Part shown: in pieces, positions 1 through 64,000 of the stretch
How the letters are laid out: every line of letters starts with the position of its first letter
Position numbering within the stretch: position 1 is the stretch's first letter
NCBI RefSeq assembly: GCF_036199905.1
Contig: NZ_CP108109.1
Location: 310,001-374,000 of the forward strand
Source of the DNA: Streptomyces sp. NBC_00223
Lineage (GTDB): Bacteria; Actinomycetota; Actinomycetes; Streptomycetales; Streptomycetaceae
Length of the DNA stretch: 64,000 bases
Direction of reading: 5' to 3'
Translations under genes and position numbers: made by a program
The notes under the pieces: model-generated
The model's input: only the letters and a program-made list of their open reading frames with translations
Databases searched by the model: none
Told to the model about the DNA's origin: nothing

Positions 1-918
1 GTGCACGAACTGCCCGGCCTGCCGCTGGGCGACGCCGACCCGGACCGGCCGTCCGCCGAGGTGGTGGGCGCGTACTTCGCCCGGTACGAGCGGACCTTCG
101 ATCTGCGGGTGCGCCGGCCGGTGGACGTCACGGCGGTACGGGAGGACGCGGGCGGGCGGCTGCGGGTCGAGACCGACGCGGGCGTGTGGTCGGCACGGGC
201 GCTGATCAACGCGACCGGCACCTGGGACCGGCCCTTCCTGCCGTACTACCCGGGCCAGGAGACCTTCCAGGGGCGGCAGTTGCACACCGCGGGCTACCGG
301 GGCGCGGCCGAGTTCGCCGGGCGGCACGTCGTGGTGGTCGGCGGGGGTACGTCGGCGGTGCAGCTGCTGATGGAGCTGGCGGACGTGGCCCGTACGACCT
401 GGGTGACCCGCAGGCCGCCGGTCTTCCGCGAGACGCCCTTCGACGAGGAGTGGGGCCGCTCGGCGGTCGCCCTGGTCGAGGAGCGGGTGCGGCGCGGGCT
501 GCCGCCGCAGAGCGTGGTGAGCGTCACCGGGCTGGCGGCGACCGAGGCCGTGCTCGACGCCCGGGCGCGCGGGATCCTGCGCCGTGAGCCGATGTTCGAC
601 CGGATCACCCCGCGCGGCGTGGCCTGGAACGACGGCCGGGAGCTGGCCGCCGACGTCATCCTGTGGGCGACCGGCTTCCGCGCCGCTCTCGACCATCTGG
701 CCCCGCTGCGGCTGCGCGAGCCCGGTGGCGGCATCCGGATGGACGGCACGCGCGTGGCGAAGGACCCGCGGGTGCATCTGATCGGCTACGGCCCCTCGGC
801 GAGCACGATCGGCGCGAACCGGGCCGGGCGGACGGCCGTACGGGACATCCGCGCGCTGCTGGCGGCCGACGAGCCCGCCGCCGGGACCGTACGGACCCCC
901 GAGCCGGCGGCCGGCTGA
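1..918 (+). CDS. Flavin-containing monooxygenase / NAD(P)-binding oxidoreductase, 5'-truncated
   Basis: This is the C-terminal 305 residues of a CzcO/FMO-like two-dinucleotide-binding flavoprotein. The second Rossmann motif is visible (VVVVGGGTSAVQ, about residues 110-121), as is the FMO-like stretch ending in ILWATGFR (about residues 220-227) and a C-terminal IGYGPSASTIGANRAGR segment that normally closes over FAD. The N-terminal FAD-binding GxGxxG of the family is absent, so the reading frame almost certainly begins before the window and the GTG at base 1 is not the true start. It probably oxygenates or oxidises a small molecule with FAD and NADPH; the substrate cannot be told. The next operon begins 125 bp downstream in the same orientation. 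Confidence 0.8.
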   Translation: MHELPGLPLGDADPDRPSAEVVGAYFARYERTFDLRVRRPVDVTAVREDAGGRLRVETDAGVWSARALINATGTWDRPFLPYYPGQETFQGRQLHTAGYRGAAEFAGRHVVVVGGGTSAVQLLMELADVARTTWVTRRPPVFRETPFDEEWGRSAVALVEERVRRGLPPQSVVSVTGLAATEAVLDARARGILRREPMFDRITPRGVAWNDGRELAADVILWATGFRAALDHLAPLRLREPGGGIRMDGTRVAKDPRVHLIGYGPSASTIGANRAGRTAVRDIRALLAADEPAAGTVRTPEPAAG

Positions 919-940
919 TCGGCCGGAGCATCCGCCGCGC

Positions 941-957
941 CATACATCGGATGTCTG
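941..957. promoter_or_regulatory. Operator-like palindrome upstream of the lut operon
   Basis: ACATC-G-GATGT (944-954) is a perfect inverted repeat, extended outward by A/T and C/G pairs with one mismatch. It lies about 90 bp before lutA. GntR/FadR-family regulators of lactate and sugar-acid genes often bind short palindromes of this kind; that the binder is a LutR-like GntR protein is inference, and no such gene is in the window. Confidence 0.4.
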
Positions 958-1043
958 CTTCCCTGTCGGGCCCGAGTGCGGCAGTATGAGCGCATGCGTG
1001 ATCCCCATCTGCCGGGCCTGCCCGGCGTCCGTGCGGCGGCCCC

Positions 1044-1820
1044 ATGCGGGTAGCCCTCTTCGTGACCTGCGTGAACGACCTCCTCTACCCGGACACCGGC
1101 CGCGCGGTGGTCACCCTGCTCGAACGCCTGGGCGTCGAGGTCGACTTCCCGGCCGCCCAGACGTGCTGCGGCCAGCCGCAGTTCAACACCGGCTACCGGC
1201 ACGCCACCGAGCCGCTGGTCCGGCGGTACGCGACCGCGTTCGACGGCTACGACTGCGTGGTCACGCCCTCGGGTTCGTGCGCGGCGATGGTGCGGGACAA
1301 CTACCCGCGGATCGCCCGGCGCGCGGCGGACGAGGGGCGGGGCGAGGAGCTGACCGAGGCCCTGGCCGGGGCGCCGCGGACGTACGAGCTGACGGAGTTC
1401 CTGGTCGACGTGCTCGAAGTGACCGACGTGGGGGCGTACTTCCCGCACACGGTCACGTATCACCCCTCCTGCCACGGTCTGCGGATGCTGGGGCTGGGCG
1501 ACCGGCCGAGACGGCTGCTGGAGGCCGTCGGGGGGCTGGAGCTGCGGGAGTTGGCGGGCGCGGAGGAGTGCTGCGGCTTCGGCGGCACCTTCGCGGTCAA
1601 GAACCCGGACGTGTCGGCCGCGATGGGCCGGGACAAGGTGCGGCACGCCCTGGACAGCGGCGCGCGGGTGCTGTGCGGCGCCGACAACTCCTGTCTGATG
1701 CACCTCGACGGCATTCTGCGCCGCGAGGACGCCCCGCTGACCTCGGTGCACCTCGCGGAGATCCTCGCCTCCACCGAGGAGCGGCCCTACCGGCCGAAGG
1801 AAAGGGAAAAGGTCCGATGA
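1044..1820 (+). CDS. lutA: Lactate utilization protein A, (Fe-S)-binding subunit
   Basis: 258 residues with two cysteine-rich CCG domains: CCGQPQFNTGY near residue 40 and PSGSC near residue 74 in the first half, and HPSCHG near residue 141 and ECCGFGGTFAVK near residue 175 in the second. This is the layout of LutA/YkgE, the glycolate-oxidase-type iron-sulfur subunit of the LutABC L-lactate dehydrogenase complex that feeds electrons into the respiratory chain. The ATG at 1044 fits the usual LutA length; a longer frame starting at 986 belongs to lutB's frame and is not used. The stop overlaps the lutB start (ATGA at 1817-1820), indicating translational coupling. Identity is strong because all three lut genes are adjacent and in order. 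Confidence 0.92.
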   Translation: MRVALFVTCVNDLLYPDTGRAVVTLLERLGVEVDFPAAQTCCGQPQFNTGYRHATEPLVRRYATAFDGYDCVVTPSGSCAAMVRDNYPRIARRAADEGRGEELTEALAGAPRTYELTEFLVDVLEVTDVGAYFPHTVTYHPSCHGLRMLGLGDRPRRLLEAVGGLELRELAGAEECCGFGGTFAVKNPDVSAAMGRDKVRHALDSGARVLCGADNSCLMHLDGILRREDAPLTSVHLAEILASTEERPYRPKEREKVR

Positions 1821-3304
1821 GCGGTACGTATCTGGGTCTGCCGTCCTTCCCCCGGGCCGCCGCCGAGTCCACCCGGGACACGCAGCTGCGGGCGAACCTG
1901 ACCCACGCCACCCACACCATCCGCGACAAGCGGGCCGTCGCGATCGGCGAGCTGGCCGACTGGCCCCAACTGCGGGCCGCCGGAGCCCAGGTCAAGGACC
2001 GCACCCTGCGCCACCTCGACCACTACCTGCTCCAGCTGGAAGCCGCGGTCACCGAGGCGGGCGGCACCGTCCACTGGGCCGCCGACGCCGAGGAGGCCAA
2101 CCGCATCGTCGCCCGACTCGTCCACGCCACCGGCGAGTCGGAGGTGGTCAAGGTCAAGTCGATGGCCACCCAGGAGACCGGTCTCAACGAAGCCCTCGCC
2201 GCCGAAGGCATCGCCGCGTACGAGACCGATCTGGCCGAACTCATCGTCCAGCTCGGCGACGACCGGCCCTCGCACATCCTGGTCCCGGCCATCCACAAGA
2301 ACCGCACCGAGATCCGCGACATCTTCCGCACCCGGATGGCCGATTGGGGACGGCCCGCGCCCGAGGGCCTGTCGGACTCCCCCGCCGAACTCGCCGAGGC
2401 CGCCCGCCTCCACCTCCGCGAGAAGTTCCTGCGCGCCAAAGTCGGCGTCTCCGGCGCCAACTTCATGGTCGCCGAGACCGGCACGATGGTCGTCGTCGAG
2501 TCCGAGGGCAACGGCCGTATGTGCCTGACCCTGCCCGAGACGCTGATCTCGGTCGTCGGCATCGAGAAGATCGTCCCCACCTGGCGCGACCTGGAGATCT
2601 ACCTCCAGACGCTGCCGCGCTCCTCCACCGCCGAGCGCATGAACCCGTACACCTCGATGTGGACCGGCACCTCCGACGGCGACGGACCGAAGGTCTTCCA
2701 TCTCGTCCTGCTCGACAACGGGCGCACCGACACCCTCGCCGACACCGTCGGCCGCCAGGCGCTGCGCTGCATCCGCTGCTCCGCCTGCCTCAATGTGTGC
2801 CCGGTCTACGAACGCGCCGGCGGCCACGCCTACGGCTCCCCCTACCCCGGCCCCATCGGCGCCATCCTCACCCCTCAACTCCGGGGCACGGACAACGAGC
2901 TGAACGCCTCCCTGCCTTACGCCTCCTCGCTGTGCGGCGCCTGCTACACCGTCTGCCCGGTCGCCATCGACATCCCCGAGGTCCTGGTCCACCTCCGCGA
3001 ACGCGTCGTCCAGGGCGGCCCCGTCACCCTGCGCGGCACCCGTACCACCATCAAACCGGCCCGGGGACACGCCGCGGAACGCGCCGCCATGCGGGTGGGA
3101 AGCTGGACGCTCGACCACCCGGCCGCCTGGCACACGGCGCAGCGCCTCGCGCTGCGCACCCGCCGGCTGCATCCGGAACGGGCCCCCGGCCGTACCGCGA
3201 GGGCCTGGACGGACAGCCGTGAACTGCCCGCGCTGCCCGAGCAGTCGTTCCGCGACTGGTGGCGACAACGGCGGAAGACACGGGAGAACGGCGGGGACCA
3301 GTGA
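1817..3304 (+). CDS. lutB: Lactate utilization protein B, iron-sulfur cluster protein
   Basis: 495 residues. The N-terminal two thirds is a LUD domain (shared with LutC); the C-terminal third carries two 4Fe-4S cluster motifs, CIRCSACLNVCPVY and CGACYTVCPVAI, as in LutB/YkgF. The conserved GGHAYGSPYPGPIGAILTP stretch lies between them. It is the central electron-transfer subunit of the LutABC complex oxidising L-lactate to pyruvate. The start at 1817 overlaps the lutA stop; upstream in-frame sequence to 986 is a shadow of lutA. The stop (3302-3304) overlaps the lutC GTG start, so the three genes form one tightly coupled operon. Cytoplasmic or membrane-peripheral location is inferred from the family. 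Confidence 0.93.
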   Translation: MSGTYLGLPSFPRAAAESTRDTQLRANLTHATHTIRDKRAVAIGELADWPQLRAAGAQVKDRTLRHLDHYLLQLEAAVTEAGGTVHWAADAEEANRIVARLVHATGESEVVKVKSMATQETGLNEALAAEGIAAYETDLAELIVQLGDDRPSHILVPAIHKNRTEIRDIFRTRMADWGRPAPEGLSDSPAELAEAARLHLREKFLRAKVGVSGANFMVAETGTMVVVESEGNGRMCLTLPETLISVVGIEKIVPTWRDLEIYLQTLPRSSTAERMNPYTSMWTGTSDGDGPKVFHLVLLDNGRTDTLADTVGRQALRCIRCSACLNVCPVYERAGGHAYGSPYPGPIGAILTPQLRGTDNELNASLPYASSLCGACYTVCPVAIDIPEVLVHLRERVVQGGPVTLRGTRTTIKPARGHAAERAAMRVGSWTLDHPAAWHTAQRLALRTRRLHPERAPGRTARAWTDSRELPALPEQSFRDWWRQRRKTRENGGDQ

Positions 3305-3972
3305 CCGACACCAGCGGCAGCCGTGCCGAGATCCTGCGCCGTATCCGGCAGGCGCTGACCGACGTCCCCGCCGAGGAGACGCCCGGGGACGTACCCGTCG
3401 CCCGTGACTACCTCCGCGTCCACGCCCCCCGCAGCCCGCGCGAGCGCACCGACCTGCTCGCCGCACACCTCACCGACTACCGCGCCCACGTCCACCGCAC
3501 CGAGGAGGCCGGGCTGCCCGGCACCGTCGCCCGGCTGCTGGCCGAGCACGGAACGCGCCGCGCGGTCGTACCGGCGGGGCTGCCGGGGGCGTGGCTCGCG
3601 GAGGTGTCCGGCGTGGAAGTGGTCTCCGGCGGGGGCGGGTTGACGGCCGGGGAGCTGGACGCGGTGGACAGCGTGATCACCGGCTGCGCGCTCGCGGTCG
3701 CCGAGACCGGCACCATCGTCCTGGACGCCGGGCCCGATCAGGGGCAGCGCAGGATCACCCTGATCCCCGATCACCACATCTGCGTCGTCCGCGCACCGGA
3801 GCAGGTGGTCGACTCCGTCCCCCAGGCGCTCCCCCGGCTCGACCCCGCCCGGCCGCTCACCTGGATCTCCGGGCCGTCCGCGACCAGCGACATCGAGCTC
3901 GACCGCGTCGAGGGCGTCCACGGCCCCCGCACCCTCGACGTCGTCATCGTGACGGCGCAGTCCTCAGCGTGA
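3301..3972 (+). CDS. lutC: Lactate utilization protein C (LUD domain)
   Basis: 223 residues from the GTG at 3301, which overlaps the lutB stop as GTGA; a longer in-frame ATG at 3259 lies inside lutB and is less likely. The protein is a single LUD domain, with the family-typical AETGTIVLDAGPDQGQRRITLIPD stretch in the middle (given here only as AETGTIVLDAGP near residue 136) and VRAPEQVVDSVPQAL after it. LutC is required with LutA and LutB for growth on lactate in Bacillus. The last 9 bp overlap the end of the convergent DoxX-like gene. Confidence 0.92.
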   Translation: MTDTSGSRAEILRRIRQALTDVPAEETPGDVPVARDYLRVHAPRSPRERTDLLAAHLTDYRAHVHRTEEAGLPGTVARLLAEHGTRRAVVPAGLPGAWLAEVSGVEVVSGGGGLTAGELDAVDSVITGCALAVAETGTIVLDAGPDQGQRRITLIPDHHICVVRAPEQVVDSVPQALPRLDPARPLTWISGPSATSDIELDRVEGVHGPRTLDVVIVTAQSSA

Positions 3973-4338
3973 CGCCGCCGCCGAGCGGCCGACCCGCAGC
4001 GCCCACAGCACCAGCGGGACCTGGGCGGGCAGCCGGGCGTAGGCGGCGGCCTTGAGCGGGGCGGGCCGGTGGCGCCAGTCATGGGCCATCTTCACGTTGG
4101 CGGGGAAGACGGCGACGAACAGCCCGGCGGTGAGCAGCGCCCCGGCCCTGCGGGTGGCGGGAAGCGCGACGGCGGCGGCCAGGACGAGTTCGGCGGCGCC
4201 GCTGACCCGGGTCCAGGTGCGGGGATCGCCCGGCAGCGCGGCCGGCACGATCGCGTCGTACGGCCCGGGCCGCAGGAAGTGGGTGACGCCCGCGGTGGCG
4301 AGGAGCCCCGCGAGCAGTGGGGCGGAACGTACGGGCAC
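3964..4338 (-). CDS. DoxX family membrane protein
   Basis: 124 residues starting from a GTG preceded by AGGAGG at 5-nt spacing. It has four hydrophobic segments (about residues 6-20, 42-60, 66-82 and 104-118) and a central PANVKMAHDWRH motif, as in small DoxX/DoxD-like quinone-associated membrane proteins. The exact role in this subfamily is not established; redox or thiol stress functions have been described for relatives. It is a lone gene, convergent with lutC and overlapping its 3' end by 9 bp, and it lies tail-side of the ABC exporter gene with a 90-bp gap. Confidence 0.75.
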   Translation of the reverse strand: MPVRSAPLLAGLLATAGVTHFLRPGPYDAIVPAALPGDPRTWTRVSGAAELVLAAAVALPATRRAGALLTAGLFVAVFPANVKMAHDWRHRPAPLKAAAYARLPAQVPLVLWALRVGRSAAASR

Positions 4339-4428
4339 CGTGACCTCCTGGGCGGGGCGGGCGTCTCCCGCCGGGCCTTCATCACCTTACCGGCGGGTAG
4401 GGTCCGGGCGGCAGGGCCCCGCCGTGTC

Positions 4429-6243
4429 CTACGGCGCCGTGGTCGCCAGCCGGCTGTCGCGCCGCACCAGGGCGGCGTAGCGGCCGTCGAGGGCGAGGAG
4501 TTCGTCGTGCGTGCCGCGTTCGGTGATCCGGCCGGCGTCGAGGACCACGATCTGGTCGGCGTCGCGCACGGTGGACAGCCGGTGGGCGATGGTGACGGTG
4601 GTGCGCCCGGCGGACAGCTCGTCGATGGCCTTCTGCACGGCGCCCTCGGTCCGCGTGTCGAGCGCGCTGGTGGCCTCGTCGAGGATGAGCACGGGAGGGT
4701 CGCGCAGGATCGTCCGGGCGATGGCCAGGCGCTGCTTCTCGCCGCCGGAGAAGCGGTAGCCGCGCTCGCCGACGAGCGTGTCGTAGCCGTCGGGGAGCCC
4801 CGCGATGTGGTCGTGGATCTGCGCGGCCCGGGCGGCGGCCCGCAGTTCGTCGTCGGTCGCGTCGGGCTTGGCGAACCGCAGGTTCTCCGCGATCGAGGCG
4901 TGGAAGAGGTACGTCTCCTGGGCGACCACGCCGACCGCCGAGGACAGGGTCTCGAAGGTGAGGTCGCGTACGTCGACGCCGTCGAGCGTGACCCGGCCGC
5001 CGGTCACGTCGTAGAGCCGGGGCACCAGATAGCTCAGGGTGCTCTTGCCGGAGCCGGTCGCGCCGACGACGGCCAGGGTGCCGCCCGCGGGGACACTCAG
5101 GTCGATGCCGCTCAGGGTGGGCGCGCCGCTACCGGGTTCGTAGGCGAAGTCGACGTTCTCGAAGCCGATGTCGCCGCGGACCTTCTCGATCCTTACCGCG
5201 CCCGGGCGTTCGGTGATGTCGACGGGCAGGTCGAGGTATTCGAAGATGCGCTGGAAGAGCGCGAGCGAGGTCTGCACCTCCACGCCGGTGGCCAGCAGTT
5301 GGACCGTGGGGCGGAAGAGGCCCTGCTGAAGCGTGACGAAGGCGACCAGGGTGCCGATCGAGACGGCGGGGCCGCCGTGACCGGTGGTCAGGCCCGCCGC
5401 CCAGTACAGCAGCGCGGGCATCGCGGACATCACGATGCCGATGACGGCCATCCGCCAGCGGCCCTGCATGTTGGAGCGCACTTCGAGGTCGACCAGCCGC
5501 TCGGACTGGTCGGAGAAGTCACGGGTGAGGGAGCCGGCCCGGCCCATGGTGCGGCCGAGCAGGATGCCGCTGACCGACAGCGACTCGGTGACGATCGAGG
5601 ACATCACCGCCATCTGCTTCTGCCGGTCGGTGGCGATGCGCTTGCGCTCGCGGCCGACCCTGCGGGCGATCCAGACGAAGACCGGGAGCAGCAGCACGGA
5701 GACGACGGTCAGCCGCCAGTCCAGCGCGACCATGGCCACCAGGGAGGCGATCACGGCGGTGAGGTTGGAGACCAGGGAGGTCGCGGTGGAGGTGACGGTG
5801 GCCTGCATGCCGCCGATGTCGTTGGCGATCCTGGACTGCACCTCGCCGGTGCGGGTGCGGGTGAAGAAGGCGAGCGACATCCGCTGGAGCCGGTCGTAGA
5901 CCGAGGTGCGCAGGTCGTGCATGACGCGCTGGCCGACGGTGGTGGAGATCAGGGTCTGCAGGACGCCGAAGACGCCGGTGGCCACGGCGGTGGCGATCAT
6001 GCCGAGGGCGAGCAGGCTGAGCAGTCCGGTGCGGCCCTGCGGGATGGCGGTGTCGAGGATCGCCCGCAGCAGGAAGGGCGAGGCGACCGAGACGAGGGAG
6101 GACAGGCCGACGAGCAGTCCGACGACGGCGAGCCGCCCCCGGTAGGGGCGGAAGAGGCGGACGATACGGCGTACGTCGTGGGACGCGCCGGGTTTCTTGC
6201 CCGGTGGTGTCCACCGGGAGGAGAGGTCGTTTTCGGGGCGCAA
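4429..6243 (-). CDS. ABC exporter, fused permease and ATPase
   Basis: A half-transporter of about 604 residues: six-helix exporter domain in the first 320 residues, then a nucleotide-binding domain with Walker A GATGSGKST, Q-loop VVAQETYLFH, signature FSGGEKQRLAIAR, Walker B VLILDEATSALD and H-loop TIAHRLST, all intact, so it should work as a homodimer. I chose the TTG at 6243 because GAGGAG lies 4-5 nt upstream; the frame is open to another TTG at 6279, but that lies almost on the predicted -10 box. It is divergent from a MarR-family regulator, with one operator-like palindrome between them, suggesting MarR control of drug or metabolite efflux. The substrate is unknown. Confidence 0.88.
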   Translation of the reverse strand: MRPENDLSSRWTPPGKKPGASHDVRRIVRLFRPYRGRLAVVGLLVGLSSLVSVASPFLLRAILDTAIPQGRTGLLSLLALGMIATAVATGVFGVLQTLISTTVGQRVMHDLRTSVYDRLQRMSLAFFTRTRTGEVQSRIANDIGGMQATVTSTATSLVSNLTAVIASLVAMVALDWRLTVVSVLLLPVFVWIARRVGRERKRIATDRQKQMAVMSSIVTESLSVSGILLGRTMGRAGSLTRDFSDQSERLVDLEVRSNMQGRWRMAVIGIVMSAMPALLYWAAGLTTGHGGPAVSIGTLVAFVTLQQGLFRPTVQLLATGVEVQTSLALFQRIFEYLDLPVDITERPGAVRIEKVRGDIGFENVDFAYEPGSGAPTLSGIDLSVPAGGTLAVVGATGSGKSTLSYLVPRLYDVTGGRVTLDGVDVRDLTFETLSSAVGVVAQETYLFHASIAENLRFAKPDATDDELRAAARAAQIHDHIAGLPDGYDTLVGERGYRFSGGEKQRLAIARTILRDPPVLILDEATSALDTRTEGAVQKAIDELSAGRTTVTIAHRLSTVRDADQIVVLDAGRITERGTHDELLALDGRYAALVRRDSRLATTAP

Positions 6244-6283
6244 AGGGCTCCTCGCGGGGGCTCGGGACAGCGCTGACAAAGGG

Positions 6284-6314
6284 AGTATAGGTCATTGTTA
6301 CCTATGCTCACAAT
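6284..6314 (-). promoter_or_regulatory. Exporter promoter with overlapping MarR-type palindrome
   Basis: Reading the minus strand, a -35 box TTGTGA (6308-6313) and a -10 box TATACT (6284-6289) are separated by 18 bp. An inverted repeat ATTGT (6294-6298) / ACAAT (6310-6314) with an 11-bp spacer sits across the -35 and the spacer, in the gap to the divergent marR gene. This is the classic place for a MarR-family repressor to block both its own gene and the exporter. The boxes are seen directly; the binding is inferred. Confidence 0.6.
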
Positions 6315-6341
6315 TGAATGTGCCCTGATACCCTCGGGGGC

Positions 6342-6854
6342 ATGGAAACGCGCACGGCGGCGGCCGCGGGGCCCGAGGAGGCCGCCGGACGGCCGGACGA
6401 GGTCACCGGGCGGCTCGCCGATCAGCTGATCGGACTGAGCCGGCGGCTGCACCGCACCCAGCGCCGGCTGCTGGAGCCGCTGGGCATCACCCCGGCCCAG
6501 GCACGGCTGCTGCGCACCCTCGGCCACTGCGAGGAGCCGCCGCGGATGGCGGACCTCGCCCAGCGCCTCGACGTGGTGCCGAGGGCGGTGACCACGCTGG
6601 TGGACGCCCTGGAGGCGCTGGAACTCGTCCGGCGGGTGCCCGATCCGCACAGCCGCCGGGTGATCCGGGTCGAGTTGCGCGAGCGCGGCGGGCAGGCGCT
6701 CGCGGATCTGCGCCGGGCCCGCCGCGCCGCGGCCGCCGAACTGCTGGCCCCGCTGGACGACGGCCAGCGGGCGGCGCTCACCGGACTGCTCGACGTGCTG
6801 GACGAGGGCGAGCGGCCGGGCCGTGACGGCCACCGGTGCCCGCCGCCGTCCTGA
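6342..6854 (+). CDS. MarR family transcriptional regulator
   Basis: 170 residues from the ATG at 6342; an in-frame ATG at 6318 would lie next to the operator palindrome and has no ribosome site. The winged-helix core is clear: LGITPAQARLLRTL, then MADLAQRLDVVPRAVTTLVD as the recognition helix region (about residues 67-86) and a wing with RVPDPHSRRVIRV. N-terminal 25 residues are Ala/Gly-rich and probably disordered. The gene is divergent from the ABC exporter at 6243, the usual arrangement for a repressor of an efflux pump that responds to a small ligand. The gene ends 38 bp before the convergent mscL gene. Confidence 0.85.
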   Translation: METRTAAAAGPEEAAGRPDEVTGRLADQLIGLSRRLHRTQRRLLEPLGITPAQARLLRTLGHCEEPPRMADLAQRLDVVPRAVTTLVDALEALELVRRVPDPHSRRVIRVELRERGGQALADLRRARRAAAAELLAPLDDGQRAALTGLLDVLDEGERPGRDGHRCPPPS

Positions 6855-6892
6855 CGTCCCGCGGTCCCGCGGTCCCCGATCCGGCGCCGGGC

Positions 6893-7333
6893 CTACTTCG
6901 AGGCGTCCACCGGGCCGGACTGCTCGATGATCTCCGGGCCGATCTGTGCGGTGCAGGCGGAGCAGCGCTTGGCGGCCGCCGGAACCGTGGTCAGGCACTC
7001 CGGGCACTCGCGCGTCGGCGCGCCCGCGACCTTGGGGAAGAACTTCTCCTGCATGTGGTTCATCGGCAGCACGACGAGGAAGTAGATCACCGCGGCGACG
7101 ATCACAAAGCTGATCACCGCGTCGATGAACAGCCCGTACGGGAAGGTCACCCCGGAGGCGTGGAAGGTCTTGGCGCTGTAGTCACCGGTCGCGCCGCTGG
7201 CCAGGCCGACGATCGGGGTCAGGAACGCCTTGACGAAGGCGGTGACCAGGGCCGTGAAGGCCGCGCCGATCACAATACCGACCGCCAGGTCAACGACGTT
7301 GCCGCGGAGCAGGAAGGTACGAAAACCCTTCAT
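6893..7333 (-). CDS. mscL: Large-conductance mechanosensitive channel MscL
   Basis: 146 residues from the ATG at 7333 (MKGFRTFLLRGNVVDLAVGI). The family hallmarks are present: N-terminal FLLRGNVVDLAVGIVIGAAF, first transmembrane helix to about residue 45, a periplasmic loop, second helix VISFVIVAAVIYFLVVLPMN, and a cytoplasmic tail. The tail is unusual compared with E. coli MscL: it carries a CPEC-x10-CSAC pair (TRECPECLTTVPAAAKRCSAC) that resembles a small zinc ribbon, seen in several actinobacterial MscL proteins. It opens under membrane tension to release solutes during osmotic downshock. An AGGGGA ribosome site precedes the start. Confidence 0.93.
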   Translation of the reverse strand: MKGFRTFLLRGNVVDLAVGIVIGAAFTALVTAFVKAFLTPIVGLASGATGDYSAKTFHASGVTFPYGLFIDAVISFVIVAAVIYFLVVLPMNHMQEKFFPKVAGAPTRECPECLTTVPAAAKRCSACTAQIGPEIIEQSGPVDASK

Positions 7334-7349
7334 GGTGCGAAGGTCCCCT

Positions 7350-7377
7350 CTGTGGTCAAGATTTTGGAAGACCACAG
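7350..7377. promoter_or_regulatory. Inverted repeat in the mscL leader
   Basis: CTGTGGTC (7350-7357) and GACCACAG (7370-7377) form a perfect 8-bp inverted repeat around a 12-nt centre, directly upstream of the mscL ribosome site. It could be an operator or a leader hairpin that affects mscL translation. I cannot decide between these from sequence. Confidence 0.35.
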
Positions 7378-7416
7378 TGTGCCGTGTCCTGCCACAGAGG
7401 GGCCAATCGGTGGACA

Positions 7417-7438
7417 CGAAGTGCTTTGTATCACTTCG
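7417..7438. terminator. Hairpin after the amylase gene
   Basis: CGAAGTG (7417-7423) and CACTTCG (7432-7438) form a 7-bp stem with an 8-nt loop, 16 bp beyond the amylase stop codon. No T-run follows, which is common for high-GC terminators. It also lies about 85-105 bp upstream of the mscL start, so a role in mscL regulation is possible. Confidence 0.45.
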
Positions 7439-7453
7439 ACCGAAATAGTGTGA

Positions 7454-9193
7454 TTAGTTACGCCAGGTGTCGTTCAGCGACACCTTCCCGCCGGCCGGGA
7501 CGGTGGCCGTGCGGTTGGCGCCCGACTCCCAGGTGACGTTCCCCGAGCCGTCCTTGCGGATGTACTTGTACTGGAACGACGTACCCGCGGGCAGGGTCAC
7601 GTCGAGCTTCCACACCGGGTAGCTCGCCGAGGACATCAGCAGCGCCTTGCCCGTGTCCCAGGTGCCCAGCGTGGCGTTGTCCCCTACGACGTAGATGTTC
7701 TGACCCAGGACCGTGGTGGCGTTCACCGCGAAGGAGGCTCCCGTCGCCGTGTTCCCCGAGCCACCGGTCGTACCGCCGGTGGTGCCGCCCGTGCTGCCCG
7801 AACCGCCGCAGGGGGCGCCGACGTAGAGGGCGACGGCGTCATTGGAGCCGATGGTGGCGGTGAAGGTGCCGCCCGAGCCCACGGTGTACGTGGCGCCGCT
7901 GTGCTGGACGTCGCAGTACGTGCCCGCGGGCAGCGACGTGCTGAACGTCCGGGTGAGCGAGCCGCCCTCGTGGTTGATCGCGACATAGCCCTTGCCGCCG
8001 CGGCCGAACGCGATGGCGTTGTTGCCGTTGTCCCACCAGTTGGTGACGCCGGTGCCGGAGACCGCGTTGCGGAAGCCGACCATGTTCGCGATCTGCGGCC
8101 AGGCGTGCTGGCACTTCCAGCCGTCGCTGTAGCAGGCGTTCACTGTGCCGCCGTTGGGCGGGCCGGCGTCGTTGTTGGAGAACTCGTAGCCCGAGTAGAC
8201 GTTCGGCGAGCCGTACGGCCAGGCCAGCAGATAGACATTGGCCAGGGTGTAGGTGGCGTTGTTCTTGTAGCTGAGCGTCGAGCCGTTGCGCTCGGTGTCC
8301 CAGTTGTCCACGAAGGTGCGGGCCTTGTCGCTCGACAGGTAGCCCGCGCCCCACGACTGGCCCCAGTTGCTCAGGTACGACAGCTTCTCGCCGGAAAAGA
8401 TCCGCTTGAGGTCGAAGGCGCCCTGGAACGCGTCCACGTCACCGGTGCCGACGTACTCGCCCGGCTGGACCGCCTCGCCCGCGCCGTAGATCACTTCCTG
8501 GGCCCAGTAGACGCCCGGGTTGGTGAGCTTGGACTTGATCGCCGCCAGGTCGCTCGCGGCGATGTGCTTGGCGGCGTCGACACGGAAGCCGTCCACGCCC
8601 AGCGCGATCAGATGGTTCAGATAGCCGGCGATGGTGCCGCGCACATAGTCGCTGCCGGTGTCGAGGTCGGCCAGGCCGACCAGTTCGCAGTTCTGGACGT
8701 TGCCGCGGTCGCCGTAGTTGGAGATGTCCTGACGGCAGGTGTGGAAGTCCTGGTTCTGGTAGTAACCGGGATAGTTGTACTTGCTGTAGTTCGTACCGCC
8801 GGTGCCGGTGCCCGAGCCCGCGCTCATATGGTTGATCACCGCGTCGGCGACGACCTTGACGCCCGCGCCGTGGCAGGTGTTCACCATGTTCTTGAACGCG
8901 TTCTCGTCACCGAGCCGGTTGGCGAGCTTGTAGCTGACCGGCTGGTAGGACGTCCACCACTGGTCGCCCTGGATGTTCTCGGTCGCCGGGGACACCTCGA
9001 CGAAGCCGTAGCCGGCCGGGCCGAGCTGGTCGGTGCACGCCTTGGCCACCGAGTCGTACTTCCACTCGAAGAGTGTCGCGGTGACGTCCTTGCTGCCGGG
9101 GGGCGTGGCCTGCGCCTGCTGCTGCGTGGCGGCGATCAGGCCGGTCGCCGCGACGAGCGCGGCGAGCGTGCCGGACAGTACGCGGGATCTCAT
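7454..9193 (-). CDS. Secreted alpha-amylase (GH13) with C-terminal CBM20 starch-binding domain
   Basis: 579 residues from the ATG at 9193, which has AAGGAG upstream; upstream in-frame codons are discarded. A Sec signal peptide ([20 protein letters not shown], cleaved after AQA near residue 29) directs export. The GH13 barrel shows [10 protein letters not shown], the nucleophile in [10 protein letters not shown] (about Asp202), the acid/base in AQEVI (about Glu231) and [11 protein letters not shown] (about Asp296), the form typical of Streptomyces amylases. A Gly/Thr-rich linker leads to a CBM20 module over roughly the last 100 residues ([17 protein letters not shown], then [18 protein letters not shown]). 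It hydrolyses starch outside the cell. Confidence 0.93.
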
Positions 9194-9559
9194 GGGCGGC
9201 TCCTTCGGGGGAACGGGCATGGCGATGCCCTCGAAGACAGCCACGCGCCTGGCCGCCAGGGGGTCGGAACCCCTCGATCCTCGGGGTTCCGCGCAGGAGC
9301 TTCCCGCCGCGGGTGAGTACACGTCAAGACTTTGGCGGAAGAACTTGCCGACTCTTGCTGCAAGTTATTGCCGCGAAGCCGGCCGGCCGCCCGAAAACCG
9401 GTTGACCGGGCCGGTGCTGTCCGGCGACCCTTGCACGGCTCCGGACCGCCCCCGGTCCGGTCTGCGCACGTATCGCCATGTCGATGTATCGCTGCCATCC
9501 CCCACCGGCACGCGACCGGCCCGGTACGCCGCCGCACCCGCACCGAACTTCAGGACATC
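9194..9559. promoter_or_regulatory. Divergent intergenic region with amylase operator-like sites
   Basis: 366 bp without a gene between the amylase and the ABC exporter pair. On the minus strand it contains CTTGCAGCAAG, a perfect palindrome (9354-9364) that includes CTTGCAG, a repeat reported at Streptomyces amylase promoters and linked to MalR/Reg1-type LacI repressors; a further CAAG half-site lies a few bases downstream. AACCGGTT (9396-9403) is a second short palindrome. I could not fix a convincing -10 box. Binding proteins are inferred. Confidence 0.5.
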
Positions 9560-11404
9560 ATGTCGTCCCTCAACAGCCTTCCCTACGCCGATCCCGGTGT
9601 GCCCGACGCCCGCAGCGGTGCCCGATTCCTGCTCTGGCTGGAGGTGCGTCAGTGGCGGAGCCAGCTGGCCGCCGCCGGGTGGGGCACCCTGCTGATGGCC
9701 TCCGTGGGGTCCTTTCCGGCGGCCGTCGGGATCGCCGTGCAGGCGGTCGTGGACCGCTCGGGCGACCGGCTGGCGCTCGCCGGCGGCCTGATGCTGGTGC
9801 TCGGGGCGCTCGCCGCGCTCGGCGACACCATGCTGCACCGCGTCTCGGTGGCCAACTGGATCTGCGCCGCCGCCCGGGTCCAGCAACTGCTGTCCCGCAA
9901 GACCGTCGAACTCGGCTCGGTGCTCACCCGGCGGGTGGCGGCGGGCGAGGTGGTGGCCGTCAGCACCGGGGACGTGGAGAAGATCGGCTGGTTCGTGGAG
10001 GCACTGGCCCGCTTCACCTCGGCGCTGCTCGCCACGATCGGCGTCGCGGTCGCGCTGCTCGTCTACCAGCCGCGGCTGGGCCTGATCGTCGCGCTGGCCC
10101 TGCCCGTGCTGGCCTGCGCGGTGCTGCCGCTGCTGCCTGCGGCGACCCGGCGGGCCGACCTCCAGCGGGCGAAGGCGGGCCGGGCGACCGAACTGGCCTC
10201 CGACACGGTGGCCGGACTGCGGGTACTGCGCGGTATCGGCGGCGAGGAGCTTTTCCTCGCCCGCTACCGCGGCGCCTCCCAGCAGGTGCGCACCGCCGCC
10301 GTGCACAGCGCCCGTATGTGGGCGCTGATCAGCGCCGTCCAGGTGATACTTCCCGGGCTGCTGCTGGTCGGAGTCGCCTGGTACGGGGCCCGGCTCGCGC
10401 TCGACGGCCGGATCTCGGTGGGCGAACTGGTCACCGTCTACGGCATGGTGTCCTTCCTCCTGATGCCACTCCGAAATTTCGAAGAAATCGCGATGGCCTG
10501 GTCCTTCTCCCGGCCCTCGGCCAAGCGCGCGGCCCGGGTGCTGGCGCTGCGGCGCACCGCCGGGGACGCCGCGGCGTCCGGTGGCCCGGACGCGGAGCCG
10601 GTGGCGCCGGGCGGTGATCTGTACGACCCGGCGTCGGGGCTGCGCGCGCCCGCCGGGCTGCTCACGGCAGTGGTGTGCGGGGACCCGGACGCGGCGGGGC
10701 GGCTGGCCGCCCGGCTCGGCGGGCACAGCCCGGAGGCCGTCGGGGACGAGCCGTCCGCGCTGCTGGGCGGGCGGGCGCTGGACGGCCTTCCGCTGGCACT
10801 GGCCCGCGCGACCGTACTCGTCCAGGACAAGGACCCCGTGCTGCTCTCCGGCGCGCTGGCCGATCTGCTCGACGTGCCGTCGTCCGGGATGGTCGCGGCT
10901 CGGGCGGCGCTCGCGGCGGCCCAGTGCGGGGACGTGCTGGAGGCGCTGGCGCAGTCGCTGGCCGGGGCGGACGCCGACTGCGGCGACCCGATGCGGGCGC
11001 GGATCACCGAGCGGGGGCGGTCGCTGTCCGGCGGGCAGCGGCAGCGGCTGGCGCTGGCCCGTTCGCTGGTCACCGACCCCGAGGTGCTGGTGCTGGACGA
11101 GCCGACCTCGGCCGTGGACGCGCACACCGAGGCCAGGATCGCCGTCGGGGTCAAGGAGCTCAGGGCGGGCCGCACCACCGTGGTCCTGACGTCGAGTCCG
11201 CTGGTCCTCGACCGGGCCGACCGGGTGGTCTTCGTCGACGAGGGTACGGCGACGGCGGCCGGCGGCCACCACGAACTGCTGCGGACCAACCGGCGTTACC
11301 GCGCGGTGGTCACCCGGGAGACCGACTCCGGGCCGTCCGCCGTCCTCGGCGCGCCCGCCGAGGCCGCTTCCCGTACCGACGCCACGATGGAGGAGTCCGC
11401 ATGA
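9560..11404 (+). CDS. ABC exporter half with degenerate ATP-binding motif (subunit 1)
   Basis: 614 residues from the ATG at 9560; the frame is open further upstream but that sequence is the amylase promoter region. The first 310 residues are a six-helix exporter domain. The ATPase domain has lost Walker A: where GxxGxGKS/T should be, the sequence reads [16 protein letters not shown] with no lysine. The signature [13 protein letters not shown] (about residue 489) and Walker [13 protein letters not shown] are intact, but the H-loop histidine is missing (VLTSSPLVL in place of xIAHRLS). It overlaps the next gene as ATGA and must pair with it: this subunit supplies the working signature motif for the partner's ATP site. 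The substrate is unknown. Confidence 0.87.
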
Positions 11405-13182
11405 TCGGCCTGCGACCGCCGGAGTACGATCCGGCCGCGCCGCGGCAGAGCACCACGCTGCCGGTGGGCTCGCCCACGACGGTCCGCCGCTATGTGCGCG
11501 AGCTGGCCCGGCGGCACCGGACGGCCTTCGCCCTGCTGATCGGCGTCAACGTCGTCGCCGTGCTGGCCTCGATGGTCGGGCCGTATCTGCTGGGCCGGCT
11601 GGTCGAGGATCTGTCGACGGGCGACCGGGACATCCACCTCGGGCGCACCATCGCCCTGTTCCTGGCCGCGCTGGCGGTGCAGGCGTTCTTCGTGCGGATG
11701 GTACGGCTGCGCGGGGCGGTGCTCGGCGAGGAGATGCTGGCCGATCTGCGCGAGGACTTCCTGGTGCGCTCGGTGACGCTGCCGCCGGGCGTGCTGGAAC
11801 GGGCCGGGACCGGCGATCTGCTCTCCCGGATCACCACCGACATCGACCGGCTGTCCAACGCGATGCGCGAGGCGGTGCCGCAGCTGGCGATCGCCGTGGT
11901 GTGGGCCGGGCTGCTGCTGGGCGCGCTGGCCGTGACCTCGCCGCCGCTGGCGCTGTCGGTGCTGGTCGCGGCGCCGCTGCTGGTGGCCGGCTGCCGCTGG
12001 TACTTCCGCCGGGCCCCGCAGGCGTACCGCTCCGAGGCCGCCGGGTACGCGGCCGTCGCCGCCGCGCTCACCGAGTCGGTCGACGCCGGGCGCACCATCG
12101 AGGCGCACGGGCTCGGCCCCCGCCGCGAGGAGCTGTCGCGGCTGCGGATCGGCCAGTGGGTGGCGTGGGAGCGCTACACGATGTGGCTGCGCAGCGTGCT
12201 CTTCCCGGTGATCAATCTGACGCATGTGCTGATCCTGACCTCCGTGCTGATGATCGGCGGCGTCTTCGCGCTGCACGGCTGGGTGACGGCGGGCGAGCTG
12301 ACCACCGGCGCCCTCTACGCCCAGATGCTCGTCGACCCGGTGAACCTGATCCTGCGCTGGTACGACGAGTTGCAGGTCGCCCAGGTGTCGCTGGCGCGGC
12401 TGGTCGGGGTGCGCGAGGTCGCCGAGGACGAGGGCGACGCGTCGGTCGTGCCGGACGGGCGCGAAGTGGCGGCCGACCGGGTGCGCTTCGGCTACCGGGC
12501 GGGCGCCGACGTACTGCACGAGGTGACGCTCAACGTGCCGCCCGGCACCCGGATGGCGCTGGTCGGACCTTCCGGCGCGGGCAAGTCGACGCTCGGCCGA
12601 CTGCTGGCCGGGATCTACGCGCCGCGGACCGGCGAGGTCACCCTCGGCGGCGCGGAGCTGGCCCGGATGCCCGCGGAGCGGGTGCGCGAGCATGTCGCCC
12701 TGGTCAACCAGGAGCACCATGTCTTCGTCGGCAGCCTCCGGGACAATCTGCTGCTGGCCCGGGCGGAGGCGGCGGACGGCGAGCTGTGGGAGGCGCTGCG
12801 CGCGGTGGACGCCGAGGACTGGGCGCGGGCGCTGGACGACGGGCTCGACACCGAGGTCGGCTCGGGCGGGTCGGTGCTCACCCCGGCCCAGGCCCAGCAG
12901 CTCGCCCTGGCGCGGCTGGTCCTGGCCGACCCGCACACCCTGGTGCTGGACGAGGCGACCTCGCTCCTGGACCCGCGGGCGGCCCGCCATCTGGAACGGT
13001 CCCTGTCGCGGGTCCTGGACGGCCGTACGGTCGTCGCCATCGCGCACCGGCTGCACACCGCGCACGACGCCGATGTGATCGCGGTGGTGGAGGAGGGCCG
13101 GATCAGCGAGCTGGGCAGCCACCACCAGCTGGTCGCGGCGGACGGCGCGTACGCGGCCCTGTGGCGGTCCTGGCACGGCTGA
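11401..13182 (+). CDS. ABC exporter half with degenerate signature motif (subunit 2)
   Basis: 593 residues; the ATG at 11401 overlaps the previous stop. A six-helix exporter domain is followed by an ATPase domain with Walker [10 protein letters not shown] (Lys about 395), Walker [13 protein letters not shown] and H-loop AIAHRLHT intact. The signature LSGGQ is replaced by [13 protein letters not shown] (about residue 493). Together with the preceding protein this gives a heterodimer with one fully canonical site (Walker A here, signature from subunit 1) and one site degenerate on both faces. Such asymmetry is known in TM287/288 and TAP, but usually milder. Likely a lipid, peptide or drug exporter in the cytoplasmic membrane. 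Confidence 0.87.
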
Positions 13183-13237
13183 GCCGGGCCGGACGGCGGC
13201 CGGGGCGGAGGTGACCGCGATCGGGGGGACGGCCGCG

Positions 13238-13263
13238 GTGGCCGGGCCGGGAGGCCCGGCCAC
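13238..13263. terminator. Bidirectional hairpin between convergent genes
   Basis: An 11-bp GC stem, 13238-13248 pairing with 13253-13263, around a GGGA loop, lies between the convergent ends of the ABC exporter operon and the membrane hydrolase-like gene. No T-run is present; it probably ends transcription from both sides. Confidence 0.6.
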
Positions 13264-13304
13264 GGCTGTCCGGGGCGTCCGGGCTTTCCGGGCAGCCGTC
13301 CGGG

Positions 13305-14111
13305 TCAGCCGAACAGGCCGAGGGCGCCGAGCGCGCTCGCCCCGCCGACCACGAAGAACGCCGGGGTCAGCACCTTGATCTCCAGCCAGCTCCCGGCCCG
13401 GAACCGCATGAACTTCGGTGGCCCCACCGGGTACCAGCGCCTGCTGCCGAGCGGTATCGGCCACAGGACCGGGCAGCCGGAGACCGTCAGCGCGTCGCCG
13501 AGGCAGTGCACCAGCGCGCCGAGCACGATGGGCATACCGATCCACAGGTAGTGCTGGCCCGGCTGTGTGAAGAGCCAGTCCTTGCCGTTGCCCGGGTCGT
13601 CCAGCACACCGGCGAGCAGCCACGCGCTGGCGGCGCCGAGCAGCCAGACCAGGGCGTCGCTGGACTTGCGGGCCTGCTTCCACAGCAGGCCCTGCACGGC
13701 CAGCACCATGTGGACGAAGAGGATCGCCAGCACGGCCCACCGGCCGAAGAAGACCGCGGCGGCCGAGCAGCCCGCCCCGATCAGCACCGACCAGAGCCAG
13801 GTGTGGGTGAGGGTGCGGTGGCCGCCCGCGCGCCTGGGGTCGCCGTGCTTCCTGGTCGCGTTGTAAGTGGCGTGCGACAGCTTGTCGATCATCTTGCAGG
13901 CGGCGTGCGAGAGGGGCCCGAAGGACCGGGATATGGTCGCCGCGTGGTGGTCGAGGTCCGGGGCGAGCGCCGCACCCGCGCAGATGAGCGCACCGACCAG
14001 CAGCGTGGGCCACGGCATCGGATGGCCGAGGCCGGAGGCGACCGCCCCGGCGGCCAGCCAGGCCGTCGCTCCGGACAGTGAGTGCGCAGGTCCCATCATG
14101 GTGCCGCTCAT
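13305..14111 (-). CDS. Membrane-bound metal-dependent hydrolase-like protein (YdjM/DUF457 family)
   Basis: 268 residues with about six hydrophobic segments. The family's metal-ligand-like motifs are visible: GPAHSLSGATAW near the N-terminus, LAPDLDHHAATIS (about residues 49-61), a GGHRTLTHTW motif (about residues 96-105) and LVHCLGDALT (about residues 200-209). These His/Asp clusters resemble the YdjM/LexA-controlled inner-membrane proteins, whose biochemical activity is not established. The start ATG at 14111 follows a run of G as ribosome site; an ATG four codons later is possible. The gene is divergent from the helicase gene. Confidence 0.75.
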   Translation of the reverse strand: MSGTMMGPAHSLSGATAWLAAGAVASGLGHPMPWPTLLVGALICAGAALAPDLDHHAATISRSFGPLSHAACKMIDKLSHATYNATRKHGDPRRAGGHRTLTHTWLWSVLIGAGCSAAAVFFGRWAVLAILFVHMVLAVQGLLWKQARKSSDALVWLLGAASAWLLAGVLDDPGNGKDWLFTQPGQHYLWIGMPIVLGALVHCLGDALTVSGCPVLWPIPLGSRRWYPVGPPKFMRFRAGSWLEIKVLTPAFFVVGGASALGALGLFG

Positions 14112-14140
14112 CCCCCCTACACAGCCGCCCTCGGGCGGAG

Positions 14141-14169
14141 TTGACGCTTCGTTGACGGCACACCTTATC
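14141..14169 (+). promoter_or_regulatory. Promoter of the helicase gene
   Basis: A -35-like TTGACG (14141-14146) is followed after 17 bp by CTTATC (14164-14169). Transcription would begin near 14176, which leaves a leader of about 58 nt to the GTG at 14234 and argues against the upstream GTG at 14174 as the translation start. Confidence 0.45.
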
Positions 14170-14233
14170 GCCGGTGATCACAGTGGCCTCCTCCGGTTCC
14201 CCCACGCACAGCCGGGACGGGCAAGATGGAGGG

Positions 14234-16747
14234 GTGACCCTCATCGACCAGCTGCCTGCCGAGCCCGACCCCGATGCCCTCTTCGAAGCGTTCTCGACGT
14301 GGGCCGAGGGACAGGGCATCGCCCTCTACCCCGCCCAGGAGGAGGCGCTCATCGAGGTGGTCTCCGGTGCCAATGTGATCCTTTCCACCCCCACCGGCTC
14401 CGGGAAGAGCCTGGTCGCGGCCGGTGCGCACTTCGCCGCGCTGGCCCGCGACGAGGTGACCTTCTACACCGCGCCGATCAAGGCGCTGGTCTCGGAGAAG
14501 TTCTTCGACCTGTGCAAACTCTTCGGCACCGAGAACGTGGGCATGCTCACCGGCGACGCGTCGGTCAACCCGGACGCGCCCGTGATCTGCTGCACCGCCG
14601 AGGTGCTCGCCTCCATCGCGCTGCGTGACGGCCGGAACGCCGACGTGGGCCAGGTCGTCATGGACGAGTTCCACTTCTACGCCGAGCCCGACCGCGGCTG
14701 GGCCTGGCAGATCCCGATCCTGGAGCTGCCGCAGGCGCAGTTCCTGCTGATGTCGGCCACGCTCGGTGACGTGTCGCGGTTCGAGGAGGATCTGACCCGC
14801 CGCACCGGACGGCCCACCACGGTCGTACGGTCCGCGAGCCGGCCGGTGCCGCTCAGCTACGAGTACCGCTCGTCGCCGCTGACCGAGACCCTGACCGAAC
14901 TGCTGGAGACCCGTCAGTCCCCGGTCTACATCGTGCACTTCACCCAGGCGGCCGCGGTGGAGCGGGCGCAGGCGCTGATGAGCATCAACATGTGCTCGCG
15001 CGCCGAGAAGGACGCGATCGCCGAGCTGATCGGCAACTTCCGCTTCACCACGACCTTCGGCCGCAATCTGTCCCGCTACGTGCGGCACGGCATCGGGGTG
15101 CACCACGCCGGGATGCTCCCCAAGTACCGCCGCCTGGTGGAGAAACTCGCCCAGGCCGGTCTGCTGAAGGTGATCTGCGGTACGGACACCCTGGGCGTGG
15201 GGGTCAACGTGCCCATCCGCACGGTGCTGTTCACCGCGCTGACCAAGTACGACGGTCAGCGGGTGCGGGTGCTGAGGGCCCGTGAGTTCCACCAGATCGC
15301 CGGGCGCGCGGGGCGCGCCGGGTTCGACACGGCGGGCTTCGTGGAGGCCCAGGCGCCGGAGTACGTCATCGAGAACGAGAAGGCCCTCGCGAAGGCCGGC
15401 GACGACCCCAAGAAGCGGCGCAAGGTGGTGCGCAAGAAGGCCCCCGAGGGGTTCGTCGGCTGGTCGCAGGGCACCTTCGAGAAGCTGATCGCCTCCGATC
15501 CCGAGCCGCTGACCTCCCGCTTCCGGGTGACGCACACCATGCTGCTGTCGGTCATCGCACGGCCGGGCAACGCCTTCGACGCCATGCGCCATCTGCTGGA
15601 GGACAACCACGAGGACCGGCGGTCCCAGCTGCGGCACATTCGCCGGGCCATCGCGATCTACCGCTCGCTGGTGGCCGGCGGTGTGGTGGAACGGCTGGAC
15701 GAGCCGGACGCCGAGGGCCGGATCGTCCGGCTGACCGTCGACCTCCAGCAGGACTTCGCGCTCAACCAGCCGCTGTCCACCTTCGCGCTCGCCTCCTTCG
15801 AACTGCTCGACCCCGACTCCCCCTCCTACGCCCTGGACATGGTGTCCGTGGTGGAGTCCACCCTCGACGACCCCCGGCAGATCCTCGCCGCCCAGCAGAA
15901 CAAGGCGCGCGGTGACGCGGTGGCGGCGATGAAGGCCGACGGGGTGGAGTACGAGGAGCGGATGGAACGCCTCCAGGAGGTCGGCTACCCCAAGCCGCTC
16001 GAAGAGCTGCTGATGCACGCTTACGGCGTCTACCGCAAGAGCCACCCGTGGGTCGGCGACCACCCGCTCTCGCCCAAGGCGGTGGTCCGCGACATGTACG
16101 AACGGGCCATGACCTTCGCGGAGTTCACCTCCTACTACGAGCTGGCCAGGACCGAGGGGATCGTCCTGCGCTACCTGGCGAGCGCGTACAAGGCGCTGGA
16201 GCACACCGTGCCGGACGATCTGAAGTCGGAGGACTTCCAGGATCTGACCGCCTGGCTCGGCGAGCTGGTACGGCAGGTCGACTCCAGTCTGCTGGACGAG
16301 TGGGAGCAGCTCGCCAACCCCGAGGAGGAGAGCGCCGAGGAGGCCGCGGAGCGGGCCGACCAGGTCAAGCCGGTCACCGCCAACTCCCGCGCCTTCCGGG
16401 TCCTGGTCCGCAACGCGCTCTTCCGCCGGGTCGAGCTGGCCGCGCTGGAGAAGTACCACCAGCTCGGCGAGCTGGACGCGGAGTCCGGGTGGGACGCCGA
16501 CCGGTGGGCGGACGCCATGGACGCGTACTGGGACGAGTACGACGACCTCGGCACCGGGCCCGACGCGCGCGGGCCCAAGCTGCTGCTCATCGAGGAGCAG
16601 CCGGAGCACGGTCTGTGGCGGGTGCGGCAGACCTTCGCCGACCCCAACGGCGATCACGGCTGGGGCCTGTCCGCCGAGGTGGACCTGGCGGCTTCCGACG
16701 AGGAGGGCCGCGCGGTGATCCGGCTGACGGACGTCGGCGAGCTGTGA
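14234..16747 (+). CDS. Superfamily 2 DEAD/DEAH-box helicase
   Basis: 837 residues from the GTG at 14234. Helicase motifs in order: Q-like LYPAQEEALIEV, motif I STPTGSGKSLVAA, Ia TAPIKALVSEK, motif II MDEFHFYAEP (DEFH variant), motif III LMSATLGD, motif V GTDTLGVGVNVP and motif VI HQIAGRAGRAGFDTAG. This is the Ski2/Mtr4-like group, highly conserved in Streptomyces. A basic KKRRKVVRKKAPEG stretch follows motif VI, and a C-terminal domain of about 350 residues carries no motif that I recognise. It probably unwinds RNA or DNA in the cytoplasm; its partner is unknown. The 3' end is overlapped for 94 bp by the convergent DUF6397-like frame. Confidence 0.88.
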   Translation: MTLIDQLPAEPDPDALFEAFSTWAEGQGIALYPAQEEALIEVVSGANVILSTPTGSGKSLVAAGAHFAALARDEVTFYTAPIKALVSEKFFDLCKLFGTENVGMLTGDASVNPDAPVICCTAEVLASIALRDGRNADVGQVVMDEFHFYAEPDRGWAWQIPILELPQAQFLLMSATLGDVSRFEEDLTRRTGRPTTVVRSASRPVPLSYEYRSSPLTETLTELLETRQSPVYIVHFTQAAAVERAQALMSINMCSRAEKDAIAELIGNFRFTTTFGRNLSRYVRHGIGVHHAGMLPKYRRLVEKLAQAGLLKVICGTDTLGVGVNVPIRTVLFTALTKYDGQRVRVLRAREFHQIAGRAGRAGFDTAGFVEAQAPEYVIENEKALAKAGDDPKKRRKVVRKKAPEGFVGWSQGTFEKLIASDPEPLTSRFRVTHTMLLSVIARPGNAFDAMRHLLEDNHEDRRSQLRHIRRAIAIYRSLVAGGVVERLDEPDAEGRIVRLTVDLQQDFALNQPLSTFALASFELLDPDSPSYALDMVSVVESTLDDPRQILAAQQNKARGDAVAAMKADGVEYEERMERLQEVGYPKPLEELLMHAYGVYRKSHPWVGDHPLSPKAVVRDMYERAMTFAEFTSYYELARTEGIVLRYLASAYKALEHTVPDDLKSEDFQDLTAWLGELVRQVDSSLLDEWEQLANPEEESAEEAAERADQVKPVTANSRAFRVLVRNALFRRVELAALEKYHQLGELDAESGWDADRWADAMDAYWDEYDDLGTGPDARGPKLLLIEEQPEHGLWRVRQTFADPNGDHGWGLSAEVDLAASDEEGRAVIRLTDVGEL

Positions 16748-18267
16748 GCGCGGGCACGGGCCTGGCTCAGCCGCCGGGCCGCACCGACAGCTGACCCGCC
16801 CCCACGCAGCAGCCTCCGCAGCCCCCGCGGCACGACCCGCCCCCGATCGACGGATACGGCGACCGGCCCGGGGGCCCGCGGGGGCGGCGGTTCGGCGACC
16901 CGCCGGACGGCGGGTCCGACCGCCAGCCCGGCAGGCGGCACGGGCGTGAGCCCGGGTGCGGAGGCGATGGCCGGACCGGCGGACGCCGCGGAGGCAGCGG
17001 GCAGCGGTCCAGCGGCGGACGGCCACGGCGGCGCCGCCCGCAGCCCTGCGGGCGGCACAGGCGTGAGGCCGAGCGCGGAGGCGATGACCGGACCGGCGGG
17101 CGCCGCGGAGGCCGGCAAAGGCAGCGATCCGGCGGCGGACTGCCGTGTCGGCATCTCCGGCACCCCGGCGGGTGGCATGGGCGCGAGCCCGAGCGCCGAG
17201 GCAGTCGGCGCCGCAGGCGGGCGTACCGAGGTGGCGACCAGGCCGGCCGACGGCGTGAAGGCCGATACGGGCAGCGGCCCCACGGTCGGTGGCACGAGCG
17301 CCGGGGCGGACTCATGGGCGCGGGCTCGGACGAGGGTTTCGGACAGGGCGAGCAGGGCCGTTGCGATCTCGTCCGGGTGGTCGGCCGTCGTGATCTCCTT
17401 GATCTGCTCGGGCGTGGCCGCGCCCGTCCGCCCCGGCGGCAGCGCGCGGCGCAGCCTGCGCAAGTGCGCCCGCTCGTACGGGTCGGGGAGGGCCTGGTCG
17501 ACGGCCTCCGGGCCGAGCAGCGCGGCCCAGACGGCGGCCTCCTCCCAGGGGTCGTAGGCGTCCCTGAGCAGTTGGGCGACCCTGCGGGAACGCCAGCCGC
17601 GCGCCCGCTGGTCCTCGCCGCTCGCGACGGCTCCGCGCAGCCCCTCGGGCAGCGGCCCGCGCAGCAGCGCCGGGTGCTGGTCGGCGAGGTCCGGCAACTC
17701 CTGGACCGGATACATCCACACCAGCGCCCGGTACCGGTTCACGTACCAGCGCAGCGGCCGGACGTAGCCGAGTCTCGCCAGCCGTACGAAGCGGTCGCGG
17801 CCGATGCCCAGTTGCTTCGCCGCGTCCGTGCTGCTGACCAGGCGCACCCGGTCGAGCAGGGCCTGGGGACGGCCGTCCGGGTCGAGCAGCCGGGCCACCT
17901 CGGCGGCCGGTACCTTCCGTACGCGCGGGCCGCAGGCGACCGTGCGCACCTCGCCGATCTGGACGGCCACGTCGAAGTCGTCGTGGTCGAGCCCGAGCGT
18001 GTCACGCGCCCGGCCCAGCGTGAGCAGCGTCCCGCTCCCGGGCGGCGCGCCCGGCGCCGGCCCGATCCCCTTACTCCGCGCGGACAGCTCCCGCCGCGCC
18101 GCGCTCCCGGCACGGGCCCGCGCGTCCTCGACCCCCGCGCTCCCGGCCCGTACTTCCCCCGCCCGGACCCCGCCGGCCGGCACTCCGCCCGCCCGCGGCT
18201 CCTCGTCCCGTACGTCCCTGCCCCGTACGTCCTTGCCCCGCGTGACCTCGGTCGTCTTCACGGTCAT
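16654..18267 (-). CDS. DUF6397-like protein, possibly frame-shifted at its 3' end
   Basis: About 537 residues from the ATG at 18267 with GAGGGAG upstream. The core (about residues 80-320) has two helix-turn-helix-like stretches: LTLGRARDTLGLDHDDFDVA and STDAAKQLGIGRDRFVRLAR; both resemble DNA-binding excisionase-type folds. I recognise the pattern as the Streptomyces DUF6397 family, of unknown function. A proline/alanine-rich region follows with three imperfect repeats of about 39-40 residues (plus-strand 16931-17290). The family normally ends soon after a short basic RGLRRLLRG-like tail; here the frame runs on about 50 residues into the helicase gene, while the -1 frame would stop at 16767 (see findings). 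Confidence 0.65.
   Translation of the reverse strand: MTVKTTEVTRGKDVRGRDVRDEEPRAGGVPAGGVRAGEVRAGSAGVEDARARAGSAARRELSARSKGIGPAPGAPPGSGTLLTLGRARDTLGLDHDDFDVAVQIGEVRTVACGPRVRKVPAAEVARLLDPDGRPQALLDRVRLVSSTDAAKQLGIGRDRFVRLARLGYVRPLRWYVNRYRALVWMYPVQELPDLADQHPALLRGPLPEGLRGAVASGEDQRARGWRSRRVAQLLRDAYDPWEEAAVWAALLGPEAVDQALPDPYERAHLRRLRRALPPGRTGAATPEQIKEITTADHPDEIATALLALSETLVRARAHESAPALVPPTVGPLPVSAFTPSAGLVATSVRPPAAPTASALGLAPMPPAGVPEMPTRQSAAGSLPLPASAAPAGPVIASALGLTPVPPAGLRAAPPWPSAAGPLPAASAASAGPAIASAPGLTPVPPAGLAVGPAVRRVAEPPPPRAPGPVAVSVDRGRVVPRGLRRLLRGGGSAVGAARRLSQARARAHSSPTSVSRITARPSSSEAARSTSADRPQP
16931..17290. repeat. Three imperfect in-frame repeats of about 118 bp
   Basis: Units begin near 16934, 17051 and 17171 on the plus strand. 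On the coding (minus) strand each encodes a copy of ASALGLTPVPPAGL followed by a Pro/Ala/Ser-rich segment. The units differ by scattered substitutions and small indels, so this is an ageing tandem duplication in the disordered part of the DUF6397-like protein. Confidence 0.7.
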
Positions 18268-18281
18268 CACTCCCTCGCTTC

Positions 18282-18305
18282 ATTCGTTCACTGACAGTGA
18301 CGAAT
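18282..18305. promoter_or_regulatory. Operator-like palindrome upstream of the DUF6397-like gene
   Basis: TCACTG-A-CAGTGA (18288-18300) is a perfect inverted repeat, flanked by ATTCG on the left (18282-18286) and CGAAT on the right (18301-18305), with a single extra T at 18287. It lies 15-38 bp upstream of the start codon, where a repressor would block initiation. The binder is unknown; autoregulation by the HTH-containing product is a simple hypothesis. Confidence 0.5.
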
Positions 18306-18393
18306 GTAGCGCGAAAGCCCGACAGCCCGTGACGAGCCTGTGGATAACTCCGAACTCCCCCGGAAAATCGGGAAGTTCGAGGAAGTGAGGAAA

Positions 18394-18798
18394 TCAGGAA
18401 GGCGCGGCGTCCGACTGGCGCGGCGGGACCCCGAGGTGTTCGCCGACCCGGCGGACGAGATGGGTCATCTCATAGGCAACCTGGCCGATATCCGCCTCCA
18501 TCCCGCTGAGCACGGAGAGGCAACTGCCGTCCCCCGCCGCGGTCACGAAGAGGAAACCGTCGTCGAACTCGATCATGGTCTGCCGTACGTTCCCGGTCCC
18601 GAACTGCCGCCCCGCGCCCTTGGCCAGACTGTGGAACCCGGAGGACACAGCTGCCAGATGCTCGGCGGTCGGACGGTCGAGATCGCCACTGGCGCCGGTG
18701 ACCAGCCCGTCGTTCGACAGGACGAGTGCGTGCTGCACATGCGGCACTCGCTGTGTCAGGTCGTCGAGCAGCCACGCGAGCCCGTTGCTCACCGTCAT
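18394..18798 (-). CDS. Roadblock/LC7 domain protein
   Basis: 134 residues. The sequence GLAWLLDDLTQRVPHVQHAL, LSNDGLVTGAS and the later TMIEFDDGFLFVTAAGDGSCL are typical of bacterial roadblock/LC7 proteins related to MglB. In Streptomyces these usually sit in conservons beside a sensor kinase, a DUF742 protein and a small GTPase, and act in GTPase-coupled signalling. Here none of those partners is adjacent: the neighbours are the DUF6397-like gene and a YnfA gene on the same strand. It therefore looks like an orphan copy, probably acting with a GTPase encoded elsewhere. Confidence 0.85.
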   Translation of the reverse strand: MTVSNGLAWLLDDLTQRVPHVQHALVLSNDGLVTGASGDLDRPTAEHLAAVSSGFHSLAKGAGRQFGTGNVRQTMIEFDDGFLFVTAAGDGSCLSVLSGMEADIGQVAYEMTHLVRRVGEHLGVPPRQSDAAPS

Positions 18799-18916
18799 CG
18801 CCTACCTCCGGTCTCCGCTGCGGCTACGAGCCTGGTACGCCCGCGGCGCTACGGCAACCCCCTCTCGGATCTCGGTCGCGATTCGGCCGATGTCACAGAG
18901 AGCGGGCCGACGAAAT

Positions 18917-19252
18917 TCAGCCGCCGCGCGGCGCGTACATGATGACCGCCACGCCGACGAGACAGATCACCGCCCCCGTGATGTCGAAGCGGTCGGGGCG
19001 GTAGCCGTCCAGGGCCATGCCCCACAGCAGCGAGCCCGCGACGAAGACCCCGCCGTAGGCGGCCAGGATGCGCCCGAAGTCGGCGCTCGGCTGGAGGGTG
19101 GCGACGAACCCGTAGAGCCCCAGGGCGACGATTCCCGCGCCCACCCAGCCGAAGCCCCGGTGCTCGCGCACTCCCTGCCAGATCAGCCAGGCGCCGCCGA
19201 TCTCCAGCAGCGCGGCGAGGACGAAGAGGCCCACGGACCTGAGGGTGATCAC
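18917..19252 (-). CDS. YnfA family small membrane protein
   Basis: 111 residues from the GTG at 19252, giving the usual YnfA length (about 108-112). Four transmembrane segments can be seen, with the family signatures [13 protein letters not shown] near the N-terminus and [23 protein letters not shown] in the third helix/loop region (quoted in part: [13 protein letters not shown]). YnfA proteins are related to small multidrug resistance transporters; the function of actinobacterial members is not settled. Longer in-frame extensions to 19372 lack a ribosome site and would add a basic, non-conserved N-terminus. Confidence 0.85.
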
Positions 19253-19490
19253 GCGACCATCATGCACGGCCGCCGTATCCGGCCCCGCCGCGGGCTCTGC
19301 CGACCGCGCCCGGCGCCGCCGTACGCCCCACAGGCCCGTCACACCGCGCGCACCGCCGTGCGCCACGTACACGGCCCGATAACGCCGCCACGGACCCGAT
19401 CCGGCGCCGGAATCGGCCCTTCACGCCCTCTCGACGCGGAGGTTACCCGCTGGTTAAGGTGCGCGGACCGAGACGAACAGGAGACGACGG

Positions 19491-20327
19491 ATGGCCGCGG
19501 CCGCGTACCCCGAGGACGACGACGCGCTCTTCGTGCTGACCGCCGCGTTGCTGACGCCCGGTCGGTTCCCCGGTGTGCTGGGGGACGACTATCCGGCCGC
19601 CTGCGCCGAACTCGGACTCGATCCCCAGGACGACGGCTACGGCCTCGTGTTCGGGCAGGACGCCGGCGGAGCCCGCTGGACGGTCGCCACCACGGACACC
19701 GCCGCGGTGGCGTGCGCGCTGGCCGCCTGGGACTGCGGGCTGGAGTACGAACTGTCGCCGGACGAGGACACCTCGGCCGCCACCCTGCCGGGCTGGCCGC
19801 TGCCGGTCGCCGTCGCCGCCCCCGGGCTGCCCGCGCCCTACGACCCGGACGAGGAGACCGGCGGCGGCCCCGCGCTCACGCCCCCGGACACCGCGCAGTG
19901 GGGCCCGGCCCAACGCCGCCTGGGCGCCGACGACGTCGCCCTGCACTGGCGGCAGTGGCGCGACGGGCTCGACACGCTCCACGGAGACATCAGCGGCGGT
20001 CCGGGCGACAGCGTGCCCGACGGGGCTCCGGACGCCGCCGGGCCGCCCGGCGCCGTCTCGCACCTGGGCGTACGCCGGGCGCTCGCGCAGGCCGAGGAGT
20101 ACGTGCGCCAACCGCCGCCGCCCGGCCGGGTCAGGACCGCCTACGGCGCGGTGCGGGCGGACGGTCCGGGCTGGAGCCTGGTCGGCAGGACCGACGACAT
20201 GGCCTTCGTACTGCTCGACGACGCTCCCGGCGAGGTGCTGCCCGTCGGGCGCGGACCGGCGCTGCCGGCACTGCTCGACGCGCTCACCCGGCTGGCGGCA
20301 GCGCCGGTGGCCGCCGCCTCCAGCTGA
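19491..20327 (+). CDS. Conserved hypothetical protein
   Basis: 278 residues from the ATG at 19491, preceded by AGGAGA at 7-nt spacing. I do not recognise a named domain. The protein is soluble and acidic (PEDDDALF at the start, SPDEDTS and DPDEETGGG in the middle) and rich in Ala, Gly and Pro. The order of features is an N-terminal alpha/beta-looking half, an acidic proline-rich linker, and a C-terminal third that looks folded (GWSLVGRTDDMAFVLLDD). No signal peptide or membrane segment is present. It stands alone between divergent ynfA and the convergent flavoprotein gene. Confidence 0.7.
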   Translation: MAAAAYPEDDDALFVLTAALLTPGRFPGVLGDDYPAACAELGLDPQDDGYGLVFGQDAGGARWTVATTDTAAVACALAAWDCGLEYELSPDEDTSAATLPGWPLPVAVAAPGLPAPYDPDEETGGGPALTPPDTAQWGPAQRRLGADDVALHWRQWRDGLDTLHGDISGGPGDSVPDGAPDAAGPPGAVSHLGVRRALAQAEEYVRQPPPPGRVRTAYGAVRADGPGWSLVGRTDDMAFVLLDDAPGEVLPVGRGPALPALLDALTRLAAAPVAAASS

Positions 20328-20346
20328 GCTACCGGAGTCCCGCCCC

Positions 20347-21771
20347 TCACACGCTCAGCCCGGCCGGCCCGAAAGGCGGCCGGCCCCGCGCGGCCGCGCT
20401 CCCCACGTCCGCGGCCACCGCGTCCGCCGCCTTCCTGGCCGCGACCAGCACCGGGTCCCACACCGGCGAGAACGGCGGCGCGTAACCCAGGTCGAGGCCG
20501 ACCATCTGATCGACGGTCATCCCCGCGGTCAGCGCGACCGCCCCGATGTCGACCCGCTTGGCCGCGCCCTCCCGGCCGACGATCTGGAGGCCGAGCAGCC
20601 GCCCGCTGCCGAGTTCCGCCGTCATCTTGACGGTCATCGGGGCCGCGTCCGGGTAGTAACCGGCCCGGCTGGTGGACTCGATGACCGCCGTCACGTACCG
20701 CAGCCCGGCCGCCCGCGCCTGGGACTCCTTCAGGCCGGTGCGGGCGATCTCGACTTCGCACACCTTGCTGACGGCGGTGCCCACGACGCCGGGGAAGGTG
20801 GCGTAGCCGCCGCCGATGTTGGTGCCGATGATCCGGCCGTGCTTGTTGGCGTGGGTGCCCAGGGCGATGTGCTGGAAGGCGCCGGAGACGAGGTTGAGCA
20901 CTTCCACGCAGTCGCCGCCCGCCCAGACCCGTTCGGTGCCGCGTACCCGCATCGCGCGGTCGGTGAGCAGCCCGCCGTGCTCGCCCAGCGGCAGCCCGGC
21001 CGCGCGGGCGAGGCCGGTGCCGGGGCGTACGCCCAGGCCCAGGACCACGAGGTCCGCGGCGAACTCGGCGTCGTCGGTGGCGACCGCCCGCGCCCGGCCG
21101 TCGGCGCCGGTGAGCACTTCGCGGACGGCGGCGCCGGAGACCACCCGCACGCCGAGCCCTTCGAGCGCGTCGCGCACCAGGCGGCCCATGTCGGGGTCGA
21201 GGGTGTTCATCGGCTGGTCGTCACGGTCGACGAGGGTCACGTCGAGGCCGTGCCGCAGCATGGCCTCGGCCATCTCGACGCCGATGTAGCCGCCGCCGAC
21301 CACCACGGCCCGCCGGACCCCGGCGCGGTCGAGACCGCGCAGCACGGCCTCGCCGTCGTCCAGGGTCTGCACGCCGAAGACGCCGGGCGCGGAGATGCCG
21401 GGGATCGGCGGGCGTACGGGCACGGCTCCCGTGGCGATCACCAGATGGTCGTACCCGGTCCACTCCTCGCGTCCTTCGGCGTCCCGGGCGCGTACCCGGC
21501 CGCCCGCGAGGTCCAGTTCGGTGACCTCGGTACCGAGCCGCAGGTCGATGCCGCGGGCCCGGTGCTCGGCGGCGGTCCGGGCGATCAGCGCGTCCGGGTC
21601 GCCGACGTCGCCGGCGATCCAGTACGGGATGCCGCAGGCGGAGTACGAGGTGTGATGGCCGCGTTCGAAGGCGACGATCTCCAGGTCGTCGGCGGGGCGC
21701 CTGCGGCGGGCCTGGGAGGCGGCGGACATACCGGTGGCGTCGCCGCCGATGACGACCAGACGTTCCGTCAT
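20347..21771 (-). CDS. FAD-dependent pyridine nucleotide-disulfide oxidoreductase, CoA-disulfide-reductase-like
   Basis: 474 residues from the ATG at 21771. FAD-binding VVIGGDATGMSAASQARR at the N-terminus, a single redox cysteine in HTSYSACGIPYW (about Cys43, matching the SxxxCGxPY site of CoA-disulfide reductase and NADH oxidase), NAD(P)-binding VVVGGGYIGVEMAEA (about residues 154-168), FAD contact VWAGGDC, and the C-terminal dimerisation domain to AYAPPFSPVWDP-like LGYAPPFSPVWDP. It probably reduces CoA disulfide, polysulfide or oxygen with NAD(P)H. The reading frame is open far upstream of the start, but only the part from 21771 shows family similarity. Confidence 0.87.
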   Translation of the reverse strand: MTERLVVIGGDATGMSAASQARRRRPADDLEIVAFERGHHTSYSACGIPYWIAGDVGDPDALIARTAAEHRARGIDLRLGTEVTELDLAGGRVRARDAEGREEWTGYDHLVIATGAVPVRPPIPGISAPGVFGVQTLDDGEAVLRGLDRAGVRRAVVVGGGYIGVEMAEAMLRHGLDVTLVDRDDQPMNTLDPDMGRLVRDALEGLGVRVVSGAAVREVLTGADGRARAVATDDAEFAADLVVLGLGVRPGTGLARAAGLPLGEHGGLLTDRAMRVRGTERVWAGGDCVEVLNLVSGAFQHIALGTHANKHGRIIGTNIGGGYATFPGVVGTAVSKVCEVEIARTGLKESQARAAGLRYVTAVIESTSRAGYYPDAAPMTVKMTAELGSGRLLGLQIVGREGAAKRVDIGAVALTAGMTVDQMVGLDLGYAPPFSPVWDPVLVAARKAADAVAADVGSAAARGRPPFGPAGLSV

Positions 21772-22016
21772 GTTCGGGTGGCTCCCTTCCGGGGGCGGTT
21801 GCCGGTACGGCCGTACGGGCAGCCTAGGCGGCGAACCGGCCCCGCGCGGGATGCCCCGCCCTCGCCCGCGAGACGCGAACACGTTCCGGCGTACGGCCCC
21901 GCGCACACTGTTCGTCCGCCGCGTCTCCCGGGCGACGGCCCCCTGGGCGCGAAACCGACCGCCGGAACCCGACCACCGGAACCGACCGCCGATCCGCGCC
22001 TTTGTGCAAGGCCCCC

Positions 22017-22577
22017 TCAGCCCGCCGACAGCCGGGCCCGGGCCTCCATCAGGGCGAAGCCGAGCAGGTTGAGGCCGCGCCACGCCGCCGGAGTCCGGGC
22101 CCGGTCGTCGTCGACGGCCAGGCCGATGCCCCAGATACGGTCCATCGGGCTGGCCTCGACCAGGACGCGTTCGCCCGTGCCGAGCAGATAGGCCCGCAGA
22201 TCCGGGTGCTGTCCGAACTTGTGCGCATTGCCCGCCGTGACGAGCCCGAAGCGCTCGCGCCGCCACACCGCCTCGTCGAAGCCGCGCACCGAACCGCCCA
22301 CGTCCTTCGCCGCCTTGGGGTGGCTCGCCGCCAGCGCCCGCTTCTCGGCCTCCGTGTCGCCGAACAGCCGGGCCTTGCCGGCCATCATCCAGTGCTCGGC
22401 GGTGGCGTACTCGACGCCTTCGACGGTGAAGGGCGCGGGCCACCACTGGCTGAGGCAGGCCGCGTCCACGCTGCCGTCGCACCGCGGGCGGTGGCCCCAG
22501 AAGTGGACGTACTTCACGCTCGCGCCGGTGGCCAGATGGGCGCGGAGGGCGTCGACCGAGCGGATGGCGGCGGTCAT
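22017..22577 (-). CDS. NADAR family protein (YbiA-like N-glycosidase)
   Basis: 186 residues. The family pattern is clear: VKYVHFWGHR, LSQWWPAPFTVEG, YATAEHWMMAGKARLFGD (quoted as TAEHWMMAGKARLF), a mid-protein KAAKDVGGSVRGFDE, and NAHKFGQHPDLRAYLL, ending with MDRIWGIGLA. NADAR proteins cleave N-glycosidic bonds, in riboflavin-pathway damage control and, in some bacteria, to remove ADP-ribose from guanine in nucleic acid. The start ATG shares one base with the stop of the upstream MOSC gene (TGATG), so the two are translationally coupled. Confidence 0.88.
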   Translation of the reverse strand: MTAAIRSVDALRAHLATGASVKYVHFWGHRPRCDGSVDAACLSQWWPAPFTVEGVEYATAEHWMMAGKARLFGDTEAEKRALAASHPKAAKDVGGSVRGFDEAVWRRERFGLVTAGNAHKFGQHPDLRAYLLGTGERVLVEASPMDRIWGIGLAVDDDRARTPAAWRGLNLLGFALMEARARLSAG

Positions 22578-23122
22578 CAGACGCGCTCCAGCGGGCGGTG
22601 CGGCGCGGCCGGGAGGATGACCGCGATCGGGTCGCCGGGGCGGATGTCGCCGCCTTCGAGCACGACGCTCATGATGCCGCCCTTGCGGACCACCGCGCCG
22701 GTCTCGTCACGGCCGACGACCTGCCTGAGCAGGCCGCTGCGGAAGTGCTCGATCTGCAGACAGGGATTGCGCAGACCGGTGACCTCGATCAGGGCGTCGG
22801 CGCCGATGCGCAGCCGGGTGCCCACGGGTAGGCCGAGCAGGTCCAGGCCGCGGGTCGTGACGTTCTCCCCCAGGTCGCCGGGGGTGATCTCGTACCCGGC
22901 GGTGCGCAGCTCGTCGAAGAGCTCGGAGTGGATCAGATGCACCTGGCGCAGATTGGGCTGCGTCGGGTCCCGGGCGACCCGGGACCGGTGCTGGACGGTG
23001 ACGCCGAGGTGCGCGTCGCCCTCCACGCCGAGCCCGGCGACCAGCCGGATGCTGTTCTGGTTGACCTTGCTGAACCGGTGCGTGGCGTCGCGACTGACCG
23101 CGATGACCGTGCCGCCGCTCAT
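22577..23122 (-). CDS. MOSC domain protein
   Basis: 181 residues from the ATG at 23122. The MOSC (molybdenum cofactor sulfurase C-terminal) domain is recognised from GLGVEGDAHLG at about residue 30, VHLIHSELFDELR, and PGDLGENVTTRGLDLLGLPVG, then the typical TGLRNPCLQIEHF with a conserved cysteine (about Cys122). These stand-alone proteins handle sulfur transfer to molybdenum cofactor or N-hydroxylated substrates; the exact reaction is unknown here. Codons upstream of 23122 are open but not conserved-looking. The gene overlaps the NADAR gene by one base. Confidence 0.86.
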   Translation of the reverse strand: MSGGTVIAVSRDATHRFSKVNQNSIRLVAGLGVEGDAHLGVTVQHRSRVARDPTQPNLRQVHLIHSELFDELRTAGYEITPGDLGENVTTRGLDLLGLPVGTRLRIGADALIEVTGLRNPCLQIEHFRSGLLRQVVGRDETGAVVRKGGIMSVVLEGGDIRPGDPIAVILPAAPHRPLERV

Positions 23123-23186
23123 GGAACGTCGTCCCCTCGATCGGATGCCCTGACCGCGCTCGCACCCTATCCGGAGGGTCGGCGGC

Positions 23187-23369
23187 TCAGCGACCGATTT
23201 GCCGCCGGCCGGCCCGGCGCAGCCGACGCCGCTGCGAGGGGTCGAGGGTGAGGTACGCCACCGCCGGCACACCCACGATGATCAGGAAGAACACCCACAG
23301 GGGGATCCAGTACAAGAGCACCAGACCCACCGCTACGCCACCGATGGCGAGCTTCGCTCGATTCGACAT
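23187..23369 (-). CDS. Small membrane protein
   Basis: 60 residues from the ATG at 23369. Two hydrophobic helices (KLAIGGVAVGLVLLYWIPLW and FFLIIVGVPAVAYLTL) are joined by a short turn and followed by a very basic tail, DPSQRRRLRRAGRRQIGR. Orientation by the positive-inside rule puts the tail in the cytoplasm. No function is known to me. It lies 64 bp downstream of the MOSC gene's start region on the same strand and 88 bp beyond the 3' end of tex, so it is probably its own transcription unit. Confidence 0.6.
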   Translation of the reverse strand: MSNRAKLAIGGVAVGLVLLYWIPLWVFFLIIVGVPAVAYLTLDPSQRRRLRRAGRRQIGR

Positions 23370-23457
23370 TTTCCCCGCCTTCGCCTCACGGCGGCCCACG
23401 CCGCGTCCTGGTACTGCCTACCATGTGGAACGCGTCGCGGGCCGTAAGGGTTCCCCG

Positions 23458-25884
23458 TCACTTGCCGCCGGTCAGTCCGGCCCTGCGCAGGGCGTCGGCC
23501 ATCGCGCCGCCGGGCGCGGCCGCGGACGCCCCGGGGCCGCCGCGGCGCTGGCCCTGGCCCCTGCCGCCGCCCTGGCGCGGCGGGGTCCCCCGGCGTTCGC
23601 CGCCACCCGAGCCGCCACCCGCGCCGGAACCACCACCGGAGCCGCCGCGCTGGTCACCGCGCTGCGCGGGCCCGACCTCGTCGTTCAGCCGCAGTGTCAG
23701 CGAGATCCGCTTGCGCGGCAGGTCCACGTCGAGCACCTTGACGCGCACGATGTCCCCGGGCTTGACGACCTCGCGCGGGTCGGAGACGTAGGAGTCGGAC
23801 AGCGCCGAGACGTGCACCAGGCCGTCCTGGTGGACGCCGACGTCCACGAAGGCGCCGAAGGCGGCCACATTGGTGACCACGCCCTCCAGCAGCATTCCGG
23901 GCCGCAGGTCCTTCATCTCCTCCACGCCCTCCTTGAAGGCGGCGGTCTTGAAGGCGGGGCGCGGGTCGCGGCCGGGCTTCTCCAGCTCGGTGAGGATGTC
24001 GGTGACGGTCGGCAGGCCGAAGGAGTCGTCCACGAACTCCTGCGGGCGCAGCGACCTCAGCACGGTCCCGTTGCCGATCAGGTCGGCGATGCCGGTCCCT
24101 GCGCTCGCGCTCATCCGCCGTACGACCGGGTACGCCTCGGGGTGCACGCTGGAGGCGTCGAGCGGGTCGTCGCCTCCTTGGATGCGAAGGAAGCCCGCGC
24201 ACTGCTCGTACGCCTTGGGGCCGAGCCTGGCCACGTCCTTGAGGGCCTTGCGGGCGCGGAAGGGGCCGTGGGAGTCGCGGTGGGCGACGATGTTGGCGGC
24301 CAGGCCCTCGGTGATGCCGGAGACCCGGCGCAGCAGCGGTACGGAGGCGGTGTTGACGTCCACCCCGACGCCGTTGACGCAGTCCTCGACGACCGCGTCC
24401 AGGGAGCGGGAGAGCTTCACCTCGGACAGGTCGTGCTGGTACTGGCCGACGCCGATCGAGCGCGGGTCGATCTTGACGAGTTCGGCGAGCGGGTCCTGGA
24501 GCCGGCGGGCGATGGAGACGGCACCGCGCAGCGACACGTCCAGCTCCGGCAGCTCGGCGGAGGCGTAGGCCGAGGCGGAGTAGACCGAGGCGCCGGCCTC
24601 GGAGACGACGGCCTTGGTGAGCTTCAGGTCCGGGTGGAGGCGGATCAGCTCGGCGGCGAGCTTGTCGGTCTCGCGCGAGGCGGTGCCGTTGCCGATCGCG
24701 ATCAGGTCGACACGGTGCTCGCGGGCGAGGCGGGCGAGGGTGGCCAGCGACTCGTCCCAGCGGTTGCGGGGCACATGCGGGTAGATCGTGTCGGTGGCGA
24801 CGACCTTGCCGGTGTCGTCGACGACGGCGACCTTCACCCCGGTGCGCAGGCCCGGGTCGAGGCCCATGGTGGCGCGGGTGCCTGCGGGCGCGGCGAGCAG
24901 CAGGTCGCGGAGGTTCGCGGCGAAGACCCGTACGGCCTCGTCCTCGGCCTGCTGGCGCAGCTGGACCCGCAGGTCGATGCCGAGGCGGACCAGGAAGCGG
25001 GTGCGCCAGGCCCAGCGGACGGTGTCGGCGAGCCACTTGTCGGCGGGGCGGCCCCGGTCGGCGATGCCGAAGTTCTGGGCGATGCGGCGCTCGAAGCTGC
25101 TGGGGCCCTCGGTGGGCTCCTCGGGTTCGAGGGTGAGGTCGAGCACGTCCTCCTTCTCGCCGCGGAGCATCGCCAGCACCCGGTGGGAGGGCAGCTTGGT
25201 GAAGGGCTCGGCGAAGTCGAAGTAGTCGGCGAACTTCGCGCCCGACTCCTCCTTGCCGTCGCGGACCTTCGCCATGAGCCGGCCGCGGGTCCACATCCGG
25301 GTGCGCAGCTCGCCGACCAGGTCGGCGTCCTCGGAGAAGCGCTCGGTGAGGACGGCGCGGGCGCCCTCCAGGGCGGCGGCCGCGTCCTGGACGCCCTTGT
25401 CGGCGGAGACGTAGGCGGCCGCCTCGGTCTGCGGGTCCAGGCCCGGGTCGGCGAGCAGCCGCTCGGCCAGCGGTTCGAGGCCCGCCTCACGGGCGATCTG
25501 CGCCTTGGTGCGCCGCTTGGGCTTGAACGGCAGGTAGATGTCCTCAAGGCGGGCCTTGGAGTCGGCGGCCAGGATCTGCGCCTTGAGCGCGTCGTCCAGC
25601 TTGCCCTGCGACTCGATGGACTCCAGTACGGCCGCGCGCCGCTCGTCCAGCTCCCGCAGATAGCGCAGCCGCTCCTCCAGGGTGCGAAGCTGCGCGTCGT
25701 CAAGGGTGCCGGTGACCTCCTTGCGGTAGCGGGCGATGAACGGCACGGTCGCCCCGCCGTCGAGCAGGTCGACGGCCGCCCGCACCTGCCCTTCGCGTAC
25801 GCCGAGTTCTTCGGCGATCCTGGCCTCGACCGATCCGTTGCCGCTGATGATCTCGCTCCTCGGACGCTGGGATGTTGCCAGCAT
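23458..25884 (-). CDS. tex: Tex family RNA-binding transcription accessory protein
   Basis: 808 residues. Order: N-terminal helical Tex domain (RIAEELGVREGQVRAAVDLL, VPFIARYRKEVTGTLDDAQL quoted in part), YqgF/RNase H-like domain (GLDPGLRTGVKVAVVD), helix-hairpin-helix (RRVSGITEGLAANIVAHRD), and a C-terminal S1 RNA-binding domain (GMLLEGVVTNVAAFGAFVDVG, quoted in part). The last 80 residues are Gly/Arg-rich, an RGG-like disordered tail. Tex associates with RNA polymerase and nucleic acids. The ATG at 25884 lacks a clear ribosome site and may be leaderless; GAGGAG lies just before an in-frame ATC about 30 bases downstream. Confidence 0.92.
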   Translation of the reverse strand: MLATSQRPRSEIISGNGSVEARIAEELGVREGQVRAAVDLLDGGATVPFIARYRKEVTGTLDDAQLRTLEERLRYLRELDERRAAVLESIESQGKLDDALKAQILAADSKARLEDIYLPFKPKRRTKAQIAREAGLEPLAERLLADPGLDPQTEAAAYVSADKGVQDAAAALEGARAVLTERFSEDADLVGELRTRMWTRGRLMAKVRDGKEESGAKFADYFDFAEPFTKLPSHRVLAMLRGEKEDVLDLTLEPEEPTEGPSSFERRIAQNFGIADRGRPADKWLADTVRWAWRTRFLVRLGIDLRVQLRQQAEDEAVRVFAANLRDLLLAAPAGTRATMGLDPGLRTGVKVAVVDDTGKVVATDTIYPHVPRNRWDESLATLARLAREHRVDLIAIGNGTASRETDKLAAELIRLHPDLKLTKAVVSEAGASVYSASAYASAELPELDVSLRGAVSIARRLQDPLAELVKIDPRSIGVGQYQHDLSEVKLSRSLDAVVEDCVNGVGVDVNTASVPLLRRVSGITEGLAANIVAHRDSHGPFRARKALKDVARLGPKAYEQCAGFLRIQGGDDPLDASSVHPEAYPVVRRMSASAGTGIADLIGNGTVLRSLRPQEFVDDSFGLPTVTDILTELEKPGRDPRPAFKTAAFKEGVEEMKDLRPGMLLEGVVTNVAAFGAFVDVGVHQDGLVHVSALSDSYVSDPREVVKPGDIVRVKVLDVDLPRKRISLTLRLNDEVGPAQRGDQRGGSGGGSGAGGGSGGGERRGTPPRQGGGRGQGQRRGGPGASAAAPGGAMADALRRAGLTGGK

Positions 25885-25894
25885 CGTAGGGGAA

Positions 25895-26413
25895 TCAGCC
25901 CAGCGTCTTCTCGAACCAGTGGTCCGCGTACGGGCTGTCGTTGTACGCGTCGATCTCCGTGTAGCCGTGCCGGGCGTACAGGGCGCGGGCCTCGACCAGG
26001 TCGGCGCGGGTGTCGAGGCGGATCACGCGGGCGCCGAAGGTGTCGCGGGCGACGCTTTCCGCCGCGCCGACGAGGGTGTCCGCGAGTCCCCGGCCGCGGA
26101 CCTCGGGAGCGACGTACATCCTGGTCAGTTCGACGCTAGAGGCGTCGAGGACGTCGAGGACACGGACGCCGACGCAGCCGACGGGGACGCCGTCCAGGTG
26201 GGCGGCCAGGAATTCGCCGGTCGGGCGGGTCAGGTCGTCGCTGGGCTCCTCGGCGAGGACGGCCGCCACCTCCTCGTCGTCGGTCGGACGGCCGTAATAG
26301 CGGATGATCAGTTCGGTGTAGTAGCGACGTAGCAGGTTCTCGGCGTCAGGGTGCAACACTGAAAGGGGCGCGGCCGTCCATGCGGCGGCCGGGCAGAGAT
26401 CGTTCGTGGTCAT
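25895..26413 (-). CDS. GNAT family N-acetyltransferase
   Basis: 172 residues from the ATG at 26413 (a second ATG three codons upstream is possible). The acetyl-CoA binding core is visible in ELTRMYVAPEVRGRGLADTL with the RGRGLA pyrophosphate loop (about residues 112-118), preceded by PVGCVGVRVLD (beta-4) and followed by VIRLDTRADLVEARALYARHGY. The N-terminal substrate part DAENLLRRYYTELIIRYYGRPTD resembles small-molecule and amino-acid acetyltransferases. The acceptor is unknown. It is followed 10 bp later by tex, on the same strand, so read-through into tex is likely. Confidence 0.85.
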   Translation of the reverse strand: MTTNDLCPAAAWTAAPLSVLHPDAENLLRRYYTELIIRYYGRPTDDEEVAAVLAEEPSDDLTRPTGEFLAAHLDGVPVGCVGVRVLDVLDASSVELTRMYVAPEVRGRGLADTLVGAAESVARDTFGARVIRLDTRADLVEARALYARHGYTEIDAYNDSPYADHWFEKTLG

Positions 26414-26447
26414 GCAGGACATCCTGGCAGCGCGCAGGTAGGGATAT

Positions 26448-26465
26448 CCCCCGGTTATCAGGGGG
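26448..26465. promoter_or_regulatory. Inverted repeat in the GNAT/desaturase divergent gap
   Basis: CCCCC (26448-26452) and GGGGG (26461-26465) flank GGTTATCA, 35-52 bp upstream of the GNAT gene. It could be an operator serving both divergent genes or a hairpin in the GNAT leader. Nothing else stands out in this 171-bp gap. Confidence 0.3.
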
Positions 26466-26584
26466 TCTGGCACCCCGGGGATCCGGGTGATGGCGCCATG
26501 GTCCGGGACGAGCGGTGGTTCGTAGCGTCGTAGTACGGCCCGTCGGGCCGTGTGCCGGACACCGCCCAACACCGAGGAGCGCCC

Positions 26585-27634
26585 ATGGCCACTGTTGCCC
26601 GCACACTCATCGAAGCGCCCGGGAGGGCGCCGTCGGCAGAGGCCGGCAGCGAATTCGCGCCGCTTCTGCGGCAGGTGCGGGAGGCCGGTCTGCTGCGGCG
26701 CCGGACCGGCCACTACGTACGCTCCATCACGCTGAACCTGCTGATGTTCGCGGCGGTGTGGGTGGCGGTGGTGCTGGTCGGCGGGACCGGCACCTGGTGG
26801 GTGCTGGCGCTCGCCCTGCCGGCCGCGGTGCTGTCGGCGCGTACCGGCTTCGTCGGGCACGACGCGGGGCACCAGCAGATCGCGGGCGGCCGGGACACGA
26901 ACCGGGCGATCGCGCTCTTCCACGGCAATCTGCTGCTCGGTATGGGCGCGGGCTGGTGGACCGACAAGCACAACAAGCACCACGCCAACCCCAACCACGT
27001 GGGCAAGGACCCGGATGTCGAGGTGGGCGCGCTGGTGTGGACCCGTGCGCAGGCCGTCGAGCGGGAGGGCTTCGCGCGCTTCCTGGCGAAGTACCAGGCG
27101 TGGCTGTTCTTCCCGATGCTGCTGCTGGAAGGGCTGGCGCTGAAGGTGGCCAGCTTCCAGGACCTGCGGCGGATGGGGACCCGGGACCGGATGGTCGAGG
27201 GCGGGCTGCTCGTCGCCCATGTGGTCGTCTACGCCTCGGTGCTGCTGACGTTTCTGCCGCTGTGGCAGGCGGTCGCCTTCGCGGCGCTGCACCACGCGCT
27301 GTTCGGGCTGCACCTGGGGTGCGCGTTCGCGCCGAACCACAAGGGCATGGCGATGCCGGAGGAGGGCGCGCGCTGGGGTCATCTGCGCCGCCAGGTGCTG
27401 ACCTCGCGCAATGTCCGCGGCAACCCGGTCACCGACTTCATGCTCGGCGGCCTCAACTACCAGATCGAGCACCACCTCTTCCCGAGTCTTCCCCGGCCGC
27501 ATCTGCGGCTGGCCCAGCCGCTGGTCCGGGCGCACTGCCGCAAACTGGGCGTCTCCTACACCGAGACCGGCCTGGTCGAGTCCTTCGCCCAGGCCCTGAC
27601 CCACATGCACACGGTCGGCGCCCCCCTGCGCTGA
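26585..27634 (+). CDS. Membrane fatty acid desaturase
   Basis: 349 residues from the ATG at 26585, preceded by GAGGAG. The three histidine clusters of acyl-lipid desaturases are present: HDAGHQ (about residue 97), HNKHH (about residue 133) and QIEHHLFP (about residue 300). Pairs of transmembrane helices lie around LMFAAVWVAVVLVGG, LALALPAAVLS, LVAHVVVYASVLLTF. It introduces a cis double bond into membrane acyl chains and needs reduced ferredoxin or flavodoxin, not encoded nearby. The gene is convergent with the M1 peptidase gene, with only 18 bp between stops. Confidence 0.92.
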   Translation: MATVARTLIEAPGRAPSAEAGSEFAPLLRQVREAGLLRRRTGHYVRSITLNLLMFAAVWVAVVLVGGTGTWWVLALALPAAVLSARTGFVGHDAGHQQIAGGRDTNRAIALFHGNLLLGMGAGWWTDKHNKHHANPNHVGKDPDVEVGALVWTRAQAVEREGFARFLAKYQAWLFFPMLLLEGLALKVASFQDLRRMGTRDRMVEGGLLVAHVVVYASVLLTFLPLWQAVAFAALHHALFGLHLGCAFAPNHKGMAMPEEGARWGHLRRQVLTSRNVRGNPVTDFMLGGLNYQIEHHLFPSLPRPHLRLAQPLVRAHCRKLGVSYTETGLVESFAQALTHMHTVGAPLR

Positions 27635-27652
27635 CCGGCCACGCCGCCGGGC

Positions 27653-29074
27653 TCAGAGGTGGGCGGGCTTCGCGGAGGCGTGGAGCCAGGTGGCGAAGAG
27701 CGCGGTCAGGTCGTTGCCCGACAGTTCGCGGCAGAAGGCGGTGAAGTCGGCCGTCGAGGCGTTGCCGTGGCGGTGGGCGGCGGGCCAGCCGCGCAGCAGG
27801 GCGGCGAACGTCCGCTCGCCCAGGGCCCTGCGCAGCTCGTACAGGACCAGCGCGCCGCGCCCGTAGACCGGGGGCGCGGAGACGGCCGCGGCCGAGGGCG
27901 GGGCGTCGGGCGGGAAGGCCCAGTTCGCGGGGTCGGCGAAGGCCCTGGCGGCGCTCTCGTCGACGGACGGGCCGCCTTCGCGCTCCTGCCAGAGCCATTG
28001 CGCATAGGTGGCGAAGCCCTCGTTGAGCCACATGTCCTGCCAGGACTTCGGGGTGACCGAGTCGCCGAACCACTCGTGGGACAGCTCGTGCGCCAAGGTG
28101 GTCGTCCGCAGCGCGGGCGGCGCTCCGTCGCCCGGGAAGACCGGCCGGTTCTGCGTCTCCAGCGCGTAGCCGACCGACCCGCGCGGCAGGTGGCCGACGA
28201 TCGCGCCCGAGGACGCGAAGGGGTACGGCCCGAAGAGCCCGCTCTCCCAGTCCAGGATCTCGGGGATACGTTTCACCGCCGCGTCCGTCGCGGCGTCGGC
28301 GGAGCGCGGGTCCACGGCGACGTACAGCGGCACCCCGTCGGGGGTACGGGACCGGGTGATGTCGTAGTGCCCGATGGCGACGGTGGCCAGATACGTCGCC
28401 ATGGGCGCGTCCGTGCGCCAGTGGAAGGCGCTGCGGCCGCCGGAGTCACGGCGGTCGACGAGTTCGCCGTTGGACACCACGGTCAGCCCCGCGGGCACGT
28501 CGACGGTGATGTCGTACGCCGCCTTGTCCGAGGGGTGGTCGTTGCCCGGGAACCACGCCATGGAGCCGACCGGCTCCCCCAACGCCAGCGCCCCGTCGTC
28601 GGTGCGGAACCACCCCTCGTGCGAACCGTCCGGGTCCTTGAGCAGGTCCGGCACCCCGCCGTACGTCACGGTCGTCTCGAAGCGTTCCCCGCGGGCGAGC
28701 GGCGTCGCGGGCCGTACGGTCAGCTCGGTGCCGGAGCGGTGCACACCGGCCGTCCGGCCGCCGACGGTGACCTTGTCGACGGTGAGCCCGGCGAGATCGA
28801 GGTCGAAGGCGCTCAGCTCCCGGTCGGCCGTCGCGCTGATCACCGCGGTGCCGCGCAGCCGCCCGGAGCCGGGGTCGTAGGACAGGTCGAGGCCGTAGTG
28901 CGTGACGTCGTAGCCGCCGTTGCCCGCGTCGGGGAAGAGCCGGTCGCCGACGCCGGACGACCCGGCCGGCGGGTGGTGGTCACCTCCGCCGCCCGAGCAC
29001 GCCGAACAGCACGCGAGCAGGGCGAGGAGAGCCGCCCACAGCGGCGGGCGCAGGGCGGCGAGGCGTAGGCGCAC
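27653..29074 (-). CDS. M1 family metallopeptidase, lipoprotein
   Basis: 473 residues from the GTG at 29074. A lipoprotein signal (LAALRPPLWAALLALLAC, with cysteine in an LLAC box) anchors it outside the membrane. The zinc site is HELSHEW (about residues 329-335) with NEGFATY about 19 residues later providing the third ligand. The exopeptidase GAMEN signature is replaced by GYALETQNR, as usual in this actinobacterial subfamily. An N-terminal beta-domain precedes the catalytic domain. It probably trims peptides in the cell wall space. It lies 71 bp downstream of the fadJ-like gene on the same strand and could be read from that operon. Confidence 0.88.
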   Translation of the reverse strand: MRLRLAALRPPLWAALLALLACCSACSGGGGDHHPPAGSSGVGDRLFPDAGNGGYDVTHYGLDLSYDPGSGRLRGTAVISATADRELSAFDLDLAGLTVDKVTVGGRTAGVHRSGTELTVRPATPLARGERFETTVTYGGVPDLLKDPDGSHEGWFRTDDGALALGEPVGSMAWFPGNDHPSDKAAYDITVDVPAGLTVVSNGELVDRRDSGGRSAFHWRTDAPMATYLATVAIGHYDITRSRTPDGVPLYVAVDPRSADAATDAAVKRIPEILDWESGLFGPYPFASSGAIVGHLPRGSVGYALETQNRPVFPGDGAPPALRTTTLAHELSHEWFGDSVTPKSWQDMWLNEGFATYAQWLWQEREGGPSVDESAARAFADPANWAFPPDAPPSAAAVSAPPVYGRGALVLYELRRALGERTFAALLRGWPAAHRHGNASTADFTAFCRELSGNDLTALFATWLHASAKPAHL

Positions 29075-29145
29075 GGGGGCCAGCGTACGAGGCGGGCGGC
29101 CCGCGGCCGGTGAGGATCGCCCACCTGGTGACCCGCCCGCGCCGC

Positions 29146-31320
29146 TCAGTCCCTGAAGATCTCCCCGCTCTCCGCCTTGGCCACCAGCAGCGCGGGCGGC
29201 GCGAACCGCTCGCCGTAGCGCGCGGCCAGCTCCCGGGCCCGGGCGGTGAATCCGGCGACCCCGCCCTCGTAGCCGTTGATGTACTGGAGCACTCCCCCGG
29301 TCCACGCCGGGAAGCCGATGCCCAGCAGCGAGCCGATGTTCGCGTCGGCGACCGAGGTCAGGACGCCCTCCTCCAGCAGCCGTACGGTGTCCAGCGACTC
29401 GGCGAACAGCATCCTTTCCCGCATGTCGCGGAACGGCACCTCGGCGGCGCCCCCGGCCGTCCCGAAGTGCTCGGCGAGGCCCGGCCACAGCCGGGTGCGG
29501 CGGCCGTCCTCGTACTCGTAGAAGCCCGCGCCGCCGCTGCGGCCGGGCCGCCCGAACTCCTCGACCATGCGGTCCACGACCCGCTCGGCCGGGTGCTCCC
29601 GCCAGCTGCCGCCCGCCGCCTCGACCGCCGCGCGGGCCTCGCGGCGGATGCCGCGGCCGAGTGTCAGGGTGAGTTCGTCGATCAGCGCGAGCACCTTGGC
29701 GGGGTAGCCGGCCTGCGCCGCCGCCTGCTCGACGGAGGCGGCCGGGACGCCCTCGCCGACCATGGCGACGCCCTCGTTGAGGAACTGGCCGATGACCCGG
29801 GAGGTGAAGAAGCCGCGCGAGTCGTTGACCACGATGGGGGTCTTGCGGATCTGCCGGACCAGGTCGAAGGCGCGGGCCAGTGTCTCGTCGCCGGTGGCCG
29901 CGCCGCGGACGATCTCCACCAGCGGCATCCGGTCGACCGGCGAGAAGAAGTGCAGGCCGACGAAGTCCCGCTGCCGCTCGACGCCTTCGGCGAGCGCCGA
30001 GACGGGCAGGGTGGAGGTGTTGGTGCACAGCAGGGCGTCCGGCGCGACGATGTGCTGGATCTCCTGGAACACCTTGTGCTTGAGCCCGGCGTCCTCGAAG
30101 ACCGCCTCGATCACGGCGTCGCAGCCCGCGAGGTCGGCCGGGTCCGCGGTCGGTGTGATCCTGGCCAGCAGCGCGTCCCGCTTCTCAGGCGTCGTACGGC
30201 CCTTGGCGAGCGCCTTGTCGAGCAGCCCCGCGGAGTACGCCTTGCCGCGCGCGGCGGCCTCGGCGGAGACGTCCTTGAGCACCACGTCGATCCCGGCCCG
30301 CGCGCAGGAGTACGCGATGCCCGCGCCCATCATGCCCGCGCCGAGCACGGCGACCCTGGTGACCTGGCGGGCGGGCACCCCGGAGGGCCGCCGCGCACCG
30401 GAGTTGACCGCCTGCATGTCGAAGAAGAACGCCTGGATCATGTTCTTCGAGGTGGGGCCGCAGGCCAGCCCGGTGAAGTAGCGGGCCTCGATGACCTCGG
30501 CGGTGGCGAAGTCGACCTGGGCGCCCTCGACGGCGGCGGCGAGGATGTCGCGCGGCGCGGGATAGGGCGCGCCCGCGAGCTGCTTGCGCAGATTCGCCGG
30601 AAAGGCGGGCAGGTTGGCGGCGAAGGCGGGGCTCTTGGGGGTGCCGCCGGGGATCTTGTGGCCGGGCACGTCCCAGGGCTGCCGCGCCTCGGGGTTGGCG
30701 TGGACGAAGGCGCGGGCGCTCGCGAGCATGGCGTCGCGGTCGGCGGCGACCTCGTGGATCAGCCCGGCCGCGAGGGCCGGCCCGGGAGCGTACTGACGGC
30801 CCTGGAGCAGCACCTTGAGCAGCGCGTCGGCGATGCCGAGAAGCCGTACGGTCCGCACCACGCCTCCGCCGCCGGGCAGCAGGCCGAGGGTGACCTCGGG
30901 ACAGCCGATCTTCGTGCCGGGCGTGTCCAGCGCGATCCGGTGGTGGCAGGCGAGCGCGATCTCGTAACCGCCGCCCAGGGCCGCGCCATTGATGGCCGCG
31001 ACGACGGGCCTGCCGAGGGTTTCCAGGCGGCGCAGGCCGCGCTTGATCCGCAGCGATCCGGCGAGGACCCGCTCGGCGTCCTCGGGGGTGGCGCGGATCA
31101 GGTCACGCAGGTCTCCGCCCGCGAAGAAGGTCTTCTTGGCGGAGGTGACGATGATCCCGCGGATGCCGTCGAGTTCGGCTTCCAGGCGGTCGAGGGTGGC
31201 GTCGAGGGAGTCGGCGAAGGCCGCGTTCATGGTGTTGGCGGACTGGCCGGGGTCGTCCAGGACGAGGGTGACGATGCCGTCCGTGTCCTGTTCCCAGCGG
31301 ATGGTGGTGGACTCGCTCAT
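29146..31320 (-). CDS. fadJ: Multifunctional fatty acid oxidation enzyme: enoyl-CoA hydratase / 3-hydroxyacyl-CoA dehydrogenase
   Basis: 724 residues, the usual FadB/FadJ alpha-subunit length. The hydratase half (about 1-200) has SAKKTFFAGGDLRDL and NGAALGGGYEIALACHHRIA (quoted in part: GAALGGGYEIALA) with the catalytic glutamates in PEVTLGLLPGGGG. The dehydrogenase half starts with the NAD motif VAVLGAGMMGAGIAYSCARA (about residue 330) and has the catalytic histidine in FVGLHFFSPVDRMPLVEIV (quoted in part: GLHFFSPVDRMPL), with NDSRGFFTSRV after it. It performs steps 2 and 3 of beta-oxidation and follows the thiolase gene by 51 bp in the same operon. Confidence 0.93.
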   Translation of the reverse strand: MSESTTIRWEQDTDGIVTLVLDDPGQSANTMNAAFADSLDATLDRLEAELDGIRGIIVTSAKKTFFAGGDLRDLIRATPEDAERVLAGSLRIKRGLRRLETLGRPVVAAINGAALGGGYEIALACHHRIALDTPGTKIGCPEVTLGLLPGGGGVVRTVRLLGIADALLKVLLQGRQYAPGPALAAGLIHEVAADRDAMLASARAFVHANPEARQPWDVPGHKIPGGTPKSPAFAANLPAFPANLRKQLAGAPYPAPRDILAAAVEGAQVDFATAEVIEARYFTGLACGPTSKNMIQAFFFDMQAVNSGARRPSGVPARQVTRVAVLGAGMMGAGIAYSCARAGIDVVLKDVSAEAAARGKAYSAGLLDKALAKGRTTPEKRDALLARITPTADPADLAGCDAVIEAVFEDAGLKHKVFQEIQHIVAPDALLCTNTSTLPVSALAEGVERQRDFVGLHFFSPVDRMPLVEIVRGAATGDETLARAFDLVRQIRKTPIVVNDSRGFFTSRVIGQFLNEGVAMVGEGVPAASVEQAAAQAGYPAKVLALIDELTLTLGRGIRREARAAVEAAGGSWREHPAERVVDRMVEEFGRPGRSGGAGFYEYEDGRRTRLWPGLAEHFGTAGGAAEVPFRDMRERMLFAESLDTVRLLEEGVLTSVADANIGSLLGIGFPAWTGGVLQYINGYEGGVAGFTARARELAARYGERFAPPALLVAKAESGEIFRD

Positions 31321-31371
31321 GGTCGGGTGGCTCCGTTGGAATCCGTAGGCGGGAGGGAGGGTGACGGGCGG

Positions 31372-32586
31372 TCAGACGCGCTCGACGACGGTGGCGACGC
31401 CCATGCCGCCGCCGACGCAGAGGGTGGCGAGCCCGTACCGCAGGTCGCGGCGCTCCAGCTCGTCGATGAGGGTGCCGAGGATCATCGCGCCGGTCGCGCC
31501 CAGCGGGTGGCCGAGGGCGATGGCGCCGCCGTTGACGTTGACCTTGTCGATGCTCACGCCCATGTCGGCGGCGAAGCGCAGCACGACCGCGGCGAAGGCC
31601 TCGTTCATCTCGATGAGGTCGATGTCGTCGATGGTCAGCCCGGCCTTGGCCAGTGCCTTGCGGGAGGCGGGGGCGGGGCCGGTGAGCATGATGGTCGGCT
31701 CGGAGCCGGAGACGGCCGCGGCGACGATCCGGGCCCGCGGGGTGAGCCCGTAGCGCTCGCCGATCTCGCGGCTGCCGACGGCGACCAGGGCGGCGCCGTC
31801 CACGATGCCCGAGGAGTTGCCCGCGTGGTGGACGTGGTCGATCTTCTCCACCCAGTGGTACTTCTGGAGCGCGACCGCGTCGAAGCCGCCCAGGTCGCCG
31901 ATGTCGGCGAAGGACGGCTTGAGCCCGGCGAGCGTCTCCGGTGTGGTGCCGGGGCGCAGATGCTCGTCGTGGTCGAGGACGGTCAGGCCGTTGACGTCCA
32001 GGACGGGTACGACCGAACGGGCGAAGCGGCCCTCCTTCCACGCCTCGGCGGCCCGCTCCTGCGACAGGGCGGCATAGGTGTCGACGTCGTGCCTGCTCCA
32101 GCCGCCCAGGGTGGCGATGAGGTCGGCGCCGATGCCCTGGGGGACGAAACCGGTCGCGAAGGACGTCATGGGGTCCATCGCCCAGGCGCCGCCGTCGGAG
32201 CCCATCGCGACCCTGGACATCGACTCGACGCCCCCGGCCAGGATCAGGTCCTCCCAGCCGGAACGGACCTTGGCGGCGGCCAGGTTGACCGCTTCGAGCC
32301 CCGAGGCGCAGAAGCGGTTCTCCTGGACGCCCGCCACGCTGTCGGGCAGACCCGCGGCGATGGCGGCGATCCGGGCGATGTCGGAGCCCTGGTCGCCGAT
32401 CGGGCTGACGACGCCGAGCACGATGTCGTCGATCGCGGCCGGGTCCAGGCCGGGGAAGCGGCGGCGCAGCTCGTGGATGAGGCCGACGACGAGGTCGATC
32501 GGCTTGGTGCCGTGCAGTGATCCGTTCGCCTTTCCGCGCCCGCGCGGGGTGCGTACGGCGTCGTAGACGTAGGCCTCGGTGCTCAA
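31372..32586 (-). CDS. fadA: Acetyl-CoA C-acyltransferase (thiolase)
   Basis: 404 residues from a TTG start at 32586, with AAAGG 8 nt upstream; the protein then begins [17 protein letters not shown] as in orthologues. Catalytic residues are visible: nucleophile cysteine in [13 protein letters not shown] (about Cys91), His in [15 protein letters not shown] (about His360) and the second cysteine in [10 protein letters not shown] (about Cys390). It performs the last, thiolytic step of beta-oxidation and forms the FadAB-type complex with the next gene. It lies 34 bp after the CoA transferase stop in the same operon. Confidence 0.93.
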
Positions 32587-32620
32587 CGTCGTGCCTTTCG
32601 GTGAGGGTGCGGTGCGGGCG

Positions 32621-33841
32621 TCAGTCGATGGCGGGGCCGGGGCCGGATTCCGTGGCGGGCCCGGATTCCGTGGCGGGCCCGGTGCCGCCCGGCGGGTCGG
32701 TGAGCGCGGGGACCGCCCAGTCGCGGGCCACCTCCGCGGTGTGCGCGCCGGGTCCGGCGGGCGGGCGGCGTACGGCGGTCGGCGTGGCGGAGAAGCGCGG
32801 CGCGGGCGCGGGCTGCACGACCCCGGCCGCCTCGGTGAAGGTGCCCCGGGCCGCCAGGTGCGGATGGCCGGGTGCCTCCGCGAGCGACAGTACGGGCGCC
32901 ACGCAGGCGTCGCCCCCGGTGAACACATCCGTCCACTCCTCCCGGGTGCGGCTGATGAAGCGGGCGGCGACCGCCGCGCGCAGCTCGGGCCAGCGCGCCG
33001 GGTCGTCGCGCAGCGCGGCCTGCTCGTCGGACAGGCCGAGCAGCCGGGTGAACTCGTCGTAGAACCGCTGCTCCAGCGCGCCGACCGCCATGTGGCCGCC
33101 GTCCGAGGTCGCGTACACGCCGTAGAAGGGGGCGCCGCCGTCGAGGAGGTTGGCGGCGCGGCGGTCCTGCCAGGCCCCGGCGGCGCGCAGGCCGTGGATC
33201 ATCGAGGTGAGATGGGCGGTGCCGTCCACGATCGCGGCGTCCACCACCTGGCCCTCGCCGTGCGCGCGGGCGTGGTGGAGTGCGGCGAGCACACCGGTGA
33301 CCAGGTACAGGGAGCCGCCCGCGTAGTCGCCGAGCAGATTGGCGGCCGCGACGGGCGGGCCGTCCGGCGGGCCGGCGAGGTCCAGGGCGCCGGTGACGGC
33401 GATGTAGCCGATGTCGTGGCCCGCGGTGGCGGCGAGCGGGCCGTCCTGCCCCCAGCCGGTCATCCGGCCGTAGACCAGCCGGGGATTGCGCCGCAGACAG
33501 TCCTCGGGGCCGACGCCCAGGCGCTCGGCGACGCCCGGGCGGTAGCCCTCGATGAGGATGTCGGCGCGCTCCACCAGGTCCAGTACGGTCCCGGGTCCGC
33601 CGTCGGCCTTGAGGTCGACCAGCACGGCGCGCTTGTTGCGGTGGGTGAGGTCGTGGGCCGGGTCGATGCCGAGGCCCGCGCCGCCGGGCCGGTCGACGCG
33701 GACGACATCGGCGCCGAGGTCGGCCAGCAGCATGGCGGCGAACGGGCCGGGGCCGATCCCGGCCAGCTCCACCACGCGGACTCCTGCCAGCGGACCGGAC
33801 GCGGAGGGGGCCCGTGAGCGTGCCGGCCGTTCTGATGTCAC
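32621..33841 (-). CDS. CoA transferase family III (CaiB/BaiF; alpha-methylacyl-CoA racemase-like)
   Basis: 406 residues from the GTG at 33841. Family III features: [44 protein letters not shown], and the catalytic aspartate region [11 protein letters not shown] with [17 protein letters not shown]. The [20 protein letters not shown]-type start and the order of motifs match alpha-methylacyl-CoA racemases (Amacr/Mcr), which epimerise 2-methylacyl-CoA for beta-oxidation, in agreement with the downstream fadA and fadJ. The C-terminal 20 residues contain a doubled GPATES repeat. The GTG lies about where transcription should begin, so the mRNA seems leaderless. Confidence 0.85.
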
Positions 33842-33848
33842 AAGCGTG

Positions 33849-33877
33849 ATGGTAAGAACGTGTTCCAGTTTTGGCAA
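33849..33877 (-). promoter_or_regulatory. Promoter of the CoA transferase-fadA-fadJ operon, probably leaderless
   Basis: On the minus strand TTGCCA (33872-33877) and TACCAT (33849-33854) are spaced by 17 bp. Transcription would begin around 33841-33843, at the GTG start codon itself, leaving no room for a ribosome site. Leaderless mRNAs are common in Streptomyces. Confidence 0.55.
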
Positions 33878-33880
33878 GGG

Positions 33881-33904
33881 CTGACTGAGCGCTCGCTCAG
33901 TCAG
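33881..33904. promoter_or_regulatory. TetR-type operator palindrome
   Basis: CTGACTGAGCG (33881-33891) and CGCTCAGTCAG (33894-33904) form a perfect 11-bp inverted repeat around a 2-bp centre, ending 3 bp from the -35 box of the acyl-CoA operon. Its form resembles operators of TetR-family FadR-like repressors of fatty acid degradation (TGA-rich arms about a CG-containing centre). It is also 26 bp beyond the amine oxidase stop, so a secondary terminator role is possible. No TetR gene is in the window. Confidence 0.65.
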
Positions 33905-33930
33905 CCCCCCGGACGGACGCCGGCCCCTCG

Positions 33931-35886
33931 CTACACGTGGCAGTGGCCGCCGGAGCCGCCGCTCTCGGCGGGCAGGTCGAGCGCGGGGTTGCGGTCGAAG
34001 AAGCCGGTCGGCCTGAGGCTGAAGCCGCACACGTCGACCGGCATGACCGGCCAGTCCTCCAGACGCGGCAGATGGGTGGGGCCGAAGGAGTGCCAGACCG
34101 TCAGATCGGTGTTCTCCAGCGGCTCCCCGGGCGCCGACCACTGGGCGACGCCCGCGCCGCCGGGGTGCTGGTTGGGGTAGTCGCCGTCCGGGTAGTGGCG
34201 CTCGGGCCGGTAGCGGGTGACCCACAGGTGCTTGGTGGCGTAGGCGACCCGCTCGGCGACCGGTGAGCCCGGCTGGGCGAGCAGCACGGGCCCGGCGTCG
34301 GGCAGCAGGGTGTACGCGACCGGCCGGCCCATCCGGTTGAGTGATCCCGGGTTGCTGATCCGCCAGCGCCGCCCCACCGCCGGGTCGGCGACCCGGCCGG
34401 CCTCGCCGCTGTCGGCGACCGTCGTGGCGCGGGTGGTGAAGGCGTTGCCGTGCGGGTTGTCCGGGCCGGTCGGCAGCCGTACCAGGTCCACTTCCTCGAC
34501 GGTGTTGGCCGGGCCGTCGAGCGCCACGTCGAGCCGGGCGCAGAACAGATGCTGGTGGTAGGGCGCGAGCAGCCCGGGGGCGACCTCGGTGGCGTACGGC
34601 GAGCCCGCGCCGGGCGTGACGGCCGAGGTCTGGAGCAGGCCCGTCGCCTTGGCCTCGAAGGCGATCGTGCCGTCCTGGTGGAGGTACCAGTAGAAGCCGT
34701 AGTCGTAGTTGCCGAGGGTGGCGATGTACGAGATCACCAGGCGGCGGGCGCGGCGGCTGTCCGCGCGGAAGCCGTCGAAGATGTTGGTGTGCTTCCACAG
34801 CAGGCCGGTGTCCTCCTCGTGGACGCAGATCGCGTTCGGCAGCGTCTCGGGACGGCCGAGGTCGTCGGCGACCACCGCGTCGACGTAGGCGATCTCGCCG
34901 AGGCAGTCGCACCCCAGGCGCAGCGCGTTGGCGTTCCGGCCGAGCAGGTACTCGCCCGCGTCCAGGTAGCAGACCCAGTTGCGGGCCGCGTCGGGTTCGG
35001 CGTACGGGACGGCCATCTCGGCGATCGAGGCGCGGTGCAGCACGGGCCGCTCGCGGTCGCCGTCGCGGTGGGTGAGCTGGTGCAGCACCAGGCCCTCGCG
35101 GGCGTTGAAGTCCAGCCGCAGCCGCCAGTTCTGCCAGCTGAGCACCGGCCCTTCGAGGGTGAAGGAGGGGCCCTGCGGCTGGGTGATCTCCAGCGGGCGC
35201 AGATCGGTGCGGGCCGGGCCGTTGAACTCGGCCTCGTAGCGCCCGCATTCGACCGGGGTGGGGACGATGCCGGTGTCGACCAGCCGGATCACCCGGCGCT
35301 CGGTGAGGTCGACGTCGGCGACCAGGCCGCCGACCGGGTGGGCGAAGGGGTTGTCGCCCTCGGTGCAGCGCAGGAAGGTCAGCGAGCGCAGCATCCGGCG
35401 GCCGGTCTCCGCGGGCTCGCCGAAGTTGCCCGCCGCCAGTGGGGCCGCGATGACCAGCGAGGTGTCGGTGATGCCGCGGTCGGCCATCGCCTGCCGCCAG
35501 CCGGGGTCGGCCTTGACGATCTCGTCGCAGGTCTCGTACTCCTCGAACAGCAGCGGCGGTTGGCCGTCGGCGTTCGCGTCCAGGTCGCGAAAGGACAGCA
35601 GCAGACCCGCCGTGACGTCCACCAGGGCCTCGGCGGAGCGGCCGGTGGCCGTGTCGAGCAGGGTGACCCGGACCCGGCGGGAGAAGGGGTGACCCTCGCG
35701 GTGGGCCAGTACCGTACGGCGGTCCGGCTCGTCCGGCAGGACCAGCGGGAAGCGGGTGGTCCCGCCGACCTTGCCCGCGGCCTCCAGTACGGCGCGGGCG
35801 GCGGCTATCTCGTCGGCGGTCAGCGGGTCGAGCGGGTGGGGGGCGGCGGCCGGAGCGGCCGCGGGGTCTGTGCAGTGACAGGTCAT
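33931..35886 (-). CDS. Copper amine oxidase (primary-amine oxidase)
   Basis: 651 residues from the ATG at 35886; a GTG eight codons earlier is possible. The tyrosine that becomes topaquinone lies in TLGNYDYGFYW (about Tyr395, NYDY motif). Copper-ligand histidines are in PYHQHLFCARLD and in SFGPTHLPRLEDWPVMP near the C-terminus. The proton-abstracting aspartate is in VCYLDAGEYLLG. It oxidises primary amines to aldehydes, ammonia and hydrogen peroxide. No signal peptide is visible. Both ends carry Cys/His clusters, MTCHC and GGHCHV. The APC permease upstream on the same strand may supply the amine or a related amino acid. Confidence 0.9.
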   Translation of the reverse strand: MTCHCTDPAAAPAAAPHPLDPLTADEIAAARAVLEAAGKVGGTTRFPLVLPDEPDRRTVLAHREGHPFSRRVRVTLLDTATGRSAEALVDVTAGLLLSFRDLDANADGQPPLLFEEYETCDEIVKADPGWRQAMADRGITDTSLVIAAPLAAGNFGEPAETGRRMLRSLTFLRCTEGDNPFAHPVGGLVADVDLTERRVIRLVDTGIVPTPVECGRYEAEFNGPARTDLRPLEITQPQGPSFTLEGPVLSWQNWRLRLDFNAREGLVLHQLTHRDGDRERPVLHRASIAEMAVPYAEPDAARNWVCYLDAGEYLLGRNANALRLGCDCLGEIAYVDAVVADDLGRPETLPNAICVHEEDTGLLWKHTNIFDGFRADSRRARRLVISYIATLGNYDYGFYWYLHQDGTIAFEAKATGLLQTSAVTPGAGSPYATEVAPGLLAPYHQHLFCARLDVALDGPANTVEEVDLVRLPTGPDNPHGNAFTTRATTVADSGEAGRVADPAVGRRWRISNPGSLNRMGRPVAYTLLPDAGPVLLAQPGSPVAERVAYATKHLWVTRYRPERHYPDGDYPNQHPGGAGVAQWSAPGEPLENTDLTVWHSFGPTHLPRLEDWPVMPVDVCGFSLRPTGFFDRNPALDLPAESGGSGGHCHV

Positions 35887-36019
35887 GGCGCACTTTCTGA
35901 CGACGGGCACGGGCGCGGGCGCCGGGGCGGCGGACGGGCCGGGGAGATGACGTGAAGGGTGGTCACGTGAGGGGCGGTCAGGAGCGGGGGCGGTCAGGGA
36001 AGGGCGGGGCGGAAACGGG

Positions 36020-36059
36020 GACGGCCCGCCGCACCCCGGGCGGGGCGAGACGGGCCGTC
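36020..36059 (-). terminator. Hairpin after the APC permease gene
   Basis: GACGGCCCG (36020-36028) pairs with CGGGCCGTC (36051-36059), starting 15 bp beyond the permease stop; a smaller inner stem is possible in the 22-nt loop. It separates the permease from the amine oxidase gene, which probably has its own promoter in the remaining 130 bp. Confidence 0.55.
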
Positions 36060-36073
36060 GGGGGAAGCCTCGG

Positions 36074-37603
36074 TCAGTCGGTCGTCCCGGCGGCGGAGGC
36101 GGCCTTCTCCAGCTGGAACGCCTCGTTGCCCTGGCCGATCTTGGCGTGCGCGGCGGGGTTCCTCGTCTGGAGCACCGCGCCGTAGATCAGACCGGCGATC
36201 GCGGCGATACCGATGATTCCGGGCAGCAGCCAGCGCAGGCCGTAGCCCGGGTCGGCGCCGAGCAGGACCTCGAAGTCCTTCACCGCGTAGAACGCGATGA
36301 CCAGCAGCGCGGCGGCGGAGATACCGGAGGTGATCAGCCGCCAGCCCTGGACACCGGCCGCGCCGCGCTTGATGAAGAACGCGATGATGGCGATGGACGC
36401 GACGGCCATCAGCACCACGACACCGAGCGCGCCGACGTTGCCCGCCCAGGTGAACAGCCGCATCATCGGCGCGAACGACGTGTCGCCGCCCGGCTTGTTG
36501 TCGGTGACCGCGAAGGCGGTGACGACGACCAGCGCGACGGTGGTCTGGATCAGCGAGCCGACCACGGGGGCGCCGCCGGAGCGGGTGGTACGGGCCACGG
36601 CGCGGGGCAGCAGACCGTCCCGGCCCATGGCGAACGCGTAGCGGGCGACCACGTTGTGGAAGCTGAGCAGCGAGGCGAAGATACCGGTGATGAAGAAGAC
36701 GTTCAGGATGTCGGTGAACGTGTTGCCGAGCCGCGCCTCGTTGAGGTCGAAGATCATGGTCGGGCTCTGCTGGGCACCGCTGACGACGTGCGAGGGGCCG
36801 GCGGCGACTGTGATGGCCCAGGCGCTGAAGGCGAAGAACAGGGTGGCGAAGCCGACGGCCAGGAACATCACGCGGGCCACGACGCGCTGCGGCTTGCTGG
36901 TCTCCTCGGCGTAGACCGGCGCCTGTTCGAAGCCGGTGAACCCGGCGATGCAGAAGCACAGCGCGGTGCCGAAGCCCGCGCCGGTCAGGGTGCTGGGCGA
37001 GAAGGCGTGCAGCGACACGCCCTGCGGGCCCGGGTCGGACAGGAAGCTGATGTCGAAGACGACGATCAGCAGGGTCTCGATCAGCAGCAGCACACCGAGG
37101 ACCCGGGCGTTGACATCGATCTTCAGCGCGCCGAAGATGCCGGCGATCGCCACGCCGCCGAGGGCCGGCCACCACCAGTCGACATTGTGCTGCCAGTGCT
37201 CGGCGATCTGGCTGGAGATCTCGAAGCCGAAGATGCCGTAAATACCGCACTGCAGGATGCTGTAAGAGGTAAGGGCGACATAAGAGGCCGCGGCACCGAC
37301 GGTGCCGCCGAGCCCGCGGGCGATGTAGGCATAGAAGGCACCGGCGTTGTGCACGTGCCGGCTCATCTCGGCGTAACCGAAGCTGAACAGGATGAGGACG
37401 ACGCCGAGGATGAGGAAGATGAGCGGTACTCCCACGACGCCCACGGCCGCGAAGGTGGTGGGCACGACGCCGGCCACCACCATGAGCGGGGCGGTCGCCG
37501 CCAGGACCGAGAGGAGAAGGCCCGGAGTACCGATCCGGTCCGCGCGCAGCGCGCGTTCCTCTCCCTTGAACGTGCTTATCTCGGCCTTACTGCCCGTCAG
37601 CAT
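36074..37603 (-). CDS. APC family amino acid/amine permease
   Basis: 509 residues, ATG at 37603, with about twelve transmembrane helices. The first helices carry GTPGLLLSVLAATAPLMVVAG, an APC-type unwound helix with the substrate-binding glycines, and helix 6 has ALCFCIAGFTGFEQAPVYAEET, the conserved F-x-GFE region of amino acid permeases (quoted in part: AGFTGFEQAPVYAEE). The substrate is not determined; proximity to the copper amine oxidase makes an amine or aromatic amino acid plausible. Around helix 3 (plus-strand about 37240-37300) the codons are unusually AT-rich for this genome (TCT, TAT, CTT, ATT), perhaps a translation-pacing stretch. Confidence 0.85.
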   Translation of the reverse strand: MLTGSKAEISTFKGEERALRADRIGTPGLLLSVLAATAPLMVVAGVVPTTFAAVGVVGVPLIFLILGVVLILFSFGYAEMSRHVHNAGAFYAYIARGLGGTVGAAASYVALTSYSILQCGIYGIFGFEISSQIAEHWQHNVDWWWPALGGVAIAGIFGALKIDVNARVLGVLLLIETLLIVVFDISFLSDPGPQGVSLHAFSPSTLTGAGFGTALCFCIAGFTGFEQAPVYAEETSKPQRVVARVMFLAVGFATLFFAFSAWAITVAAGPSHVVSGAQQSPTMIFDLNEARLGNTFTDILNVFFITGIFASLLSFHNVVARYAFAMGRDGLLPRAVARTTRSGGAPVVGSLIQTTVALVVVTAFAVTDNKPGGDTSFAPMMRLFTWAGNVGALGVVVLMAVASIAIIAFFIKRGAAGVQGWRLITSGISAAALLVIAFYAVKDFEVLLGADPGYGLRWLLPGIIGIAAIAGLIYGAVLQTRNPAAHAKIGQGNEAFQLEKAASAAGTTD

Positions 37604-37654
37604 GACTGTGTATCCCTCCGATGGATGTGATGCGAGTGGTCGGTTCTTCGGGTC

Positions 37655-38611
37655 TTACGAGGAACCGAAACCGAGCGCGTAGTTGCGCGCGGTACGGAAC
37701 GACTTCTTCGGATCACGGTCGTGGTACGACCAGGGGGCTCGGGTGGCGTTCGCGCCGATCCGGTTGAACAGCGCGGCGGCCGCGACCGTGTCGCCCGAGT
37801 GGTACTTGGCGAACGCGAGATAGTTGAGATCGAGCGCCAGCCTGGGGTGGCTCCTGCCGTCCCAGTCCAGCCACCAGTCGAAGGCCGCCCGCAGACTGCT
37901 GCGGGCCCGGGGGCTGGTCCAGTACGGCAGTCGGGCGGGGTCGGCGGGCATCGCGCCGGCCGCGGCCAGCGCGCGGTAGCGCTCGACCAGCGCGACCAGC
38001 GGAAGCGCGGTCAGCGGCGATCCCTGACCCGCCTCGCCCGCGGCCCACTCGGCGAACTCGTACACCTCGTGGAACGGGTCGTCGCCGTCGGTCTTCTGAC
38101 GCTCGGCCAGGCACTGGGTCATCAGATGGTGGGCGTGGTGATGACCGCGGTGCCGACCGCGCACCTGGTCGAAGGCGCGCACCTGCTCGTCGTCGGTGCC
38201 CGTACGGCGGGCCAGGATGAGCATATTGAGCCAGGGAGTCGGGTCGGCGGGCGTCATCCGGGCAGCGCGCAGGCAGACTTCGCGCGCGGCGTCCGGGTTC
38301 TGCTTGCCCGCGACCGCGCGGAAGACCGCGGCGGCGGCTGCCAACGCCTGGGCGTCGGCACTCTCCGGCTCGGCCATCCTCCACTCCTCGGCCCAGGCCG
38401 CGGCGGACTTGCCCTCGCCGAGGACAACCAGGCGGTGGCCACGACTGTCCCAGTCGTCACCGGTACGGGCGAGCAGGGCGCGGACTTCCGCCCAACGTCC
38501 TTGGGTCAATGCTGCGCGCGCGGCGATGAGTTCCTCGTCGCCGAGGGCGGGGTCGAAAGCCACGTCGTCCTTGCCACGGGTGAAGCGGAAGGGTGGCGGC
38601 GGTGGTGTCAT
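37655..38611 (-). CDS. Conserved hypothetical protein, TPR-like
   Basis: 318 residues from the ATG at 38611; in-frame sequence upstream to 38908 is intergenic. No enzyme motif is visible. The protein is mostly helical with repeated Ala-rich pairs such as DEELIAARAALTQGRWAEVR, and PDAAREVCLRAARMTPADPTPW, which look like tetratricopeptide-type repeats, and a histidine cluster RHRGHHHAHHLM in the middle (about residues 151-162). A tryptophan-rich part FDWWLDWDG follows. It is divergent from the HTH-TPR regulator at 38862, a pairing that suggests a functional link but does not prove one. Confidence 0.65.
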   Translation of the reverse strand: MTPPPPPFRFTRGKDDVAFDPALGDEELIAARAALTQGRWAEVRALLARTGDDWDSRGHRLVVLGEGKSAAAWAEEWRMAEPESADAQALAAAAAVFRAVAGKQNPDAAREVCLRAARMTPADPTPWLNMLILARRTGTDDEQVRAFDQVRGRHRGHHHAHHLMTQCLAERQKTDGDDPFHEVYEFAEWAAGEAGQGSPLTALPLVALVERYRALAAAGAMPADPARLPYWTSPRARSSLRAAFDWWLDWDGRSHPRLALDLNYLAFAKYHSGDTVAAAALFNRIGANATRAPWSYHDRDPKKSFRTARNYALGFGSS

Positions 38612-38861
38612 CCGCGGGCAGCCCTCCACGGCGCGCGTTACGTCATGTGATCGCGAACAGCCAACCGGTAGGCAGCGGTGCACTACAAGGGAACATCTGT
38701 TGTCTCGCTGTAGTCCCGTATGGTTGAAGGGGTTTGGAGCACGGATCCGTACTGAAGGCGGTCGTTCGGCTGGCGCGGAGAGCCGCATATTTGATATTCG
38801 AAAACCTGATCGTGGGTGCAGTGGTGCAGCGCGACGGTACGGCGCAGTGGGGACCGGGCGA

Positions 38862-40403
38862 ATGGACGGAAGCAACGTGGCACGGGAGAGCTCTTCTGCC
38901 GCGTCCACCCACCCCCTTGCGTACGTAAGGCGGCGGCACGGCTGGAGTTACCAGGACCTGGCCCGGGTGATCGCCGATCACGCCCGCGCGCTGGGCGTGC
39001 CGATGGCGGCCCGCCGGGAGAAGGTGTGGCGCTGGGAGCACTGGGGGGTGGTCCCCGAGGCCGACAGTCAGCGGGCGCTGGCCCGGGCGCTCGGAATCCC
39101 GCCCAGGGAGCTGGAGTTGCGGCCCTGGCCGCGCTGGCTGCCCGCGCACGGCGGAATGCCGGACGGACTGCCGTGGACCGAGGAGGGCAGCCTCGACGCG
39201 CTCAACTCGCTGGTGGACGACGTGACCGCCGATCCGCGCGGCTTCCCGATCGCCGACGAGCAGGCGCTGCTCGGCGCGATCGCGGACTGGGACGCGGTGG
39301 CGGCGGAGGTCACGGCCGCGGCGGTCGGGGGCCCGCCGGGCGGTTCGGGGGCGGTCGGCGGCACGGGTACGGTCGCGGGCGGCACGGTCGCCGCGGATAC
39401 GGTTACGGGCGCGGTCGGTACGGATAGGGTTACGGGCGCGGGCCCGGTCGGCACGGATACGGTTACGGGCCCCGCCATCGGTACGGGCCCGGCCTCCGGC
39501 GTCGGGCGGGTGCCAGCGCAGGCGACGCGGCCGACCGAGCGGTACGCCGAGGAGTTCTGCCCGGTCGACGGCTCCGTGCTGGACTGGCTGGAGTCAGGCG
39601 TGCTGGGGCTGCGCAGGCTGGACGACCGGTTCGGCGGCGCGGCCGTACGGCACCGGGTGGAGGCCGATCTGCGGCTGGTCACCCGGCTGTTGGCCGGCGG
39701 CCCGCGCGGGGGGACGGCACGGGCCCGGTTGCTGCGGGTCGCCGCGGACCTCGCGCAGCTCGGCGGGTGGGCGGCCACGGACACCGGCCGGCACGCCGCG
39801 GCCCAGCGCTACTATCTGACCGGTCTTCGGCTGGCGCACACCGCGGGCGACCGCGGCATGGCCGTCGCGCTGTGGGGCGGGCTCGCCCTCCAGGCGGTGA
39901 TCGCGGACCGGCCGCGGGACGCGGTGGCGGCCGCGGAGGCGGCGGTACGGGCGGCCGGGGGCGCTCCCCCGGCGGTACGGGCGCTGGCGGCCGTACGGCT
40001 GGGTCGCGCGCACGCCGCGCTCGGCGCCGAGGGGGCCTTTCGGCGGGCGGCCGCGGAGGCCGAACGCCAACTGGACGCGGCCGGGGGCGACACCGGGGCG
40101 CCGTGGCTGTACTGGCTCGACGCGGCCGAACTCGCCGCGCAGAACGGGCAGGCGCTGCTCGCTCTCGGTGCGGCGCGCGAGGCCGGGCCCCTGCTGGAGC
40201 GGGCGCTGGCCGTGCAGGGGTCCGCGTACGTCCGTGACCGCGCCCTGTACTCGGCGCGCGCCGCCGAGGCCCGCGCCCTGACCGGCGATCTCGACGGCGC
40301 CCGCGCGCTCGTCCGGGAGGCCGCGCGCCTCTCCCGCCACTGCGGCTCCCCCCGCCTGGCCGACGCCCTGGACACCCTCAAACCCCACCTCGCCACCCCC
40401 TGA
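38862..40403 (+). CDS. HTH transcriptional regulator with C-terminal TPR-like domain
   Basis: 513 residues from the ATG at 38862. The N-terminal DNA-binding domain is an XRE/Cro-type HTH: LAYVRRRHGWSYQDLARVIA, then KVWRWEHWGVVPEADSQRAL and LARALGIPPRELE, the pattern of Streptomyces regulators with KVWRWE. A disordered Gly/Thr/Val-rich linker (about residues 160-212) repeats GTDTVTG-like units. The C-terminal half is made of helical pairs (RRLDDRFGGAAVRHRVEADL, AAQRYYLTGLRLAHTAGDRG, and so on), a TPR-type sensor. It probably controls the divergent hypothetical gene or itself. The ligand is not known. Confidence 0.8.
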   Translation: MDGSNVARESSSAASTHPLAYVRRRHGWSYQDLARVIADHARALGVPMAARREKVWRWEHWGVVPEADSQRALARALGIPPRELELRPWPRWLPAHGGMPDGLPWTEEGSLDALNSLVDDVTADPRGFPIADEQALLGAIADWDAVAAEVTAAAVGGPPGGSGAVGGTGTVAGGTVAADTVTGAVGTDRVTGAGPVGTDTVTGPAIGTGPASGVGRVPAQATRPTERYAEEFCPVDGSVLDWLESGVLGLRRLDDRFGGAAVRHRVEADLRLVTRLLAGGPRGGTARARLLRVAADLAQLGGWAATDTGRHAAAQRYYLTGLRLAHTAGDRGMAVALWGGLALQAVIADRPRDAVAAAEAAVRAAGGAPPAVRALAAVRLGRAHAALGAEGAFRRAAAEAERQLDAAGGDTGAPWLYWLDAAELAAQNGQALLALGAAREAGPLLERALAVQGSAYVRDRALYSARAAEARALTGDLDGARALVREAARLSRHCGSPRLADALDTLKPHLATP

Positions 40404-41197
40404 CCGACCGTCCCAGCCGAAACCACCCGCCGACCCGCAGGCCGGCCGCCCAACCGCCCGCCGGTACCCGCGGCACCACTGCGCGAGCCTGCCCGCCGAC
40501 GGCCGCTGGTCACACGCGGTCCCGGCGCCGCAAGGGCGCCATCGCGGGCGGGACCGCTCCCCGCAAGCCCGCCGGAGGCGGCGGGTACCGGACCGCCCGC
40601 CCTTGTACGCGCGGAGGCGCGAGTCCGCCCGGCAGCGCCAGCGGAGCCGACCCGCCGGATGCGAGCATCCGCGTCGCACTGCCCGCCGCGGCGCAGCCGA
40701 GCCCCAGCACGGCCTGAGCGCGTACACGTGACGGCCGCCGGACGTATCCCCCCTCGCGGCAAGGGCGCCGTCGCGGGCAGGACCGCTCCTGCAGGCCCGC
40801 CGGAGGTGGCGGGCACCGGACCGCCCGCCCCGTACGCGACGGGGGCCCGGGGCGCGAGTCCGGCCGACCCGCCGGATGCGAGCATCCGCGTCGCACTGCC
40901 CGCCGCGGCGCAGCCGAGCCCCAGCACGGCCTGAGCGCGTACACGTGACGGCCGCCGGACGTATCCCCCCTCGCCGCAAGGGCGCCGTCGCGGGCGGGAC
41001 CGCTCGCGCGAGGTTGTCGGCGAGGCGGGGGATCGAACGTCGGGCGGGCGGGGGCCGGGCGCCGGACACGCTCGTCCGTGCCCGGCGGGCGGGGTTACCT
41101 AAGGATGACTGATTCGCTCGCGGGGATCCCTTCGTACCGTCTTGACCTGCAAGGACACGGCGCGACACGGCGTCGGTGAACGCAGGGAGACCTTCGC
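40404..41197. other. Non-coding region of about 790 bp dominated by a tandem repeat
   Basis: No frame in this interval has a ribosome site with family-like protein content; the open frames simply mirror the repeat. Besides the repeat at 40530-41005, there are several short hairpins such as GGCGCC (40524-40529) / GGCGCC (40535-40540) and GGATGC-GA-GCATCC within each unit. The last 190 bp hold the promoter of the NTF2-like gene. Confidence 0.7.
40530..41005. repeat. Intergenic direct repeat, unit about 217-229 bp, two copies plus a partial third
   Basis: Units begin with GCAAGGGCGCC at 40530, 40759 and 40976. The best-conserved part, 40646-40788 against 40863-41005, is 143 bp with only two mismatches at constant 217-bp offset. 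Each full unit contains the palindrome GGATGC-GA-GCATCC. The first unit is more diverged than the second. The repeat has no coding character and no transposase nearby. Confidence 0.85.
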
Positions 41198-41563
41198 ATG
41201 AGCGACATCCAGTACCTGGTCGAGCGTTACCTCGGCGTCTGGAACCAGACCGACCCGGCCGCGCGGCGGCGGCAGATCGACGAGGTGTTCGCGCCGGACG
41301 CGCGCTACACCGACCCGCTGGCCGACGTGACCGGGCGGGACGCCCTCGACTCGGTGATCGGCGCGGTCCAGGCGCAGTTCCCCGGCTTCGTCTTCACCCT
41401 CGGCCCGGTCGACGCGCACCACGGAATCGCCCGGTTCACCTGGGAGTTGGGCCCGGCCGGCGGCGACGCGCTGGTGGTCGGCTTCGACGTGGCGGTGACC
41501 GGTGAGGACGGCCTGGTCCACAGCGTCCTCGGCTTCCTGGACAAGGTCCCGGCCGGCGCCTGA
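41198..41563 (+). CDS. NTF2-like / SnoaL-like domain protein
   Basis: 121 residues. The cone-shaped NTF2 fold is suggested by VERYLGVWNQTDPAARRRQI at the start, FAPDARYTDPLADVTGRDAL with the YTDP turn, VIGAVQAQFPGFVFTLGP, and a last strand pair AVTGEDGLVHSVLGFLD. Members act as small isomerases, hydratases or ligand-binding proteins; the closest group is uncharacterised. Its reaction is not known. A GGGAGA site precedes the ATG. It lies 93 bp upstream of the MFS exporter in the same orientation, so co-transcription is possible. Confidence 0.8.
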   Translation: MSDIQYLVERYLGVWNQTDPAARRRQIDEVFAPDARYTDPLADVTGRDALDSVIGAVQAQFPGFVFTLGPVDAHHGIARFTWELGPAGGDALVVGFDVAVTGEDGLVHSVLGFLDKVPAGA

Positions 41564-41656
41564 CGGGCAACCGCCCACCCCGCGCCGGGCGCGGGCACCC
41601 GAGCCCGCGCCCGGCAGCGACCCGTACCCCCGCCCGTCACCGACAGGAGCACCCTC

Positions 41657-43126
41657 ATGGCCTCCACCACCCTCTCCCCGCCCGTACCCGAGAGCGCCGC
41701 CGGGGACCGCTCCAGCCGGGGCCTGCTGGTCCTGCTGGCCGCGACCTTCATGACCGCGCTCGACATCTTCATCGTCAACGTGGCGATCCCCGCCGTGCAG
41801 AGTGACCTGCACGCGGGGACCGCGGCGATCCAGTGGGTGGTCGCGGGCTTCGGCCTGGCCGTGGCCACCGGGCTGATCACCGCGGGCCGGCTGGGCGACA
41901 TCTTCGGACGGCGGCGGATGTTCGCCGTGGGGCTCGCCCTGTTCACCGTGACCTCGGCGGCCTGCGGCATCGCGCCGACCGCCGGGGACCTGGTGGCGGC
42001 CCGGGTGCTCCAGGGTCTGTCCGCCGCGCTGATGAGCCCCCAGGTGCTGGCGATCCTCCAGACCGCGTACACCGGCAAGGCGCAGGCCCGCGCGTTCGGC
42101 ATGTACGGGCTGACGATGGGCATAGGCGCCGTGTTCGGTCAGCTGATCGGCGGGCTGCTGATCAAGGCGGATGTGCTCGGCCTCGGCTGGCGGGCCTGTT
42201 TCCTGATCAACGTACCGGTCGGGCTGGCCGCGCTGGCCATGGTGCCGCGGGCGCTGGCCGAGTCGAGGGCGCCGCAGCGGCCCCGGCTGGACAACACCGG
42301 TGTGGCGCTGTCCACGGCCGCGGTGGTCGCGCTCGTCCTCCCGCTGATCCAGGGCCGCGAGCTGGGCTGGCCGCTGTGGACCTGGCTGTGCCTGGCGGGC
42401 TCCGCCGTGCTCTTCGCCGTCTTCGCGGCCCATCAGCGCCGGCTCGGGCGGGCCGGCGGCGACCCGGTGCTGAACACCGGGCTGTTCCGGCAGCGCGGCT
42501 TCGGCCTGGGCGCCCTCACCCAGCTGGTGTTCTGGACCGGGCAGGGGTCCTTCTTCCTGATCCTCGCGCTGTATTTGCAGGCGGGCCGCGGTCTGGACGC
42601 GCTCGGCTCGGGGACGGTGTTCCTGTCGATCGGCGCGGGGTATCTGCTGACCTCCACCACCGCGCATCTGACCGCCGCCCGGATGGGTCGCCGTACGGTG
42701 CCGGCCGGGGCGCTGCTGATGGCCGTGGGCCTCGGCGGGCTGTGGGCCGCGGTGCACGCCTCGGGCACCACGGGCAGCCTCTGGGCGCTGGCCCCCGGGC
42801 TGTTCGTCGACGGGGTGGGGATGGGCCTGGTGATCGCGCCGCTCACCCACACCGCGCTGGCGGCGGTCCCGCCGCAGCTGGTCGGTTCGGCCTCGGGGGT
42901 GGTGGCGACCATCCAGCAGATCAGCGGCGCACTCGGTGTCGCCCTGATCGGCATCGTCTTCTACGGCGCGGTCGGCGGCGGCGCTCCCGCCCGCTACCCG
43001 CACGCCCTCGGGCTGGGCCTGGCCTTCCTGCTGGCGCTGGAACTGCTTCTGGCCGCCCTGACCCTCTTCGCGCCGCAAGGCCAAGCAGGGCCGGAGACGG
43101 CGAAGGAAGCACCGGCCCACGAGTGA
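41657..43126 (+). CDS. MFS transporter, DHA2 (14-TMS) drug exporter
   Basis: 489 residues with about fourteen hydrophobic segments. DHA2 motifs: motif D1-like FMTALDIFIVNVAIPAVQ in the first helix, motif A GRLGDIFGRRRMF in loop 2-3, motif B/ RVLQGLSAALMSPQ and motif C-type GMYGLTMGIGAVFGQLIGG (quoted in part: GIGAVFGQLIGG) in helix 5. These mark the EmrB/QacA proton-driven antiporters for drugs or secondary metabolites. It is preceded by the NTF2-like gene and ends in a strong hairpin shared with a convergent oxidoreductase gene. The substrate is unknown. Confidence 0.9.
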   Translation: MASTTLSPPVPESAAGDRSSRGLLVLLAATFMTALDIFIVNVAIPAVQSDLHAGTAAIQWVVAGFGLAVATGLITAGRLGDIFGRRRMFAVGLALFTVTSAACGIAPTAGDLVAARVLQGLSAALMSPQVLAILQTAYTGKAQARAFGMYGLTMGIGAVFGQLIGGLLIKADVLGLGWRACFLINVPVGLAALAMVPRALAESRAPQRPRLDNTGVALSTAAVVALVLPLIQGRELGWPLWTWLCLAGSAVLFAVFAAHQRRLGRAGGDPVLNTGLFRQRGFGLGALTQLVFWTGQGSFFLILALYLQAGRGLDALGSGTVFLSIGAGYLLTSTTAHLTAARMGRRTVPAGALLMAVGLGGLWAAVHASGTTGSLWALAPGLFVDGVGMGLVIAPLTHTALAAVPPQLVGSASGVVATIQQISGALGVALIGIVFYGAVGGGAPARYPHALGLGLAFLLALELLLAALTLFAPQGQAGPETAKEAPAHE

Positions 43127-43134
43127 CCGCATGC

Positions 43135-43168
43135 GTAAGGGGCGTCCACCAAGGTGGGCGCCCCTTAC
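43135..43168. terminator. Strong bidirectional terminator hairpin
   Basis: A 16-bp stem (43135-43150 with 43153-43168; one G-T wobble) with a two-base AA centre lies between the convergent MFS and Ddn-like genes, 8 bp after the MFS stop and 14 bp from the other. Confidence 0.75.
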
Positions 43169-43182
43169 CCGTACCGCCCGGG

Positions 43183-43623
43183 TCAGACGCGGCGCAGCCT
43201 GATCACCGGGATGTCCCGGTCGGTCTTCTTCTGGTAGTCCTCGTAGGGCGCGTAGACCTCCAGCAGGATCGGCCACACCCGGGCCTTCTCGGGCGCCGGG
43301 AGGACTTCGGCGCGGGCGGCGAACCGCTCGCCGTTCACCCGTACGTGAACCTCGGGGTTCTCACGGAGGCTGAGGAACCACTTGGGGTGCTCGGGCGCGC
43401 CGCCCTTGGACGCGACGATCAGATAGTCGTCGCCGTCACGCCCGTAGATCAGCACCGTACGGTGCCAGTCGCCGCTGACGCGGCCCTGGTAGTCGATGAG
43501 CAGGCAGGGCGAGCCGTTCATGTCGGTGCCCTCGGCGCCGCCGGACTCCTCGTAACGGCGGGCCTGGTCGGCCACCCACTGGTCGGAGCTGAGTTTCACG
43601 GCGGTGGGATCGTATGCGGTCAT
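43183..43623 (-). CDS. Nitroreductase / deazaflavin (F420)-dependent oxidoreductase family protein
   Basis: 146 residues from the ATG at 43623, with AGGAGG 8 nt upstream. It matches the Ddn-like split-barrel family: GSPCLLIDYQGRVSGDWHRT, VLIYGRDGDDYLIVASKGGAPEHPKWF (quoted in part: YLIVASKGGAPEHPKWF) and LRENPEVHVRVNGERF, ending YQKKTDRDIPVIRL. Members use reduced F420, a cofactor common in actinobacteria, to reduce quinones, nitro compounds or menaquinone. The physiological substrate is not known. It is convergent with the MFS gene and unrelated in operon terms to the PspAB gene upstream. Confidence 0.88.
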   Translation of the reverse strand: MTAYDPTAVKLSSDQWVADQARRYEESGGAEGTDMNGSPCLLIDYQGRVSGDWHRTVLIYGRDGDDYLIVASKGGAPEHPKWFLSLRENPEVHVRVNGERFAARAEVLPAPEKARVWPILLEVYAPYEDYQKKTDRDIPVIRLRRV

Positions 43624-43718
43624 GCGGATGCCTCCTGGGGGGAAGTGCGTCGGCAATGATTTCCACCATAGGCGCGGCGGCGGCGCGCCGGAGGCGTCAC
43701 GGGCCCGGCGCGCCACGG

Positions 43719-44270
43719 TCACAGGCCGGGTGCGCCCCAGACCGGGAACCAGCGCGACAGGTCCTCCTCCAGCCGCAGATCGTTGGCGACGAGCGCCTTC
43801 ACCTGGAGCTCCAGCGCGTTGTCCCGCTTCTCGCCGGGCAGCGGGGCGAAAGGGTAGAAGGAACCTCGTTTGTAGAGGTAGACGAGGGCCAGCGACCGGC
43901 CGGCCGGGTTCCGGAAACCGACCAGGGAGCAGAGCAGCTGCGGGCCGAAGCCGTGCTCCTCAAGCGCGGAGTTCACGGCGTGCAGATCGGTGACGAGGTC
44001 GGTGGTCCCGCTCGGGTCGTGGCGGGACAGCAGCCAGGTGTAGCCGTAGGAGTCCTGGCTGGACTCCACGGAGATCAGGGCGTGCAGATCCTGCTGGATC
44101 TCGGTGAAGGCGCCGCCCTCGACAGCGGCGAAGCAGACCGAGCCGAGCCCGGTGGGCCGCAGGTCGCTCGCCGCCTCCAGGGTGATGGCGGCCGAGGTGA
44201 GCCCGAAGAGCTGGTCGAGGTCGGGACGGACCGGCTTGCTGCGGCCGAGCAGCACGTCCAGCAGGCCCAT
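43719..44270 (-). CDS. pspAB: PspA-associated protein PspAB
   Basis: 183 residues from the ATG at 44270. The start GLLDVLLGRSKPVRPDLDQLF, the mid-protein TWLLSRHDPSGTTDLVTDLH and the end DLRLEEDLSRWFPVWG match actinobacterial PspAB proteins, encoded next to htpX. They are associated by name and by genome context with the phage-shock/envelope-stress response; the molecular role is unresolved. The start shares one base with the htpX stop (TGATG), so the pair is translationally coupled. No membrane segment is evident. Confidence 0.85.
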   Translation of the reverse strand: MGLLDVLLGRSKPVRPDLDQLFGLTSAAITLEAASDLRPTGLGSVCFAAVEGGAFTEIQQDLHALISVESSQDSYGYTWLLSRHDPSGTTDLVTDLHAVNSALEEHGFGPQLLCSLVGFRNPAGRSLALVYLYKRGSFYPFAPLPGEKRDNALELQVKALVANDLRLEEDLSRWFPVWGAPGL

Positions 44271-45169
44271 CAGCGCCGGTCCAGTTCGAGGGTGATGCGG
44301 CCGAGCTGCTCCAGCCGCTGTTCGAGGGTGGGGTGGGTGGACAGCAGCTTGGAGACGGCGCCGTCGGAGGCGAGCGCGGGCGCGAAGTAGAAGGCGTTGA
44401 AGGGCTCGACCTTGCGCAGGTCCCTGGTGGGGATGGCGGCGATCTGCCCGCTGACCTTGGTGAGCGCCGAGGCGAGCGAGGACGGCCGGCCGGTGAGCAG
44501 GGCGGCGCTGCGGTCGGCGGACAGCTCGCGGTAGCGCGACAGCATCCGGGTGAGCAGGAAGCTGACGGCGTAGACGACGGCGCTGACCAGCGGCACCAGG
44601 ATGAAGATGATCGCGGTGCCGGGGTCGCGGGCCCGGCGGAAGCCGCCGTACAGCCCGATCCGGGTGACTATGCCGGCCAGGATGCCCAGGAAGGAGGCGA
44701 TGGTCATCACGGCGACGTCCTTGTGCGCCACGTGCGAGAGCTCGTGGGCGATGACGCCCTCCAGCTCGTCGGGCTCCAGGCGGCGCAGCAGGCCGGTGGT
44801 GGCGCACACCATCGTGTTCTTCCGGTTGCGCCCGGTGGCGAAGGCGTTCGGCACGTCGGAGTCGGCGATCGCGACCCGGGGCTTGGGCAGGTCGCCCAGC
44901 GCGCAGATACGGTCCACGACGCCGTGCAACTCGGGGGCCTGCTCCGGGGTGACCTCGTGGGCGCCCATGCTGAAGGCCGCGATCCGGTCGCTGAACCAGA
45001 ACTGGGCGATGAAGAGGATGCCGGCGACGACGGCGATCAGCGGCCAGGCTCCGTGTATCAGGACGACCAGCGCGCCGACGAAGACGACATAGAGAAGTCC
45101 GATCAGGAACATGGTGACGACCATCCGGGTCGTCAGTCCCCGGTCGGCTGAAAAGCGGTTACGCGGCAT
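44270..45169 (-). CDS. htpX: Zinc metalloprotease HtpX
   Basis: 299 residues, ATG at 45169. Two N-terminal transmembrane helices (MFLIGLLYVVFVGALVVLI and LIAVVAGILFIAQFWF) precede the M48 catalytic domain with zinc site EGVIAHELSHVAHKD (about His140/His144), followed by two more membrane helices and ELSADRSAALLTG, which gives the third ligand glutamate. FATGRNRKNTMVCATTGLL is the family signature before the zinc site. HtpX degrades misfolded membrane proteins during envelope stress. It heads the two-gene unit with pspAB. Confidence 0.93.
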   Translation of the reverse strand: MPRNRFSADRGLTTRMVVTMFLIGLLYVVFVGALVVLIHGAWPLIAVVAGILFIAQFWFSDRIAAFSMGAHEVTPEQAPELHGVVDRICALGDLPKPRVAIADSDVPNAFATGRNRKNTMVCATTGLLRRLEPDELEGVIAHELSHVAHKDVAVMTIASFLGILAGIVTRIGLYGGFRRARDPGTAIIFILVPLVSAVVYAVSFLLTRMLSRYRELSADRSAALLTGRPSSLASALTKVSGQIAAIPTRDLRKVEPFNAFYFAPALASDGAVSKLLSTHPTLEQRLEQLGRITLELDRR

Positions 45170-45305
45170 GGCCCCTCCCGAGTCGTGCGGGGCGCTGGTC
45201 GCGGGGCGCGGCCACGCGTCTCCACTGTCGATTGTGCCTCTTTTTCAGCTTTCGCCCCCTTCCACCCAACGATGCAACGACCAGGACGACCCGGTCGGTT
45301 CCGCA

Positions 45306-46259
45306 TTATTCGGCCGAAGTGAGGATCAGCTTCCCAAAGGTGCGTCTGGCCCGCAGATCCGCGTGGGCGCGGGCGGCCCCGGACAGCGGGTAGACCCCGC
45401 CGATCCTGGGCCTGAGCAGCCCCTTCGCGGTCATGGTGAGCAGTTCGGTCATCGGCTCGCGGTACATCCCTGGGCGGCCCAGGCAGTGCGCGAGCCAGAA
45501 GCCGACGACCGCCCGGGAGCTGCCCATCAGCCGGGCGGCCTGGAGGGGGGTCGGCGGGGTCCGCGAGGCCATACCGTAAATGACCAGGCGGCCGAAGGGC
45601 GCGAGGGCGGCGAGCGAGGCGTCGAAGACCGGGCCGCCGGTCATCTCCAGCACGATGTCGACCTTGCGGCCGCCGTTGGCCTCGACGAGGCGTTCCCTGA
45701 GGTCGGTGGGGTCGGCGTCGACGGCCACGTCCGCGCCCAGTTCGAGCGCGAGTTCGCGCTTCTCCTTGGACGAGGCGGTGGCGATCACCCGTCCGGCGCC
45801 GTACTCCTTGGCGAGCTGGACGGCGAGCGAGCCGGTGCCGCCGGCCGCCGCCTGCACCACGACGCTCTCCCCCCGGGCGATCCGCGCCGAGGTGCGCAGC
45901 AGATGCCAGGCGGTCAGACCCTGGACGACGAGGGCGAGCGCCTGCCCGTCGGAGACGCCGTCCGGTACGTCGTGCGCCAGGTAGTCCTGGGCCACGGCCT
46001 TCTCCGCGTAGCCGCCGTTCTCGGTGAGGGCGACGACCCGGCGCCCGTCGGGGGTGCGGCCGACGACCTCGGCGCCGGGTACCAGCGGGAGCGTGGACCG
46101 GGAGAGGTAGGAGTTCTCCACCGTGTGGGTGTCGGCGTAGTTGACGCCCGCGGAGTCCACGTCGATCAGCACCTGGCCCGGGCCAGGGACGGGGTCGGGC
46201 AGTTCCGCTTCGCGCAGCACCTCGGGGCCGCCGAACTCGGTGATCTGGATCGCGCGCAC
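45306..46259 (-). CDS. Quinone oxidoreductase (zinc-independent MDR family)
   Basis: 317 residues from the GTG at 46259, preceded by AGGAGA at 6-nt spacing. The protein opens RAIQITEFGGPEVLREAELP, has the GVNYADTHTVE substrate loop, the NADPH-binding region VVVQAAAGGTGSLAVQLAKEYGA with AAGGTGS (quoted in part), and lacks the structural zinc cysteines, as in QorA/zeta-crystallin. It reduces quinones or conjugated enals with NADPH. A perfect TACCGAC/GTCGGTA palindrome 60-75 bp upstream suggests control by a TetR-family regulator. Confidence 0.88.
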   Translation of the reverse strand: MRAIQITEFGGPEVLREAELPDPVPGPGQVLIDVDSAGVNYADTHTVENSYLSRSTLPLVPGAEVVGRTPDGRRVVALTENGGYAEKAVAQDYLAHDVPDGVSDGQALALVVQGLTAWHLLRTSARIARGESVVVQAAAGGTGSLAVQLAKEYGAGRVIATASSKEKRELALELGADVAVDADPTDLRERLVEANGGRKVDIVLEMTGGPVFDASLAALAPFGRLVIYGMASRTPPTPLQAARLMGSSRAVVGFWLAHCLGRPGMYREPMTELLTMTAKGLLRPRIGGVYPLSGAARAHADLRARRTFGKLILTSAE

Positions 46260-46319
46260 GACGACTCTCCTCGCGGGATACCCGGGGCCTACCGGCCGGT
46301 ACGGCCTCTCCCTCCAGAC

Positions 46320-46335
46320 TACCGACTGGTCGGTA
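46320..46335. promoter_or_regulatory. TetR-type operator palindrome upstream of the quinone oxidoreductase
   Basis: TACCGAC (46320-46326), TG, GTCGGTA (46329-46335) is a perfect 7-bp inverted repeat. ACCGACxxGTCGGT-like sites are typical of TetR-family repressors. The regulator is not in the window. Further upstream (46370-46445) CGGACCG/CGATCGG-type short words recur, which looks like low-complexity sequence. Confidence 0.55.
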
Positions 46336-46477
46336 TGGCGTGCGTATATCCCGGGAGCCCGTCTCAAAACGGCCGTCTCGGACCGATCGGAGCGGGCCGA
46401 TCGGACCGGAGCGGCCGGACCGGACGGCCGGATCGGACCGTGGTCCTCTCGGGCGGGCCGGGTTCGGGCGAGCCGGT

Positions 46478-47638
46478 TCAGACGGCCGGCACCGGGCGCG
46501 CGGGCGGCGGGCCGACATAGCGCGCGGCCGGGCGGATGATCTTGCTGTCCTCGGCCTGCTCCAGGATGTTGGCGCTCCAGCCCACCACCCGGGCGGCGGC
46601 GAAGGTCGGAGTGAACATCTCCCTCGGCAGTCCGCACAGCTCCATCACCACACCGGCGAAGAACTCCACGTTGATGTGCAGGTCGCGGCCCGGCTTCAGC
46701 TCGGCGAGTATCGCCTCGGCCCGCTCCTCGACCTGGACGGCGAAGTCCACGAGGTCGCCGCCGAAGTCGCGCGCGATGCCCTTGAGCAGGCGGGAACGCG
46801 GGTCCTCCGTGCGGTAGACGGGGTGGCCGAAGCCCATGATCCGGTCCCCGGCCCGGATGTGGGCGCGCAGCCACCCGTCGATCCGGTCCGGTGTCCCGAT
46901 GGCGTCCAGGGTGTCGAGCGCGCGGCTGGGCGCGCCGCCGTGCAGCGGTCCGGACAGCGCGCCGACCGCGCCGACCAGGCAGGCGGCGAGGTCCGCGCCC
47001 GTGGAGGCGATGACGCGGGCGGTGAAGGTCGAGGCGTTGAAGCCGTGGTCGACCGTCGAGATCAGATAGCGCTCGACCGCCCGCGCGTGGGCCGGGTCGG
47101 GCTCCTGGCCGGTCAACATGTAGAGGTAGTTGGCCGCGTACGGCAGGTCGTCACGCGGGGGCACCGGATCGAGCCCCTGCCCGAGCCGGTACAGCGCGGT
47201 GAGCAGGGTCGGCACGGCGGCGCAGGCGGCCAGCGCGTCGGCGAGCCGCTGCTCGGGGTCGAGGTCGTACAGCGGCCGGAAGCCGGCGGCGGCCCCGGCG
47301 AGCGACAGGGCGGTACGCAGCCCCGCGAGCGGCCCGGAGGGCGCGGTGGCGCGGGCGATGGCGGGGAGCGCGGCGGTCACCTCGGCGGGCAGGTGCCGCA
47401 GCGCCGCCGTCCTGACGGTGAAGGCGGCCCGCTCGGCCACGTCGGGCAGTGTGCCGTGGAACATCAGATGCCAGACGTCCTCGAAGCCGCGGCTCTCGGC
47501 AAGCTCAACGGCCGAGAACTCCCGGTAGTGGTAGAAGCCCTCGGCCCCGCGGACGTCGCCGAGGGCCGTCTCGGTGACGATCACGCCCTTGAGGCCGCGG
47601 GGCACGTCGATCGGGGCGGTGGACTCGATGGTCGGCAT
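46478..47638 (-). CDS. Citrate synthase / 2-methylcitrate synthase
   Basis: 386 residues, ATG at 47638 with a strong AAGGAGGAA site. Type II bacterial citrate synthase: TVDHGFNASTFTARVIASTGAD (quoted in part: DHGFNASTFTARVIAST), first catalytic histidine in GALSGPLHGGAPSRAL (about His216), second in RIMGFGHPVYRTEDPR (about His255), and the acid position in LHINVEFFAGVVMELCG, here glutamate where many family members have aspartate. It condenses acetyl-CoA or propionyl-CoA with oxaloacetate. It is divergent from a second, HTH-fused citrate synthase, with a repeat-rich 107-bp gap. Confidence 0.9.
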   Translation of the reverse strand: MPTIESTAPIDVPRGLKGVIVTETALGDVRGAEGFYHYREFSAVELAESRGFEDVWHLMFHGTLPDVAERAAFTVRTAALRHLPAEVTAALPAIARATAPSGPLAGLRTALSLAGAAAGFRPLYDLDPEQRLADALAACAAVPTLLTALYRLGQGLDPVPPRDDLPYAANYLYMLTGQEPDPAHARAVERYLISTVDHGFNASTFTARVIASTGADLAACLVGAVGALSGPLHGGAPSRALDTLDAIGTPDRIDGWLRAHIRAGDRIMGFGHPVYRTEDPRSRLLKGIARDFGGDLVDFAVQVEERAEAILAELKPGRDLHINVEFFAGVVMELCGLPREMFTPTFAAARVVGWSANILEQAEDSKIIRPAARYVGPPPARPVPAV

Positions 47639-47690
47639 GGTCTTCCTCCTTGAGTATGTACTTGACTGTCCATGATTGATTACTGGCCTG

Positions 47691-47716
47691 TCAATGTTGA
47701 TTGAATCAATGTTGAT
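47691..47716. promoter_or_regulatory. Operator-like repeats between the two divergent citrate synthase genes
   Basis: TCAATGTTGAT occurs twice as a direct repeat (47691-47701 and 47706-47716, 15-bp period) and the two overlap a perfect palindrome TTGATT-G-AATCAA (47697-47709). This AT-rich island stands out from the surrounding GC-rich DNA. On the minus strand TTGACA follows 3 bp from the repeat and may be a -35 box for the citrate synthase gene; no clear -10 was found. Confidence 0.55.
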
Positions 47717-47745
47717 CCCGGGCTGGATAGGGATACGGTGAGGCC

Positions 47746-49029
47746 ATGACGCAGCAGGAGGGGGACGGCGGCACCGTCCCGGGCGGTGGCGAGGGCGACG
47801 ACGGCAGGATCGGTACGCGGGAGGCGGCCCGGCGGCTCGGCGTCAAGCCGGAGACGCTGTACGCGTACGTCAGCCGCGGTCTGCTCGGCAGCCGGCGGGC
47901 GGCCGGCGGGCGGGGCAGCACCTTCGACCCGGCGGAGGTCGCGGCGCTGGCCGGGCGCGGCAGAGCCGCCGCCCCCGCGGAGCCGCCCGAGGGCGACTGG
48001 GGCCGGGTGCGTACGGGGATCACCCTCATCGAGGGCGACCGCTGCTACTTCCGCGGTGTCGACGCGACGGCGCTGGCCGAGGCGTACGGCTACGAGGAGG
48101 TCGCCGAGTGGCTGTGGACGGGGGTGCTGCGGCCCGGGAAGCGCTTCACCGCGCCCGCCCGGCCGCTCGCGGCGGCGCGGGCGGCGGCCGGGGCGCTGCC
48201 CGCGGACAGCGGTCCGATGGACCGGCTGCGGGTCGCCGTGATCGCGGCGGGGAGCGCGGACCCGCTGCGGTTCGATCTGTCGCGGGAAGCGGTGCTGGGA
48301 TCCGCGCGGAGCCTGATCCCGACGCTGGTCGACGCGCTGCCAGGGGCCGGGCCGCCGGTCGGGGAAGGTGAGCCGCTGGCCGGGCGGCTGTGGTCGCGGC
48401 TGACCGCGGCGCCGGCCGACGAGGCGTCGCTGCGGGTGCTGGACGCGGCGCTCGCCCTGCTCGTCGACCACGATCTGGCGGCCTCCACGCTGGCCGCCCG
48501 GGTCGCCGCGTCGGCCCGGGCGCATCCGTACGCGGTGGTCTCGGCGGGGCTGGGCGCGCTGGACGGACCGCTGCACGGGCAGGCCAGCGCGTTGGTGCAC
48601 CGGATGCTCGCCGAGGTGCTTGAGCGCGGCAGCGCGGGCCCGGTGGTCGCCGAGCAGCTGCGGGCCGGACAGCGGATTCCGGGCCTGGGCCACCGGCTCT
48701 ACCGGGGCGAGGACCCGCGGGCCCGGCTGCTCCTCACCCTCCTCGACCGGGTCCCCGCGGCGGCCGACGCGCTGGCGGCGGCCCGGGACGTGCTGACGAC
48801 CACGGCCCGGCACGGCCCGCTGCACGCGAACGTCGACCTGGCGCTCGGTGTGCTGTCGGTGTCGTGCGGGATGCCTGCCGAGGCGGGCGAGACGGTCTTC
48901 GCGGTGGCCCGTACGGCGGGGTGGATCGCGCACGCGCTGGAGGAGTACGGGGAGCGGCCGCTGCGGATGCGCCCGCTCGGCGCGTACGACGGCCCCCGCC
49001 CGCCCCAGCCCCTCCCGTCGCCGCACTGA
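47746..49029 (+). CDS. Citrate synthase-like protein with N-terminal helix-turn-helix domain
   Basis: 427 residues. Residues about 20-68 form a MerR/excisionase-like HTH: GRIGTREAARRLGVKPETLY, AYVSRGLLGSRR, GSTFDPAEVAALA. The rest is a citrate synthase fold with conserved positions: GALDGPLHGQASALVHRM (first His, about 279), IPGLGHRLYRGEDPRA (second His, about 318) and HANVDLALGVLSVSCG (catalytic Asp, about 367), so activity is possible. An extra feature is the shortened small domain. The divergent promoter region carries direct repeats and a palindrome, the natural binding place for the HTH. It may be an enzyme, a metabolite-sensing regulator, or both; this is inference. Confidence 0.85.
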   Translation: MTQQEGDGGTVPGGGEGDDGRIGTREAARRLGVKPETLYAYVSRGLLGSRRAAGGRGSTFDPAEVAALAGRGRAAAPAEPPEGDWGRVRTGITLIEGDRCYFRGVDATALAEAYGYEEVAEWLWTGVLRPGKRFTAPARPLAAARAAAGALPADSGPMDRLRVAVIAAGSADPLRFDLSREAVLGSARSLIPTLVDALPGAGPPVGEGEPLAGRLWSRLTAAPADEASLRVLDAALALLVDHDLAASTLAARVAASARAHPYAVVSAGLGALDGPLHGQASALVHRMLAEVLERGSAGPVVAEQLRAGQRIPGLGHRLYRGEDPRARLLLTLLDRVPAAADALAAARDVLTTTARHGPLHANVDLALGVLSVSCGMPAEAGETVFAVARTAGWIAHALEEYGERPLRMRPLGAYDGPRPPQPLPSPH

Positions 49030-49186
49030 CCCCGGCCCGCCCCCACCCGCGGGGCTGACCGGGCCCGCCGGACGCCGCCCCGCGCGGGATGACCGCTCTT
49101 GGTGGCGGGGTCCTGCGGCGGGCGCGGCTCGCCGACCGGCCCGTGCGCCCGGGAGAGTGGGACCGGCCCCGGGCCGGACGCTGGGG

Positions 49187-49399
49187 TCAGACCGGGGTGC
49201 GGTGGGGGGCGCGGGTGATCAGGGCGGTCCATTCGGTGTCGGCCTGGCCCGGCACCATGCGGCCCGCCGAGCGCCACTGCGCGGCGAGTGCCGCGTACAC
49301 GGGCGCGTCGGAACCCCGCAGCGCCGGGCCGCCCCTGGAGGTGTGGCGGCCGTGGCCGCCGCCCGTACCGTCGTCGCGAATCCACTGCGTTCCTGCCAT
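49187..49399 (-). CDS. Small conserved-looking hypothetical protein
   Basis: 70 residues from the ATG at 49399 (an upstream ATG at 49426 is also in frame). The C-terminal half, PVYAALAAQWRSAGRMVPGQADTEWTALI, has an Ala-Ala-Gln-Trp-Arg helix and proline-glycine turn like small basic proteins in other Streptomyces, and the N-terminal half is Gly/His/Arg-rich (GTGGGHGRHTSRGG). No ribosome site is clear, so coding status is uncertain. It is convergent with the HTH-citrate synthase and divergent from the thioredoxin gene. Confidence 0.45.
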   Translation of the reverse strand: MAGTQWIRDDGTGGGHGRHTSRGGPALRGSDAPVYAALAAQWRSAGRMVPGQADTEWTALITRAPHRTPV

Positions 49400-49519
49400 A
49401 TGCCGAACAACGAGACATGAGCGCATGGCGCCACCGCGCGCGCCCAACCGCACCTGAATGAGTGAACAGTGCACGGATGCGCTCAGGAATTTCCGGCGAC
49501 CGTGACCCGTTGTGCGGGC

Positions 49520-49891
49520 ATGACCACTGTGGAGCTGACCAAGGAGAACTTCGACGAGGTCGTGTCGTCGCACGACTTCGTCCTCATCGACTTCTGGGCC
49601 CCCTGGTGCCCTCCGTGCCGGAGCTTCGCGCCGGTCTACGACAAGGCTTCGGGCAAGCACGAGGATCTGGTGTTCGCCAAGGTGGACACCGAGGCGCAGC
49701 CGGAGCTGGCGGCCGCCTTCCAGATCCAGTCGATCCCGACCCTCATGATCGTCCGTGACAAGGTCGCCGTCTTCGCCCAGCCCGGCGCCCTTCCGGAACC
49801 CGCGCTGGAGGACATCATCGCCCAGGCCCGCGCCCTCGACATGGACGAGGTCCGCAAGTCGGTGGCCGAGGCCCAGGGCGGCGCCCGCTAG
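49520..49891 (+). CDS. Thioredoxin
   Basis: 123 residues from the ATG at 49520. The redox site is FWAPWCPPCRSFAP (Cys about 31 and 34), a CPPC variant of the usual CGPC, and the cis-proline is in IQSIPTLMIVRD. Typical thioredoxin topology is complete and no signal peptide is present, so it acts in the cytoplasm. A C-terminal extension of about 15 residues (DEVRKSVAEAQGGAR) follows the last helix. The CPPC active site changes the redox potential relative to classical TrxA and is known from other actinobacterial thioredoxins. It is a single-gene unit. Confidence 0.93.
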   Translation: MTTVELTKENFDEVVSSHDFVLIDFWAPWCPPCRSFAPVYDKASGKHEDLVFAKVDTEAQPELAAAFQIQSIPTLMIVRDKVAVFAQPGALPEPALEDIIAQARALDMDEVRKSVAEAQGGAR

Positions 49892-50066
49892 TCCGACACC
49901 CGACCGGCCCCGGGACCCGCCGGTTCCGGGGCCGACCCATGCCCGTACGCACGGCGCCCAGCGAGCGTCCCGGCCCGCCGGCCCCCGCCCACCGGAAACG
50001 CCCGCCGGACACGCGCCCGACCCTCGGTCCGGCCGCGCTGTCAGTGGTGGTGCCTACGCTCGGAGC

Positions 50067-51761
50067 GTGGGCACCACTCTCACCGCCGCCGCGCGGATCG
50101 CCGTCGTCCCCGACCCGGTGGGGTCGGGCGGCCGGCTGTGCCCGCTCGCCGACGACGGCACCCCCGCGGGCGCCGCGCACACCGTGCCCGACCTGGCCGC
50201 GGAGGTGGCCCGGCGGGAGGCGGCCGAGGGGCCGCGCTGGGTGTGGCCGGCCACCGACGAGCTGTATCCGTGGCTGCTCGACCGCGGCGCCGTACGGCTC
50301 GCCCGCTGCCATGACGTGAAGCTGGTCGAGTCACTGCTGCTCGCCCAGGAGAACAGACACGGCCGCCCCCGTTCGCTGGGCGCCGCCTGGGCCCGGCTGC
50401 GCGACCTGCCCGAGCCGCCCGACGCGCCGGAGTCCGGCGCGGACGACCAGCCCGTGCTGTTCGCCGCCGACCGGCACCATCTGCCGCCGGACACCGACCC
50501 GTTGACCGCGCTGATCGCCGTCCACGCCGAGCAGCAGCGCCGGATCGCCGCCGGAGAGCACCCGGACCGGATGAGGCTGCTGTGCGCCGCGGAGTCGGCG
50601 GGGGCGCTGGCCGCCGTGGAGATGGGGCGCGACGGCCTGCCGTGGAGCGCCGCCGTCCATGACGAGCTGCTGACCGGGCTGCTCGGCCCCCGCCCGTCCG
50701 GCGGCGCCCGGCCCGCGCTGCTCAACGAGCTGTCGCTGCGCGTCCAGGACGCGCTCGGCCGCCCGTTCAACCCGGACTCCCCCGCCCAGGTGCTGCCCGC
50801 CTTCGCCCGCGTCGGGGTGCGGCTGACCTCGACCCGCTCGCACGAGCTGCGCGGGGTCGACCACCCCGCCGCCGCGCTGCTGCTGCGGTACAAGGAGCTG
50901 TCCCGTATCCACGCCGCGCACGGCTGGGCGTGGCGGGAGTCCTGGGTGCGCGACGGCAGATTCCGGCCGGAGTACGTGGTGGGCGGTGTGGTCTCCGGGC
51001 GGTGGGCGACCCGCGGCGGCGGGGCGCTGCAGATCCCCCGGCTGCTGCGCTCGGCCGTGGTCGCCGACCCGGGGCACCGGCTGGTGGTCGCGGACGCGGG
51101 CCAGCTGGAGCCGCGGGTGCTGGCCGCGATGTCCGGCGACCCGGGGCTCGCCCGGGCGGCGGCCGCCGGGGACCTGTACGCGGCGCTGGCGCTCGACGCC
51201 TTCGCGGGCGACCGGCCGCGCGCGAAGATCGGGCTGCTCGCGGCGATGTACGGGCAGACCAGCGGCGAGGCGGGCCAGTTGCTCGCGGTGATGCGGCGCC
51301 GTTTCCCGGCCGCGCTGGCCCTGGTCGAGTCCGCGGCCCGGGTCGGCGAGGCGGGCGGCGTCGTACGGTCGCAGCTGGGCCGTACGTCCCCCATGCCGTC
51401 CGCCGAGCGCTTTCTCGACGAGAGCGCCGACCCGGAGGACGGCGCCGAGCCCGACCGGCGGGCGGCCCGCTCCTGGGGGCGGTTCACCCGCAACTTCGTG
51501 ATCCAGGCGAGCGCTTCCGACTGGGCGCTGGCCATGCTCGCCGCGCTGCGCCGCCGACTGACCGCCGTGGGTCCGGAGCCCCGGCTGGTGTTCTTCCAGC
51601 ACGACGAGGTGATCGTGCACACCCCGACCCCGCTCGCGGCCGCGGTCGAGGAGGCCGTGACGGCGGCGGGCGAGGAGGCCCGTCGGCTGGTCTTCGGCGC
51701 GACCCCGGTGCGGTTCCCGCTGGAGACGCATGCGGTGGAGTGCTACGCGGACGCGAAGTAG
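50067..51761 (+). CDS. DNA polymerase I-like protein (annotated type: bifunctional 3'-5' exonuclease/DNA polymerase)
   Basis: 564 residues from a GTG at 50067. The polymerase half has motif A VVADAGQLEPRVLAAMSGD (catalytic Asp), O-helix RAKIGLLAAMYGQTSGEAG with the dNTP-binding Arg and Lys but lacking the usual NFG, and motif C VFFQHDEVIVH. The N-terminal 170 residues occupy the place of the exonuclease but show no DxE motif I; HDVKLVESLLLAQ is the only recognisable remnant. The family is small compared with PolA (about 900 residues) and is common in Streptomyces; it may be a repair or translesion polymerase. Its start is not well supported by a ribosome site. Confidence 0.82.
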   Translation: MGTTLTAAARIAVVPDPVGSGGRLCPLADDGTPAGAAHTVPDLAAEVARREAAEGPRWVWPATDELYPWLLDRGAVRLARCHDVKLVESLLLAQENRHGRPRSLGAAWARLRDLPEPPDAPESGADDQPVLFAADRHHLPPDTDPLTALIAVHAEQQRRIAAGEHPDRMRLLCAAESAGALAAVEMGRDGLPWSAAVHDELLTGLLGPRPSGGARPALLNELSLRVQDALGRPFNPDSPAQVLPAFARVGVRLTSTRSHELRGVDHPAAALLLRYKELSRIHAAHGWAWRESWVRDGRFRPEYVVGGVVSGRWATRGGGALQIPRLLRSAVVADPGHRLVVADAGQLEPRVLAAMSGDPGLARAAAAGDLYAALALDAFAGDRPRAKIGLLAAMYGQTSGEAGQLLAVMRRRFPAALALVESAARVGEAGGVVRSQLGRTSPMPSAERFLDESADPEDGAEPDRRAARSWGRFTRNFVIQASASDWALAMLAALRRRLTAVGPEPRLVFFQHDEVIVHTPTPLAAAVEEAVTAAGEEARRLVFGATPVRFPLETHAVECYADAK

Positions 51762-51868
51762 ACCCCCGTACGGGCCCGGTGGCCCGGCCGCCGACCCGGA
51801 GTCGGAGCCGCGACCCGCAACCCCTGAGCCGCGACCCCGGCCCCCGAGCCCGCGAGCCCCGAACATGC

Positions 51869-51932
51869 CTCCGCTCCCCGGCCGCCGCGTGATTGCATCG
51901 CGGGAACCACGCCGCGCGGCCGGGGAGCGGAG
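51869..51932. terminator. Long bidirectional terminator hairpin
   Basis: A perfect 17-bp outer stem (51869-51885 with 51916-51932) encloses a 5-bp inner stem (51887-51891 with 51908-51912) and a 16-nt loop. It lies 17 bp beyond the GH18 stop and 108 bp beyond the polymerase stop, between convergent genes. Confidence 0.75.
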
Positions 51933-51948
51933 AGTCTCGGCCCCGGCC

Positions 51949-53334
51949 TCACCCGCCGTACTGGGCGAAGGTCCGGGTGAAGTCCCACGCCTGCTGCGAG
52001 ACTCCCGAGCACGTGTCGTCGTTCGGGTAGCCGGCGGCGCACGGCCGGTCCCGGTTGGCGGACCAGAAGGTCAGCCGGGCCAGGTGGTGCGCCTGCGCGT
52101 AGGCGAGGATCGTGCGGAAGTCGGCGACGGTGACGGTCTCGTTGTTGTCGGTGATGCCGTTCATCGACGAGATGCCGCTGTGCCGGTACGCCTGGTCGTC
52201 GCTGTAGCCGTAGGCACTCTTGAGGGCGTTCTTCAGGCCGTCGGCCGCCCGGGTGGTGAGCGTGCCCATGTTCTGGCCCGCGCCGCCGAAGTCGAACGGC
52301 ATGATCGTCCAGCTGTCGACGGTGAGCCCGGAGGCGGCCGCCTTGTTGATCAGACCGGTGTCGGGACCGCTCTGGCCGGTGCCGATGGTGACGTAGACGG
52401 CGATGCCCGGGTTGTTGGCCCTGACGGTCTTGAGCGCGTCGACCGTGCGCTGCTGGACGGTGCCGTTGCTGTAGGCGTCGGCCTCGATGTCGATGTCGAT
52501 GGCCTTGAGCCCGTAGGCGCTGATCACCTTCTGGTACGCGCCGGCGAGCGCGCTCGCGCTCGTGCAGGACTGCTCCAGCTTGTTGCCGCTGTAGCCGCCG
52601 AAGGACGGGATGACGTCCCCGCCGGCCGCGCGGATCTTGTTGATGGTGGACTGGTCCACGCCGCCGGTCAGCGCCCGGCCGCCGTCCCACTGCGGGTTGC
52701 AGGTGCCGTTGCTGAGGACGAAGGCGAGGGTGAACCACTTGACGCCGGTCGCGTTCATGATCGTCGTCGGGTCCGGCGGGTTGCCCCAGCCGTTGTAGAG
52801 GTACGGGGCCACGGCCTGCGCGCCGACGGCGGGCGGCGGGGTGGTCGGCGGGGTGCCGCCACCGCCGCCGGGCAGGGTCCACTTCTGGTTGGCGCCTCCG
52901 CCGCAGTCCCAGATCTGGAGCCGGGTGCCGTTGTCCGAGCTGGGGCCGGTGGCGTCGAGACACCGGCCGGAACCGGAGTTCACCAGCTGCCCGTTGCTCG
53001 CGGTCCACTTCTGCGCGTTGGTGCCGTTGCAGTCGTACAGCTGCACCTTGGTGCCGTTGGCGGTGCCGGCCGAGGTGACGTCCATGCACTTGCCGAGCGC
53101 GCGCAGCGAACCGTCGGAACTGACCGTCCACTGCTGGGCGGTGGTGCCGTTGCAGTCGTAGAGCTGGATCGCGGCGCCGTTGGCGGAGCTCGCGGCGGCC
53201 ACGTCGACGCACTTGCCGCCGTAGCCGGTGATCGCGCCGCTGGCGTCGGCGCCGGAGGCCTGGGTGACGGCGAAGAGGCCGAGGGTGCCCGCGGCGAGCG
53301 CCGCGGTGGCCAGGAGAGAGGTGGTTCGCTTCAT
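51949..53334 (-). CDS. Secreted GH18 chitinase-like enzyme with N-terminal CBM13 lectin domain
   Basis: 461 residues, ATG at 53334. A Sec signal (MKRTTSLLATAALAAGTLGL, cleaved after ASGADA) precedes a ricin-type beta-trefoil (about residues 32-160) with three QxW-type repeats: AAIQLYDCNGTTAQQW, KVQLYDCNGTNAQKW, RLQIWDCGGGANQKW. A Gly/Pro-Thr linker leads to a GH18 barrel with the catalytic motif AIDIDIEAD (about residue 280, DxDxE) and GDVIPSFGGYSG. It should cleave chitin or related GlcNAc polymers outside the cell. Its ATG shares one base with the stop of the upstream GH16 gene (TGATG), so the two are translationally coupled. Confidence 0.9.
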   Translation of the reverse strand: MKRTTSLLATAALAAGTLGLFAVTQASGADASGAITGYGGKCVDVAAASSANGAAIQLYDCNGTTAQQWTVSSDGSLRALGKCMDVTSAGTANGTKVQLYDCNGTNAQKWTASNGQLVNSGSGRCLDATGPSSDNGTRLQIWDCGGGANQKWTLPGGGGGTPPTTPPPAVGAQAVAPYLYNGWGNPPDPTTIMNATGVKWFTLAFVLSNGTCNPQWDGGRALTGGVDQSTINKIRAAGGDVIPSFGGYSGNKLEQSCTSASALAGAYQKVISAYGLKAIDIDIEADAYSNGTVQQRTVDALKTVRANNPGIAVYVTIGTGQSGPDTGLINKAAASGLTVDSWTIMPFDFGGAGQNMGTLTTRAADGLKNALKSAYGYSDDQAYRHSGISSMNGITDNNETVTVADFRTILAYAQAHHLARLTFWSANRDRPCAAGYPNDDTCSGVSQQAWDFTRTFAQYGG

Positions 53335-54641
53335 CAGCCGGTCACGGTCCACTTCTGGTTGGCGCCTCCGGTGCAGCTCCAGATCTGGAGCCGGGTGCCG
53401 TTGGCGGAGCTGTTGCCGGTCGCGTCGAGGCACTTGTTCGCCGCCGGGTTGACGATGTCGTGGGCGGCGGTGACGGTCCACTTCTGGGCGTTGGTCCCGT
53501 TGCAGTCGTAGAGCTGGACGGGGGTGCCGTCGGCGGTGCCGGCCGCGGCGACGTCCAGGCACTTGCCGAGCGCGCGCAGCGAGCCGTCCGAGCCGACCGT
53601 CCACTGCTGGGCGGCGGTGCCGTTGCAGTCGTAGAGCTGGATCGCGGCGCCGTTGGCGGTGTTCGCCGCGGCGACGTCGACGCACTTGCCCGCGATGCCG
53701 GTGATGGCGTGGCCGCCCCCGCCGGTGCCGCCGCCCGTGCCCCCGGTGCCGCCCCCGCTGTCGCTGGTGGTGACGTGCACGTAGTCCACGACGAGCTGCT
53801 GCGGGAAGGAGGTGCTGCCGTCGGGGTCGCCGGGCCAGTAGCCGCCCACGGCGAGGTTCATGATGATGTAGAAGGGGTGGTCGAAGACCCAGCGGTTGCC
53901 GTGCAGGTCGGCGGGGGTGCGGGTCTCGTAGACATGGCCGTCCACCGACCAGGAGATTGAGTTGGGCGCCCAGTCGACGGCGAAGGTGTGGAAGCCGTCG
54001 GAGAAGCTCTGGCCGTTGGGGAGGCTGTACCCGGCGCCGATGCCGTCCGAGCCGGAGTAGCCGGGGCCGTGGATGGTGCCGTGCACGCTGCCGGGCTCGA
54101 AGCCGACGTTCTCCATGATGTCGATCTCGCCGCTGTTGGGCCATCCGACGGAGCCGATGTCGTTGCCGAGCATCCAGAACGCGGGCCACATGCCCTGGCC
54201 GCGCGGCAGCTTCATCCGGGTCTCGAAGTGCCCGTAGGCCTGGGTGAACTTCTGCGGGGTGGACAGCCGCGCGGAGGTGTACTGACAGGTCCCGTACCAG
54301 CACTGGTAGTTGGCCGGGTTCTCCTTGCGGGCGGTGATCACCAGGTCGCCCTGGCCGTCGAGCGCGGCGTTGTGGGTGCCGCTGGTGTAGTACTCGCGCT
54401 CGTGGTTGTTCACGTTGTCACCGGTCTCGTAGCCCCACTTGGAGCTGTCGACCGCGCTGCCGGCCGGACCGTTGAAGTCGTCGGTGAAGGTCGCGGTGGC
54501 CGCCGCGGGCGCGGCGTCCACGGTGCCCGCCGGGTGGGGGGCGGCCGTCTGCTGGAGCCAGCCGCACATCAGCAGCGCGGCGGCGGCGAGCAGGGCGAGA
54601 GGGCGGGGTCGTACGCGTCGGATGGGGGGTGAGACCGACAT
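53334..54641 (-). CDS. Secreted GH16 beta-glucanase with C-terminal CBM13 lectin domain
   Basis: 435 residues from the ATG at 54641. A signal peptide (PLALLAAAALLMCGWLQQTA region) is followed by a GH16 domain with WPAFWMLGNDIGSVGWP and the catalytic GEIDIMENVG (about Glu171 and Glu176, ExDxxE), as in laminarinases. A Gly/Thr-rich linker GGGTGGTGGGTGGGG then leads to a ricin-type beta-trefoil (about residues 310-435) with QLYDCNGTAAQQW, QLYDCNGTNAQKW and QIWSCTGGANQKW. It probably degrades beta-1,3-glucans such as fungal wall polymers; together with the coupled GH18 chitinase this suggests fungal cell wall attack. Confidence 0.9.
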   Translation of the reverse strand: MSVSPPIRRVRPRPLALLAAAALLMCGWLQQTAAPHPAGTVDAAPAAATATFTDDFNGPAGSAVDSSKWGYETGDNVNNHEREYYTSGTHNAALDGQGDLVITARKENPANYQCWYGTCQYTSARLSTPQKFTQAYGHFETRMKLPRGQGMWPAFWMLGNDIGSVGWPNSGEIDIMENVGFEPGSVHGTIHGPGYSGSDGIGAGYSLPNGQSFSDGFHTFAVDWAPNSISWSVDGHVYETRTPADLHGNRWVFDHPFYIIMNLAVGGYWPGDPDGSTSFPQQLVVDYVHVTTSDSGGGTGGTGGGTGGGGHAITGIAGKCVDVAAANTANGAAIQLYDCNGTAAQQWTVGSDGSLRALGKCLDVAAAGTADGTPVQLYDCNGTNAQKWTVTAAHDIVNPAANKCLDATGNSSANGTRLQIWSCTGGANQKWTVTG

Positions 54642-54731
54642 GCCGGACTCCTCGGTCGGGACGGCGGAAAGCCAGGAACGGTCATGCTCCTGACAGACAG
54701 TGAGGGCGCAGTACACCCTCGGAGACTTACG

Positions 54732-54782
54732 TCACGTCTTAGTTCAGGACGTGATTTAAATGGCGTGGATGAGGGCCGTCAA
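54732..54782 (-). promoter_or_regulatory. GH16-GH18 operon promoter with overlapping palindrome
   Basis: Minus strand: -35 TTGACG (54777-54782), 18-bp spacer, -10 TAAATC (54753-54758). A perfect 7-bp inverted repeat TCACGTC (54732-54738) / GACGTGA (54748-54754), 9-bp centre, overlaps the -10 and the expected transcription start. The same layout recurs upstream of the GH30 gene. Confidence 0.65.
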
Positions 54783-54805
54783 TACTTCCGGCAAAGGTCT
54801 GTACC

Positions 54806-55783
54806 TTAAAGTTGGCGACGCCGCACCAGCACCGCCAGCACCACGACCCCCGGGATCAGCGGCAACCAGGCCGTGACCAGCCGGTAGCCGAGCACGGCGG
54901 AGGTCGCGGTGACCGCCGAGGCGCCGGCGGTCACCAGGGCCAGTCCGAGCGCCGCGTCGAGCGAGCCGAGCCCGGCCGGGGTGGGCAGCCAGCCGGTCGC
55001 GGTGCTCGCGCACAGATACGCCGCCACGACCCCGCTGACCGGGACCGGAGCGTGCACCGCGCGCATCACCGAGACCACCACCGCCGCGTGCATCGCGGGG
55101 AAGGCCAGCGAGCCGCCCCACAGCGCGGCGATCCGCGGCCGCATCCGGTGCAGCGCCCGTACGTCGTGCGCCACCGAGGCGGTGAACTCCCGCAGCCGGG
55201 AGCCCAGTCCGCGCGCGCAGCGGGTCAGCAGACAGCCGGCCGCCACGGCCACCAGCACGCCCGCCGCGATGAGCACCGGGTGGTCCGGCAGGTTCCGCCG
55301 CCCGTGCACGACCCGGCGGATGCTCAGCGCGCCGGGGAAGAGCGCGAGCACGGCGACCAGCAGCGCGACCCGGGCGATCACGGCTGCGGCCGCCCGGATC
55401 GCGAGCGCGGCGACCGCGCGGGTGGCGCTCAGGCCCCGGCGGACCAGGAAGCGCAGATTCACCGCGTTGCCGCCGAGCCCCGCGGGCAGGACGTGGTTGG
55501 CCGCCGAGGCGGCGAACTGCGCGGCCAGCAGCCCTCCCGCCGGCAGGCGTTCGACGACCGCGCCCTGCTGGGCGGCCGCCGCGCACACCCAGGTGAGGAA
55601 GGCGGCGCAGCAGGCCACCGTCAGCCACTCCCCGTCGGCTGCGCCGAGCCGCCGCGCGCTGGAGTCGATCAGCGACCACTCGCTCACCACGACCGCCGCG
55701 ACGACCACCACCGGCAGCACCACGGCCGCCGAGCGCACGGAGTTCCGCCGCCAGACGGCTCCCTCGTTGCGGGCGATCGACAC
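54806..55783 (-). CDS. Lysylphosphatidylglycerol synthase TM-region / UPF0104-type membrane protein
   Basis: 325 residues from a GTG at 55783 with GAGGAG upstream; the frame is open further but without support. About eight transmembrane helices are present, with the family's NHVLPAGLGGNAVNLRFLVRRG (quoted in part: LPAGLGGNAVNLRFL) and TGWLPTPAGLGSLDAALG patterns typical of the MprF/AglD-like flippase domain. The catalytic transferase domain of MprF is absent, so only lipid flipping or polyprenyl-linked transport is likely. The substrate is unknown. It lies upstream of the GH16 gene on the same strand, but the GH16 gene has its own promoter right after this stop. Confidence 0.8.
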   Translation of the reverse strand: MSIARNEGAVWRRNSVRSAAVVLPVVVVAAVVVSEWSLIDSSARRLGAADGEWLTVACCAAFLTWVCAAAAQQGAVVERLPAGGLLAAQFAASAANHVLPAGLGGNAVNLRFLVRRGLSATRAVAALAIRAAAAVIARVALLVAVLALFPGALSIRRVVHGRRNLPDHPVLIAAGVLVAVAAGCLLTRCARGLGSRLREFTASVAHDVRALHRMRPRIAALWGGSLAFPAMHAAVVVSVMRAVHAPVPVSGVVAAYLCASTATGWLPTPAGLGSLDAALGLALVTAGASAVTATSAVLGYRLVTAWLPLIPGVVVLAVLVRRRQL

Positions 55784-56148
55784 GGGCACTCCTCGGCGCG
55801 TGGGGCCCACCCGCGCCGCAGCCCGGGCCGGGCGGCGCGGGCCGTCGGCAGGGTGGAAAAGGGCAGGGAAGGACGTGCGGAACAGGCGGGGGCACCGGCG
55901 ACAAAGCGGGACCTGCGCCGATTCGTCCAGAGTAGGCGGCGCCGCCCCCGGGAGCCGCGCGGCGCACCGCCGTCCGGGACGATCACCCGCACCGGCCGGG
56001 CACGTACGCCCGCAACAACCCTGCCCCGCCCGGCCCGCGGGCATGCCGAGTCGCCGGTCCGCGACGAACGCGGACCGGCGACTGCTTCCTTCAGCGCGGC
56101 CGGGCGGCGGTGAGAGGTCCGCCCCCGGCCGTCCGGGGGGTCAGTGGA
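55784..56148. other. Intergenic region of 365 bp
   Basis: No supported gene lies here. The half nearer GH30 contains a strong hairpin (56049-56083). The half nearer the membrane-protein gene is very GC-rich with GGGCCC-like words and holds its ribosome site at the edge; I did not find a clear -35/-10 pair. Confidence 0.7.
56049..56083. terminator. Terminator hairpin after the GH30 gene
   Basis: A perfect 15-bp stem (56049-56063 with 56069-56083) around an ACGAA loop, starting 66 bp beyond the GH30 stop. It isolates the GH30 gene from the downstream membrane-protein gene on the same strand. Confidence 0.75.
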
Positions 56149-58068
56149 TCAGGCGGCGGGCGCCTGCCACTGCTGGTTGGCGGCACCGGTGCAGTCCCAG
56201 ATCTGCAGCCGGGTGCCGTTGGCCGAACTGGGCCCCGTCGCGTCGAGGCAGCGGCCCGACTGGGGGTTGACCAGGGTGTTGTTCGAACCTCGCGTCCATT
56301 GCTGCGAACCGGTGCCGTTGCAGTCGTACAGCTGCACCTGGGTGCCGTTGGCCGTGCCCGCGCTGGCGACGTCCAGGCACTTGCCGAGCGCCTGGAAGGT
56401 CGTGCCGGAGGCGGTCCACTGCTGGGCGGCGGTGCCGTTGCAGTCGTAGAGCTGGATCGCGGTGCCGTTGGCGGAGCTCGCGGCGGCGACGTCCACGCAC
56501 TTGCCGCCGTAGCCGGTGATCGTGCCGGTGTGGCCGGAGCCGGGGTTGCTGCCGCCGCCGCCGTTCGCCTGGGTGCCGGACCAGGTGAAGGTGGCCGAGG
56601 CGCCGCCGGGGACGGAGTACGCGAAGGACTCGTTGCCCCAGTTGACGCGCAACTGCTGGGCGGAGGAGGACTCGTTGTAGGCGACCAGGGCCTTGGAGCC
56701 GTCCGGGTTGCGCCAGGCGACGTTGCGGATCGTGGAGTTGTCGTTGGAGGAGATCCGGTAGGCGCCCGGCTTCACGAACTTGGTGAGCTGGCCCATCGTG
56801 TAGTACTCGACGGTGTAGTCGACCTGCCCGCTGCGGCTGTCGCCGTTGTGCACGGTGACCAGGCCGGTGCAGGTGCCGCAGCCGCCGTTGTGCGGACCCA
56901 TGTTCTGGTCGACCGCCAGGCTCCACTTGATCCAGCTCTGGCCCCAGTTGCGGGTGTAGTCGATCAGGTTCTCCATGTCCTCCTTCTGCTGGTTGCCGAT
57001 CCAGGTGCCACCGGAGTGCTCGGTGTCGAAGGCGGGGACGCCGGGGTACTTGTTGTGGATCGTGGTCTGCTCGGAGACATTGCCCCCGTAGCCGTGCCAG
57101 GCGATGCCGCCGAAGTTGGAGTCGCTGCGGATGGCCGCGTCGTCCACGGTGGGGGCGCCGTAGCCGTCGTAGGTGTCCCAGTTCCAGTCCAGCGCCAGCA
57201 CCTTGGTGGACAGACCCGCCGTGTGCAGCGCGGGCAGCAGGTTGGTCTTGGTGAAGTACGCCAGCCCGGAGCCGTTCCACTGCGCCGAGGGGTAACCGCC
57301 GCAGCAGGTGGGCTCGTTCTGCACGGTGACGTAGTCGATCGGCACGCCCTGCGCCTGGTACGCCTGGAGGTACTTGACGAAGTACTGCGCGTAGGCGGCG
57401 TAGTACTGCGACTGGAGCCAGCCCTGGCTGTAGGCGCCGCTGTCCTTCATCCACGGCGGCGGGGTCCAGGGGGTGCCCATGACCTTGACGTTGGGGTTGA
57501 GCTGGCGGGCCTGCTTGGTGAGCGGGACCACGTCGGCCAGGTCGTGGGAGATGGAGAAGTGCGCGAGCGTCGGGTCGGTCTGCCCGGCCGGCATGTCGTC
57601 GTAGGTGTAGTTGCCGCGGGCCAGGTCGGAGGCGCCCATCGGGTTGCGCAGGAAGCCGACACCGATGCCGTTGACCGGGTCGAAGAGCTTCTGCATGACC
57701 GTGTTGCGGGTCGAGGCGGACAGCGCGCCGCTGGAGTTGAGCAGCCAGGCGGCGGTGTCGGTGAACGAGGCGCCGCCGCCGGTGAACTGCTGGTAGGTGG
57801 TGTTCTCGTCCACGGTGACGTTCTGGCCGGAACCGCCCGTGCCCGAGGCGAAGGAGACCGGGGCCTGCTGTTCGAGGCCCTTGACGACGTTGCGGCCGCC
57901 GGAGTCGTTGGTGGTGGTGAGGTAGACCTGGACGCTCTCGCCCGCGGCGTGCGCGACGGTCGGTACGGCCAGCATGGGGGTGATCGCCGCCGCGGCGGCG
58001 GTGAGCACGCCGACGAGCGTGCGCCGGAGGTGGAATCCGCCCGCTCGTGGGCGGGTTGCTGAGCTCAT
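56149..58068 (-). CDS. Secreted GH30 glycosidase with C-terminal CBM13 lectin domain
   Basis: 639 residues from the ATG at 58068 with AAGGG upstream. A twin-arginine-like signal (HLRRTLVGVLTAAAAAITP, cleaved after AHA) directs export. The GH30 barrel shows NPMGASDLARGNYTYDD, KVMGTPWTPPPWMK, the acid/base in VTVQNEPTCCGG (about Glu252) and the nucleophile in FDTEHSGGTW (about Glu349). Substrate in the family ranges over beta-1,6-glucan, beta-1,6-galactan, glucuronoxylan and glucosylceramide; the context with GH16 and GH18 fits beta-1,6-glucan. A Gly/Ser linker leads to a ricin-type beta-trefoil (residues about 510-639). It lies downstream of a LacI regulator gene. Confidence 0.9.
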   Translation of the reverse strand: MSSATRPRAGGFHLRRTLVGVLTAAAAAITPMLAVPTVAHAAGESVQVYLTTTNDSGGRNVVKGLEQQAPVSFASGTGGSGQNVTVDENTTYQQFTGGGASFTDTAAWLLNSSGALSASTRNTVMQKLFDPVNGIGVGFLRNPMGASDLARGNYTYDDMPAGQTDPTLAHFSISHDLADVVPLTKQARQLNPNVKVMGTPWTPPPWMKDSGAYSQGWLQSQYYAAYAQYFVKYLQAYQAQGVPIDYVTVQNEPTCCGGYPSAQWNGSGLAYFTKTNLLPALHTAGLSTKVLALDWNWDTYDGYGAPTVDDAAIRSDSNFGGIAWHGYGGNVSEQTTIHNKYPGVPAFDTEHSGGTWIGNQQKEDMENLIDYTRNWGQSWIKWSLAVDQNMGPHNGGCGTCTGLVTVHNGDSRSGQVDYTVEYYTMGQLTKFVKPGAYRISSNDNSTIRNVAWRNPDGSKALVAYNESSSAQQLRVNWGNESFAYSVPGGASATFTWSGTQANGGGGSNPGSGHTGTITGYGGKCVDVAAASSANGTAIQLYDCNGTAAQQWTASGTTFQALGKCLDVASAGTANGTQVQLYDCNGTGSQQWTRGSNNTLVNPQSGRCLDATGPSSANGTRLQIWDCTGAANQQWQAPAA

Positions 58069-58136
58069 GGTCGTTGCCCTTCTCGGCAGTGGCATGGGCC
58101 TGACATGACCAACCGTGCAGCGAGGGGGTCCGCACG

Positions 58137-58205
58137 CTTGTTTCACTACTTGTTTCACGACTTATATCGCGACGTGATTTAACTAGCGCGCCATGGGGCC
58201 GTCAA
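58137..58205 (-). promoter_or_regulatory. GH30 promoter with palindrome and tandem repeats
   Basis: Minus strand: -35 TTGACG (58200-58205), 18-bp spacer, -10 TAAATC (58176-58181), then TCACGTC and GTCGTGA with a 9-bp centre, one mismatch from a perfect palindrome. Downstream GTGAAACAAG occurs twice (58137-58146 and 58149-58158, 12-bp period). The first part matches the GH16 promoter closely; the second repeat is specific to GH30. Confidence 0.65.
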
Positions 58206-58246
58206 GATGCCGGACGGGGTTCACAACCGTGAAACACAATGAAACA

Positions 58247-58276
58247 GGCCCGACGTCATGGGACATACGTCGGGCC
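58247..58276 (-). terminator. Terminator hairpin after the LacI gene
   Basis: A perfect 10-bp stem (58247-58256 with 58267-58276) with a 10-nt loop, 46 bp beyond the LacI stop. On the minus strand it is followed by a T-rich TGTTTCATTGTGTTT stretch, as in a classical terminator. Confidence 0.7.
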
Positions 58277-58322
58277 GTGCGGGGTGACCTGCGGAGCAGT
58301 GGTCCAGACCGTTGAAAACCGG

Positions 58323-59345
58323 TCAGCGGGGGGCGGGCGCGGTGCTGCCGCGCGGCACCAGCGCCGGCGGTTCGAGCACGATGTCGGCCACGTCCGCGCC
58401 GCCGACGAGCTCAAGCAGCGCGCCGGCGGCCCGCTCCCCGTACTCCGGCACCCGGCGGCTGACCGCGGTGAGGGCGGGGTGCACCAGCCGGCACAGCTCA
58501 CTGTCGTCCCAGGCGACCAGGGAGAGCTGGCCGGGCACGGACACGCCCATCTCCTGGGTGACGCTGAGCGCGGCGACGGCCATCACGTCGTTGTCGTAGA
58601 TGATCGCCGTGGGCCGGGCTGAGCCGGAGAGCAGCCGGCGGGTGGCGCGGGCGCCGTCCTCGCCGGTGTAGTCGGTGTGGACGCAGCGCACGCCGTCCAG
58701 GCCGAGTTCGGCCGCGGCGGCGTCGAAGGCCTCACCGCGTTCACGGGTGTGCACGAAGTGCGCGGGACCGGCCACCCGGGCGATCCTGCGGTGGCCCATC
58801 GCGGTCAGATACGCCAGCGTCTCGCGTACGGCGGCGCCGTCGTTGATCCACACCGACGGCACTCCGGAGGCGCCCGCCGCGTGGCCGACCACCACGGCGG
58901 GCAGGCCGAGTTCGCCGAGCAGCGCGATCCGCGGGTCATCCTCGCGCAGGTCCACCAGCAGCACGCCGTCCACCCGGCGCTCGCCCCACCAGCGGCGGTA
59001 GGCGGCCTCCTCGGCGCCGGCGTCCTCGGTGACCTGGAGCAGCAGCGCGGTGCCGGTGGCCGCGAGCCCCGCCTCGACGCCGGAGATCAGCTGCATGAAG
59101 AACGGCTCGATGCCCAGCACCCAGGCCGGCCGGTCCACGACCAGGCCGATCGCCCCGGACCGCCCGTCGGACAGGGCGCGGGCGGCGCTGCTGGGATGCC
59201 AGCCCATCCGGGCGGCGATCTCCACGATCCGCTCCCGGGTCTGCTCCGAGACTCCCGCCTTGCCGTTGAGGGCGTAGGACACCGCGCCCTTGGAGACGCC
59301 TGCGGCCTCGGCGATGTCGGCGATGGTGGGGCGCTTCAGGGGCAT
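58323..59345 (-). CDS. LacI family transcriptional regulator
   Basis: 340 residues from the ATG at 59345. The N-terminal HTH and hinge are classic: RPTIADIAEAAGVSKGAVSYALNGK (quoted in part: TIADIAEAAGVSKGAVSYAL) followed by SSAARALSDGRSGAIGLVV. The C-terminal periplasmic-binding-type domain has PTAIIYDNDVMAVAALSVTQ and GVSVPGQLSLVAWDDSELCR (quoted in part: QLSLVAWDDSELC). It probably senses an oligosaccharide and represses glycosidase genes; the GH30 gene lies 254 bp downstream. A TCAACCGGTTCA palindrome upstream may serve autoregulation. Confidence 0.92.
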   Translation of the reverse strand: MPLKRPTIADIAEAAGVSKGAVSYALNGKAGVSEQTRERIVEIAARMGWHPSSAARALSDGRSGAIGLVVDRPAWVLGIEPFFMQLISGVEAGLAATGTALLLQVTEDAGAEEAAYRRWWGERRVDGVLLVDLREDDPRIALLGELGLPAVVVGHAAGASGVPSVWINDGAAVRETLAYLTAMGHRRIARVAGPAHFVHTRERGEAFDAAAAELGLDGVRCVHTDYTGEDGARATRRLLSGSARPTAIIYDNDVMAVAALSVTQEMGVSVPGQLSLVAWDDSELCRLVHPALTAVSRRVPEYGERAAGALLELVGGADVADIVLEPPALVPRGSTAPAPR

Positions 59346-59466
59346 GCGGCCTCGGAGGTGGCGGGGCCCGCTCGGCGGGCCGTGATCTGCTGATCGGCCC
59401 GCACACCTTAACAACGCTGAACCGGCCCGGGTACGGCGCCCACCCATTCGGGTCGAACGCGTGCGA

Positions 59467-59478
59467 TCAACCGGTTCA
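59467..59478. promoter_or_regulatory. LacI-type operator-like palindrome
   Basis: TCAACCGGTTCA with the perfect core AACCGGTT and central CG lies about 120 bp upstream of the lacI start; TGAACCGG recurs as a half-site near 59417. LacI-family operators are even palindromes with a central CG. Whether the adjacent LacI protein binds is inferred. Confidence 0.4.
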
Positions 59479-59525
59479 GGACCCCCCTCCGCCTCACAGA
59501 GCGCATCCGTGGCCGCCCCCGCGGA

Positions 59526-60266
59526 TCAGCCGCGGACGGCCGAGATCTCCAGCCGTACGTAGTCCACCACCGGCTCGGCCAGCCGCCCGGCGACCGCCCG
59601 TACGAAGGGCTCGCGCTCGTCGTCGGCCAGCGCGTCCAGATAGGGGCCGAGGATGACGGTGGCCAGGAACGCCTCCAGTTGCTCGCCGCGTTCGAACCTG
59701 GCCGGGTCGGGCCGCAGCCGTACGTCGATGTCGGTGAACCCGGCGCCGGCCAGCCGCTCCCGGGTGTCCTCGACGCCCGCGAACCGCCAGTCGTCGCGCT
59801 TGCCGCCCCCCACGTCGGCGATGGCCGCGTCGACCGCCGCGATGTTGCCGTACCCGCCGCACTCGGTGACCAGCCGGGCGCCGGGGCGCATCCGGGCGGC
59901 GAGCGAGGAGTAGAGCGCCGCGTGGTCGTCGATCCAGTGGAAGGCGGCGACGCTGAACACCGCGTCCACCTCGCCGTCGAACGGCAGCGGCCCGGTCAGG
60001 TCGGCGTACACGACCTCGACCCGGTCCAGCCGCCCGGCCAGCCGGTCGCGCAGCTGGTCCAGCATGCGGACGGAACCGTCCACGGCGACCACCCGTCCGT
60101 CCGGCAGCCGGTCCAGCAGGCCCGCCGTGTCGCGGCCGGTGCCGCAGCCCGCGTCCAGCACCCGTTCGTCGCCCCGCAGCGGCAGCCGCCCGAGGGTGCG
60201 CTTCCCCCATCCGAGATGCGGCAGCGGCAGGGAGTCGTACGTCTTGGCGTCCCATTCCCGGGGCAT
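59526..60266 (-). CDS. Class I SAM-dependent methyltransferase
   Basis: 246 residues from the ATG at 60266 with GGGAG 5 nt upstream. SAM-binding motif I VLDAGCGTGRDTAGLL (about residues 36-51), the acidic end of strand 2 VVAVDGSVRMLDQL and motif III-like VFSVAAFHWIDDHAALYSSLA place it with the Methyltransf_11/trans-aconitate methyltransferase (Tam)-like group, which the opening REWDAKTYDSLPLPHLGWG supports. The substrate is unknown. It is a single gene upstream of no operon partner; the enoyl-CoA-hydratase-family gene upstream on the same strand is 114 bp away. Confidence 0.86.
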   Translation of the reverse strand: MPREWDAKTYDSLPLPHLGWGKRTLGRLPLRGDERVLDAGCGTGRDTAGLLDRLPDGRVVAVDGSVRMLDQLRDRLAGRLDRVEVVYADLTGPLPFDGEVDAVFSVAAFHWIDDHAALYSSLAARMRPGARLVTECGGYGNIAAVDAAIADVGGGKRDDWRFAGVEDTRERLAGAGFTDIDVRLRPDPARFERGEQLEAFLATVILGPYLDALADDEREPFVRAVAGRLAEPVVDYVRLEISAVRG

Positions 60267-60380
60267 GGTGCTCCCAATCGTCAGTTCCCGCCGGGGCACG
60301 GCGACTTCGGCCCGCCCCGAGTACGGCGACCACGCTACGCCCGTCGTCCACATCATGAAACCGCTGTCTCACATAGCGGG

Positions 60381-61385
60381 CTACCCGGCCGATGACCAGG
60401 CCGGACGGCGGTCCTTGTCGACCAGCACCGCGCGTACCCCTTCATGGAAGTCGGGGCTGCGCGCGACCCGGGAGGCCAGTTCCAGCTCGCGGGCCAGGCA
60501 CTCCTCGACGCTGTCCGCGGCCAGGCCGTCGCGCAGCAGGTCGAAGGTGATCGCGAGGCTCGCGGGCGAGCCCCGGTCCAGCGCGGCGAGCGTGTCGCGC
60601 GCCCACTCGCGGTCCGCCTCCTCGGCGGCGAGGCGGGCGCGTACGCCGGCCAGGTCGGGGGCGGTGAAGCAGCGCTCGATCGCCTCGCGGTGCCCGGCCA
60701 GGTCGGAGGGCGGGGCCGGGGTGGCGAAACGGTCCAGCGCCTCGGCGGGATCGGCGCCCCGGTCGGCGAGCGGCCCCTCGCCGGTCAACGCCGCCTCCAG
60801 CGCCGGGAGTTCGGCCGCGGGCACATAGTGCGTGGCCAGCCCGCAGTCGACGGCGTCCGCGGCCTGGATCCGTACGCCCGTCAGCCCCAGGTACCAGCCG
60901 ACCGCGCCGGGCAGCCGGGGCAGGAACCAGCTCGCGCCGATGTCGGGGAAGAACCCGATGGACGTCTCGGGCATGGCGAGCGAGGCCCGCTCGGTCACCA
61001 CCCGCGCGGACCCGTGCACCGAGATGCCCAGCCCGCCGCCCATGGCGTAGCCGTCGATCAGCGCGATGTACGGCTTGGGATAGCGGGCGATCAGCCCGTC
61101 GAGCCCGTACTCGGCGGAGAAGTACGCCCGTACGGCCGTGTCGTCGCCGCGCATTCCGGCCTCCCGCACCGCCCGGATGTCGCCGCCCGCGCAGAACGCC
61201 TTGGGCGAGGTGCTGCGGACCACCACCGCGCGCACGGCGTCGTCCTCGCGCCACTCCTCCAGGGCCCGGGTCATCAGCCGGACCATCGTCAGATCAAGGG
61301 CGTTGAGGGCGCGGGGCCGGTCGAGTTCGATCACCGCGGTGCCCGCGCGGACGCGGGTGATCACGGGCTCGGCGGTCGTGTCCAT
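60381..61385 (-). CDS. 3-hydroxyisobutyryl-CoA hydrolase (enoyl-CoA hydratase superfamily)
   Basis: 334 residues from the ATG at 61385. It has the crotonase core KAFCAGGDIRAVRE and GYAMGGGLGISVHGSARV, and the subfamily-defining PETSIGFFPDIGASWFLPRLPG (quoted in part: PETSIGFFPDIGASWFL) in place of the hydratase glutamate pair. These features mark hydrolases of 3-hydroxyisobutyryl-CoA in valine breakdown rather than hydratases. It lies divergent from glyA across 200 bp. An alternative annotation would be a generic enoyl-CoA hydratase/isomerase. Confidence 0.87.
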   Translation of the reverse strand: MDTTAEPVITRVRAGTAVIELDRPRALNALDLTMVRLMTRALEEWREDDAVRAVVVRSTSPKAFCAGGDIRAVREAGMRGDDTAVRAYFSAEYGLDGLIARYPKPYIALIDGYAMGGGLGISVHGSARVVTERASLAMPETSIGFFPDIGASWFLPRLPGAVGWYLGLTGVRIQAADAVDCGLATHYVPAAELPALEAALTGEGPLADRGADPAEALDRFATPAPPSDLAGHREAIERCFTAPDLAGVRARLAAEEADREWARDTLAALDRGSPASLAITFDLLRDGLAADSVEECLARELELASRVARSPDFHEGVRAVLVDKDRRPAWSSAG

Positions 61386-61478
61386 GACGCTCCTGAGGGT
61401 CGTACGGGCGGGGTCTTCCGTCCCTCCATCCAACACCGAGCGGTCGCCGCCCCACGACCCTCGTTGCTAAGCTCACCG

Positions 61479-61558
61479 CGAGCCGTGACTGGCGCGCTGG
61501 GATGGGGTCAACCATCGGGGAGCGGCTTGTACCACCGAAGTGCCGTGCGCCTGGGCCG
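61479..61558 (+). ncRNA. ZTP riboswitch (pfl motif) in the glyA leader
   Basis: The leader carries the conserved blocks of the pfl/ZTP RNA in order: GCCGTGACTGGCG (61482-61494), CATCGGGGAGCGGC (61513-61526, matching the CCACCGGGGAGC-type core) and GCGCCTGGGC (61547-61556, matching the CCGCCTGGGC end). A GC-rich variable linker joins the halves. It binds ZTP/ZMP, the purine intermediate signalling folate shortage, and would raise expression of glyA. It ends about 28 nt before the ATG, so control of ribosome access (GGAGGA at 61574-61579) or of termination is likely. A -10-like TAAGCT lies at 61468-61473. Confidence 0.9.
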
Positions 61559-61585
61559 TCCCGCAGCCGATTCCGGAGGACACCC

Positions 61586-63064
61586 ATGGCCGTGACCGAG
61601 CCGTCAGCCGACGCGTACACCGACGCGACCCCGCGCACCACCGAGTCCACCGCCTTCCGCAGCGCGCTGGAGGTGATCCGGGGTGTGGAGCCGCGGGTCG
61701 CGGACGCCATCGCGAGCGAACTCGCCGACCAGCGCGAGATGCTCAAGCTGATCGCGAGCGAGAACTACGCCTCCCCCGCCGTCCTGCTGGCGATGGGCAA
61801 CTGGTTCAGCGACAAGTACGCCGAGGGCACCGTCGGCCGCCGTTTCTACGCGGGCTGCCGCAATGTGGACACCGTCGAGTCGCTGGCGGCCGAGCACGCC
61901 CGGCGGGTCTTCGGCGCCGCGCACGCCTATGTCCAGCCGCACTCGGGCATCGACGCGAACCTCGTCGCCTTCTGGGCGGTGCTCTCCCAGCGGGTGGAGA
62001 CCCCCGGCCTGGCCCGGGCGGGCGTCCGCCAGGTCAACGACCTGTCCGAGCAGGACTGGGCGCAGCTGCGGGCCGAGTTCGGCAACCAGCGGATGCTCGG
62101 CATGTCCCTGGACGCCGGCGGCCACCTCACCCACGGCTTCCGTCCGAACATCTCGGGCAAGATGTTCGACCAGCGCAGCTACGGCACCGACCCGGAGACC
62201 GGGCTGCTTGACTACGACGCGGTACGGGCCGCCGCGCGCGAGTTCCGCCCGCTGATCCTGGTGGCGGGCTACTCCGCCTATCCGCGGCTGGTCAACTTCC
62301 GTCTGATGCGCGAGATCGCCGACGAGGTGGGCGCCACCCTCATGGTGGACATGGCGCACTTCGCGGGCCTGGTCGCGGGCAAGGTGCTGACCGGCGACTT
62401 CGACCCGGTCCCGCACGCGAACATCGTCACCACCACCACGCACAAGTCGCTGCGCGGCCCGCGCGGCGGCATGGTGCTGTGCGACGACTCGCTGGCCGAG
62501 CACGTGGACCGCGGCTGCCCGATGGTGCTCGGCGGCCCGCTGCCGCATGTGATGGCGGCCAAGGCGGTCGCGCTGGCGGAGGCGTCCCGGCCGGAGTTCG
62601 GCACGTACGCGCAGGCCGTCGTGGACAACGCGCGGGCGCTGGCCGAGGGTCTGCTCACCCGGGGCGCGAAGCTGGTCACCGGCGGCACGGACAACCACCT
62701 GGTGCTGATCGACGTGTCCGGTTACGGGCTGACCGGCCGCCAGGCCGAGGCGGCGCTGCTCGACGCGGGCATCGTCACCAACCGCAACTCGGTGCCGCGC
62801 GACCCGAACGGCGCCTGGTACACCTCGGGCATCCGCATCGGCACCCCGGCGCTGACCACGCGCGGGCTGGGCGCGCCGGAGATGGACGAGATCGCGGGGC
62901 TGATCGACACGGTGCTGTCGGGCACGAGCGCGGCGCCGGCCCCCAAGGGCGGGCTGTCCAAGGCGCACCACGTACTGGACGCGGCGGTGGCCGAGCAGGT
63001 CGCGAAGCGGTCGGCGGATCTGCTGGCGGGCTTCCCGCTCTACCCGGGTATCGACCTCAGCTGA
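61586..63064 (+). CDS. glyA: Serine hydroxymethyltransferase, long actinobacterial form
   Basis: 492 residues from the ATG at 61586 with GGAGGA upstream, against about 420 in E. coli GlyA. PLP lysine lies in [14 protein letters not shown] (about Lys287), with [16 protein letters not shown] and FVDMAH-like [15 protein letters not shown] in place. Extra sequence is an N-terminal tail of about 35 residues and an insertion of about 30 residues (138-168, [18 protein letters not shown] region). The usual GGQGGP loop is shortened to [10 protein letters not shown]. It makes glycine and 5,10-methylene-THF from serine. The ZTP riboswitch in its leader supports the folate/one-carbon role. Confidence 0.92.
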
Positions 63065-63113
63065 GGCGGGGGCCGTAGTCGGGGGGCGGTCCGGCGGTTT
63101 CTGTAGCCGCCGG

Positions 63114-63140
63114 GCCCGCCCTTCGGTGGTCCGGGCGGGC
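63114..63140 (+). terminator. Terminator after glyA
   Basis: GCCCGCCC (63114-63121) pairs with GGGCGGGC (63133-63140) and is followed by TTT. A second 7-bp stem, 63091-63097 with 63107-63113, lies just before it. Confidence 0.7.
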
Positions 63141-63229
63141 TTTGGCCGGCGGTTCCGTCACGACCGCGCACGGGACCGTGGGCATGGTCCGGACGTAAGC
63201 TGCGAGGAGACCCGGGAGGCAGGAGCGTC

Positions 63230-63433
63230 ATGGCCGGCGACGTCGAGTTCACCGAGGGCGGGGATCCGGTCTGCTGGCTTGACCGGGTGTGCGAGGAGTG
63301 CGGGGCCTTCCGCGAGGACCCCTCGGCGGCCGCCTGCGCCCGGTGCGGAACGCGCTTTCCCGGCGCGGAGGCGCAAGTCCCGGCCGGGGGCGCCGAGTCG
63401 GGGGAGGCGGCGGCCGGTTCCCCGGCGCCGTAG
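63230..63433 (+). CDS. Small zinc-ribbon-like protein
   Basis: 67 residues from the ATG at 63230 with AGGAG 5 nt upstream. Two CxxC pairs, VCEECGAF and CARCGTRF, spaced 14 residues apart form a likely zinc ribbon in the middle (about residues 21-40); the N-terminus DVEFTEGGDPVCWLDRV and the Ala/Gly/Glu-rich tail look less ordered. No family name comes to mind; similar short proteins in actinobacteria have no known role. It is a separate unit between the glyA terminator and the ThuA-domain gene. Confidence 0.7.
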   Translation: MAGDVEFTEGGDPVCWLDRVCEECGAFREDPSAAACARCGTRFPGAEAQVPAGGAESGEAAAGSPAP

Positions 63434-63579
63434 CCGCCGCGCCGGGACTGTACGCCCGAGCCCTGCCGTCACCGCTGTAGTTCCGGCGCCGTAGCCCGTC
63501 GCGCCCGGCACCTCCCTGCCCTCACCGAACCGCCGCGCGCCCAGCGGCACGCCCCACCACCGACCGCCGGAGAGCCCGT

Positions 63580-64000
63580 ATGCCCGCCACCGTCCTCGTC
63601 TTCAGCGCGACCGCCGACTACCGGCACGACTCGATCCCGGCCGGCGCCGCCGCCCTCGCCGAACTCGCCGCGTCACTCGGCCTGTCGGCCCGGCACACCG
63701 AGGACCCCGACGACCTGCGCCCCGACGTGCTGGACGGCTGCGCGGCCGTCGTCTTCCTCTCCCCCAGCGGTGACGTGCTGCACGAGGACGCCCGCGACGC
63801 CCTGCGCGCGTATGTCACCGGGGGCGGCGGATTCCTCGGTGTGCACGCGGCGACCTGCGCCGAGTACGGGTGGCCGTACTACGGCGAGTTGCTCGGTGCT
63901 CGCTTCGACGGGCACCCGGAGATCCAGCGCGCCGAGGTGACCGTGCTCGACCGCGCCCACCCGGCGACCGCGCATCTGCCGGAGCGGTGGGCGTGGACCG
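63580..64000 (+). CDS. ThuA-domain protein, cut by the window end
   Basis: The frame opens with an ATG at 63580 (GGAGAG 5-8 nt upstream) and stays open to the last base, giving 140 residues. The glutamine-amidotransferase-like ThuA fold is clear: VLVFSATADYRHDSIPAGAA at the start, VVFLSPSGDVLHEDARDALRAYVTGGGGFLGVHAATCAEYGWP (quoted in part: GGGGFLGVHAAT) and AHPATAHLP. ThuA-domain proteins take part in trehalose or disaccharide utilisation and in several fused sugar dehydrogenase proteins; the full gene may carry more domains beyond the window. Confidence 0.85.
   Translation, partial: MPATVLVFSATADYRHDSIPAGAAALAELAASLGLSARHTEDPDDLRPDVLDGCAAVVFLSPSGDVLHEDARDALRAYVTGGGGFLGVHAATCAEYGWPYYGELLGARFDGHPEIQRAEVTVLDRAHPATAHLPERWAWT

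Follow-up and report, generated by a model that had tools for sequence, protein, structure and literature searches.

The window analysed here, a stretch of 64,000 nucleotides from Streptomyces sp. NBC_00223, contains two citrate synthase genes that point away from one another across a gap of 107 bp (47639-47745). One codes for a plain citrate synthase, the other for a citrate synthase preceded by a MerR-type winged helix-turn-helix (HTH), designated HTH-CS. The coding features are as follows.

46478 to 47638, minus strand: plain citrate synthase of the CitA/PRK12350 type, 386 aa, with Glu in place of the catalytic Asp
47746 to 49029, plus strand: HTH-CS gene, 427 codons with an ATG start (ORF list, Pfam, alignment A1, AlphaFold2, Foldseek)
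47809 to 47961, plus strand: coding region of the winged HTH, residues 22-72 (alignment A1, AlphaFold2 model, fold neighbours)
HTH-CS residues 37-45: recognition helix TLYAYVSRG

The protein is thus laid out as a winged HTH at about residues 22-72, a disordered linker at 73-85, and a citrate synthase domain at 89-410. An initial annotation had proposed the fusion of a MerR/excisionase-like HTH (about residues 20-68) to a citrate synthase, the retention of both histidines and the aspartate, and a divergent plain citrate synthase across a 107-bp gap, and all three proposals held; its starting position, 47691, is that of the first repeat in the gap, and the open reading frame itself begins at 47746.

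HTH-CS joins an enzyme domain and a DNA-binding domain in a single polypeptide, a fusion established by its sequence. Pfam assigns MerR_1 (PF13411) to residues 25-68 with 25.8 bits against a cut-off of 21.6, and Citrate_synt (PF00285) to residues 89-410 with an E-value of 3.2e-63, over its cut-off; PF00376 and HTH_17 each remained under their own cut-offs on this protein. In the AlphaFold2 model (whole-model mean pLDDT 87.8), the winged HTH consists of helices 24-31, 35-43, and 62-72 together with a two-strand wing, and is followed by a low-confidence linker (residues 73-85) and then the citrate synthase fold; the coiled-coil dimerisation helix after the HTH is absent, and the disordered linker stands in its place. 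The top Foldseek neighbour of the whole model is the Thermus thermophilus citrate synthase 1ixe. A fold search with the HTH alone returned RacA, SoxR, the Xis protein of phage Pukovnik, and BldC at E 5e-3 to 1e-2, with no neighbour under E 0.001, and a sequence profile search matched the HTH weakly to Gp37, SoxR, and TipA. The enzyme domain is only about 33% identical to the neighbouring plain synthase, one of four citrate synthase domains in the whole genome, and passes none of the NCBIfam models of named citrate or 2-methylcitrate synthases (best score 155.6, cut-off 332). The plain synthase scores just over the PRK12350 cut-off (339.1 versus 332). Glu occupies the usual catalytic Asp position (NVEF) in all 44 full-length plain partners among 48 collected, whereas HTH-CS retains the Asp; Bacillus subtilis CitA (2c6x), the closest protein by sequence to the plain partner, carries the same Glu.

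The fusion is widespread. An HTH-CS query found matches at E 1e-40 or better in 34 of 35 genomes of the genus (four matching genomes, G004, G009, G017, and G034, were left out of the locus comparison) and in 27 of 296 genomes sampled from the phylum as a whole. A profile from alignment A1, comprising 17 diverse HTH-CS members, matched 53 of 296 genomes of the class at E 1e-78 or better, and 17 of 28 within the family (hand-counted). Beyond this set the E-values jump to 3e-67 and the weaker matches start downstream of the HTH; the single case inspected below the gap, L194, is a plain synthase. Among the 53 genomes, 30 loci and 19 further ones were read, with L194 as a twentieth serving as a control, and some of the remainder were left unread. 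Beyond the phylum, the search covered plasmid records, of which only two matched by tblastn at E 1e-20, from Embleya and Nonomuraea.

The recognition helix ranks among the most conserved parts of HTH-CS. Residues T37, Y39, A40, Y41, V42, S43, R44, and G45 are invariant in A1 (n = 17), and the motif T-[LV]-Y-[AS]-Y-[AV]-S-R was present in 49 of the 50 loci outside the family in which it was sought, the exception (L193) being one where a run of N breaks the reading frame. Family f85 has the helix TVYAYASRG and a linker that can exceed 50 residues. An HTH lacking basic recognition-helix residues would have refuted the regulatory role proposed in the initial annotation, and this outcome was not encountered. 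The active site is equally intact: HTH-CS has the catalytic histidines H277 and H316 together with the aspartate D364, and H242, H277, H316, R325, D364, R389, and R409, which we take to be the substrate and catalytic residues of the pig and E. coli citrate synthases, are all invariant in A1 (n = 17). All 53 HTH-CS members compared retain the two histidines and the aspartate, although many other positions vary.

Within the gap, the following features can be recognized.

47690 to 47716, strand unassigned: conserved operator GTCAATGTTGATTGAATCAATGTTGAT, defined by sequence and conservation, without binding data
47691 to 47700 and 47706 to 47715: two TCAAyrTTGA cores in the operator
47695 to 47711: inverted repeat yrTTGA-N5-TCAAyr in the operator
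47665 to 47694, minus strand: predicted plain-synthase promoter, with -35 TTGACA at 47689-47694, an 18-nt spacer, and -10-like GACAGT at 47665-47670
47712 to 47739, plus strand: predicted HTH-CS promoter, with -35 TTGATC at 47712-47717, a 16-nt spacer, and -10 TACGGT at 47734-47739
47659 to 47672, strand unassigned: TACTTGACTGTCCA, counterpart of S. coelicolor TTGACTTAACTGTCCA, outside the operator

The initial annotation had reported a direct repeat, TCAATGTTGAT, and a palindrome, TTGATTGAATCAA, in this gap; both are present, the repeat beginning at 47691 and 47706 and the palindrome spanning 47697-47709. The repeats are more than a chance occurrence, because TCAAYRTTGA is found at only four places in the 7.96-Mb genome, two of them here; of the other two, as read by eye, one precedes a GntR-type gene and one falls within an open frame. 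Comparison among loci gives the general form of the repeat as TCAAyrTTGA with a further TCAAyr arm after it. The fixed direct repeat (TCAATGTTGAT twice, 15 bp apart) was considered as the operator and proved only partly right: the distance between arm starts is mostly 14, 15, or 18, the second copy is often just TCAAyr, and yrTTGA-N4..8-TCAAyr fits more loci.

Conservation of the repeat beside orthologues, a check the initial annotation had suggested, came out in favour of a regulatory role. Every genus locus with the divergent pair carries the exact 10-base core (29 of 29), as do 17 of 18 loci with the pair outside the genus, L060 being one base off; where the pair is lacking, the core was found in none of one genus locus, which has no upstream sequence, and in four of eight outside the genus. 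L024 and L044 start at contig ends without upstream sequence and are both counted as misses in this tally, and L034 is cut at a contig end with its upstream sequence still present. In a further set, the best 80 named genome matches (nearly all titled Streptomyces), 73 loci have the divergent pair, all 73 with the core and 70 with the two-arm form, compared with none in shuffles; among the seven loci without the pair, three carry the core and four have no exact core. Shuffles are a weak null inside one family because the genomes are related, and the test was therefore run outside the family. There, within 330 bp, the core was found at 36 of 49 loci, the inverted repeat at 39, and either at 44, across ten or more families, against 0.02 loci in shuffles and 0.25 expected from the remaining sequence of the loci. 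Fifty loci were taken and 49 counted, the N run of L193 leaving no readable frame; L189 (contig end) and the synthase-only control L194 were left out. The figure of 44 is partly fitted, since the inverted-repeat pattern had been loosened on the same data after one genome group without the left TCAA was noticed; the exact core alone accounts for 36. Four of the misses (L060, L163, L164, and L166) are by eye departures of one or a few bases, and the fifth, L045, has a site at its synthase, about 1 kb off. Each of 14 genomes searched has the full pattern at a single place, always the locus of HTH-CS and its partner (reversed control, 0). Conservation, single occurrence, and position of the operator are thus established by sequence. 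A wider regulon was also considered and is rejected for the genomes searched.

Both divergent promoters have a predicted -35 element that overlaps the operator, and the HTH-CS -35, TTGATC, falls in the second repeat. The corresponding -10 lies 6 nt before the ATG, and the predicted HTH-CS transcript is probably leaderless. In 105 same-family loci, which mix unnamed and named genomes and possibly include some of the same species, TTGACA overlaps the core in 100, a -10-like hexamer stands 16-18 nt from it in 89, and TAYNGT just precedes the HTH-CS start in 93. These promoters are a reading rather than a detection because a scan of the gap with a strict sigma-70 consensus found none. Other regulators also act here, as indicated by reports in two species: the S. 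coelicolor sequence TTGACTTAACTGTCCA was published as MtrA-bound, MtrA binding the gap by EMSA (PMC12323332), and for the S. albus pair slnwt_1427/slnwt_1428 binding of RspA1 to the promoter regions is reported (PMC7411085). According to a review (PMC10704036), citA and citA4 of Saccharopolyspora erythraea are repressed by GlnR. By eye, the segment at 47659-47672 is conserved in most genus loci, and the plain synthase has its predicted -10 in this same stretch.

Rearranged loci separate the site from its usual surroundings. In L203 (G109) an additional ORF separates HTH-CS from the plain synthase, beside which the operator is retained. In G512 the divergent synthase is broken and a full-length plain synthase lies 20 kb from HTH-CS; cores are found 68 bp from the matched start of the distant synthase and 81 bp from that of HTH-CS. 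At five loci (L195-L199, in genomes G047, G076, G401, G334, and G454), an HMGL-type synthase takes the place of the plain one, divergent from HTH-CS and with the same core in each gap. One such partner, scanned against Pfam, matches PF00682 (E 4.8e-45) and a homocitrate-synthase domain; for one scanned against NCBIfam, the best model is the homocitrate synthase NifV at 233.5 bits, under the cut-off of 462.9. This type of partner could conceivably be a Re-citrate or homocitrate synthase, its substrate being inferred from its family only. A plain synthase orthologue is found in none of ten family genomes without HTH-CS, which have only a paralogue of 41-46%. G227 and G057 keep HTH-CS, including its HTH, and have neither a plain synthase orthologue nor an adjacent site, so that the HTH there outlives its known target. 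Together with the four of seven pairless named loci without a core, these two genomes indicate that the site tracks the partner more than it tracks HTH-CS. At L102, L107, L150, and L151 the adjacent partner is absent or disrupted and the site is still present, which supports autoregulation, less strongly than partner regulation is supported. As a separate observation, L201 (G147) has tandem cores at 6186 and 6201, spaced as in the window, with no synthase adjoining HTH-CS.

We consider it likely that HTH-CS is a single-target trigger enzyme that represses the plain synthase and itself under the control of a ligand; binding to the operator, repression, and ligand control are inferred. Citrate synthases dimerise, and the dimers close on their ligands. 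With a MerR-type winged HTH borne by each subunit on a flexible linker, the HTH-CS dimer would present two HTHs to the inverted repeat yrTTGA-N4..8-TCAAyr. Bound there, it would block RNA polymerase on both sides, because the operator overlaps the predicted -35 of both divergent promoters, and so would repress both genes. Active-site ligands (oxaloacetate, acyl-CoA, citrate, or similar) may then alter domain closure or oligomeric state such that the DNA is released, dimer closure with one HTH per subunit coupling the ligand to the grip on DNA. The long, variable linkers and the arm spacing of N4 to N8 would fit heads that are tethered and not rigidly held. The model is supported by L203, G512, and the HMGL-type loci, in which the operator stays with the partner; the plain and HMGL-type partners possibly share acetyl-CoA and 2-oxo acid substrates, if the latter follows its family. 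Counting against it are the arm spacing itself, which is unusual for a rigid dimer, the loci of G227 and G057 and the pairless named loci without a core, the failure of the predicted promoters to pass the sigma-70 scan, the other regulators reported at this gap, and the absence of binding, expression, or enzyme data for HTH-CS. Repression rests solely on the promoter geometry, which favours it, in the absence of expression data. The proposal in the initial annotation, control of the divergent pair by the fused protein acting on the repeat, is accordingly supported without binding data, and its list of ligands (acetyl-CoA, propionyl-CoA, oxaloacetate, or (methyl)citrate) is still an inference, the would-be binding residues being invariant.

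In logic, the closest known system is PutA of Escherichia coli, a proline dehydrogenase and repressor that likewise is an enzyme with its own DNA-binding domain and acts on a single target, the region separating its own gene from a divergent partner, with PutA binding confined to the putA/putP gap (PMC8249747). PutA differs in having a ribbon-helix-helix domain, membrane switching, and a transporter as partner, whereas HTH-CS combines a MerR winged HTH with a citrate synthase fold and is partnered by a second condensing enzyme. BirA and NadR also join an HTH to a biosynthetic enzyme and regulate its pathway, but they are multi-target in E. coli (PMC8249747), unlike HTH-CS with its one site per genome in the 14 searched; the enzyme part of HTH-CS is not known to be related in sequence to theirs. 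MerR-family and BldC/excisionase domains share the winged HTH fold of the HTH-CS head, yet HTH-CS has no coiled-coil dimerisation helix and its effector part is an enzyme. The minor citrate synthase of B. subtilis, CitA, is controlled by the divergent repressor gene CitR; CitR is LysR-type, whereas the divergent regulator here is itself a citrate synthase. Adjacent citrate synthases resembling the window pair have been described in Streptomyces: SCO5831/SCO5832 (citA3/citA4) of S. coelicolor, with MtrA-bound promoters (PMC12323332), and slnwt_1427/slnwt_1428 of S. albus, in opposite directions across a 194-bp gap, slnwt_1428 being called 'distinctive' (PMC7411085). Orthology of these pairs to the window pair is inferred from arrangement and annotation, without sequence comparison. 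The relevant passages on both pairs treat the genes as enzymes and mention neither an HTH nor self-regulation, and SCO5831 is otherwise mentioned for abundance or expression (PMC9739823, PMC7324645, PMC8981147). The open-access literature searched, judged mostly by title, held no recognisable description of a DNA-binding domain on a citrate synthase or of its operator. What is new here is probably a trigger enzyme built on citrate synthase, carrying a MerR-type head and served by an operator of its own that is conserved across classes; its binding, direction of control, catalysis, and ligand are inferred.

Among the alternatives, it is unlikely that HTH-CS binds the operator with its citrate synthase domain serving merely as a dimerisation scaffold, without catalysis or ligand sensing, the regulator being constitutive or otherwise controlled. 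The low identity to the neighbour (about 33%) and the best NCBIfam score, 155.6 and so far under 332, favour this view. A scaffold, however, would have no need of conserved active-site residues, and all seven substrate and catalytic residues, their roles taken from general knowledge, are invariant in A1, with H, H, and D in all 53 members. It is also unlikely that HTH-CS is an activator of the partner promoter of the MerR kind. The DNA-binding domain has the MerR fold and many MerR proteins activate, but MerR activation requires a 19-20 bp promoter spacer and a coiled-coil dimer; the predicted spacers read 18 and 16 (the promoters being unproven), the model has a disordered linker and no coiled coil, and the operator overlaps the -35 elements and not the spacer. 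Less probable still is that the operator is a site of MtrA, GlnR, RspA1, DasR, or an unlinked factor, with the HTH acting elsewhere or nowhere. The MtrA and RspA1 results on the S. coelicolor gap (PMC12323332) and the S. albus pair (PMC7411085) speak for this, but the published MtrA site (47659-47672) is outside the operator, the operator occurs once per genome unlike the sites of a global regulator, it accompanies HTH-CS in families of other classes and moves along with the partner gene, and few parts of HTH-CS are as conserved as the recognition helix. Finally, that the HTH is a relic or protein-protein module and HTH-CS a further citrate synthase isozyme agrees with papers treating the pair as citrate synthases (PMC12323332, PMC7411085) and with the four citrate synthase domains of the genome, but is rendered very improbable by the strict conservation across classes of the recognition helix and a cognate-looking site.

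Returning to the trigger-enzyme reading, citrate synthase gates the entry of carbon into the TCA cycle, and antibiotic-producing actinomycetes hold several copies, with little explanation so far of how each is controlled separately. If the reading is true, one copy would be sensor and switch for another, providing direct enzyme-to-promoter feedback at the acetyl-CoA branch point, from which polyketide synthesis is also supplied. Being short and single-copy, with a similar layout across classes, the operator lends itself to testing. The exchange of a plain synthase for an unrelated HMGL-type enzyme at a like operator would show a regulator that kept its job while its target was replaced. A bolder proposal, for which the case is evenly balanced, is that a citrate synthase is itself a metabolite-sensing transcription factor in many lineages of the phylum, reading acetyl-CoA and oxaloacetate (or the product) in a working active site and setting the transcription of the adjoining acetyl-CoA-condensing enzyme, a plain citrate synthase in most lineages and an unrelated HMGL/homocitrate- or Re-citrate-type synthase in others, via one dedicated operator per genome.

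A separate observation concerns the plain synthase gene, which is split at codons about 38-41 in contigs C7 of G216 (L266, L267) and C53 of G512 (L268, L269, L270). The split gene resembles an attachment site for mobile elements, a possibility of which the open-access literature searched held no description. Its 5' piece adjoins HTH-CS and the rest lies about 163 kb (G216) or 115 kb (G512) away, and Phage_integrase genes are found beside a synthase copy in both genomes (E 7.7e-14 in G216 and 1.7e-10 in G512).

Follow-up and report, generated by a model that had tools for sequence, protein, structure and literature searches.

The block shared by the promoters of the GH16 and GH30 genes in the window, which is the whole stretch of 64,000 nucleotides that was analysed, is likely the promoter-operator module of an uncharacterised ROK repressor. 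This repressor would control a beta-1,3/1,6-glucan regulon and would be relieved by a beta-gluco-oligosaccharide. The finding is real and larger than first noted, and it is a regulon of a known type, newly recognised.

Results

A common block at the GH16 and GH30 promoters

The GH16 and GH30 promoters both lie on the minus strand and consist of TTGACG, a spacer of fixed length and a common block (TTGACG-N17-TTAAATCACGTCCTGAACTAAGACGTGA for GH16 and TTGACG-N17-TTAAATCACGTCGCGATATAAGTCGTGA for GH30; Table 1). An earlier note on this DNA had described TTGACG, TAAATC and a palindrome TCACGTC-N9-G[A/T]CGTGA at both genes, and reading of the sequence confirmed all three. Side-by-side reading likewise bore out its count of 26 matches over the 34 bases that begin with TAAATC, with different spacers between the boxes. 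The -10 element of these promoters could be TTAAAT, with a 17-bp spacer, or TAAATC, with 18 bp. A generic sigma-70 promoter scan called neither promoter, and an Rfam search of positions 51500-60000 gave no match to an RNA element.

The GH18 gene is probably part of the GH16 operon and co-transcribed with it, because its ATG overlaps the GH16 stop codon (TGATG). The order GH16 then GH18 recurs in other genomes, where GH18 is 77-88% identical. The best NCBIfam match of the GH30 enzyme is endo-1,6-beta-glucanase (NF053856, 8.7e-85, below the curated cut-off), and it aligns with PDB 5ngk at 1.8e-63.

Table 1. Features of the GH16-GH18 and GH30 loci, in window coordinates, and the ROK regulator gene, in genome coordinates.
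Feature	Position	Strand	Evidence
-35 TTGACG of GH16-GH18 promoter	54777..54782	-	sequence
Predicted ROK operator of GH16, TTAAATCACGTCCTGAACTAAG, with -10 and probable start site	54738..54759	-	perfect core match; kept before GH16 in genus
Palindrome of the earlier note, TCACGTC-N9-GACGTGA, GH16	54732..54754	-	present; outer arm not conserved across regulon
GH16 secreted glucanase, C-terminal ricin-type lectin domain	53334..54641	-	Pfam PF00722 2.1e-30, PF00652 1.2e-31
GH18 glycosidase, N-terminal ricin-type lectin domain	51949..53334	-	Pfam ricin 3.1e-30; GH18 2.3e-4, below curated cut-off
-35 TTGACG of GH30 promoter	58200..58205	-	sequence
Predicted ROK operator of GH30, TTAAATCACGTCGCGATATAAG	58161..58182	-	perfect core match; kept before GH30 across genera
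Palindrome of the earlier note, TCACGTC-N9-GTCGTGA, GH30	58155..58177	-	sequence
GH30 secreted enzyme, ricin-type lectin domain	56149..58068	-	Pfam PF02055 5.7e-32
LacI-family regulator	58323..59351	-	Pfam LacI 9.1e-14, Peripla_BP_3 8.3e-33
Two TGTTTCA direct repeats, upstream of GH30 promoter	58230..58246	-	offsets -64, -54 from operator start
Two GTGAAACA direct repeats, downstream of GH30 operator	58139..58158	-	offsets +24, +36
ROK-family regulator gene	G000:C1:1354069-1355367; L035:6067-7368	-	ROK domain

A conserved inverted repeat and its third copy in the genome

What is conserved is another palindrome, shifted in position: TTAAATCACGNC-N2-GA-N2-TAAG, with the ideal form TTAAWTCA-N5-TGAWTTAA. 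The part that recurs across the sites, TTAAATCA-CGNCN-NGANNTAAG, is an inverted repeat, and its right half, GANNTAAG, is kept in 67 of the 69 sites collected. The palindrome of the earlier note, TCACGTC-N9-GACGTGA, is present at both promoters but is off register with this repeat. Its outer arm, nCGTGA after TAAG, occurs in 6/9 GH16, 14/23 GH30, 3/26 solute-binding protein (SBP) and 0/7 other sites; it was rejected as the operator since the arm is not kept beyond some GH16 and GH30 promoters. All 37 sites collected without a -35 element in the search have TTGAC upstream, at 17 bp in 33 and at 18 bp in four. Because TTGAC sits 17-18 bp upstream, the inverted repeat covers the -10 element and the probable start site.

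A search of the 7.96-Mb genome for TTGACG-N17-TTAAATCACGTC with up to three mismatches found only the GH16 and GH30 promoters and G000:C1:1355418-1355452, and the reversed control found no match. The core TTAAATCACGNCNNGANNTAAG has exactly three perfect copies in the genome, where an independent-base model predicts about 1e-5, with the core itself partly defined from two of the copies; at one or two mismatches no further site appeared in the genome. The third site is about 1 Mb away and is flanked on one side by a divergent ROK-family regulator gene and on the other by an ABC sugar-uptake/GH1 operon encoding an SBP, two permeases (P1 and P2) and a GH1 beta-glucosidase. The regulon thus extends beyond the locus in the window.

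Distribution of the site and its target genes

The promoter form is present in 34 of 35 genomes of the genus, Actinacidiphila according to locus names. Among 395 Streptomycetaceae genomes, 241 contain the core at no more than two mismatches, a search in which the reversed pattern matched very rarely, and 266 encode the ROK protein at E<=1e-90. Both the ROK ortholog and the site occur in 239 of these genomes and neither in 127; the 29 discordant genomes comprise 27 with ROK only and two with the site only (nominal Fisher p 3e-73, a statistic that ignores phylogeny). Motif drift could perhaps explain the 27 ROK-only genomes, as sites of the TTAACTCACGTCCTAAATTAAG types count two mismatches. The same 13 of 17 genera have the site and have the ROK gene, and within four genera (g2, g7, g8 and g13) relatives possess either both or neither.

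Downstream genes were read in 40 site contexts. Such sites stand before GH30, before GH16 (which GH18 often follows), before the ROK/SBP-P1-P2-GH1 locus, before GH3 with CBM11 and before GH55. The GH55 targets match the SacteLam55A structures 4pew and 4pex, and one genome (G278) has the site in the stretch that separates a GH55 gene (1021 bits to 4pew) from the SBP operon. A few sites stand before genes of other kinds, encoding a ThuA-ricin protein and a beta-propeller protein.

The candidate ROK regulator

The ROK protein has a ROK domain (PF00480, 4.4e-50) and an N-terminal helix-turn-helix, matched by the MarR_2 winged-helix model at residues 17-61 (1.8e-6). Its alignment to Lmo0178, Mlc and NagC-like regulators begins at residue 7-16, and Lmo0178 is its best solved relative. 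The zinc motif of ROK proteins, CxCGxxGCxE, reads CRCGSRGCLE in the protein of this genome and is nearly invariant over 12 relatives. The placement of the site at promoters and its co-occurrence with the ROK gene are consistent with a ROK regulator that would bind this palindrome.

In 80 named ROK loci covering 1.4 Mb, 27 of 28 perfect matches to TTANNTCA-N5-TGANNTAA lie within about 270 bp before the ROK start, and nine of these 27 are outside Streptomycetaceae, in Actinomadura, Acrocarpospora and Planomonospora. In two genomes (G298 and G284) the ROK gene is apart from the transporter, yet a site precedes it by about 75-105 bp. The enzyme genes GH16, GH30 and/or GH18 come immediately after the ROK gene in Kibdelosporangium, Kutzneria and Amycolatopsis, as do GH30 and GH1 in Micromonospora. 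At the ROK loci of these four genera the motif has diverged or is not apparent, and in Pseudonocardiales it is not clearly present although the ROK gene adjoins the enzymes.

Discussion

Our data point to the following mechanism. Bound to the inverted repeat over the -10 element and start site, a ROK dimer would exclude RNA polymerase, an occlusion suggested by the anatomy of the promoters. A beta-gluco-oligosaccharide set free from beta-1,3/1,6-glucan would enter the cell through the regulon's own ABC transporter, and the imported sugar would bind the sugar domain of the ROK protein, which would then be released. In this genome the regulon would comprise GH16-GH18, GH30 and the divergent ROK / SBP-permease-permease-GH1 locus, and secreted enzymes, uptake and intracellular hydrolysis would thus rise together. 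More than one linkage is conceivable for the inducer: the closest solved relative of the SBP is Lin1841, which binds beta-1,2-gluco-oligosaccharides (PMC12369401), while the secreted enzymes point to beta-1,3/beta-1,6 glucan. The beta-1,2-glucan cluster SGR_2422-2427 of S. griseus also has GH1 beside an ABC transporter with a Lin1841-like binding protein, but its gene order and neighbours differ (GH193 and an esterase there), and a ROK gene is not mentioned (PMC12369401). Gene order does not support the idea that the transporter operon is that cluster, though a ligand of either linkage is conceivable.

The closest precedent for the proposed mechanism appears to be BglR of Thermotoga maritima. 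BglR is a ROK repressor of laminarinase (lamA), beta-glucosidase and cellobiose/laminaribiose ABC transporters; its binding site was tested in vitro, and it responds to cellobiose and glucose (PMC3750489). We liken the two by gene content, a ROK gene sharing its operator with genes for a laminarinase-type enzyme, a beta-glucosidase and an ABC transporter. In Thermotoga these form a single operon that includes the regulator's own gene, whereas here the promoters are scattered, and the targets here are GH16-GH18 and GH30, with GH55 and GH3 in relatives. In Streptomyces, a single LacI-family protein, CebR, represses secreted glucanases together with an ABC transporter and a GH1 beta-glucosidase. 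The likeness to CebR is one of control logic, and its regulon differs in regulator family, operator and substrates, which are beta-1,4. CebR is cited as a regulator in PMC12772271. CsnR and RokB belong to the ROK family of Streptomyces, and CsnR represses a secreted chitosanase, also a polysaccharide hydrolase. Their published sites, CCTCTTCTGGTAGGAAACTTTCCTATCAGT for CsnR and a TVCVT centre with A-rich edges for RokB, are unlike the motif described here (PMC4856308).

The earlier note had read one regulator into the GH16 and GH30 promoters, and this part of its reading stands: one common element lies over the -10 and start region of both, before glucanase genes. The regulator it named, the LacI protein encoded beside GH30, is probably wrong, and it is highly improbable that this protein recognises the common palindrome as the repressor of GH16, GH18 and GH30. 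In the window, as in most genomes of Actinacidiphila, the LacI gene adjoins GH30, and the element is palindromic, like LacI-family operators, but the gene and the site dissociate both ways. No LacI ortholog is found at E<=1e-100 in two Actinacidiphila genomes (G010 and G014) whose GH16 sites are nevertheless perfect; conversely, G018 keeps the LacI gene, but GH30, GH16 and the sites are gone from that locus. LacI was rejected as the common regulator on these natural absences. In other genera the GH30 promoter has the site with no LacI gene next door, and the third site of this genome is at the ROK and SBP genes, not near LacI. Better candidates for LacI binding are the TGTTTCA and GTGAAACA repeats, which in LacI-bearing genomes lie upstream and downstream, respectively, at fixed offsets in GH30 promoters, and which neither the GH16 and SBP promoters nor the GH30 promoters of other lineages possess. 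Through these repeats LacI might exert local control of GH30, a lead that comes from sequence comparison. One genome (G009) lacks LacI and keeps most of the repeats. DasR was also rejected as common regulator: near GH30 there is a dre-like site with a score of 13/16, but its occurrence in the genus is patchy.

The block might otherwise be a promoter (TTGACG with TTAAATCACG) that an alternative sigma factor recognises and that holds no repressor operator, a reading to which we give very little credence. The distance from TTGAC to TTAAAT(CACG), fixed at 17-18 bp in nearly all sites, and the failure of the generic sigma-70 scan to call the block would suit such a promoter. However, the downstream half, past the -10 element, is as well kept as described above and completes the inverted repeat, the ROK regulator and the sites are gained and lost together, and the ROK gene has a site immediately before it. 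Regulators of the ROK family vary in mode and can be activators as well. It is unlikely, however, that the ROK protein activates transcription when it binds the site, or that it is a catabolite regulator sensing glucose, instead of a beta-glucan-specific repressor. The response of Thermotoga BglR to glucose as well as cellobiose (PMC3750489) suggests that the effector may lack specificity, but an operator over the -10 element and start site fits repression better than activation, and most of the identified targets serve beta-glucan use, not general sugar use.

A search of the open-access literature, with subscription papers outside its scope, found no prior description of the regulon that we assign to the candidate ROK repressor. 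Streptomycetes secrete glucanases that attack fungal walls. When Streptomyces lavendulae attacks yeast, its beta-glucanase genes are induced, and a regulator for them is not named in the available part of that 2026 study (PMC13170338). Our data indicate one regulator gene and one operator, kept in more than 200 genomes. The operator could help to annotate transporters and glycosidases of unknown substrate, and the regulon could serve to raise beta-1,3/1,6-glucanase production. We tentatively propose, as a possibility somewhat short of an even chance, that in Streptomycetaceae and several further orders of actinomycetes the ROK protein is the ancestral master repressor of the digestion of fungal-wall beta-glucan, that it controls the glucanase part of the Streptomyces response to yeast prey, and that GH18 is placed under the same beta-glucan signal.

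Additional elements near the promoters

The TGTTTCA and GTGAAACA repeats lie at fixed offsets on either side of the GH30 promoter only in Actinacidiphila genomes that carry LacI, plus G009, which has no LacI ortholog. They are a candidate operator separate from the common one, and LacI is possibly the regulator that acts on them.

Coordinates of the additional elements (L005, a locus with the transporter promoter)
Element	Position	Strand	Remark
TGTTTCA repeats	window 58246-58230	minus	GH30 promoter flank
GTGAAACA repeats	window 58158-58139	minus	GH30 promoter flank
CCACCTTTTCTCACAAG	L005:1501-1523		transporter promoter spacer
TCACTTCCTGAAGCGA	L005:1559 and corresponding positions		second inverted repeat
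AACGGTCTGGACCACT	window 58313-58298	minus	DasR-like, between LacI and GH30; similarity to dre consensus

The transporter promoter spacer shows almost no variation across Actinacidiphila, unlike those of GH16 and GH30, and may belong to the ROK promoter that runs divergently or form some other site. Of 26 transporter promoters, 16 (Actinacidiphila) carry the second inverted repeat, roughly 35 bp past the start of the operator.

The DasR-like site agrees with the dre consensus at 13 of 16 positions, and its occurrence near GH30 is patchy within the genus. In Pseudonocardiales, TGGTCTAGACC(A)-type sites or near variants lie 5' of GH16 (L167, L175, L189 and L193, at ~10.3-10.6 kb), which suggests that glucanase control there may be chitin-linked and DasR-type.
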